NCBI GenBank assembly: GCA_947172415.1
Contig: OX359197.1
Coordinates: forward strand, 5,147,673-5,211,672
Source of the DNA: Chondrosia reniformis
Taxonomy: Eukaryota; Porifera; Demospongiae; Chondrillida; Chondrillidae
Direction: 5' to 3'
DNA length: 64,000 nucleotides
Shown here: in pieces, positions 1 through 64,000 of the stretch
Layout of the letters: the number at the start of each line of letters is the position of its first letter
Position numbering within the stretch: position 1 is the stretch's first letter
Notes under the pieces: generated by a model
Database searches by the model: none
What the model was told of the DNA's origin: nothing
What the model saw: only the letters and a program-made list of their open reading frames with translations
Made by a program: the position numbers and the translations under genes

Positions 1-3000
1 CTGTGGTCTAAGGTAGGTAGGATCCTCCAATGACGGCAACTGTTAATTACAAACCCTAATTGTAAGTGTGTCCCTAATGGTGGAGAGCTCTCCAATCCTT
101 TCTCATATAGGGTACTGAACATACTGGTAGCATCTCTTGACACGTTTCTGCTACTGGAAACTCAGTACAACCTGACAGGTATCTTACTTGACCTTCAAGA
201 GGACAACCGAATCAATTCTAGGTACGTACATTCATGCACTGCTAGAATACTATATAGTAAGGTGGTGTATACTAGGAGTACAGTATAAGCATGAAAGATG
301 TTCAGATCACATAAAAGGGTAGAGGGTTGTTTGGGGACTGTGTATTTCAAACTTGAACTTTGCCTTTTAATCAGAAGTATATTGGTGGAAGACCACACTC
401 GACAGACCACTCAAAGTGTGGTTATTGACCATTTGTCTTCATATACGTAATAATGAGAGCCTATATGTACTTCTAAATGCTCAAGTGATTCATACATTGG
501 TAATTATCTGTCTAACACTCCCATCTAAACCACTACACTGCAATTACTTATATTGTACATCATGTCATTTCCATCTGTGCCTTAGTTTCTCTTTACTGAC
601 ATTAGGGATTTCATAATTGATGCTCACTCAGTATTGCAAAACCGAATACTCGTTTCTGTTTACTGCCCTGGTGGTCCTAATGAAAGGAATCTCCCCATCA
701 TCAACAATATTGACCAGCACTCACTCTATCTCTTCTCCAAATATCCACCTCCAAAGACATACTGGAGAGGCAAGGCAATCTCTAGTGGTGCTAGAGAAGG
801 TAGGTCTGCTAACACTAAGGTTGACACTTATACACACAAGTGTAATGTATGTAGTTAATACCTGTAGATATTACTGGAAGATATTACGCCAAACCAGCCA
901 AGTGACTGAAGTCTAATCTTGGTTGGGGGACTGAAGTCCTATTAAAAAGTCCAGATTGGGAGGCGATCACTGGTTGCCATTTTTAATAGGACTTCGTTCC
1001 CCCAGCCAAGATTAGACTTCTGTCACTTGGCTGGTTTGGTGTAATATCTTCCAGTGAATATTTTTGCTTATCATCCCACGGCTCAGTGCAATTAACTCCC
1101 CTTTTCATGTAGATATTACGTACATACTTACAGTTAATTATCAATTTTTCAAGTTACCATATGTGACATCACTAATAGAAATATATACATAAATGATTAA
1201 GAAAAAAGGATAAGGAAAGTAGAATAGTCACCCTACGTATACAATAGAGTATTAATTCTCGCATTATAACTAGACAAATGTACATATACATTATGTAAGA
1301 TTAGTAGATAACCAATGCAACTCAGGGCTTTATGCAGAATAAAATTTAAGGGGGCAATGGTATTAACTTCCAAAAGTCTAGGAGTGACAAAATTAATCCT
1401 AGGGGGGGCAAATGTCCCTCCTGCCCCTCCTTCCCCTCCCGCCCCTCCCGCTCCTCCCGCCCCTCCCGCTCCTCCCGCCCCTCCCGCCCCTCCCGCCCCT
1501 CCCGCCCCTCCCGCCCCTCCCGCCCCTCCCGCCCCTCCCGCCCCTCCCGCCCCTCCCGCCCCTCCCGCCCCTCCCGCCCCTCCCGCCCCTCCCGCCCCTC
1601 CCGCCCCTCCCGCCCCTCCCGCCCCTCCCGCCCCTCCCGCTCCTCCTGCCCCTCCTGCCCCTCCTGCCCCTCCTGCCCCTCCTGCCCCCCTAGTCAATGC
1701 AGTCCTACAACTAAGTAGTATTTTCTGACATATTTCTCTTCTCTGTTGCCAGTAGTATGGGAATATATTCATGTATGTAAATGTACGTATGTAAACTGAT
1801 ATACTTATGTCTAGCCCATCTATAGCCATACTTTATGCAGCCTTCTTCCTGTAATAGCTGCACAACTGAAACAGTTTATTGGCAAGCATTTACCAGAGAG
1901 CCCAAAGGATTGTGAATCATGGCTACAGAATTGTAAATCTATATTTATCGCTGCTTTGAAAGCTAAGCAAAGTATTTCAACATCATGTGAGTACAATACC
2001 AGTGGGTGTCTAATATTTGAATATACATACTGACATATTGGTTATGCAATTTTATTTGTGTTTAAAATTTTAATGGTGTATATTTATTGACTTAACATTT
2101 TTCAATATGAAGAGCTATTTAAAACACTGAAACAAGATGAATTTACCAATTTCCAGTCCATATCCAGGCATGCAGCATTGTGCAGAACTACGTACTGTTA
2201 CTGTATATGCTCATGTACATGCAGGATTGTGCAGAACTGCGTACTGTTACTGTATATGCTCATGTACATGCAGCATTGTGCAGAACTGCGTACTGTTACT
2301 GTATATGCTCATGTACATGCAGCATTGTGCAGAACTACGTACTGTTACTGTATATGCTCATGTACATGCAGCATTGTGCAGAACTACGTACTGTTACTGT
2401 ATATGCTCATGTACATGCAGGATTGTGCAGAACTACGTACTGTTACTGTATATGCTCATGTACATGCAGCATTGTGCAGAACTACGTACTGTTACTGTAT
2501 ATGCTCATGTACATGCAGCATTGTGCAGAACTACGTACTGTTACTGTATATGCTCATGTACATGCAGCATTGTGCAGAACTACGTACTGTTACTGTATAT
2601 GCTCATGTCCATGCAGCATTGTGCAGAACTACGTACTGTTACTGTATATGCTCATGTACATGCAGCATTGTGCAGAACTACGTACTGTTACTGTATATGC
2701 TCATGTACATGCAGCATTGTGCAGAACTACGTACTGTTACTGTATATGCTCATGTACATGCAGCATTGTGCAGAACTACGTACTGTTACTGTATATGCTC
2801 ATGTACATGCAGGATTGTGCAGAACTACGTATGTACTGTTACTGTATATGCTCATGTACATGCAGGATTGTGCAGAACTACGTACTGTTACTGTATATGC
2901 TCATGTACAGTACATATACGTATTTCCATATATGTCTCTCCAGTGATGTACAGTGTTATAGTGAAATCCACAAAGGGTGCTGCTAGGGTGAGATCTGCCC

Positions 3001-6000
3001 TGCCCCAGCTGGTGGTTCAGAAGGTCAAAGGTGAAGTCCAGCCTGTGGATGAGCTGGGAGCTAGATTGACTCTGAGGTACGTACGTATGTAGTTTAGCTA
3101 CGTACATACCAGCTTGACACTTGAGACTCTTATTTAACTATCTGTGACTCTGAAATGGTGGTTGGTTGAATTAATTGTTACCTCTTCTCCACTCAAAATC
3201 TTTATATATATAGTCATTAATTGCTTTGACTGTAGTCATGAAATATTTTACATGTGGCATACATATTACATTCATACATATAGACTGTAACATGCTTTTT
3301 ACATATACGTACCATTCAAAAATAATGTTGATATCATCATATAAGTACATACGTACATGTACGTACATGTATGTATCATACGTATCATATTATTTGTGAG
3401 TACTATATCATATTATATGTGACTACTAATACTTCAATGTCATATAATTTATATCCTTTCATGTTGTAGGTATGCCAGACAGTTTAAACTGCTGGACACT
3501 GCAACTAACTCATTGGAAGAAGAAGAGTTGGCAGCTCTACAGCTGATAGTAAGGCACATGGTAAAGGAACAACAACACAAGGGAAGAAAGTTGGCCTTAG
3601 GTCAGTTTTTCAATTTTGTGGCATTGTCAATATTCACTCTGTCATCTCCCTTGCACCCCTGTCATCTCCCCTGCACCCCTGTCATCTCCCCTGCACCCCT
3701 GTCATCTCCCCTGCACCCCTGTCATCTCCCCTGCACCTCTGTCATCTCCCCTGCACACCTGTCATCTCCCCAGCACCCACGTCATCTCCCCTGCACACCT
3801 ATCATCTCCCCTGCACACCTGTCATCTCCCCAGCACCCCCGTCATCTCCCCTGCACCCCTGTCATCTCCCCTGCACCCCTGTCATCTCCCCTGCACCCCT
3901 GTCATCTCCCCTGCACCCCTGTCATCTCCCCTGCACCTCTGTCATCTACCCTACATGACCCTCTCACTTTCACCCACATGACCCTCTCCCTTCCACATGA
4001 CCCTCTCCCTTCCACATGACCCTCTCACCACCACATGACCCTCTCACTTCCTCCCACTGCTTCTCCTCTCAGGTTACTTAGCTGAGAGCTACCCTGGATT
4101 TGATTGGGTTGTTGCTACCCTTTATGTGATGTCTGGAGGAAAGGATAAGAAGAACAGTCTACTGGAATATTTATGTCTCTTCTCATCTCTTCTACAGTCT
4201 TGCTACATCTGGCCACAGAGAATGTACAAATCTGTAAGTCTAATCAAATCGTTATTATTATAAACTAAGGATACATGTAAATATTAAAGTACTTGTATAA
4301 GTGTGTACATAGGTGCAGGAGTCAACATTAACATTAGCACAATCAAATAGTGTCTGTACAAGCATGTTGAAGTTGTATGTACAGTGTATGTACGTATATA
4401 CATATGTAAGCAATGAACTAAAGGAACTGTATAATTCTATTAGACTTCTACAAAGGCTATGATGAAATGTTAATAATTATTGGAAGTTATTGGATGATTG
4501 GGAGGTATCACTGGTTGCCATTTTAATGGTAACTACAGTCCTCAGTTGAAGATGAGACTTGAGTCACTTGGCTGGACCAGTGTAAATACATTGAGTGTTT
4601 ACTTGCTTTTGATGATTTCTCATCTATGTAAACATTGTTTGTTTGTGAAGGTGACTAAATAAATACTATAGCGAGTGGAAAACATTACTGATATCATTAA
4701 TACAAACCAGACGCTCTCTAAATGTACATGCAAGTGTGAGACTGTCTAGTAATTAGAGTACATTTAGCCAGTCCAGGTCAGCCTAAACTAACACTGACTT
4801 GGAATAGCCTCATGAATATCATTAATTTAAGTGCAACCAGACTAAACTGGAATATACAACAGTAACTTCTGTTCACAAAACATGTCCCTCTGACAACAAG
4901 TCCTCTTATCCCATGCAAAGTGTAGTACAAACTCTTAAAAGACTAAAGATGATCATTTAAATGTGCATTCTGCTTCCATTGTTACTATGGTAACCAGCTG
5001 TATTGGAATTGTAGCATGTTTACTGCATGCAGTAGTTTACATTAGCCCAAACCCTCCTGTGATGTGAACAGTAAAATCTCATAAAACAGGTAATATTTGT
5101 CAATGCACCATGCTGGACAGCTGTTTTAGGAAGTCATCCATCATCATTGACTCCATGTTTGTAAGTGTATTTTATTCAATAATCCTACGTATATTGAGTT
5201 GCCATTGAATATGACCTTCTTATTAAAGACCTGTTTGACATGGAGCTAAGGAATAATACTTGGAATAGACTGTTTTTGTAGAATTTAGGGATATCCTGTA
5301 GAGCTTTGATTGAGGGTGAAGTTTTTCCTTTTCCACTAGGCCATTTGAAATCTTCCTCTGTTTAACATATACAGTAGACTTGCATACACGCATGTACATG
5401 CATTCATGCATCTTGCACTGTTGTTAGTGCAAAAGTATACGTCATTACTAAAGTAACGTTGCCCACTCATACGTATATACAGTACATGTGCTCATACGCT
5501 AATATGTATGTAGGAGTCGTAGACTTCTGAGCCTGCTGTATACGCATTTAAATCTTCTCCCAATAATATTGTAAATATATCATACATGTGTCATACTGTA
5601 GATGCATACCTAAAGTCCTGCTATTGATTAGTGGTTAATAGTGTTTATAATATTTGTATGTTACATATCAGATATTTGATTGTCCAAAGGTTATATATTG
5701 TAGAGTATACTTAGATGTACAATAAGTAGCTAGGAATGTCACGTCTTAATTTGTTCTATATTCAGTGGAGTGGGCAGATTTATCTATCAAGTGCTTCTTT
5801 ATCCTTATTCATCCCCGTCCTCAGGTTCACCTTCCTCCGAGTGTGGCCGCCAGTGGGGTCCCAGTACTGGTCTATGGCACAGCTCACAATGTTGAGCTCC
5901 TCTTAGAGGCTGAAGTTCCCCTGGTGTACTCTGCCTTCAAGATGTCAGGCTACACACCTGGACAGATTGTCCAACACTGGCTGACACAGAGCTTCTGGAA

Positions 6001-9000
6001 CTTCCTCGACTGGGAACAGATAACCCTCTACCTCACTCTATGCATCCTGCTGGGACCCGATTATCAGGTAACCATAGCAATTTCAAGTGCTAAGCTTAGT
6101 ACAGTGTAACCTGTCCAATGAGGCTGGCCTGGGGCAAGCTGTATCCGGCCTTATTAGAGAGGTGGCTGCTTATATAAAGCCTTATGTATAGCCCCTCACA
6201 CATACATAATTCAGAAGTGACCTTTCTACTCAGGTGACTGCCTACACTGGTTTTTCTGTAGTACACACTTGTATATTATTCTAGTGTATACCTAAACTGT
6301 CCCATGAAAAATCTAAGATATACCATAGACACAAGTAGGACATATTACATAAGTCCATGTATGTTACATACAAAACTGAGTTAACAAGGCAATAATATGC
6401 AAGTAATAAGTGCGGTTGTAAGGCTATGGGTGTGATATGGATTACTAAACTTCTTTTTATTTTAATGTTGGATCAGCAACATGGTGTTATACGTATATAT
6501 GTATATGTGCTGCATGGAAGTGTGTGCCAAATATTGCAGCAATGTTGAGGTTAAATCTGGTAAACACATTGTTGTGCAACAAATTAACCAATGATTGTCG
6601 TTTGACATACCCTTTGGATCTTATCTTGTGTTTGTGGCTGGAATGGACATATTTGAAGACAGATGCGTGAATATCATTTACTGATTAGGTATATACTGGA
6701 CTGCAGTTGAAGGAATCTTTAGGATATTCATGAGGACTTTAGCCGGCTTCTCCAGCCACCTCGGGTGGTCTGGAGATAGTTTATTTATGATAGTTGACAT
6801 CTTTGGCATACTTTTGGTCTCTCAGCCCACCTAAGGACAGATTGGGGAATAGCTGCTAGCATTCCTATGTATTACTCAGCCATGTTGCCCGTTTATCTGT
6901 GGGGCTGGCTATTGGACAGACTGATTGACTATACCTTGCTAGCCTTACTGTCTCCTTGGTAACCTCAAATTCCAGGAGGGCACCAATGGTATATTACCTA
7001 CTTGTTGGACCTCTGGGTTGGTGGTACTACTGTATGTGTATAGTTGGTACTGATGCTACATATGTGATACTGGACAATGTATGTAGTATGTAGTACACAT
7101 TACTCAGACCTTTATTCATCTGTTGTAACTCTGCATCTGCAAGAACCATGTTGTAGTTTATTATACAACTACAAATTCTTTCAATGTACGTTTGTCCAGC
7201 AACTGGTACATCAGTAACACTCAATCGTATTAGTACATATTGGTATGTTGATATACGTACATATAATATTAATATAATGATATGTTTATAATAAATATGA
7301 CTCATAATGGTGTAGATGTACACAGTTATAGTAAATATTGACAATTGTCTGATGTATGTATTTATGTAATATCAGAACAACCTATTTCTGATGTATAGAT
7401 TGTCACATGATGTATTAGGTGTTAAATAGAATTATGTGTTAGTGTATATATGATTAACCCTTCAACATGGGATATGTGTATATATATGTATGTGCTTTAT
7501 ACTGTATATATGTATACCCAAAGTGATAATGTGTTGGTGACTGATTTAGTTATTTTATGTAAATAGGAATATGAATATCATTATTCCATCATGAATATCA
7601 TTGCCATTGGAGGGCAGAATATTCCTCAACTATTGTTTTACTAACTAAGCACATGACTTGTAGTATATACTGTCTAGCCTTTGCACTGGTATTGTGCAAT
7701 TTGTTTCACATGACTTGTCACCTTAACTGGCCAGTCATAGAAATATAGGATTACTGCATAGGCTGATCTGTTCAATGTACTGCATGTTTGCAGCTACACT
7801 ACAGCTACAGTATGTTACAGCTACGTCACTGTTCTATATGTGTCAGTCAGATTCTTGGGGACCAATGGGTCCTGGTAATGTGACACAATTAGGAGGGGCT
7901 GAGCTTTCATTGTACAAACTGATGATCTGTCAATTGGATTGTTTCATCACATAGACACTGTGACTGCTCTACCTGTCCCCTGACTAAATAATCACATTCC
8001 CCTTGCAAATCTTGGGCCTGTAGTAGTACGTATATACAGGAAGATGTACTTGATTTTAAATATTGCTTGCTCCAGTCTATTGGGTGTTTGTTGAATTTTG
8101 AATAATCACACCCAATTGGATACATGGAACCAATGTTTATCCAACTAAATTTGGAAGGATATCGAGTTTCAAATTAACTATCTGGTTGATTGCAATTGAA
8201 ACCTTAAACTTAAGTACATGTATTTATATAAGTTCCTTAGGTGCTCATATGCAATAACAGATATACTGTCTGCAAGATATTCATTGATAATACTATATTG
8301 TATTTACAGTGCACTTTGGACTGTAAGCAAAGGAGTGTGGAATTCCTTTGTACTGGTGGACCATGGAATAACAAATAGAGTCTTCACATGGCTCACAGTT
8401 TAGTGGCTGCTAATCCCTTTAATATTCTGATAACAAGGAGTAACTATTACCTTACTCTTATGATGGTCAACCATTGGTTCACCGTTATTCCTGTATCTAA
8501 GATCCACCATCTCAACACATATGTACATAATATTATACTGTACCCGATGACAAGGTGTTGTTAAAATAGGACTATGCATCTTAAACACTATATTCCAAAA
8601 ACTATGGTTATCGTGCCTATGAAGCTAAGGAAACATAAATAGAAAAGGCTAAGACAGATTTACTTAGAATTAGAATAATGATTTAGGGCAAACCTATAGA
8701 GCTTTAAATTGGAAGAGGATACAGTTAGGCTTCCTTTTTCCATTGGGCCAGACAGCTACGTATTTGTGGGAAGCACCCTTTATTGTGACCCTGAGAGTCT
8801 TATATACATGTATGTGTAAGCTTTATAAAACTTTAAGTGTGTATTGTACATCTGCCAATCCTAGGTGTATATTTGCATGGCTATATTCACACATTTGGAA
8901 AAGAATATTTTGAAACATGTTCAGGAGCAGAATCTTCTTGCCTTTCTTAAAGTGAGCATGTTAGATATACCTAAATTGCATTCTTTTTGAAGGTACGGTT

Positions 9001-9439
9001 TGCTTATAATCAATATCATTTGTAATTACATTTCAAGTGGCCATGCTGTATGCTTGTAGTCTAATAGTTTAGAAGAGAGGTAATAGTCTGTACATACATA
9101 AAGACAGTTAAGACAGATAATCACTGGTTATTTCACCTTTCCCAACCTAATGACCAGTAGTCATAAATCTTTCTAGTCATCTAAGATGGCAAAGACTATG
9201 CAACTACTTTAACCAGTAGCTTGTAGTTGTATTCTCTCCACACAAATCCATAAACTCCATTTCCTTCCATTAAAGATTAAGACAGTACATGTTAAGTACA
9301 TGTTCTTTAATGATATTCTTTACAGGAGGAGCCAATACATGGATTCTGTATCCAAGACTACCTCTCATTCATGAATGATCTTAAAAACAAGTATCAATCT
9401 GTTATTTTGGAAGACATGAAAAACTTTTCAATGCTATGA
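1..9439 (+). CDS. TBC1D32: TBC1D32 (broad-minded) homologue, 3' part of gene
   Basis: C-terminal portion of a TBC1D32/BROMI-like protein, a TBC-family protein of cilia and Hedgehog signalling (family knowledge). My exons are <1-12, 111-178, 632-799 or 803, 1841-1986, 2944-3076, 3470-3600, 4073-4233, 5825-6067, 8865-8951 and 9326-9439 (stop TGA), all with GT/AG borders. The identity rests on exon 5825-6067, which reads VPVLVYGTAHNVELLLEAEV then SAFKMSGYTPGQI and WNFLDWEQITLY up to GPDYQ. The next two exons read VYICMAIFTHLEKNILKHV and EEPIHGFCIQDYLSFM. This is the conserved TBC-like C-terminus as I remember it from the vertebrate protein. About 417 residues are visible; the N-terminal part lies off the left edge. 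The 632 exon joins in phase to the 1841 exon only if the weak donor at 804 (gtctgc) is used; otherwise a small exon between 805 and 1830 is missing from my model. Introns carry several minisatellites. Confidence 0.85.
874..1101. mobile_element. Fold-back MITE (family F), copy 1
   Basis: Imperfect inverted repeat. The left arm at ~874-944 (starting CTGGAAGATATTAC) is mirrored by the right arm at ~984-1054, with ~40 bp between them. It is followed by a terminal segment containing AGTGCAATTAACTCCCC (1085-1101). Relatives lie at 4448-4620, 55136-55311 and 61972-62275, and a bare end at 39670-39710. No ORF, so it is non-autonomous. It lies in a TBC1D32 intron. Confidence 0.75.
1419..1688. repeat. 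9-bp minisatellite, (CCCGCCCCT)n
   Basis: About 30 tandem copies of a 9-bp GC-rich unit, with CTCCTG-type variants at both edges. The unit length is a multiple of three, so it leaves long Pro-Ala (or Gly-Ala on the other strand) open frames. Those are artefacts, since the array sits in a TBC1D32 intron between the 632 and 1841 exons. The C-rich + strand and G-rich - strand make it a possible G-quadruplex/i-motif tract. Confidence 0.95.
2170..2908. repeat. 49-bp minisatellite in TBC1D32 intron
   Basis: About 15 near-identical copies of a 49-bp unit (key words GCATTGTGCAGAACTACG and TACTGTTACTGTATATGCTC). Because 49 is not a multiple of 3, and no frame of the unit contains a stop, all three + frames are open for >260 codons and encode the same cyclic peptide. 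One late copy carries a 4-bp insertion (near 2829). The array ends ~35 bp before the acceptor of exon 2944-3076. Confidence 0.95.
3650..3950. repeat. 20-bp minisatellite in TBC1D32 intron
   Basis: About 15 copies of a 20-bp unit, CTGTCATCTCCCCTGCACCC, with point variants, followed by a degenerate CATGACCCTCTC series to ~4045. It starts ~50 bp after the donor of exon 3470-3600 and ends before the acceptor at 4072. It is strongly pyrimidine-rich on the + strand. Confidence 0.95.
4448..4620. mobile_element. Fold-back MITE (family F), diverged copy
   Basis: Shares with copy 1 the words CAAAGGCTATGATGAAA, GGGAGGTATCACTGGTTGCC and GAGTCACTTGGCTGGACCAG, in the same order, but the arms no longer pair well. 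It lies in the intron between TBC1D32 exons 4073-4233 and 5825-6067. Confidence 0.6.
6068..8864. other. Long TBC1D32 intron, otherwise featureless
   Basis: A 2.8-kb intron bounded by a GTAACC donor at 6068 and a CCTAG acceptor ending at 8864. Apart from the family-S element at 8584-8765 I see only AT-rich unique sequence and TACGTA/ATATAC-rich stretches. Short open frames here show no recognisable protein. Confidence 0.7.
8584..8765 (+). mobile_element. Family S dispersed element
   Basis: Member of a short dispersed family marked by 'agagcttt(gg)atgaggatac' and by 'gggtcagacagc' further on. This copy shares with 59047-59225 a subfamily-specific 5' part (GGTTATCGTGCCTATGAAGC, then TTTAGGGCAAACCTATAGAG). 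It has no coding capacity and lies in the large TBC1D32 intron. Confidence 0.6.
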
Positions 9440-11525
9440 CATTGTTAAAAACCACTTAATATGTACAAATTGTATATTCAATGTAACCTACGTACATATG
9501 GCCAGTCCTGGATTTGTGCCATGCAGCTCCACTGAACACTATATACAGCATTTTGTACAACGGCACCAACCTGCAATGGGAGCTCAGTGAATCAGTCAGT
9601 TTTATGTTATTTACATTCCAATGTTGTTTACCTTCAAATTAGGGTATATACTTATGTATAACCTCTGCTGGGGATTGTTTACAAACCTATATTATATTAG
9701 ATTACCTTAGTATATTGTAACTTGCACTGTAGGTATATAGTATGGGTGTACCTTATTTTGAAATCTTGAAATAGTTTCTAGTTGACTTCATTTGAATTTC
9801 TTGTATGGAGTCAATTATATAAGCTAACATCTAATTATTTTTAAAGTTGATTTTGAATATTATTTTGGATGATTGAGCAAAGTATATTCACTCATAATAT
9901 TTCTGGTATACATATGGAGTTTTAATATAATGTCAACCTATATCTATAACCTATATACCTATATCTATGAAATATACATGGCAGGTGTACCTCCATATAT
10001 TGATAAAAGGTTTGTTCATATGTACTTTGTTACATACTGCAATAGTAGCTTTAGACAAGACCAGCACATTGTCCTATGATAATAAGTACATAATATTCGA
10101 ATATAGTTATGAATTTAGTTATGTAACTTGATAAATAACCAAAAGTGTGTCAGTGACCACAGATAAGATAGGAACTTTATTTGGTATAGGTACACATTCT
10201 GGATTAGGAATATATGATTATATCATGGAGTACAAATTTAGTTGTCTGTAGTTGTGTTTTGTAATTACCTATGGCGCTTGTGACTTTGGTAATTAGTTCA
10301 AAGGGCCCTGAGGTGACATTCTTGATTTATAAAATGCAAGCAGTAATTACATATTTAACATGCTTGGAAGTGCAGCATCCTTGTACACTTGGCCCCCATC
10401 AAGAGTTGTTTACTGCTGTCTGCAACCTGTCACTCAACTATGAATAACTGTGGCGAGGCGGGGATTCTTTGCTTTCCTGTAAGTAAGCTAATGAATATTC
10501 ATGACAAGTCATCTTGTAGTAGTATGGTTGTCACCATAGACCTTTGATGTGCATGTCATTCATAAATATTGATCAATAATAACAAAACACAAGATAATGC
10601 ATGGTTTAATTACCTCTAAGCTCAAAAATTGAATTATTTAATAAGCTAGGAATGAGGCAACTGTACATTCAGGTAGCTGTATATACTCAAGCACATATAA
10701 CAGGTGTATGTGTAGCATTTACATAGGTATAACAAGTCAAGGCATAACATGAATTATAGTCCTTATTTTTGTATTATCGCTGTACCTATGAAACTGTTTG
10801 CTATCATTAAGTATATACCTCTAAGGTTACATGTATATAGCTATATACATACACAGTGCACTTAATTCGAATTTTTGTACCATATATAATACCATAGCTA
10901 GTTTCTAGAAATTGCATATATAATGTACAGTTTATATATTATGCAAGGATCTTGACCGTATCTAGCAACTTAGTGTAAGAAAACTTAAAAAATGGACATG
11001 TCTCTTCCTGTTATGAGTTCTGCGATAAACATGAATAGATGATATTGAAACAATCCTTTCGGATTTAAGAGATGCAGTCTGTTGAAGAGAACTCCTCATC
11101 TTGAACGTTTTGACCCTGAAGGTCGTCATCACCAAGAACACATAAACAGCCTGTGGTGTATGAAGACATGCAGCAGTATAGGATATTTCCGTATTGCCTA
11201 TAATACCTTTATAATTAGCTAGCAATATACCCCAATATGTAAGAGTTTGTCAGTCTATACAAAGGCATGCGTCAGATTGGATATCAGCTGATCTGACGTG
11301 ATAATTGGCGACACCACACTGTACCACAAGCAGCGTTAATTATACGAGTTTATGCATACCGCCCCAAGGCTGCCCCTCCTACTGAGCCTTAACTAGAAAC
11401 ATTGCCAAACCAACGCCTAAAGTGGTATAAATAGTACAAACCTGCCCCCTTTTGGCATGCAATAAGTTCTTCTAATATTCTGTGGAGAGTTCATGTTGCC
11501 TTCTTAAGATTTATTGTGCGGAGAG
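9440..11525. other. Intergenic spacer TBC1D32 / ankyrin gene
   Basis: AT-rich, with no coding signal I can support. A short minus-strand open frame near 10962-11225 overlaps a match (about 11097-11140, reverse orientation) to the small TIR element at 62103-62191, so I do not treat it as a gene. The 11300-11525 part is less AT-rich and lies directly upstream of the ankyrin gene's start codon, so it is the likely promoter region. Confidence 0.55.
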
Positions 11526-14290
11526 ATGAACGCGTCTCAAAGTTTACGAGCTGCAGCAGAGCACGGCAAACTTCATCAAGTGAGGCGATTGCTCTCTGAT
11601 GGTGCCCCTATCACCAAGGATGCGGTAAGGAGAATTCAAATCTACCAGTTATATATTAGACCACGTAGAGCCAGTAACTAACTAAAGTTCACACGATTAT
11701 TTTAGGAAGCCTCATATCATAAGTTACTGTATCTCCATGAGAGAATATAGATATTAGAGATGCATATATATACAGATATTTTGGCTGGTTATTTATCCAG
11801 TTACAGTATATAATGAACATTTTATATATGCATCACATTTTACTGTCTTGGAAAATGGCAAGTTCTACATTATTTCACCATTAATGGTACTGGTTGACCA
11901 ACTGTGCAATATAGACAGCTCAATTATATATATTGGTATTATCTTTGTTGTAAATGAGTGTACTATAGATAACAATCTCCTTTACCTGGTTCACTTCAGA
12001 ATGGGCTCACAGCTCTTCACAAAGCAGCCAAAGGAGGCCATCAGCATGTGGTGAAGCACTTACTCAACACACACAGATTCAACCTCTTTGATGAAGACAA
12101 AGTAAGTCAAAGAAAACAGTAATATATTGTTTAGATTTAGAAACTTCAAATTAGGCATATCACTTCCTCAATCTATTCTGGAGCATACTTTAGTCTGCCC
12201 TTCCTTCTTACAATCATATTCATAGCTTTAATAGCATTCATACCCAAGCAGTTTGAAGCCTTAGCGTCTGGTGATAAGTGGCCTTAACGGCTATTCTACC
12301 ATATTTGGTGCTAATCATGAATATGCTATGGCCTGGAGGTACAGCCATATAGGGTAGTTATCATAGTTGGACATTCCAGTTTGTAGGCCTGAGGTATCTA
12401 CATCTAATATAAGTGGAGTTTTAACTTTATTACAATTATAGTAAGATGCATATATGGTCTATGTAATCATGTGCTATGTAATCATATGTATTATGAGCTG
12501 TTCTTTTGGTATAGTATGGTTGGACAGCCGTCCACTGGGCAGCCTGGAATGGTCATGTTAGCACACTCCACGCATTACTAAATGCAGAACAATCTAGTGC
12601 TCAACAACTAGTAAATGTAACTGATTTGGTGAGTGGTTTAGAGAAATATTCATCAATTTATTCACAAACTCCACAAACTAGGCAGTATGATGATATATCT
12701 AAGTGTTGTCTCTTTGATTAACGATAATTTGTTAATTTTGTAGGTTGGTGCTAATGCTCTTCATGGAGCTGCAATGAATGGCCACATGGGAGCTGTTCGA
12801 GTCTTAGTTAGGGTCGGGTGTAACATTGACCAACAAAGAAAGGTGAGCCTATTTGTCAAGTTTAGTGCACAGAACCCTCAAACATGATATTCTAGTAGTA
12901 GCTACTGAACGGTTCAATACAGTGGTCTGTCTGATAATCAGACACAATTGATCAGAATGCATGAAGGAGAATAATGTGGAGTTTGTACATATTTTGTCAG
13001 TTACATAGTACATCTTGTATATTTGCAGGACCTCTGGGCTCCATTACACTTGGCAGTGTGGAACAAGCACTCTGATGTGGTCCATGAACTGATAACTGCC
13101 AAATGTCAGATTAACCTAAGAATCAACAACAATGCGGGAGCACTCCACTTGGCCGCTATCAATGGCAGTGATGACATCATCGAGGAATTACTGGATGCAG
13201 AAATAGCACCAGACATGCAGACAAAGGTAATAGCTAGATCTTGCACTGCCCCTCTGCTTCATGTAAATAGCCTATTTCTACTAGTATTATATACTGTGTT
13301 TAATATTTAAATTTATTATTGTTAGAATGGAAACACGGCTTTACATGAAGCTGTTTTACATCGAAGAAGAAGTACTGTCCAGGTTTTGATGAGGAGTGAT
13401 TGCAGACTAAACCTAAAAAATGAACTTGGGGAAAGTCCCATGGATCTTGCAAGGAAGAATGATTTCAGAGAAATAATGAATTTACTATCAGGCTTAGATG
13501 TAAGCTTTCAAGCAATATATTAACCATACTCTTTAAACACAGCATTCAAATTCTGCCTTTAAACTTATCCACACGGGGGAATTCTATTTTCTGAAATTTA
13601 ATTTCTAAGTGATCTGTTCAGTTGTGATATAACTTCAGCATTCATTGAATGTACAATTGTAACCATTAATTGTCCCATTGTATATACGTAACTTTAGTTT
13701 TAGGAGTTATGTATGAGCTGTAAAGGTCTAGCAATTATAATGTGTTTCCTAAGACTCTTCTGTGATCAACAGACAAGATTATACGCATGTGTGCTAGCTA
13801 CGTTATTCATTCTTGGATTTGAGGATAACCTTAACTGTTTGTTCCACTGAATGATGTACATTAATTAGAAACTGCTTTTATGAATTTTGTATATTCTTCC
13901 CTTTAGGACTGCAATTTGCAACCTGACAATAAATGTAATTGTGCAGAGCTGCGACGCATTCTATTCCAAAGTCAGGACGCTGACATGCAACTAAAAGAAG
14001 AGGATTTAAAGAAGCTGAAATGGACTGGTAGAGATGGAGAAAGGATTGCTAATCATATTGAGGAAAAGATCAGGAGAACAAGTGAGGTTCGGGTCCTAGA
14101 AGTGGAGAAGCTGTGGCAAGAGAAAGTTGCAATGGCTAGGGCTGAAGTGTTGGCACACTGTGAATCAAGGATTGCTGAAATAGAACGACAGTATGATGCC
14201 AAGATAATGTCTATTCAGCGTCAGTGTAATAGAAGATTGGATGCAGCACGAGAAGCCTTGGAAGAAAGACACAATCCCAGGTCATTTTAG
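11526..14290 (+). CDS. Ankyrin-repeat protein with C-terminal coiled coil
   Basis: Seven exons: 11526-11624, 12000-12101, 12515-12628, 12744-12842, 13029-13226, 13326-13499 and 13907-14290. Every intron is phase 0. Together they give 389 aa. Exon 1 begins MNASQSLRAAAEHGKLHQV, so repeats start almost at once. Exons 2-6 give roughly seven ankyrin repeats with the usual G-TALH-AA--GH signatures (NGLTALHKAAKGGH, YGWTAVHWAAWNGH, DLWAPLHLAVWNKH, NGNTALHEAV). The last exon encodes about 127 residues. Its middle is charged and helical (EEKIRRTSEVRVLEVEKLWQ and on), consistent with a coiled coil. Ankyrin repeats are protein-binding scaffolds; no catalytic or membrane segment is visible. I do not recognise a specific orthologue. 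Exon borders tend to fall at repeat boundaries, as expected for repeat-by-repeat expansion. Confidence 0.85.
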
Positions 14291-14498
14291 TATCATGTAA
14301 ATGTCATCACCATTCTCCTTTAACTACCCAAATCTGTACATATATGTTATATGCAAGACTTCAGTAATGTTTTTATCTCATTTTTATACTAATTTGATAT
14401 AATTTTGATCTTCAGAATAATTAATTCCTCTTCTTAATAGCCTCAATCTGGGAGTTGACAGACCATGCACTGTTAACTTTATTGAGTGACATGAATAG

Positions 14499-17400
14499 TT
14501 GATCATATTTGTCTTTAATAGAGAGGTTAATTCCCCTGGTTGTCATTAAAACCTTGATTATTACTTACATCATATAAGAAACACAAAATAGTGATTTCCT
14601 TGTCATGCAGTAAATTGTATATTGACAATTACAATATAGACAAGAGCTCATTCAGGGTCTAATGTGACTGTCTAATTATAGAGGCACATACACTTAACAC
14701 ACACTTTAAAATAACAATTCTATAGTATACAGGATACACAGGCAAAGGGAGTTACAACAAACTGTTAACTTCAGCTTTTTTACACTTATACACTGTCAAT
14801 GGGATGTTTGTTATAGGAAACTAAGAAGTGTATTTTTGTAAGAAGTTATAGACACAGTTTTCTAAATTACGAAACAAGAAAGTGATATTCTACTATAGCT
14901 TTCCTATTTCCCCAGCCTTATATTGATATCAACATGTCTTTATAAAGTAAATGTGTGGAAAATGTTTCACTAAAGTTTTCTAGACTTCTAACAAGAAGGC
15001 ATTGTAATCCCAAAAAGTTGTTATACAATTAGTGCATGCCTGGACACAATTCCTGTCAAAACAGGTCAATGTATCAACCACTGTCATGTGCTGTTACAGT
15101 GAAGCAGTTGGATAGAAATTGTTAATGATAATTATAATCTACAAAATTTTAAAAGTAATTCTCTATCTTTAACAGTCAGAGATAGGTCCTATTAAAAGGA
15201 CATGCACATGAAATACACATGCACATTACATCACCTTTACATACAGCAAATTAATGTATATACTTTATGTTTCTTCATGTACATCCATTTAATAATGCCT
15301 TTGGAGAAACTGCCTGATCATGATTGCATCTGTGAAGTTTGTTCTCCAGACCAGAGCCATATAAACAACTGATTACTTTATTTCCAATTGAACAAATGTC
15401 AAGGAACTTTTCTGGAGATGTTTCTATATAAAATAAAGAAAGGTAGGCTATACAGAAGCAAACAAGATGAACAATGTAAGCACATTTAGACAAGTTAAAA
15501 TTGTTTTATTTACACCTTATATAGGCCAGCATTGTGACCTATGTTATTTTAACTATTCCTCAATAGTTACCATGGATACTCAAAAAGAGTAAGAACAAAT
15601 AGATTATCTATCAGAAACAAGAATATTTTGAACTGTTTTACAATTTCCCTACTAACCATGTCAAAGTTAATAATCTTATTCAAAAGGATTGCACAGTTTC
15701 ATAGCCAACAACAAAGCAAACTACTCTATAGGATATAGATAACCTGGTAAGCATGTACTATACCTCTTCCAACTGAACTACAGTAGCTATGAGCTACTAA
15801 TTACTAGGGACTGGTAGACACGCTAAGTCTGGTAGTCCCATTTAAGAAGTGTAGTGCAGTTTCTTTCTTCTTACCTGCCACTCAGTCCTTCTTCTTTCTT
15901 AATTGGTCATGTTGCTAGGTAACTAATATTTGATTTCCATGACAATTCCTCTGTAAATAGATGAATAAGCAAATACAGCAAATAAATTATGGGCTGTACA
16001 ATACGCCATATAGGTACATCAAATGTTAATTTGTATAAATTGTACAATTACTTTTTGAACAGTCTAGTGCCATTTTGATTTCTATTTCCACAGCCTAGTT
16101 TCTTCTCCAACAAACTACAAAATGAAGAGTTACCATAACAACCAGTTACCATGGCAAATAACTCTGGTGAAGTAAGTTTAATACTTCATAATACTTCATG
16201 ACACACCTCATGGACACACTGAGAGATTTGTACTATTTGGACTTTTCCTTCTTCACCACATATCCTAAACCAAAAAGCATTCTAGAGGTACGTAAACATT
16301 TATTAATACATCATTTTTATATATAATATGTATACCTATAATATAGCTTTTGATTTTAATGCAAATTTGCAATTGATTAACCTCAGTTGATTTAAATAAA
16401 TATATATATACATGCTATGTACATGATACATATATATTTAATATGAGTCATGGTATATATTGTGTGTACAGTATTCATCTAATGGTCTATTTAAGCTCAT
16501 GAGATACTAGACTGCAGTTCCTAGGTTTTTCAATAATGTGAATAGATCCAGTCTCTTTAAGGAGTCTCAGTTAACAACAACAGCAGTTTGATGCATATAT
16601 ATACGTACCTCAATAAGAAGCCAAGGCCACAAGGTTTCATTACATATATATGTACATCCATACGTATATAGTTAGTGGGGTTATATACATATAGACTATT
16701 TTGTAACAAAGGCATTAAGTAGTTTATGTTATATTAAGACTTTACCCATATGTGCAAGATAGTGAAACTTTACCCTCTTATCTCACATTTAATTAACTGA
16801 AACCCCTGAACTGAGATGATTGGCTCTTTTAGGAATTTAAAGTATATAATAGATGGCATATACAGTCTTTAAGGGGTGAAAATGTAATTGATAAACATGT
16901 GGCCTAGTTTAATCTTTACATACAGAAATTGTCAATGAATACCCCTATGTACATACAATACCTTCAATATGCTATTCAGACATGAATAGTACAATTATAA
17001 TTATATAATTCATAAGGATACATGTATATGTTTAAAGTGAAATTAAAACTAATACTTATAAGTATGAATAAAAATGTATAATGAGACTAAGTTAAAAACA
17101 TGTGTACGTATCTGAATGGATGTAAACAAGTTCATGGTTGTAATCATCCCTACTTCTACTATGATAATGCGTCCAAATATAGAAATGATGTGTATGGTTA
17201 AGTTTCAACATGCCACTTCTGCATGATTTGCCTTACCATATGATGACTGTCTTGTTTCATTACTTTTTTAGATATGCTAATCACTGTTGTAGGTACTACC
17301 ATCCCTACTTTAACTTGTATTTCTACATGCACATCTTCAACAAAAATATATATGAAATGTATGTAATATAAGAATCTATAGAAAAACAATTATAATGTAA

Positions 17401-17820
17401 AGAAATGTATATATAAAATGCTCAGAAATCAAAAGATATACTCCAAGAATATGGTTTATATGGACACTTATTGATACTAAACTGAATGTGTACAATCTCT
17501 TTAAACCTTGTATAACTAAATATCAAAGGACCAATGAGTGGATATCCTGTATCATACAGACCACATCCTGGGTATATATCACCCAGGCAATATGAGTATC
17601 AATCTGGATGTGATTATATATTGTATTACAGGATATCTTCATGATCGTTGTAACATACACCTCAAAAGTCAAGGTTTAACCTACTACAAATACAGATCTA
17701 AAGTTAACAGAAACTAAAATTGGACACTGTATTATGGTATGTATATATAAGAGACTATATATAAAGTGTTATACGTATATGTACTATTCTGCAAGGAGAA
17801 ATAACTGTAACCTTGCAGAT
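14499..17820. other. Noncoding upstream half of duplication unit 1
   Basis: No plus-strand gene is visible. It includes a ~150-bp stretch (17188-17345) related to one arm of the palindromic element at 43336-43705. A 72-codon minus-strand open frame (15275-15493) has a close counterpart at 22644-22862. It is preceded on the minus strand by an acceptor-like TTTTATATAG, but I could not find further exons. Confidence 0.5.
17742..17750 (+). promoter_or_regulatory. Possible TATA element, first tandem gene
   Basis: The word TATATAAGA lies about 75 bp upstream of the signal-peptide ATG (17821). The same word at the same relative place (near 27127-27140) precedes the second copy. This is weak evidence in such AT-rich DNA. 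Confidence 0.3.
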
Positions 17821-20800
17821 ATGGCCCGTCTGTACTTAACGTTATTTCTTGTGTCACTATCAGTGAACTACTCTACCATTACAGGTCAACCTGTCTGGAA
17901 AAGCTTCTGGGTGACTCCTGAGAATGATCAGCAATGCAACCAAAGATTACCTTGCAACACAATAGAGGGTTATCAACAAGAGAATAAATCTATTTTTTCA
18001 ACACCTAATTCTGAGTGGAATTTTCTCAATGGTTATCATTACGTAAAGGATAGTATCCAAATTCAGGGCACTGGCAATATAATTTGGAAGGGAGTAGGTA
18101 ATCAGTGTGTGATATGTTTCTCTTCTAAATTCCAGTGGACACTTGACATTGTGGAAAGTTACAATATTGTATTTCATAATTTAATACTTGTTGGTAAACG
18201 AATAATGACTATAGGTGCAATAGCAAATCTAACATTGGATAAAATTCAAGTAAAAAAAATTACTTTGATTATCACCAATCCTAAGGGAATGTATCTTTTT
18301 AATCAAAGTGAATTCAGTAGTGTAAAAATCACTGTTAATGGTTACTGGTTTCTTAGCTTCTTTGAAGAGTCTAAATCTTACTTGAATTTGTTGATTAATG
18401 AAGTTCAAGTCACTGGTAATTTTGAATTCTCCTACCCAGCCTTGCCAAATGATATTGGAGGATATCATACTGTTAATTTAACTGTTGATGAAAGTCATTT
18501 CCTGTCAGGGACTACCTTTACATTTCATAGTTATCCAGTGAAAAGTGCCAAATTAATGTTGTTCAATAGTGTATTTTTAGGTGATATTGAATTCAGGTTT
18601 TCCATTTTACCCTTTTTTGAAACAAATGTTGACACAAATCCAGTTTTAGAGATACATTTAGATAGGTGTGACATCCGCAACAGGAAACAAGAAACTATTT
18701 TTCTACTAATATTAATATATGGAACTAAGTCTTCTTCAAAGGTGCAGGTTAAACGTTATATCATTCCAAAGCTTACAATAACTGATAGTCATTTCCAAGG
18801 TGTAGCTGTAGCAGTTAGAAACCTTGCTCTCCTATCTCAAATCTCACAAGAGGCTTTTCTAAAATTTGAGAGATGCGTGCGTTTTCACTGAATTTGTTTT
18901 TCGGGAATCCATAAATGAATATATTAACAATAAACAAATAGAACATGCTAATTATAATTATGTAATTATTTTAAGAGATTTGTGGTTCCCTGTCATTCTG
19001 TCCAACTCCAGGATTATTGACAACAAGGGAGGTGCCATATTTCTATCTAATAGCCAGCTCCTTTTAAGAGGGAATAATTTCATTGAGAGGAATGGTGATT
19101 GGACGACAGACGATGATGAAGGGGATTTTATCATATATTATGGAATTGTTTGTTTGATAGCCTCTTCTAAACTTTTATTGGAAAATAATTCAAAATTGGA
19201 AGTTAAAAATAATACTGCATGGAACTTTGGTGGTATAGCGCTACCACCACTGGAATTAATATATGGGGAATTTTATACATCATACAATCAAGACCTCCTT
19301 TTTAATTGTTTTTTGAGAGAGGAAGATAACAACTTGTGTAGTGGTCTATGCTTTTTTCAGCTATTTGATGAGCAGGGAAATTTTCTGTTTAACCAAGACA
19401 TATCTCAGTTTAGTGGAAAAGTAATTTTGAAGAATAACACTGTGTGGGAAGAAATTGAAATTCTACAGTATAACAATACAGTTATACCTCATCCGCAGCT
19501 ATTCAATGGTCACCTTTTGAATTGTATTCTTCAAACCAAAGGTCACATGAGAATGCCTGCAATCCTTCCTCTCATTAAAAGCATCTTTCAGTTACCGTCT
19601 TGGAAACCTCATCATGTCTCTTCTTTGCCATACTTTTGTCTGTGTAATGAGCATAGCTTGGGAAACAAAGTATTATGGGACTGTAATGGACACGGGAAAT
19701 TAGTAGCTCCCCCAGGAGAGATTATAAAAATATACTTTGCTGTTGTGAAGGATGTTGATAGACTCTTTCATATTAAAAGTGTGAGTTTATTTTACAATGA
19801 AGACCATACCACAATTCAGTTTCCAAAGTTAACTAACCAATGCTATGAAGTAAATATCCCATATCATATCGTAGATGACATTGTTTCTTTGAGAACTGCT
19901 ATAAATACAACTCATGATATAATGAATCAAAAAAATGAATATTATCCCACAATTCATATCAAAATAATTAGATGTCCTGTTGGTTTAAAAGGAAATATTA
20001 ATTCAACTTGTACATGCATTACGCCTTTGATAGACCAAGGCTTCATGTGTGCTTCACAACATTGGAAGGAAGCATTATTTATGCAGAAGAAGGACAATTA
20101 CTGGATTGGGTTGGATTCAACGGAGAATTCTACTGATAAGTTGTTATTTTCTGACTACTGCCTACCTTTCTATTGTAACAACATTCTGAACACTGAAGGA
20201 GTAATCTTGAAGATTGGCAGTCCATCTTTACACATACAATGCAACTCTGAAGGGAATCATATGGGTTTCATGTGTGGCGAGTGCATACAAGGACACAGCA
20301 CAGTTTTTGGTGGTTACAAATGCTACCAATGCCACGGACCATGGTATCTGCTTTTCATTCCTTTATATGGTCTACTGGGATTGGTACTGATAGCTCTGTT
20401 ATTCCTCTTTAATTTGACTATTGTGCAAGGAACTATTAATGGGATCAGTTTGTATGCCAACATAATTTATCTATATGATGATTACCTCGTGCAAAATGCT
20501 GGACAACCTTTTTACAGCATTACTTCAATTTTAAATTTTGGCCTTGGAATTGACAGTTGCTTCTATGATGGAATGGGATTTTTTGAGAAAGTAATGCTTC
20601 AGTTAATATTTCCTATATACCTTATGATATTGGTGGCACTTATTGTAATTGGAGCACATAAATTTAATTTGAAGATATTCAGAGTTGACTTTGTTGCAAA
20701 AAGGTCTGTACCAGTGTTAGCCACATTAATGGTACTGACATATACAAATTTGGTGACTATTGTAGTTCAGGCACTTCGTTTCACAACTGTGTACACTTAT

Positions 20801-21658
20801 GAGGCTAACACACAAAAGCTAAACCAACATCTAGTTTGGCTTTATCAACCAGCACTCAGGTACTTTGAAGGGAAGCACTTGATTCTGGCTCTTTCATCGC
20901 TAATTATTGCTATTCTATACCTCATTCCTTTGACAATGATAACACTCTTCGGAGACTGTCTAAGAAGGAATTGTATTCGCAGTTTGTGGTTTAGTCATTT
21001 CCTTGATGTCTTTCATGGTGCATATCGCTGGCCACTTGGTTTCTGGTTAGGATTGAGATTATTAATAAGAGTAATGTTTGTAGCCCTTCTCATCTGTCTA
21101 TCAAGCGAAATGTTCAACTTTCTTTTAATTCTATTTTTCATCAGTTTCTTTTTTGTTCAATGGCTCATTGTAAGACCATTTCATTACGGATTTCACATTA
21201 GTCTACAAGTAGAAAAGAAAGGCTTCAAGAAACAGTTTTCTCAATTGCTCCAAGTACTAGTTGCACCAATGAACAGTGACGCTATTTTTCTTCTACGTAT
21301 TGTGCTATTCAGTGCAATTGCTTTGAGCACAAATTCTGGTACACATTCAGTCTGTTGTGACTTGGCTTTATTTGCAGCTATAATTCAGATAAGCATTGTA
21401 TCAGTTTATCATGGCTGGATGTATCTACCACTTCCCAAAAGGGTAACCCAAAAGTGGGAACAAGTAAGGGAAGAGATTCGTAATAAGATAAAAAGGAAAA
21501 CACAAGAGCCACTTCCACTTTTGGCAGATCCCCAAATAGAACAGTTTCCCTTTCATCATATCAAGTATCTCAGAGCTGGAGTACCAGAAGAGAATAATAG
21601 TAGTACTGGTGAAGGAGACACTGCATCAAGTCAGAAGGAAGCTTGCAATTCAACATAA
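17821..21658 (+). pseudogene. Ectodomain + multi-TM membrane protein, copy A (frameshifted)
   Basis: Intronless gene, first member of the tandem pair. I choose the ATG at 17821 because it opens a signal peptide (MARLYLTLFLVSLSVNYS); an in-frame ATG further upstream would bury that peptide. The frame is broken at 18874-18881, where TGCG occurs twice (TGCGTGCG); copy B has a single TGC there. The shift ends the first frame at 18891 (about 357 aa). The rest stays open in another frame to 21658. Discounting the 4 bp, the two parts align end to end with copy B, at high identity. The second part alone holds the Cys-rich segment and all membrane helices. It could be a recent pseudogene, a disabled allele or a sequence error. 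The remaining frame has no other stops, so decay is young. Confidence 0.8.
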
Positions 21659-23441
21659 TAACAAATTAAAGAAGTAATGAACTTCACTTAGAGCTCTAGC
21701 TGTTATACATACATTTTCGACGTGGTAAAAAAGATCTGCAAACAAAACTTAAGAATATAACTTATTATTACTTTGATTATAGTACAAATGCATCAACAAA
21801 ATCCCTGTATTTCTTATATACTTTATGTACTTATATAAACAGTTGATCATATTTATCTTTAATAGAGAGGTTAATTCCCCTGGTTGTCATTAAAACCTTG
21901 ATTAGTACACTTACTTCATATAAGAAACACAAAATAGTGATTTCCTTAGAAACTTCTGTATATGCATGTCATGCAGTAAATTGTATATTGGCAATTACAA
22001 TATAGACAAGAGCTCATTCAGGGTCTCATGTGACTGTCTAATTATAGAGGCACATACACTTAACACACACTTTAAAATAACAATTCTGTAGCTATAGTGT
22101 ACAGGATACACAGGCAAAGGGAGTTACAACATATTATTCATTTGTACACTTTTTGGTTTGTACTTATACGCTGTCAATGGGATGTTTGTTATGGGTAACT
22201 AAGAAGTGTATTTTTATAAGAAGTTAGACACAGTTTTCTAAAAACTATGAAACAAGAAAGTGATATCTATAGCTTTCCTAGTCTATTTGTACTTCCCTAG
22301 TCTCATATTGATGTCAACATGTCTATATAAAGTAAATGTGTGGAATAAAGTTTTCTAGACTTCTAACAAGAAGGCATTGTAATCCCAAAAAAGTTGTTAT
22401 TCAATTAGTACATGCCTGAACACAAATCCTGTCAAAACAGGTCATTGTATCAACCACTGTCATGTGCTGTTACAGTGAAGCAGTTGGATAGAAATATTGT
22501 TAATAATCTACAAAATTTTTAAAAATAATTCTCTATCTTTAGCAGTCACAGATAGGTCCTATTGAAAGGACACGCACATGAAATACACATGCACATTACA
22601 TCACCTTTACATACAGCAATTAATGTACTGTATATATGTTTCTTCATGTACATCCATTTAATAATGCCTTTGGAGAAACTGCCTGATCTTGATTACATCT
22701 GTGAAGTTTGTTCTCCAGACCAGAGCCACATAAACAATTGATTACTTTATTTCCAATTGAACAAATGTCAAGGAACTTTTCTGGAAATGTTTCTATATAA
22801 AATAAAGAAAGGTAGGCTATACAGAAGCAAACAAGATGAACAATGAAAGCACATTTAGACAAGTTAAAATTGCTTTATTTACACCTCATATGGGCCAGCA
22901 CTGTGACCTATGTTATTTGAACTATTCCTCTCTAGTACCATGGATACTCAAGAAGAGTAAAAACAAATAGATTATCTATCAGAAACAAGAATATTTTGGA
23001 CTGTTTTACAATTTCCCAACTAACCATGTCAAAGTTAATAATCTTATTCAAAAGGATTGCACAGTTTCATAGCCAACAACAAAGCAAACTGATCTATAAG
23101 ATACAGAGAACCTGGTAAGCATGTACTATATCTCTTCCAACTGAACTACAGTAGATATGAGTCATTAATTACTAGGGACTGGTAGACACACTAAATCTGA
23201 TAGTCCCATTGGAGAAGTGTAGTGCAGTTTCTTTCTTCTTTCCTACCACTCAGTCCTTCTTCTTTCTTAATTGGACATGTTGCTAGGTAACTGATATTTG
23301 ATTTCCATAACAATTCCTCTGTAAATAGATGAATAAGCAAATACAGCATACAGCATATAAATTATGGGCTGTACAATACGCCATATAGGTACATCAAATG
23401 TTAATTTGTATAAATTGTACAATTACTTTTTGAACAGTCTA

Positions 23442-25412
23442 TTACTTGAAGTAAAGATGCTGATTAATATGCTAAGCATAACATTGTAACTTTAAAAAAC
23501 AAACATTGTAGACTTCATTTCAAGAAGCTATATATAACAAAAAGACCTACCAATACATTTAGGGCATGTAGAACGTCAAAGTTCCTCAAAGAAGGCAAAC
23601 GCGTACGAGCGTTTCAGTAGTAACGGCCATTTTGAAATTGATTGAGCAATAACTTAGCACTAAAACTACAGCGTGAAGTGGCCCGTAAAGTACATCATTC
23701 AGAACCTTATATATTTATGATTATTGTACAGCTGTATCCTTGATTCTCAATGTCTTGTGTTGTACCCGAAACATGCAGTCAATTAATGTGCTCGCAAGTC
23801 TGAGCTTGTGCATTTCATTAAAATACATAATTAGCTGCTAATTGATAGCATAAATTGGTATTAATTAAAAACTATTCATGCGGGCTATTGAGACGCTATG
23901 ATTTGCTTTGCTGGTTAGCCATGCATGTTTTCGAGTAGCAATAACAACTTGCTGAATAGGTCGGGGACATGTACTACATGTTGTCTATTGTTCTCGAACA
24001 CGACATCGAAAACAATAAACAGAATTTTGCTTCCACGATTTTCCGCCAAGTTCACGATGTTTCCCGCCGACAATTTCTAATAAATAGGCAAGGAAATTTT
24101 CAGTCTTTGGCCTCCGGGCTATCAACTCTGGAGGTCTACTTTGGTGTGGATCGATGCGAAAACCATTCTTGGAGTACGAGTAATGGTACATGCCTATCCG
24201 AAGGGTCATCGGTGTTCGTATAGTGGGGTGGTCTCTCTACCAATGGGTTAGTGCCTGGAGATGTATCTCACTATTAATCCTGCTTGTGTGTTAAATTGGC
24301 ACTTGCGGATTCTTGCTATACGACCCGTACCTGGAGGTTGGTGTGGTCCAGTGCCACTACGTAGTCGGTCAGGAAGCTATTGTAGGCTGCCACATCAGGT
24401 TGGTTTGGAAGCATTTGCAATTGCATTTGGAATTTTACATGCTCTTGTGCTCAATCTTTATGACCGTATATATGTACGTCTATATATGCTGGTAATTATG
24501 TATTATCTAATTCTTTCTTGTAGTTCATCGATGGGTCCCTACTCTAAAGCAACCTGGCCGATCCCAATGAGCTAAAGTCTGTGTACAGTGCTCTCAAGCT
24601 GCGTTGTGTGCACATGATGATTCTCATTGGTGGGAGTTTGTGGTCCGCCAGGGTCGGGCTTGTTCTGTCCGTAGCGTGAGGCAGTGCAGGACTAGTAACT
24701 GGTCACAGGTCGGTCAGGTACGCCGGACCGTTCCCGTGCAGCTTCTCTTACGACGCAAGTAGTGGAAGTGTCAAACAGAGTTGAGAAACCGGAGGCCATT
24801 TGGGGCACGAAGTACTTCTACCTCCACGCGGTGTGCCCTGGGATCATCTGTCAAGATGATGCAAAAAGAAGTGCAGTAAAGCTTTAAGGATGGATCACTT
24901 CAAAAGAACATTTTGCTGTCAAGCTGGACTCGTAAACTCTTGGATTTTTTTTTGATTTATTTTCCATTATTGCGCATTTTACCATGACTTTAAACGTTTG
25001 TATTTTTATTGTATATTTGATGGTTTTCAATTGTAATAATGATTGAATTAAAAGTGATCATGAAGGTAATGATGATAATAATAAATGTACCGCTGCGAAC
25101 AAATGCCGCAAATTAGCTAGCTATAGGGAAAACCCCCTTCCGGGAGACTTGCATGCGTTATCGACGTTCAAAGGCGCCTTGGCTACTAAAAGATGCTCGC
25201 GTAAGCTTTCAACCACACTCTATCTCTTATAACGTTATTCCGCCGTTCATGTTTCTCTAGTATGAGTATTGTTAAGTATAAACTGGAGTAGGTTAATTGA
25301 TGTGTACCTTAAGCAATTCTGTGAATTCATACGAGTCTGTTTTAAGTAAATGACTAAATTGTTGATTTTTATGTTTATCTTCTAAGCCTTATGCCAATGC
25401 AGAGAATTTGTA
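23442..25412. other. ~1.97-kb segment present only in unit 2
   Basis: Unit 1 reads without interruption AACAGTCTAGTGCCATTTTG (16059-16078). In unit 2 the same words are split, AACAGTCTA ending at 23441 and TAGTGCCATTTTG starting at 25413, with TA on both sides. This fits an insertion with TA duplication, or a clean deletion in unit 1. I see no terminal inverted repeats and no recognisable transposase. From ~24030 to 24890 the DNA is richer in G+C than its surroundings and has short coding-like frames (for example Trp/Cys/Arg-rich peptides around 24600-24760), but no convincing gene. Confidence 0.7.
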
Positions 25413-27203
25413 TAGTGCCATTTTGATTTCTATTTCCACAGCCTAGTTTCTTCTCCAACAAACTACAAAATGAAGAGTTACCATAACAACCAGTTACCAT
25501 GGCAACAAGTCTAATTAAGGGTACCATAACTCTAGTGAAGTAAGTTTAATACTTTTGTGACACACCTCATGGACACACTGAGAGATTTGGACTATTTGGA
25601 CTTTTCCTTCTTCGCCACATACGCATCCTAAGCCAAGCATTCTAGTGGTATGCAAACATTTATTAATACATCATTTTTATATATAATATGTATACCTATA
25701 ATATAGCTTTTGATTTTAATGCAAATTTGCAATTAATAAACCTCAGTTGGTTTAAATAAATATATAAGCTATGTACATTGTACATGTATATTTAATTTGA
25801 GTCGTGGTATATTGTGTGTACAATATTCATCTAATGGTCTATTTAAGCTCATGAGATACTAGACTGCAGTTCCTAGGTTTTTCATTAATGTGAACAGATC
25901 CAGTCTCTTTAAGGAGTCTCAGTTAACAACAACAGCAGTTTGATGCATATATATACGTACCTCAATAAGAAGCCAAGGCCACAAGGTTTCATTACATATG
26001 TACATCCATACATATATAATTAGTGGGTTTATAGACTATTTTGTAACAAAGGCATTAAGTAGTTTATGTTATATTAAGACTTTACCCATATGTGCAAGTT
26101 AGTGAAACTTTACCATCTTAGCTCACATTTAATTAACTGAGACCCCATAAGATGATTGGCTCTTTTAGGAATTTAAAGTATATAACGGATGGCATCTACA
26201 GTCTTTAAGGGGTGAAAATGTAATTGATAAACATGTGGTCTAGCTTATTCTTTACATACAGAAATTGTCAATGAATACCCCTATGTACACATAATACCTT
26301 CAATATAATTATAATTGTACTATTCAGACATGAATAGTACAATTATAATTATATAATTCATAAGGATACATGTATGTTTAAAGTGAAATTATAAGTATGA
26401 ATAATAATGTATAATGAGACTAAGTTAGAAACATCTGTATGTATCTGAATGGATGTAAACAAGTTCATGATTGTATATAATCATCGCTACTTCTACTATC
26501 ATGATGCACCCAAATATAAGTAGAAGTGATGAGTATGCATGGCTAAGTTTCAACATGCCACTTCTGCATGGTTAGCCTTACCATATGATGACTGTCTTGT
26601 TTTGTTACTTTTCTAGATGCATGTGTTAATCACTGTTGTAGATACTACCATCGATCCCTACTTTTAACTTGATTTTTTGAATGTTTTTAACTTGTATTTC
26701 TACATGCACGCATCTTTAACAAAAAAATATGAAATATATAATATAAGAATCTATATAAAAACAATGATAATGCAAAGAAATGTATGTAAAATGCTCAGAA
26801 ATCAAAGGGTATACTCCAAGAATTTGGTTAAATATTGATAATAAAGTGAATGTGTTAAATGTACAATCTCTCTAAACCAAGGACCAATAAGTGGATATCT
26901 TGTATCATATAGACCACATCCTAGGTGTATATATCACCCAGGCAATATGAGTATCAATCTGGATGCAATTATATATTTTCAATAAGCTATACTATAGGCT
27001 CTTTCTGTGTTACACTGGGATATCTCCATGATCGTTGTAACATACACCTCAAAAGTTAGGGTTTAACCTACTACAAATATAGATCTAAAGTTAACAGAAA
27101 CTAAAATTGGACACTGTATTTTGGTATGTATATATAAGAGACTATATATAAAGTGTTATATATGTACTATTCTGCAAGGAGAAATAACTGTAACCTTGCA
27201 GAT

Positions 27204-30200
27204 ATGACCCGTCTGTACTTAACGTTATTTCTTGTGTCACTATCAGTGAACTACTCTGCCATTACAGGTCAACCTGTCTGGAAAAGCTTCTGGGTGACTC
27301 CTGAGAATGATCAGCAATGCAACCAAAGATTACCTTGCAACACAGTAGAGGGTTATCAACGAGAGAATAAATCTATTTTTTCAGCACCTAATTCTGAGTG
27401 GAATTTTCTCAATGGTTATCATTACGTAAAGGATAATATCCAAATTCAGTCAACTGGCAATATAATTTGGAAGGGAGTAGGTAATCAATGTGTGATAAGC
27501 TTCTCTTCTACATCCCAGTGGTCACTTGACATTGTGGAGAGTTACAATATTGTATTTCATAATTTAATACTTGTAGCTTCTTTTGGTAAACGAAAAATGA
27601 CTATAGGTGCAACAACAAATGTAACATTGGATAAAATTCAAGTAAAAATCAATTCTTTGATTATCAGCAATCCTAAGGGAATGTATTTTTTTAATCAAAG
27701 TGAATTCAGTAACGTAAATGTCTCTGTTAATGGTTACCGCTTTCTTAGCTTCTTTGAAGAGTCTAGATCTTACTTTAATTTTTCGATTAAAGAAGTTCAA
27801 GTCACTGGTCATTTTGCTTTCTCCTACCCAGCCTTGCCAAATGATATTGGAGGATATCATACTGTTAATTTAACTGTTGATAATAGTCATTTCCTGTCAG
27901 GGACTACCTTTACATTTCATAGTTATCCAGTGAAAAGTGCCAAATTGATGTTGTTCAATAGTGTATTTTTAGGTGATATTGAATTCAGGTTTTCCATTTT
28001 ACCCTTTTTTGAAACGAATGTTGACACAAATCCAGTTTTAGATATACATTTAGATAGGTGTGACATCCGCAACAGTAAACAAGAAACTATTTTTCTACTA
28101 ATATTAATATATGGAACTAAGTCTTCTTCAAAGGTGCAGGTTAAACGTTATATCATTCCAAAGCTTACAATAACTGATAGTCATTTCCAAGGTGTAGCTG
28201 TAGCAGTTAGAAACCTTGCTCTCCTAACTCAAATCTCACAAGAGACTTTTCTAAAATTTGAGAGATGCATTTTTACTGAATTTGTTTTTCGGGAATCCAT
28301 AAATGAATATATTAACAATAAACAAATAGAACATGCCAATTATAATTATGTAATTATTTTAAGAGATTTGTGGTTCCCTGTCATTCTGTCCAACTCCAGG
28401 ATTATTGACAACAAGGGAGGTGCCATATTTCTATCTAATAGCCAGCTCCTTTTAAGAGGGAATAATTTCATTGAGAGGAATGGTGATTGGACGACAGACG
28501 ATGATGAAGGGGATTTTATCATATATTATGGAATTGTTTGTCTTATAGCCTCTTCTAAACTTTTATTGGAAAATAATTCAAAATTGGAAGTAAAGAATAA
28601 TACTGCATGGAACTTTGGTGGTATAGCGCTACCACCACTGGAATTAATCTATGGGGATTTTTATACATCATACAATCAAGACCTCCTTTTTAATTGTCTT
28701 TTGAGAGAGGAAGATAACAACTTGTGTAGTGGTCTGTGCTTTTTTCAGCTATTTGACGAGCAGGGAAATTTTCTGTTTAGCCAAGACATATCTCAGTTTA
28801 GCGGAAAAGTAATTTTGAAGAATAACACTGTGTGGGAGGAAATTGAAATTCTACAGTATAACAATACAATTATACCTCATCCACAGCTATTCAATGGTCA
28901 CCTTTTGAATTGTATTCTTCAAACCAAAAGTCACGTGAGAATGCCTGCAATCCTTCCTCTCATTAAAAGCATCTTTCAGTTGCCATCTTGGAAACCTCAC
29001 GATATCTCTTCTTTGCCTTACATGTGTCTTTGTGATGAGCATAACTTGGGAAACAAAGTATTGTGGGACTGTAATGGACACGGGAAATTAGTAGCTCCCC
29101 CAGGAGAGATTATAAAAATATACTTTGCTGTTGTGAAGGATGTTGATAGACTCTTTCGTATAAATAGTGTGAGTTTATTTTACAATGAAGACCATACCAC
29201 AATTCAGTTTCCAAAGTTAACTAACCAATGCTATGAAGTAAATATCCCATATCATATCGTAGATGATATTGTTTCTCTGAGAACTGCTATAAATACAACA
29301 CACGATATAATGAACCAAAGAAATGAATATTATCCCACAATCCATATCAAAATAATTAGATGTCCTGTTGGTTTAATAGGAAATATTAATTCAACTTGTA
29401 CATGTGTTGAGCCTTTGATAGACCAAGGCTTCATGTGTGCTTCACAGCACTGGAAGGAAGCATTATTTACGCAGAAGAAGGACAATTACTGGATTGGGTT
29501 GGATTCAACGGAGAATTCTACTGATAAGTTGTTATTTTCTGACTACTGCCTACCTTTCTATTGTAACAACATTCTGAACACCGAAGGAGTTACCTTGAAG
29601 ATTGGAAGTCCGTCTTCACATATACAATGCAACTCTAAAGGAAATCATGTGGGTTTCATGTGTGGCGAGTGCATACAAGGACACAGCACAGTTTTTGGTG
29701 GTTACAAATGCTACCAATGCCACGGACCATGGTATCTGCTTTTCATACCTTTATATGGTCTACTGGGATTGGTACTGATAGCTCTGTTATTCCTCTTTAA
29801 TTTGACTATTGTGCAAGGAACTATTAATGGGATCAGTTTGTATGCCAACATTATTTATCTATATGATGATTACCTCGTGCAAAATGCTGGACAACCTTTT
29901 TACAGTATTACTTCAATTTTAAATTTTGGTCTTGGAATTGACAGTTGCTTCTATGATGGAATGGGATTTTTCGAGAAAGTAATGATTCAGTTAATATTTC
30001 CTATATACCTTTTGATATTGGTGGCACTTATTGTAATTGGAGCACATAAATTTAATTTGAAGATATTCAGAGTTGACTTTATTGCAAAAAGGTCAGTACC
30101 AGTGTTAGCCACATTAATGGTACTTACATATACAAATTTGGTGACTATTGTGGTTCAGGCACTTCGTTTCACAACTGTGTACACTTATGAGGCTAACACA

Positions 30201-31043
30201 CAAAAGCTAAACCAACATCTAGTTTGGCTTTATCAGCCAGCACTCAGGTACTTTGAAGGGAAGCACTTGATTCTGGCTCTTTCATCGCTAATTATTGCTA
30301 TTCTATACCTCATTCCTTTGACAATGATAACACTCTTCGGAGACTGTCTAAGAAGGAATTGTATTCGCAGTTTGTGGTTTAGTCATTTCCTTGATGTCTT
30401 TCATGGTGCATATCGCTGGCCACTTGGTTTCTGGTTAGGATTGAGATTATTAATAAGAGTAATGTTTGTAGCTCTTCTCATCTTTCTATCAAGCGAAATG
30501 TTCAACTTTCTTTTAATTCTCTTTTTCATCAGTTTCTTTTTTGTTCAATGGCTCATTGTAAGACCATTTCATTACAGATTTCACATTAGTCTACAAGTAG
30601 AAAAGAAAGGCTTCAAGAAACAGCTTTCTCAATTGCCCCAAGTACTAGTTGCACCAATGAACAGTGACGCTATTTTTCTTCTACTTGTTGTGCTATTCAG
30701 TGCAATTACTTTGAACACAAATTCTGGTACACATTCAGTCAGTTATGTCTTGCCTTTATTTGCAGCTATCATTCAGATAAGCATTGTATCAGTTTATCAT
30801 GGCTGGATGTACCTACCACTTCCCAAAAGGATAACGCAAAAGTGGGAACAAGTAAGGGAAGAGATTCGTAATAAGACAAAAAGGAAATCACAAGAGCCAC
30901 TTCCACTTTTGGCAGATCCCCAAATAGAACAGTTTCCCTTTCATCATATCAAGTATCTCAGAGCTGGAGTACCAGAAGAGAATAATAGTAGTACTGCAGG
31001 AGACACTGCATCAAGTCAGAAGGAAGCTTGCAATTCAACATAA
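27204..31043 (+). CDS. Large ectodomain + multi-pass membrane protein, copy B (intact)
   Basis: Intronless ORF of 1,279 aa from the ATG at 27204, which opens a signal peptide (MTRLYLTLFLVSLSVNYS). Residues ~25-800 form an extracellular part rich in Asn-glycosylation sequons. It has recurring short runs of the form 'N-hydrophobic-x-hydrophobic-x-N', suggestive of a right-handed beta-helix, but I cannot confirm the fold. A Cys-rich strip (MCGECIQGHSTVFGGYKCYQ) comes directly before the first membrane helix at ~843. About eight hydrophobic segments follow (near 843-868, 925-950, 965-990, 1021-1045, 1071-1117 as two, 1155-1175, 1182-1205), then a charged cytosolic tail. I recall similar 'TIVQGTINGISLYANIIYLY' proteins as an expanded uncharacterised family in sponges; no function is known to me. 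Surface receptor or adhesion is a guess from topology. Confidence 0.88.
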   Translation: MTRLYLTLFLVSLSVNYSAITGQPVWKSFWVTPENDQQCNQRLPCNTVEGYQRENKSIFSAPNSEWNFLNGYHYVKDNIQIQSTGNIIWKGVGNQCVISFSSTSQWSLDIVESYNIVFHNLILVASFGKRKMTIGATTNVTLDKIQVKINSLIISNPKGMYFFNQSEFSNVNVSVNGYRFLSFFEESRSYFNFSIKEVQVTGHFAFSYPALPNDIGGYHTVNLTVDNSHFLSGTTFTFHSYPVKSAKLMLFNSVFLGDIEFRFSILPFFETNVDTNPVLDIHLDRCDIRNSKQETIFLLILIYGTKSSSKVQVKRYIIPKLTITDSHFQGVAVAVRNLALLTQISQETFLKFERCIFTEFVFRESINEYINNKQIEHANYNYVIILRDLWFPVILSNSRIIDNKGGAIFLSNSQLLLRGNNFIERNGDWTTDDDEGDFIIYYGIVCLIASSKLLLENNSKLEVKNNTAWNFGGIALPPLELIYGDFYTSYNQDLLFNCLLREEDNNLCSGLCFFQLFDEQGNFLFSQDISQFSGKVILKNNTVWEEIEILQYNNTIIPHPQLFNGHLLNCILQTKSHVRMPAILPLIKSIFQLPSWKPHDISSLPYMCLCDEHNLGNKVLWDCNGHGKLVAPPGEIIKIYFAVVKDVDRLFRINSVSLFYNEDHTTIQFPKLTNQCYEVNIPYHIVDDIVSLRTAINTTHDIMNQRNEYYPTIHIKIIRCPVGLIGNINSTCTCVEPLIDQGFMCASQHWKEALFTQKKDNYWIGLDSTENSTDKLLFSDYCLPFYCNNILNTEGVTLKIGSPSSHIQCNSKGNHVGFMCGECIQGHSTVFGGYKCYQCHGPWYLLFIPLYGLLGLVLIALLFLFNLTIVQGTINGISLYANIIYLYDDYLVQNAGQPFYSITSILNFGLGIDSCFYDGMGFFEKVMIQLIFPIYLLILVALIVIGAHKFNLKIFRVDFIAKRSVPVLATLMVLTYTNLVTIVVQALRFTTVYTYEANTQKLNQHLVWLYQPALRYFEGKHLILALSSLIIAILYLIPLTMITLFGDCLRRNCIRSLWFSHFLDVFHGAYRWPLGFWLGLRLLIRVMFVALLIFLSSEMFNFLLILFFISFFFVQWLIVRPFHYRFHISLQVEKKGFKKQLSQLPQVLVAPMNSDAIFLLLVVLFSAITLNTNSGTHSVSYVLPLFAAIIQISIVSVYHGWMYLPLPKRITQKWEQVREEIRNKTKRKSQEPLPLLADPQIEQFPFHHIKYLRAGVPEENNSSTAGDTASSQKEACNST

Positions 31044-31248
31044 TAACAAATTAAAGAAGTAATGAACTTCACATAGAGCTCTAGCTGCTATACATACATT
31101 TTCGACGTGGTAAAAAAGATCTACAAACTAAACTTAAGAATTTAAACTTATTATTACTTTGATAGTACAAATGCATCATGTACGTATTTCTTATATACTT
31201 TATGTACATTCTTCATGAAGCATGTATGATACTGTATTTTGTTTCCAT

Positions 31249-31254
31249 AATAAA
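31249..31254 (+). terminator. Candidate polyadenylation signal after copy B
   Basis: AATAAA about 206 bp downstream of the stop codon. It lies just outside the duplicated unit, so the first copy does not have it in the same context. Single-motif evidence only. Confidence 0.35.
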
Positions 31255-31490
31255 CCTTTTGTGCATGGTATTCTACATAATATACTGATATTATATACGT
31301 ATAATTAGCCACTATGCTATATAAATAACCTTACAATATGTTGCTAAATTTGGCAACTACATCATTTAAGATGTAGGAAGAGTCACAACACTATATACGT
31401 ATATACATATATATATATACAAATATTTCAAGTATTTGTATACTTGTATCATGTTTGCAAGACTTCATACCATTAATTTGAAGCAGTAAC

Positions 31491-32521
31491 ATGGGAAACT
31501 ACTTTGCCGCTGTTTCTTCATCCTTTGATACTGGAACATATGATCAATACGAGTGGTCACTGATGATCATCTCCTGGATAGTGTTGGTACCAGTTCTATT
31601 TCTCAGTGTCTTCCTGATCATCACTCTGATTGGACCAGGTCAGCTACCAAAGTCTATTAGAATTGTCCTCATCAACATCCTGGTCGCAGTCTTTGCCTTT
31701 GCTGTGATAGGATTGGTCACGTCCACACTCTTCTTTACAAAGTATGACTATCTTCGTGAGATTGGTTTAGCAAAGGTTGATATTCATGTTAAGAATCAGT
31801 CAATTGAATCTTTTACAGCTTGTGTTAATACTTCATACAGGATTATTTTCAGCTATGATGTTTTGGTGTTATTTGGCTATCCCACTATGGTGTCTGTTAC
31901 TTTAGTCTTCATGGCATTCTATGGCATCCTGGTGTACATCTACATAAGATATATGTGTTCTACAAAATTGATATTTTCCCTGTTATCTTCAGTTGCATTT
32001 GGGTGTGGATAATTGTCATTCTAGTCAATGTCCCCACAATCAGTCTATACTTCTCAGTTCCAGTGCTTGCTCCATATGTTGCTCTGTTGATACCTTTGAC
32101 CTTAGCTATACCTGTATACATTATTTCCATTTTCCTACCAATTCGAGCTCTTCATTTCATTAACAAGTCTGTCAGTAATGTAAGAAATGTCAGCTATGGA
32201 AAGGCAATAGCTAAACTGGCACTATTTCAACTAATCAACAATACTATATCATTAAGTGGAAACATTCTAGTGTTTATTCCCGTTATTCAGTATCAAGCAA
32301 TATCTGCTCAATTTAATGATGAATTACGAATTGAATTGCAAAGCATTAAGGGTTTGGGTAACTCTGTGATAGCATTCATAATTGGTGCCATACTTGATGT
32401 TGCGTCGTTACTAGTAACACCAATCCTCTTCATTATTTTCTTGAAACAAGTGAGAGACAATGCTAAGAAGATCCGATGTACACGTGGTCGTGAGAAGAAT
32501 TTTAATCGGCAAAGTACTTAG
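31491..32521 (+). pseudogene. Intronless 7TM protein with one frameshift
   Basis: Two overlapping frames join to give one seven-helix protein of about 340 aa. The first (31491-32012, MGNYFAAVSSSFD...) carries TM1 (WSLMIISWIVLVPVLFLSVF), TM2 (IRIVLINILVAVFAFAVIGL) and TM3 (YPTMVSVTLVFMAFYGILVY). The second frame takes over within ~31950-31975 and supplies TM4 (VIFSCIWVWIIVILVNVP), TM5, TM6 and TM7 (ending PILFIIFLKQV), then a basic tail (IRCTRGREKNF). TM4 is cut by the shift, so the first frame alone would stop with three helices. No GT-AG intron of reasonable size explains the jump. The layout is GPCR-like, but I see no DRY and no clear NPxxY, so the class is unknown. It lies between a multi-TM gene and an adhesion GPCR. 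Recent pseudogene or a one-base sequence error are both possible. Confidence 0.6.
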
Positions 32522-33093
32522 TGATAGATGTATAGTGCATTATTCGAATTCATTCACATATATATTATTCACATATTCTCATTTGCCATATATATATAAT
32601 ACATACATTTGAAAAGTGACTTTGAACAAATTTAAATTTTTCATGATGCCAATATTCATCATCCATTGTATAAGTTTTGTAACTGTGTGTAAGAGTCATT
32701 TAATATTGATTATATAATACCCTATAGCTATACTATGTAATGCTTACCCAGGCTATGTGTGTGGCAAAGATCAATGGATAAGGATTAATGAATATCGTTT
32801 ATTATACAAACTAATATATAGAACCTGGCGCATTAGGCGTGGTAGTTATGCTAATGAAATAAGTAATGGAACACATACATTCATTATGTATATATGATAC
32901 AAATTAATTATAAGGACAGTATAAAACAGTTAAGTCACAAATGCTGCTATATAATAAATTGCAATCTATGCCATGTCCTAAGCGTTGCAATTGGTTACGG
33001 TTGTCTTGTTACAAAGGATAATTATAATGGTCCAGTGGCAGTTACGTTGTCCATGGTTGACCTTAAAGTACACAAACCTAACCTACGTAATAT
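32522..33093. other. Intergenic spacer before adhesion GPCR
   Basis: AT-rich, with no recognisable gene or repeat element. A short open frame (32894-33097) runs into the GPCR start region but has no protein-like composition. Confidence 0.5.
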
Positions 33094-36000
33094 ATGAATA
33101 TATTTATCATGGGGAGGACGATAATAGTAATCTTGCCAGTTTTACTAATTCTTAGTAACTACTCTGTAGCCGTTCCGTACGAGGATTTTATTGGCTATCC
33201 ATTTGGAGAGGAACACGGAGATCAACTCTTTCCTCCAATTTTAGATCATTCAATCCCCATCCTAGTACCGAATGATTCGCTACCATTTGGATTTCCCTTC
33301 TTCGGTGAAAAGTATCCATATATCATTGTTAGTTCTATATATCCGAACTTGACCACTCATATTATTATATATATATACGTATATAGCAGTTGTTTTTTGA
33401 TTAATTTTTTGGAATGACACTTGTTTGTGTTGTAATGATCAGGTAGACTATTATAATGGGTTGCTATATAGTATTATGAATGGTTAGTTATACTTTAAAA
33501 AAGTAATAGGTAGAGTCTAGCTACATACGCAAGTGTTGAAATATCTATTTACACTCTATACAGCTCTAGACCATATTCTTCGCTTTGATAAAATTAGTCA
33601 TGCATGCAATAAATCTTTTTTCCTCTTTATTCCTATAGATGAATGTGCATGGAGCTCTGTCATTCCATCGTGAGCCTATTTCATTTACCACCTACACACC
33701 TAGATCTTTTCCTCTCAATGCAAGTAGTCTTATGTGGCCATGGGCAAGAATGATAGCTCCATATTGGTCAGATGTTGACATTACAGTGCAACCTGGCAGC
33801 ATAACTTATCGAATTTTGTATCCATCAAACAGCAGTGGCCTACTGTCATGTATTAGCCAAATGTCTGGTTTAAAGAATTTTAGAGCTAACTGGGGTCTCA
33901 TTGTAACTTGGAATCGTGTTGGATACTATCAGGAGCACAATGATAAAGTAATGTTGTTTTAATCCACACCTCCTAATAATTCAACCTTTTATAAAAAGAC
34001 ATGAAAATTCTAATACACCATTTTCCTACATGCTATACCTATTCTGTAAAAACGTCTAAAGGGGAGCTGAAGAGAGCTTTGGATGAAGATACAGGAGTCT
34101 CAGGTTCTTCCTTCTTTTCCTTTCTTTCATCTTCTTCTCCACTGGGTCAGACAGCTTGATCTTCTGTGAATCCATATATAATTCATCTAAATCTGCTTAT
34201 AATTACAGTTTGGATGTATATAATACAGTGCAAGTTACAAATACCATCTAAAAATCTCTAAAAATGTGATCTTTAGTAAACAGCCAAATAATCATTCTTT
34301 CATTCTTCTTTTAAAATATGTGACAACATTGTAATTTAATAATTAAGGGTGGATGTAGTGTAATATATTTAAAGCATGGCTTCTTTTTTATTATATATAC
34401 ATGTATACAGTACTATACAATTCTACTATAATTGCAGAATTGGACTTTTACTATGGATTACATTGTGTGTATGTATATACGTACAAGAATAGGCAATCTA
34501 GTGATTATATATATTACATATTTGCACATTGTGTATAGCTTAATACATTTCAAGCAGTTTTAGTAACAGATGGAATCAAATCGGTAACTATATTCAACTA
34601 TGCTGATGATGGTATAAACTGGATTATGACAGACACTGGTGGAGTTTTAGTGGGCTATAATGCGGGAGACAATATTAGATATTTAGAAGTTAATGGATCC
34701 CTCACAGAAAGGATTGCTTTCATTGACGAAATTCCTGGAAATACAGGTGAAATTGGAAAATGGATTTTCAGATTAAATCAAGAGTTTGTGAATATTGGTC
34801 AGTATTCATCAGTCGTAATTGAGAATTGTTGCCTTTATGTATGCATGTGGATAATTGTCTCACTTAGAGGGGCTTTATATATACAACCTAAATTCAGTGT
34901 TTAATAGTTTCTATATAAACAGTGTCCTTTGCAAATGAAGTGCTTTAAATGCATAAGCCCATTAGGCCAATGCCTTCTTATCTTTACACTATATATATGT
35001 ACGTACAGTTGGTGTCACCTCCATGATTTATATATGTTATAATGTGCATTGTTGTTTTTAGGGGCTGCCACAGGCAGCCCCTTATATTGTTTTCATTTGC
35101 CGATTACGTTGTATGGCTTCATGTTACGGAAAGATATATATATATATATATCTATATATATAATACGGGTTGATACGCAACTATTATAACACTTTATTTA
35201 TACGTCGCTATATAATTAATACAGGTTCATATATACGCAACTATTATAATACTTTATAATACTTAATTTATACATCAATACATCGTTTTGCAAATGGCGG
35301 CGTTCAGGAAGCTTTAGTTAACGAAGCTTTTCTGTCGCTATTTATAGTGTTCAGGACACTTAAGCGTCCTCAATCGTTAGTATTACGAATATATATATTA
35401 AATGCCAACGATACGGCCAAGTAGTTCGAGTTGATTCGGGGGGCGGCAGCCCCACGAGTTTTTAGGGGCTGCCTGCGGCAGCCCCTTATATTGTTTTCAT
35501 TTGCCGATTACGTTGTACGGCTTCATGTTACGGAAAGATATATATATAGATATATATATATATATCTATATATATAATACGGGTTCATACGCAACTGTTA
35601 TAACACTTTATTTATACGTCGATATATATTTAATACAGGTTCATATATACGCAACTATTATAATACTTTATAATACTTAATTTATACATCAATACATCGT
35701 TTTGCAAATGGCGGCGTTCAGGAAGCTTTAGTTAACGAAGCTTTTCTGTCGCTATTTATAGTGTTCAGGACACTTAAGCGTCCTCAATCGTTAGTATTAC
35801 GAATATATATATTAAATGCCAACGATACGGCCAAGTAGTTCGAGTTGATTCGGGGGGCGGCAGCCCCACGAGTTTTTAAACTCGAAATACTTGTTTATCT
35901 TCCATAATCCTATATCTATATTAACTCATGCTGTACATAAGACTGCTTATATATATATAATAGTCATTTATTTTATTTAAGAAGTTGTCACAATATAAGT

Positions 36001-39000
36001 CTCTTCTTTGTGTTAATGCTTCGGAAAAGCCATGGCCTAAATGGTCTTGGTATTTCCAAACATTTTCTTTGTACATTACTGTCTCTTGTATATACACAGA
36101 TGTTTCAATTAGTGGAAATGATATAGTAATTTCTCCTGAGTCCTTCCAATACACCTGCATTGTGAACAGCTCTTCAGCTGTGGTTTTCTCTTGGTACTTT
36201 GAGGGAATTGAAGTTAGCCAATTATCAGGAATATTCTACACAGTTATTACAACAGAGAGCACTATTCAGGAAAGTGTTTTAACTATTAATGAAACAAAAC
36301 CTTCCTTTGGAGGTACTTATGAGTGTAGAGCTCACAATACTTTAGGGATTGGTAATGACGCAAGAATCCTCACTGTACTTGGTAAGTGAGGTTTGCGTAT
36401 GTTGATTTTTAAAAGGCAGACCACATTGGTAGTGCTATATGCATACATAGAATGCTATGTTTGATTTAATTTTCTCTTTGCATATAGATAAACCAGACCC
36501 GCCTGAGAATGTGACTATAACTGGTTCAACTGACAGAGATCAGTTTATCACCTGGGATAATGGATTTAATGGAAACTTGGAGATTATAGGCTATGACATT
36601 TATATCAACTCATCACGAAATCCAGATCTTTCACCAATAGATCTAGCAGGGGTGAAGGGAGAGGCAGCTGTCACACTTAATGGCACAACAGCTGTTATAT
36701 CTAATCTGATCCCGTTTGTAGAGTATTCTTATGCTGTTACAATTTGCAATTTACTTGGTTGTAGTAAAATGTCTGACATATCTAACTCAGTTTGGACTGA
36801 CCCTGCAAGTGAGAATACTAATATGCAGTATGTAGAGTAAAGGTACTTGGATTTGGAGTGTTTTGGTTTGATTAGTCAATATTCATTAAGATACATTTAA
36901 ACATTTGGAATCCAAGTGGAGTGCATATGTACGTATATACTGTGATTAACTGATTATCTACCACTAAAATATCACATGAAACCTATTAGAAACTCTTTGA
37001 ACTGCTATAGAAGTTTCAAAAGGTATATATGAAAGTATGTATAAACTTGGAAAGGGGGCTTGGCTGTTAAAAACTTGAAACCCCTCTATTATTAAACCTG
37101 AGATTTGATCCTATTTACGTATGTACGTATATTGCACTAAACTTAATATACGTACATATGACAGAACTCTAATTATGAAATTAATACAGATCAAATTTAG
37201 GTGTCTTATTATCTTTTTGATTGTTCTGTTATTCTACAGTACACCTGTTTGTCTTGTAAAATTTATTAATAACCACTGTGTATATATACAGTATATATCC
37301 CTAGGTATTATGTATAATACATGTGCTGGACTGGATTCTAATCAGCTTCTGTATGTACGTATATTGTATGATCATATATATAGTTCCTGATCAAGAACCA
37401 ACCAACTGCATTGCCACTGTAATGTCACCCACTACAATTGAAGTCACATGGAAAGCACCTGACCCACCTAATGGGATACTCAGGGACTACAGAATAGTGT
37501 TTAAACCAATAACAGCTGTTGCAGACTACAATCCAATGGATTTTGAGGGGATAACGAACATGACCACGGGAAATACTACTACTGAATATTCCATTACTGG
37601 ACTCCAGGAAGCTGTGAGATATGATTTTATGATATCTGCCATTAACCAGGTTGGTGAAGGACCTCTTACAACAACTGACTGCTCAGCTGAAACTGATGAA
37701 TCATGTGAGATTGCGCCTAGAAGTACTATTCATTTTTATAGATATTTCCATAGACTATTTTTAAAGAAGGTTTATCCTTCAACATTTTAAGTGTCTAAAG
37801 TTACATGTATCTCTGGATCAAATTGTTCAACAGAAACATAAGACAATAAATGGCATAATACAATATGTCTTCTAATATATACTCGATAATGAACCATCTC
37901 AAAGATAAGTTTGATGTATTTAGGAGAATTTTCCAACTTACTCTCTTACAGTACGTATATTTACAATGTACGCATATACGTATCTATATTTTTAAATGCT
38001 TCATATATTTGAATATATATAATAATATATATGTACTGTGTGTTATATAGACTACGTATGCATTATTGCTATAGATCCTAAAGCACCTATGAATGTATCT
38101 GTATATTCTCCTGGTCCCACCTCCTTGATGGCAACTTGGGATCATCCCCTTCCACAAGACAGAAATGGCATAATCACTGACTATTTGATAAGTATAAAGA
38201 TCACTGATGATTCTGAAGACATGTTTTTAATAAATTCAAATAGTAATGAAACATCCTATACTATAAAGGGTCTTAGAGAGTCTACTGAATATATTGTGTC
38301 AATTGCTGCTGTAACTAGTGTGGGAATTGGTGTTGAAAGTAATGACGTAATCCACAAAACCTTAAATGACAGTAAGTATAAGAGATCTCAGTCTTGCCTG
38401 TATACGTATGCATACGTATATTACCATTTAAGTAATAGTTTGATCGAAATAGCCTTCCTTGTGTTTAAAATTCCTGAATACATCGTATGTGTATCTATAT
38501 TACACATCCTGTTGCTAATGAAGACCTTCATGGTCGAAACATTCATTGTTGCTGATGCTCATATGAAATCCACTGATCTTATGTATTAAAATAATACAGT
38601 ATCATAACTACTGTATAATTATAATTGTCACAGATATAGATGTAAACTGTCCCAGTGAGGAAGATGCTCTCTGGGGGTTCCAGTGGGAACAGACCGCACC
38701 TAACGTGACAGTAATAGAGAAATGTGATGAAAATGGACAACTGTATTCATCTAGTGGTATGTGTATTATTTTTAGATGTGACACTATTCTTAAAATTATC
38801 ATTTTCTGAATCACATTTTCAGGAATAGTCACACGAAAATGTAACTCAGAAGGTGTCTGGCTAATGGTAAATACCAGTCAGTGTCAGAGCAGTTCTTTGG
38901 CAGACGTTGAAGAAGAAGTATGTATGATCATACGTACACAGAAGAAGTTCTAATTATATATAAAACTTAATATTGTATAACCTTAGTTATTTTATAATAT

Positions 39001-42000
39001 ATATCCCTCGATCTACAGGCCAATGAAATCTTTACAAATCAAAACTCTGGGGAACCTGTGTCCAAAACTGTAGCTGAGAAATTGAATAACTTGACTGTAA
39101 CCCTACAAATGATAACTGATTTACAAAGTGAGGAAAACAAGCCAATCTTCCCTAGAGATCTTGAAGCAATTAACACATTTATAGCAATGACCAGCAGGTA
39201 AGGTTTACATGTAGAAATGTAAATGTAAATTCGTACATACTCACAATCACATGCATGTAATTCCTTCTATATAATTCAGTTTGGCTGAAGACAATGGCCT
39301 CTTTAATACATCGTATAATGAAGAGGTTAGTAAACTCTGTATGATTCACAGGGTCACTGATGTAGGGTGGAATTCCCAGAAACAGCTGTCTGGCCCAATG
39401 AAGAAGGAGAAAATTCATGTTCTCCAGTGAATTTTGTGATTTTTTTGAAATTTAACCAAAAGTGTATATGTATATGCATTCAATGTACTATAACCATATA
39501 CCTACGTACGTATGTTTTAAGTTGCTGAATCCATCATCATATACAGTACTCATTTATTCTTTATATAGACACTTGTTGAGATTGTAAACAATGTCTTGGA
39601 TACCTCACAGGAGGTGGGATGGTCAATGCTCACTGAAGTATGTAATATATATGTATATACGTATGTAATGATAAGCAAAAGCACAGGCCAAGTGCAATTA
39701 ACTCCCCTTATTCATACATACATATTATGTAATGTGCAGAATATGTTACTAATGGGTCTTATATACCTAGTAATGACTGTACTATAGTATGTGAATGTGT
39801 TGTTATAATGTGATTAAAGGCTTCTGATCAAATTAGTATTTTTATACTATACGAATATAGGTATATACACAAATAAATGTGTACATGTATACATATACTT
39901 ATACTATACATATTCTAGCTATATACGTATGCTGCATAAACATATATATTAGTATATTTGTAATCCATAATATTATACATATGTGCATATATTCATTTAG
40001 ACTAACAGCACTATGGGCTCACCAGAATTATTGCAAAATATAGAAAGAATATCTTCTGCCCTGAGTAACAATTTGCAAGCTGCTGGTGTATCAGAAAAAG
40101 TTATTGCATTTAGCAATATTAGTAGGTTATATTTACTATAATTGCATCATAGATCAGTCTTATGCATCAACTGTACATGTACCGCTATAGTACAATATCT
40201 TAAGTATTAATTTAATTCTTCCTTTTTAACAAAAGTTTTGAGTAGTATGCTGGTGGATTCAACAAATAGTCAAATCAGCCCAGATGACTTTGTAGCTGAA
40301 AACTCATCCATACCTTTTGAGGACATACCTGAGATTGAATTACCCCTAACCAAACTAGTTTCTGGCGACGCAGGAATTCCCATTCCTATTTCACTTTCAT
40401 TAATGAAAAATCTAGACATGTTTTTGCCAAGGAGATTTCAAAATGGAAGGTAATGTAGGTTGGGAAAGAAAGTGTGTTTAGGTCACTCAGGACAACTTCA
40501 TAGATCATAGACAAGTAATTTCACCTTCAAAGTTGTAATATCTCCACTTACTACCATTAAGCAGCCATGTCCCAATTATTAGATGGTGTGGTTGGTGGTG
40601 AAGCCACATTGTAATATGGCTTCTAGCTCTCAATGCATCATCATTACAGCTACATAGTCACTACCACTATGTAGCGTATATACAGTACGTATATAAATGG
40701 GGTCAACTGCATAACCCCTATAATATTATACTTACGTAATATTATTCTGCCAGGTACACTTTGGTGGTGAGTTTTGGTGACTGCCTTCAACTTATAATGA
40801 TGCATCACAAGTGAAACAGATCATCTTTGACCATCTACAAGGATATAGTTTTGTAGCAACATTTACTCCCCTGGTCCTGCTTTACTCATAGCAGTAGCTT
40901 TCACACAAATTACTGTGCATTGATTATAATGTTTCATTTCCTATAGCATGTTACCCACAGCCCAGACGGTGCCTGGGACTATAGTGACATCTGTTCAAGT
41001 TGCTTCAGCATACACTGTTGACAGTGATGATGAAAAATTGGTTACTATTAACTTTCCAATTACTGAGGACAATGTAAGCAGAAAATATACCATTTATATA
41101 GAACAAAATGTCTCAGCAAAGGTTTCATGGATCTATACATTCATTGTTAGAAAAATGTTGAATTGTCAGGCCACACTTGTGCATTTTGGAAGTTTGATGA
41201 CAATTCCCTTGGAGGATGGTCAACTATTGGACTGAGCACTCAGAAAGAAAAAAATGGAATGGTCACTTGTAGTTCAACCCATTTGACGAGCTTTACTGTT
41301 CTTGTTAATGTAGCAGGAGTGGTAAGATTCCTTATATGTAGTAGGTACATTGTCAATTATCAAATTCTTTAACTGTATGTGTGGAATATATTATACAGTA
41401 TATATGTACATACCCACTGATGCAATAACATTTATATACATACATATTTTACTTGTCTTGTTTACCAATTCCACTCCTACCTGTAGAAAAATTCTAAAGA
41501 TGTAGCTCTAGCATTCTCTATTCTTTCCTACATTGGGTGTGCCATCTCCATGATAGCCCTTATTCTTACAATACTATTTCTGGTGATTTGTCAAAGGTAC
41601 TGTAAAATGACTTTTAAACCATTATACAAACAAATTTGTATTCAGCTAAATTTAAATATGTACGTACATATGTACGTACGTATATACAGTATACATATAC
41701 ACAATTTAAGTTTGATTTCTTGCCCAATTGTCATGGTAACATTTATGAAATAGTTAATATCCATGATTGTAATTACGTATAAAATATACACATTCAGTAA
41801 TTACATATACGTATTTATGAATTTCATTGATTATTATTCATAAATTTTACTTTGTTTACATAACAGGAAGGTCCTAATATCAAAAGTAAACAACTTTGTA
41901 CTCCTAAACTTATCCATTGCTCTCCTTTTGGGCCTCACTGTCTTCTGTGCTGGTATTCAAACTGCAAAATCATCCTATGTAAGTATAGGGACTACATTTA

Positions 42001-45000
42001 GTTATCTAAAGCACATTTTCATATACAGTATATACCATTCTATGCATTAAAAGGCCTATAGAAAAGCTTTGGATGAGGATAAATACAAGAGTCTTCTCCA
42101 CTACATACACACATACATGTATGTATAGTATATTAAAAGGAATAGCACAAGATCTAGGCTGTATATGGGTGATACATGCAGTGTGAAATATCCTATTTTA
42201 AGATAAGATTTGGGCCCTTAATTGGCCAGGCATAATATTTATTTCAGTAAATTTACTTACAGAACATACACATACGTATGCTCCATGTTGATGTCAATTA
42301 AACATTTTTAGAAGAAGTTCTGATAATTTACTCAAACTGATACCTTTGTACATACATTTTGACCTAATATCTAACTGTTTTATATACTTAGGGAGGCTGC
42401 ACCTTTGTTGGAGTGTTGCTGCACTACCTCTTCTTAGCTGCCTTTAGTTGGATGTTGTGTGAAGGAGTACTCATCTATAATTTACTTGTGAAAGTGTTTG
42501 GTGTCAACGACAGGAAATGGATCTATATTTATTCTGCACTTGGCTGGGGTAAGTCTTTTAGTTGTCAATAAACGCTTCCACTTCTGTCCTACATACAGTA
42601 TATGTAGAATTGATATAACACCAATCCTTGATAATTATTTTGTTGTAAATTTGACCTACAATTTATTCCGCATCTATTAAACACATATTCACTGGACCAA
42701 TAGTTTGTGTAGCAATTATGTATGCATCTTGTTTGAATACATAATTATTATTACGTAGATCTGCATTATGTTGTTATTGTGTATGTATGTAACATTGCAT
42801 GATTTTTATATTATGTATATATTTGATAAACTTTATCAATCCATGTTATAGGATTACCTTTGCCAGCTGTAATTGTGACTGCAGCTGCCAGATATGACAA
42901 TATTCATATCAGAGAATCTCTTAATAAAGAGAGCCCCCTTTACCATGAAATTAGAGCGTAAGCCTTATATGTATATACCTCACTATATTAGAAGTGTAAT
43001 TATATAGGAATAGAAAAATGGAGTAGATTCTGAGTGTATGGTCACATAAGTAAAATAATTCTATATAATGATTACCTTCAGCTTCTAATTTCTATGTGCT
43101 TTTCAATTATACATACATATGTATGTATATACATATACGTATGTACAGTAAATCTCGTTAAACCTGGATAATTATTTAGATGTATTTGTTTGTTACAATT
43201 ATGAGTTGAATTAATGAGATTTCATTGAACATATTTTTGTAGTTAATATTAAGCTGTGAAGGCATCTATTGATCTTCACTATGACATAATACTGACCCTA
43301 AATACGTAGCATATTCATTATATGTATGTATAAAGTAAATAAAAAACATTTACAAAAATGATGTTAGAAGTAGAAATGGCAGTGTTCACTAATACATCTG
43401 CAAAAAGTATCGAAACAAGACACTGATTATATGATAAGGCTAATCATACAGAAGTTGCATATATACTGAAATTTAAGTAACTTAACCATACACTTCTGTG
43501 TTTGGGCGCACTAACCTTAAGTAGGAATGGTGCGCCCAAACACAGAAGTGTATGGTTAAGTTACTTAAATTTCAGTATATATGCAACTTCTGTATGATTA
43601 GCCTTATCATATAATCAGTGTCTTGTTTCGATACTTTTTGCAGATGTATTAGTGAACACTGCCATTTCTACTTCTAACATCATTTTTGTAAATGTTTTTT
43701 ATTTACCCTTTTTTCCTCTTAATATTACTTGTTTTAAATTGATTTGAAAGTTTTCTTGGCGAAGATCTCAAAATAACGTCTTAGACAAGAGAAATATGCC
43801 GAAAACCATGATCTCTTAATTAAAAAATGGCGTCCGAGAAGACCACAATTTTCGCTCTTCACAATTAACATGCTTATTGTAGAGCGCATTCAGATTTAGG
43901 GCTGTCTATTCCCTAGTTCCGAAATATTTATGACGATTTATAACTAGTACGTGCCCGCACAAGTTCGCATATTAGCGCTAGTCTATTCAATAAAAGAAGA
44001 AGAAGAAGAAGAAAAAATGAATTTTGGAAGTGGGTCTATTCCTAGTTAGCCGCTTTTTGAACGCTATAGAGCGTGTAGAGCGTCGAAACATGTTTTGGCA
44101 TTTAGGAAAGCGTGCATTAATCGCTGCAAATAACCGAATATAACCGAAAATCGTTTCGTTGGCGATTTATTAGGTGTTGATTGATAATACATTGGATAGG
44201 GCGGCCATTTTTTTTCCGGCCATTCCTACTTAGAGAGTACTACCGTACTCTCTGATACTGTAGGTGCTGGTTATCAAGTGAGAATGGAGTCATTTTTGCC
44301 TTTGTTGGTCCAATTATAGGAATAATGATAGTAAGTGTATGTACGTATATAGGCATTATAGCAATAATGATAGTAAGTGTATGTATGTTTTACCATTTGC
44401 AAGTCCACTGCAAACTAAATGACTGCATACATATATATATTTTTGTCTGGAGCCTTGTCAATCACTCTTGTATTGTGTATAGGTTAATACAGTGTTCCTA
44501 TGCATGGCAATGGTTAGTCTGTGGAAGAACAAGTTTGGTAAGAGCATGTCAGCAATGAGCAGTCCTGAATCAAAGACTAACCTAAAAGCTGGATGGTATG
44601 ATTTCATGTGAATCTCTTTTTATCATTATTCATCTTTCTACATGCCTACCTACCTACCTACCTTCCGACTTACTTATCTGCCTGCCAGCCAGCCTGCCTG
44701 CTTGCCTACCTATTTACATATGTACTTGTGTACTGTACCATATACATAAGTGCATGTAAAATAATATCTTTGTAATTTCTGTATATGTTTAAAGGCAACT
44801 TGTTAAAGCTACCATTATTCTGATGCCTCTGATGGGAATTACGTGGATCATTGGCCTCTTTGCAGTCAGCCCACATCCAGCTACCTTTGCTTTCTCTATT
44901 GCATTCATCATACTCAACTCACTACAAGTATGTGATAGGTATCAAGTATTGATCTCCACCAAATCCAATAATTTGGCCTACTTATATACATGCATGTGCA

Positions 45001-45909
45001 TATATACATACCTAATTACAGGTGTTATATGCACTTGTGTACTATGTATACAGATTTTATACCTTTCATTTGTGTGTTTATGATATAATTTGTTTATCAA
45101 TTAAATGCATACAAATTAGGGACTCTTCATTTTCCTGCTCCACGTTGTGCGTCATGACAAAGTTGGAGGAAGAATAGCTGGTTTTGTGAAAAAGAGAAAA
45201 GTAAAGCTATCAAGAGTAAGTAAATTACTATGTCTGTGTACTTCATCCTATTATGTATATTGTTTTTTATCCTATAGGATATATCTTCTTCGAAAGTCAC
45301 TACAACCGTTAAAAGTAAATTATGTACATGCACTAAACATATATACTGAGGATGAATGAGCATTCATAGACCCAAAATATGAAATGAGTTATATACAGAC
45401 AGTGCCAAGCTTAAGGCTACTGATTTCCCCATTAATGTCTGGGTCCCATATGTACAATATATAGCTGCTTTTTGTGCTCAATGCTAGACCTACTTCTTGC
45501 TTAATTTTGAGTTACAATTACATGACTAATCTAACACACCATTTTCAACATGCTTTATAAAAAGCCCTATATAGGGAACTAAGCCTATATAATTAGAGCT
45601 TTGGATGAGGATACAAGAGTTTTTTTTTTTAAATAAAGTATACATGTTTTACAAATTGTAGGCGTTGAACTTAATGAATTGCAGTGGAATTATAGCGGTG
45701 TGTATTTGAAGCAAAACCCTGCTTACGTTTCTACATGTAACAAAGAGCTATCAAGTTCTGTAGCTGAAGACCAAAGTGAAAGTGATAGATTGCAATGGAA
45801 TTACAACAGGATGTACATGCAGACCAACCGCACTGTTAGCGGTAACAAGAGACCTTCAGACTCTTCCATCATTGAAGAGCCAAGTAATGGGGATCCCCCT
45901 TCAAAATAA
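33094..45909 (+). CDS. Adhesion GPCR: NIDO-Ig-FN3x3-HormR-like-GAIN/GPS-7TM
   Basis: Exons: 33094-33327, 33639-33947, 34539-34797, 36100-36381, 36488-36808, 37384-37704, 38075-38371, 38634-38756, 38823-38917, 39019-39197, 39280-39325, 39569-39637, 40001-40121, 40236-40449, 40947-41073, 41151-41321, 41487-41596, 41867-41978, 42392-42548, 42852-42957, 44264-44330, 44483-44595, 44795-44927, 45120-45215, 45278-45314, 45662-45909. Phases match throughout: 1,448 aa. Order: signal peptide; NIDO domain (~50-267; NYADDGINWIMTDTGG, YNAGDNIRYLEVNGS); one Ig domain (~268-360; YECRAHN); three FN3 domains, one per exon; a Cys-containing HormR-like piece (~675-745); a GAIN region ending in a GPS (CAFWKFDD...THLTSF; predicted cleavage after Leu1044); seven helices; a ~115-aa tail. 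The family self-cleaves at the GPS and signals through a tethered agonist. Ligand unknown. An alternative start is the ATG at 33109. Confidence 0.87.
34002..34180 (+). mobile_element. Family S dispersed element
   Basis: Copy with both halves: TACACCATTTTCCTACATGC and CTATTCTGTAAAAA at one end, then AGAGCTTTGGATGAAGATAC, then TTCTTCTCCACTGGGTCAGA and TTGATCTTCTGTGAATCC. It lies in the intron between the two NIDO exons of the adhesion GPCR. A nearly collinear copy is at 53504-53720. Confidence 0.7.
35061..35878. repeat. Two tandem ~405-bp units with palindromic ends
   Basis: Unit 1 is 35061-35464 and unit 2 is 35465-35878; they are almost identical. Each starts with a palindrome (GGGGCTGCC...GGCAGCCCC) and ends with GGCGGCAGCCCCACGAGTTT; each contains an expanded TATATA tract. 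The shared ends could be terminal repeats of a small mobile element present as a tandem dimer. It lies in the GPCR intron between the NIDO and Ig exons. Confidence 0.85.
39339..39422 (-). mobile_element. Family S element, 3' part, inverted
   Basis: Reverse complement of the tail seen at 53620-53715: GATTCACAGGGTCACTGATG, then GTGGAATTCCCAGAAACAGC and GTCTGGCCCAATGAAGAAGG. It begins 14 bp after the donor of the small exon 39280-39325. Confidence 0.65.
39670..39710. mobile_element. Family F remnant (terminal end only)
   Basis: Carries GATAAGCAAAAGCACAGGCC followed by AAGTGCAATTAACTCCCC, the terminal motif of the fold-back MITE family, without the arms. It lies in the intron after GPCR exon 39569-39637. 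Confidence 0.55.
42045..42110 (+). mobile_element. Family S fragment
   Basis: GCCTATAGAAAAGCTTTGGA then TGAGGATA and AAGAGTCTTCTCCA, the core words of the dispersed family. In a GPCR intron between the TM2 and TM3 exons. Confidence 0.55.
43336..43705. repeat. Perfect palindrome: 176-bp arms, 18-bp loop
   Basis: The left arm 43336-43511 is, base for base as I read it, the reverse complement of the right arm 43530-43705; the loop is 43512-43529. It lies inside the adhesion GPCR intron between exons 42852-42957 and 44264-44330. Diverged relatives of one arm occur at 17188-17345 and 26540-26725, so this is the youngest member of a fold-back element family. Transcribed, it would form a ~176-bp duplex hairpin. 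Confidence 0.92.
43518..44232. mobile_element. ~715-bp segment with 13-bp inverted ends
   Basis: TAAGTAGGAATGG (43518-43530) is matched in inverse by CCATTCCTACTTA (44220-44232). The segment holds the right palindrome arm plus ~510 bp of unique, less AT-rich DNA. The left end is in the palindrome loop; the right end is only 31 bp upstream of the exon at 44264. No transposase is visible. It could be a nested non-autonomous element. Inverted ends alone are modest evidence. Confidence 0.45.
44640..44712. repeat. CCTA/CTGC microsatellite-like tract
   Basis: Tetranucleotide-type tract (CTACCTACCTACCTACCTTC, then GCCTGCCAGCCAGCCTGCCTG-like text) in a GPCR intron between exons 44483-44595 and 44795-44927. 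Confidence 0.8.
45527..45625 (+). mobile_element. Family S dispersed element
   Basis: TAATCTAACACACCATTTTC, then AGGGAACTAAGCCTATATAA and TAGAGCTTTGGATGAGGATA. It sits in the last intron of the adhesion GPCR and ends ~35 bp before the final acceptor (45661). Confidence 0.65.
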
Positions 45910-46231
45910 CAGCTATAATATGTTTATAGCCACTGAGACAGGATGTTCTAACAGTTCTTACTTTGACCGTGTATACATGCATAAGAGGAATCAAGACATT
46001 AAACTTATGATTAAATGATTATATAATATAATGTGTTTACAATTTGTATATTGAGCTTTAAAAGTATTATATATATATAGAGAATGCATGCATATGGTGA
46101 AAAATTCCCTCTTATACATTCTACCGGTACGTACCGGCAATTTAAAAGCTTCGAACACGATGCAAAGCAGTTAAGAGAAGGTGTGGTCATATAAAGTGTG
46201 TGTACATAGAATATATAGGGACGGTTTCAAA
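45910..46231. other. Short spacer GPCR / GALK2
   Basis: 322 bp between the GPCR stop and the GALK2 start, AT-rich; must hold both the GPCR 3' UTR and the GALK2 promoter. No convincing AATAAA or promoter motif found. Confidence 0.5.
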
Positions 46232-48552
46232 ATGGCGGACAAGCTAACGCCTACGTTTACTGAACTTGAAGCATTTAGCCTTGGAAATGATGCAAACAAG
46301 AAGCGATATGACACTTTAATAACAAATTTTGAGGAACAATTCAAACTCCAACCTCACTATGTGGTGAGAGCCCCTGGTAGGGTTAATTTGATCGGAGAGC
46401 ATATAGACTATTGTGGTTACGGCGTGCTACCGATGGCACTATCGCAAGATGTGGCAATGGCGCTAGCAATCGATGAAGATTCTTCGAATATGGTGCTTGT
46501 TAACACGGAAGCTTCCTACCAGCCTAATGAAGTCACTGTTAATCTGAATGATTTCTCGATTGAAGGCACCCAATGGTACGAGTATATCTTGTGTGGTATC
46601 AAGGGAGTGATGGAAGAGAAGGGACTAGAGAAATCCAAGGGAGTGAAGATACTGTTGAATGGTAATATTCCACCCAGTGCAGGTGAGAATACATTAGCAT
46701 TTTTAATTCCTCCATGTTATAGGGTGTATGTAGCACCATAGTAGAGATACTACAGTAGCTGTGCTATATGCATCAGTTCATATTATATATATATATGAAA
46801 AATCTAATATACCATTTTCCTACATGCTATATGCCTATTCTGTAAAAAGAGCCTATAGGGGAACTAAACCTAAAGAGAGCTTTAGATGATAACTATAGAC
46901 AAAAGTAGGACATATTACGTAAGTCTACCCTTAGGTCTTCTAGTAGTAACATTTCTTTGGAGGTGGGGTAACACAATATGGGGTAACACAAGACAGTCCT
47001 TAAGCATACTAGCTACTTTTTGCTTATACTTGATTCTAACTAGAGGCTGCCGGGATAGGAAGGTTTTAAAGGTTGATTTTAGCTTAAAGTATTTGTAACC
47101 CTGCTTAATAAGCCTATTGCATAACTGCAAACTTTTAGCCTGAAAACTGGAGAAGTCACTACATATTCTGGAATATCTAATTAGTTGTGAAATAAAGACG
47201 CCATATAATTTTAATGTCCACTTGAACCTAGGGACTCATTCACTGATTTGCTATATATCCAATAAAAGTAAAACTATTCCTGGTACTATAGAGGTGTAGT
47301 AAATTTATTATTGTATGTATAAGTGAATATATTACATACTTTATAATTTACAAGAAATTGCTAATAGATATAGTCATCAAATTTAACATAATCATAATAC
47401 GTATATAATATAGTCTTGGTTTGGATATTGTTACATTACGTAACTGCACATAAATAATCTAACACACCATATTTCTTACATGCTACATCTACTTTTAGAA
47501 TAAAGGATTATAGGGAACTAAACCTAGTGAGAGCTTTGGATGAGGATACAAGAGTGTTCTCCATCTGCTTATCTTCTTCTCCATGTACAGGTCTGTCAAG
47601 CTCCTCGGCACTGGTGTGCTGTGCTGCACTGATGACTACTGTTGTGAATGGGCTGAACATCTCAAAGTCAAAGTTGGCAGACATCTGTGCCAAATGTGAG
47701 CGCTACATTGGTACACAGGGTGGGGGGATGGACCAAGCTATCTCCTTTCTGGCTGAGGAGGGACAGGCAAAGTACATCCAGTTTGATCCCCTTCGCACCA
47801 CAAATGTCCCCCTGCCCCTTGGAGCCACATTTGTGGTTGCAAACACTTTGAAACAAGCCAATAAGGCTGCAACTGCCCACTTCAATGAGAGGGTTGTGGA
47901 GTGTCGCTTGGCAGCCAAAGTTATCATAAAGGCAAAGGGAAAAGATTGGAGTGAATGCAGAACCTTGGGACAAGCTCAGAATATTCTTGAATGCCAATTG
48001 GAAGATATGGATCAAGTTGTCAAGGATGTCCTTCATGAGGCTGCGTACTCCAAGTCTGAACTGTGTGAGCTCTTCCAGATCTCTGAGGAGGAGCTGCTTG
48101 AAATGTGCATGAGCAAGAATACTCACCACATGCAGACCTTCAAGTTGTACCAGCGAGCATTGCATGTGTACCAGGAGGCACTGAATGTTATCCAGTTCCA
48201 TCGTGCAGCTACTTCTGGAGGCAGTCCAGAAGCAGTTCTGAGGGAGCTGGGTAGACTGATGAATGCCAGTCATAAGAGCTGCAACACCCTGTACGAGTGT
48301 AGTTCGGCTGAGCTGAACCAGATGGTGGAGGTCTGTCTGGAGAAGGGTGCCTATGGCTCTCGCATGACGGGGGCAGGATGGGGTGGATGCACAGTGTCCC
48401 TGATACCACAGTCTTCAGTTGAGCTCTTTGTAAAGGACCTGAAGGAATGCAGCTACTACACTGGAGATCCTGATAGAAAAGCGCAAGTTGACAGCGCTGT
48501 CTTTGCCAGCCCACCTGGTGGTGGCGTGGCCATCCTTACATTCTCCCTTTAG
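46232..48552 (+). CDS. GALK2: N-acetylgalactosamine kinase (GHMP family)
   Basis: Two exons, 46232-46682 and 47591-48552, giving 470 aa (human GALK2 is ~458). GALK2 phosphorylates GalNAc, and less well galactose, at the anomeric position with ATP, in the cytosol. All three GHMP motifs are present: the galactokinase signature PGRVNLIGEHIDYCGYGVLP (~res 50), the ATP-binding PPSAGLSSSSALV spanning the splice junction, and C-terminal MTGAGWGGCTVSLIP. GTQGGGMDQAISFLAEEG supplies the catalytic Asp region. Text such as CAKCERYIGTQGGGMDQAIS and KLYQRALHVYQEAL is closer to GALK2 than GALK1 as I know them. I start at the ATG in AAAATGGCGGAC; an in-frame ATG 17 codons upstream is less likely. The intron holds two family-S elements, one ending just before the acceptor. 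Confidence 0.95.
46797..46890 (+). mobile_element. Family S dispersed element
   Basis: AAATCTAATATACCATTTTC, CTATTCTGTAAAAAGAGCCT and AGAGAGCTTTAGATGAT in order. In the GALK2 intron. Confidence 0.65.
47456..47590 (+). mobile_element. Family S element abutting GALK2 acceptor
   Basis: TAATCTAACACACCATATTT, TATAGGGAACTAAACCTAGT and GAGCTTTGGATGAGGATACA, then TCTTCTTCTCCATGTACAG. The element runs into the polypyrimidine tract and the AG of the GALK2 acceptor at 47589-47590, so part of the 3' splice site appears to come from the element. Confidence 0.6.
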
Positions 48553-49028
48553 CAACATCAACCTATTTTGAAAAGAATAGCTTTTGTTTTGATAGTTTAT
48601 AATGACATTCATTGCAAATACCTGGTGTTTGTGTGGCTTCACATTGAAAGATGGCGAGTCAACCGGGGTTTGTTCACTCGTCTGATCGCCATGTAACGAC
48701 TTTGCAGTAAGTGCGATACCTTTAGTTTGATAGTACTCCTGTACCACGGTCAATTGAACAAATAAAACGTTTACTTTGCGAGGAGCCATTTCCCGCCAAA
48801 GAATACCATTAGTGGAATCACTGCGGTGCGCAGATCCACGTGGTCGCCTTGTTTACTACCTCAAGGCTGTTTTTCGCTTTGAATATTTTACCCTTGACAC
48901 TCCCGTCCCCACTAAGGCTCTTATTTGGGCTTTTAGTTAGCCTAAAAGGATTGTGTAGTTATTTGATACTGAACGAATTGAGTGTGTCCACCCTTACCTT
49001 CAGGACGGAGAACACCGTGGCAGGTCTG
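48553..49028. other. Spacer GALK2 / SIN3 with candidate poly(A) signal
   Basis: 476 bp. AATAAA at 48760-48765 could end the GALK2 transcript. A minus-strand ATG at 48789 opens a frame running back into GALK2, and a plus ATG at 48651 is followed by a GTAAGT donor at 48707; either could be a small exon, but neither encodes anything I recognise. The SIN3 promoter and 5' UTR must lie here. Confidence 0.45.
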
Positions 49029-63644
<14,616 letters not shown>

Positions 63645-64000
63645 ATACAAATAATCTAACACACCATTTTTCTCGAGTGCAGCCTAGTCACCATTTGTCT
63701 TATATGCTATGTACATCTATTTTGAATGAATGCCTAAATTAACTAGATTAATTGTCTGACCACATTTGTTCACATGTAATAGGAACTCCAATCACTTCAC
63801 ATATGAACTAGTACTTGATATTAATTGTGCAACATTACAGATTGATTCTCTGTAATTGACAGTCATTAAGTCTGAATTCTGAGAACTATGGGCTAGTTTG
63901 TTTCAATCAACAGCTAAAATTATGCAATCACTCAATGGGAACTTCAGATCATTGTCTAGCTGTTTGCCTTTATTGATGAATAAGACTACTACTGTAGGTT
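63645..64000. other. Sequence downstream of SIN3
   Basis: A family-S 5' fragment (AATAATCTAACACACCATTT, ~63650-63675) begins almost directly after the SIN3 stop codon. The rest is AT-rich with no gene seen. It may be SIN3 3' UTR, or an intron if the gene continues. Confidence 0.5.

Follow-up and report, generated by a model that had tools for sequence, protein, structure and literature searches.

A 64,000-nucleotide stretch of the genome of the demosponge Chondrosia reniformis (contig OX359197.1; the whole stretch is hereafter the window) raises the question of whether one gene joins a NIDO domain to a seven-helix receptor, or whether two adjoining genes have been mistakenly read as one.

Gene Model of the Locus

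The first-pass annotation of the window proposed a 26-exon gene with codon phase kept throughout. Independent splicing by hand of the interval 33094-45909 (+) returned the same ends and the same protein length, with 26 exons amounting to 4,347 nt and encoding 1,448 aa before a single terminal stop (Table 1); all 25 introns are GT-AG and all 25 are phase-compatible. When an exon chain was built ab initio with the start fixed at 33094 and the end left free, three of four settings brought it to a stop at 45909, and the fourth (zero penalties) let it extend to 46100; the hand-spliced exons were matched exactly at 19 of 26 in two settings and at 15 of 26 in the other two. An earlier, stricter run placed the end at 45909 too, although its 13 exons left out NIDO exon 2 and a large part of the 7TM region. 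Splicing from composition alone was rejected as a guide: strict settings lost exons, and the choice between one gene and two was left undecided.

The weakest junction is the exon 3 donor leading from NIDO to Ig, which falls below the listing threshold of the donor matrix. Exon 7 has a possible alternative in-frame acceptor 24 nt upstream. The cytoplasmic tail is tyrosine-rich, and a search of the C. reniformis genome for the tail as a shared module matched only the tail itself. NCBIfam returned nothing for ORFs upstream of the gene; an ORF downstream gave a partial galactokinase match (4.6e-27) below the whole-protein cut-off.

Table 1. Exons of the window gene and the domains that they encode (positions in the window)
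Feature	Position	Strand	Content and evidence
Exon 1	33094..33327	+	Start codon, signal peptide (hydrophobic aa 3-27), NIDO region begins
Exon 2	33639..33947	+	NIDO first half; Pfam NIDO 7.4e-16 on the open frame, also in the spliced protein
Exon 3	34539..34797	+	NIDO second half; Pfam NIDO 1.4e-15; phase 1 exit, weak donor G|GTCAGT
Exon 4	36100..36381	+	Ig domain, phase 1-1; Ig_3 2.1e-8
Exon 5	36488..36808	+	fn3 no. 1, phase 1-1; fn3 3.8e-7
Exon 6	37384..37704	+	fn3 no. 2, phase 1-1; fn3 1.1e-13
Exon 7	38075..38371	+	fn3 no. 3, phase 1-1; fn3 3.3e-16
Exons 8-9	38634-38756, 38823-38917 (span 38634..38917)	+	HRM/HormR domain; HRM 4e-6 in the spliced protein
Exons 10-15	39019-39197, 39280-39325, 39569-39637, 40001-40121, 40236-40449, 40947-41073 (span 39019..41073)	+	GAIN 3.8e-9 (aa 777-899), ADGRL3 alignment
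Exon 16	41151..41321	+	GPS 3.5e-10; Cys1009, Phe1011, His1043-Leu1044-Thr1045; second-disulfide positions are Leu1027 and Ser1041
Exons 17-24	41487-41596, 41867-41978, 42392-42548, 42852-42957, 44264-44330, 44483-44595, 44795-44927, 45120-45215 (span 41487..45215)	+	Seven-helix region; 7tm_2 5.5e-47, PDB relatives
Exons 25-26	45278-45314, 45662-45909 (span 45278..45909)	+	Cytoplasmic tail with NPAY, stop codon

Receptor Class

Pfam matches on the spliced protein, all over the curated cut-offs, fell in the order NIDO (aa 77-261; 1.1e-36; 127 bits against a cut-off of 25), Ig_3 (aa 277-347; 4.3e-7), fn3 in three stretches (8.7e-37), HRM (aa 679-738; 27.6 bits against a cut-off of 26.2), GAIN (covering 4-125 of the 210 profile positions), GPS (aa 1008-1050, directly before the helices) and 7tm_2 (aa 1065-1326, covering the entire profile), confirming the adhesion GPCR domain order first proposed. 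A simple hydrophobicity scan gave no TM4 peak, although Pfam spans the whole 7tm_2 profile. Using phmmer, aa 822-1338 were aligned to the GAIN and 7TM of ADGRL3 (7wy5; 6.4e-44), and the 7TM to ADGRD1 (1.8e-42), among 102 PDB matches; a PDB search with the NIDO region gave zero matches up to E 1. At the sequence level, the region aa 747-1056, where the first-pass annotation had placed a GAIN fold, does carry a GAIN domain by both the Pfam match and the ADGRL3 alignment. With 7tm_2, a GAIN domain with GPS, and an H-x-S/T motif, the window gene is by these signatures an adhesion GPCR (class B2). It shares the HRM-GAIN-GPS-7TM core, the HLT motif and a tethered-agonist-like stretch with ADGRL3 and ADGRD1, its nearest solved relatives, whereas the NIDO-Ig-fn3x3 arm and the missing second GPS disulfide set it apart from them. 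Latrophilins are marked by lectin and olfactomedin domains and ADGRD1 by a pentraxin domain; the Pfam result for the window protein contained neither latrophilin domain at E 0.1, nor pentraxin.

Relatives of the NIDO Domain

The domain had been described as nidogen-type. Nidogen itself is characterized by G2F and its own domain order, and proteins that combine NIDO with VWD include MUC4, SUSD2 and tectorins. G2F is absent from the Pfam result for the window protein, which has the NIDO domain as its sole feature in common with nidogen, and no G2F was found in the C. reniformis genome in a search run without a positive control. Among the 21 rows of the NIDO tree, the nearest relative is C3:1406k (64% identity), whose gene region differs from the window gene in encoding a VWD domain (1.8e-17) and EGF-like stretches (by eye) with no 7tm_2 nearby. 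The AMOP candidate in that gene was discarded, no Pfam family matching the stretch; two weak AMOP matches occur elsewhere in the genome. The label is correct as the name of a domain, beyond which nothing links the window protein to nidogen; NIDO is described as not specific to nidogen (PMC10280926).

The pairing of NIDO with this domain set had been thought foreign to vertebrate adhesion GPCRs. Adhesion GPCRs with Ig, fn3, EGF and HRM domains have already been published from a demosponge, Amphimedon queenslandica (Krishnan 2014, PMC4302439), and because of this it is NIDO that is the new element rather than the entire set. The window receptor has fn3, Ig and HRM in common with the Amphimedon receptors, but NIDO appears neither in the text of that source nor in the domain list of its Figure 4 legend, which is a selection. 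The literature searched did not describe any adhesion GPCR with NIDO, and within it the pairing of a matrix-protein-type NIDO head with a predicted self-cleaving seven-helix receptor is new.

Probable Independent Capture of NIDO Heads

Genome-wide, 5 of 37 NIDO loci lie at most 25 kb upstream of a same-strand 7tm_2, where 0.26 would be expected (P 6e-6; counting the array described here once raises P to 0.024); the other 32 lie away from 7tm_2. The five linked loci are the window gene and the four copies of an array on the same chromosome (C9), 0.5 Mb off; in each copy NIDO precedes 7tm_2 by 11-14 kb, again in that order. Neither this array nor the missing GPS disulfide figured in the first-pass annotation. 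One array copy, modeled from its signal peptide with the end free, forms a single gene of 3,138 aa that reaches the 7TM stop, with the order NIDO-fn3 x14-Ig-EGF-GPS-7tm_2; Pfam at 0.01 detected neither HRM nor GAIN in this model, and the HRM exon alone fell below the cut-off.

The NIDO tree, whose 21 rows cover 22 of the genome's 37 NIDO loci with the decayed array copy C9:4564860 omitted, rejects a single clade of window and array NIDOs (AU p 5e-5), and NIDO was therefore probably captured by adhesion GPCRs at least twice. That count rests on the NIDO tree because the 7TM tree, in which window and array receptors share 31% identity, leaves a single clade unrejected (p 0.138); for the same reason we do not claim two separate 7TM lineages as proven. 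The closest 7TM paralogue, on C2, has a NIDO locus ~32 kb upstream on the same strand, and so it may also have a NIDO head. A listed phase-1 exit donor was present in 7 of the 13 NIDO exons examined, which together with the phase 1-1 Ig and fn3 exons (exons 4-7) suits exon shuffling.

Cysteines of the GPS

The GPS of the window receptor lacks the second disulfide, with Leu1027 at the Gly-Cys (S12.50) position and Ser1041 at the CxC cysteine position, and so departs from the human-type two-disulfide GAIN domain, while retaining the HLT motif at 1043-1045 and the CxF aromatic. GPS matches in the genome numbered 92, of which C1:6112843, L114 and L147 were left out of the scoring; L114 and L147, on the opposite strand, have the Gly-Cys and CxC cysteines and HAT replacing HL[T/S]. 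Among the 89 scored loci, in which GPCR and polycystin-like genes are counted together unsorted, both second-bridge cysteines were present in 39, neither in 50 and exactly one in none. The H-x-S/T motif is kept in all 50 loci without the second bridge, and the CxF aromatic in 37 of the 38 with the first cysteine in view. A separate pattern search returned 13 strings, of which L004 and L034 were judged non-GPS; the other 11 all have two cysteines.

As described in PMC13062082, an HXS/T-type motif and the CxF aromatic are needed for efficient cleavage, HXS/T by itself is insufficient, and the second bridge, present across all human adhesion GPCR GAIN domains, joins strands whose unfolding is required to release the agonist. 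Changing a conserved GPS cysteine of LAT-1 is reported to abolish surface expression (PMC3776922). We found no mention of disulfide pairing in PMC11697300. Loss of the disulfide could impair cleavage of the window receptor.

Discussion

The main alternative to a single gene is a NIDO-Ig-fn3 protein, secreted or membrane-bound and ending before ~38600, misjoined to an HRM-GAIN-7TM receptor behind it. Composition alone gives no preference, since the one-minus-two-gene score ranges between -4.9 and +7.8 over all 25 introns, with +1.3 for intron 3, and is in that respect compatible with a split; the 1.3-kb intron 3, which contains a 300-nt repeat copied at 99%, the weak exon 3 donor and the separation of most NIDO loci from 7tm_2 would also fit two genes. 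However, a split at intron 7, the one mattering most, scores 4.3 worse than a single gene, no signal-peptide-like start was seen by eye ahead of the HRM exon, the linkage of NIDO to 7tm_2 exceeds chance and its order recurs in all four array copies. We regard a misjoining as improbable. Our preferred reading, held with considerable confidence as a whole, is one gene for an adhesion-class GPCR with a tethered agonist, a self-cleaving GAIN and a shuffled NIDO head separate from those of the array; the gene model, domains, relatives, trees and cysteine pattern are what the analysis itself establishes, while transcription as one unit, cleavage, ligand, response to force and G-protein coupling are inferred.

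Two further alternatives concern how the receptor works. The receptor might be mainly cleavage-free, its GAIN uncut or unstable through loss of the second disulfide and its agonist acting uncleaved or never. The paired absence of the bridge cysteines, the universality of that bridge in human receptors, the insufficiency of HXS/T by itself and the LAT-1 result all point that way, but the motif and aromatic preserved in bridge-less loci would be explained by cleavage or agonist function, and we think such a receptor rather unlikely. Equally doubtful is a NIDO head for self or microbe recognition, of immune type, in place of matrix adhesion. Array NIDO pairs (n = 6) have dN/dS of 0.46 to 1.28, and the array NIDO therefore evolves fast; an adhesion GPCR is reported to rise in Aplysina aerophoba after microbial patterns (PMC6208332), and SRCR-bearing adhesion GPCRs are described in Amphimedon (Krishnan 2014, PMC4302439). 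The window NIDO, by contrast, is under constraint (dN/dS 0.22 to C3:1406k). Constraint, which favors the preferred reading, also shows against the C2 paralogue, with dN/dS of 0.24 for the GPS and 0.07 for the 7TM, the latter at a dS of 2.7, near saturation.

On the single-gene reading, the demosponge gene would yield a receptor with a signal peptide, NIDO, Ig, three fn3, HRM and a GPS-bearing GAIN, followed by the seven helices and a tail rich in tyrosine, its NIDO head having been gained by exon shuffling independently of the heads in the array. By analogy with studied adhesion GPCRs, the GAIN would cut itself at His-Leu|Thr (aa 1043-1045) with the parts staying together, the NIDO-Ig-fn3 arm would grip a partner outside the cell, whether matrix, mucus-like or on a cell surface, and either pulling or the binding of that partner would release a tethered agonist starting TSFTVL that activates the helices. 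The window receptor may bind matrix and sense tension. More speculatively, and with little confidence, NIDO adhesion GPCRs could be repeatedly invented sponge sensors of matrix or mucus, with the window receptor in a large sponge clade in which paired loss of one of two GAIN disulfides tuned the trigger by letting a lower force free the tethered agonist.

Adhesion GPCRs are thought to acquire new senses through head swapping. In this single genome the same head was probably captured twice, independently, and the capture step would be traceable because donor-like genes are still present in that genome. The paired loss of the second disulfide at 50 of 89 scored GPS loci would likewise amount to a natural experiment on a bond described as common to all human adhesion GPCR GAIN domains (PMC13062082).

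Architecture of the Receptor Gene

Hand splicing gave 26 exons totaling 4,347 nt and encoding 1,448 aa with a single terminal stop, and all 25 introns are GT-AG and in phase, bearing out the exon count, codon phase, and length of the first-pass annotation. The domain order that it had proposed was recovered by Pfam on the spliced product, which contains, from N to C terminus, NIDO, Ig, three fn3, HRM, GAIN, GPS, and 7tm_2, all over their cut-offs, HRM narrowly so. The protein starts with a signal-peptide-like stretch, its ectodomain carries 21 N-x-S/T sites, and each of exons 4 to 7 is a phase 1-1 module. Among the best 60 of 102 matches, the top solved-structure alignment was ADGRL3 (6.4e-44), covering GAIN and helices, and ADGRD1 also aligned to this core (1.8e-42). 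The dN/dS values were 0.22 for NIDO, 0.24 for GPS, and 0.07 for the helices, where dS is near saturation. The window covers bases 5147673-5211672 of contig C9, and related loci were sought in the assembly of 117,379,552 bases in 15 contigs.

Features of the window and related loci in the genome
Feature	Location	Details
Receptor gene	window 33094-45909 (+)	
GPS	window 41151-41321	
Cytoplasmic tail	window 45662-45906	
Direct repeat, intron 3	window 35136-35435 and 35550-35849	300 nt, 99% identical
Inverted repeat, intron 20	window 43335-43511 and 43530-43706	perfect, 177 nt, 18-nt loop, MITE-like; similar stretch near the C2 paralogue
Overlapping open frames, just upstream of gene	window 31482-32521	resemble a multi-helix membrane protein; no Pfam family above cut-off, no NCBIfam match
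Galactokinase-like gene start, directly downstream	window 46175-46741	4.6e-27
Tandem NIDO receptor array (L021-L032)	C9:4537453-4647374	four NIDO-fn3n-Ig-EGF-GPS-7tm_2 genes plus a decayed one; distance to window gene 0.5 Mb
Decayed array copy	C9:4564860	fifth NIDO there; in-frame stops, no linked 7tm_2
Receptor arrays, apparently intronless	C8:4710665-4758008; C12:7225873-7244398	7tm_2 within one long open frame (707-766 aa); one C12 copy with a stop

One Gene or Two

The donor of exon 3, which joins NIDO to the rest, is weak. When 13 NIDO exons were examined, seven had a listed phase-1 donor, matching the phase of window exon 3, and six, the window NIDO exon among them, had no donor above threshold. 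With a free split, the composition score ranged by intron from 4.9 worse to 7.8 better for one gene, and sequence composition alone does not decide the matter. A chain finder with its end left free was run under four settings; three of them stopped at 45909 and the remaining one at 46100. The single-gene reading is better supported by NIDO-7tm_2 linkage and by an array model elsewhere in the genome than by local composition. Genome-wide, 5 of 37 NIDO loci lie no more than 25 kb upstream of a same-strand 7tm_2 match, against 0.26 expected under random placement (P = 6e-6, or 0.024 when the array counts as a single event). Four of these five are the array copies (C9:4.54-4.65 Mb), in which 7tm_2 follows NIDO at a distance of 11-14 kb. 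The first array copy, begun at its signal peptide with a free end, runs to the 7TM stop in 37 exons (3,138 aa), with Pfam matches to NIDO, 14 fn3, five I-set stretches, EGF, GPS, and 7tm_2. HRM and GAIN are absent from its Pfam listing at a threshold of 0.01; its HRM exon by itself scored 22.9 bits, below the cut-off of 26.2.

Loss of the Second GPS Disulfide and Proposed Working

The window GPS reads CAFW...IGLST...TCSSTHLTSF, with Gly-Leu replacing Gly-Cys and CSS replacing CxC; four cysteines are kept in the array GPS. The Gly-Cys cysteine pairs with the last GPS cysteine, and the matched-pair pattern in this genome agrees. Of the 92 GPS matches in the genome, all but one were covered: 89 loci in addition to the window and the first array copy, making 91. 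Of these, 89 were scored. Both second-bridge cysteines occurred in 39 loci, neither in 50, and only one in none (Fisher 1e-19), representing 30 and 37 distinct sequences with both and with neither, respectively. H-x-S/T was retained in all 50 loci lacking the pair, and the CxF aromatic in 37 of the 38 bridge-less loci with the first cysteine in view. The loss is thus an old trait common to the receptor's own clade and not decay. According to PMC13062082, the Gly-Cys cysteine makes a "second" bridge found in the GAIN domain of every human adhesion GPCR, the CxF aromatic orients the catalytic histidine, and the bridges connect the four last strands, whose unfolding is needed to free the tethered agonist. 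One bridge fewer may therefore make agonist release easier. Equally, the change could impair folding or cleavage; PMC3776922 offers a basis for this from a different GPS cysteine.

Architecture, relatives, and constraint are established for this receptor. By analogy with studied adhesion GPCRs, GAIN would cleave itself between Leu1044 and Thr1045, the cleaved parts would stay held together, the NIDO-Ig-fn3 arm would bind a partner, and TSFTVL would be set free, with G-protein signaling to follow. The cytoplasmic tail contains NPAY and a repeated LQWNYxxxYxxxN and matches only itself in the genome; the NPAY resembles an NPxY adaptor motif.

Relatives and Origin of the NIDO Head

No description of NIDO in an adhesion GPCR was found in the text of the papers searched. 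The terms "NIDO" and "adhesion GPCR" occur once each in PMC6100730 and PMC7116175, with titles on cat oocyte proteomics and olfactory glia; PMC11260871, PMC5980231, and PMC7390928 contain "nidogen" and "adhesion GPCR". "NIDO" was not found in the first 300,000 of the 412,533 characters of PMC13197933, and extensive domain shuffling among adhesion GPCRs is described in passages of PMC12716839 that leave NIDO unmentioned. Section 8 of Krishnan 2014 gives Amphimedon adhesion GPCRs with fn3, Ig, EGF, HRM, and SRCR; fn3, Ig, and HRM are shared with the window receptor, and NIDO is not among the domains given there.

The closest 7TM relative is a paralogue on contig C2 (C2:9626-9631k, 73% identity), followed by six compared relatives (53-57%), the array (31%), and eight intronless receptors (23-27%). 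The TM3-TM4 exon matched 30 other loci at 58-78%, none with a NIDO linked within 25 kb, and the array at 33-34%. The C2 paralogue has a NIDO locus on its own strand ~32 kb upstream and may thus bear a NIDO as well; the Calx-beta, Ig, and HRM matches upstream of that paralogue's own HRM perhaps belong to another gene. In a NIDO tree of 21 rows, the array copies cluster with the NIDO at C7:1447k (support 100/97), and the rows closest to the window NIDO are C3:1406k (64% identity) and C11:6253k. A clade of the latter three was not rejected (p 0.44), in a part that the unconstrained tree leaves without resolution. The C3:1406k region encodes a VWD domain and EGF-like stretches, and the same-strand scan linked no 7tm_2 to its NIDO within 25 kb. 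Window and array NIDOs as one clade were rejected by 46 log units (AU p 5e-5). In the helix tree, the array copy falls outside the window group, and the one-clade union was not rejected (p 0.138). Capture of NIDO twice by adhesion GPCRs is therefore well supported by the NIDO tree, with which the helices are consistent, without proof. The array NIDOs change fast (dN/dS 0.46-1.28 across six pairs), so it is possible that the array receptors recognize changing partners.
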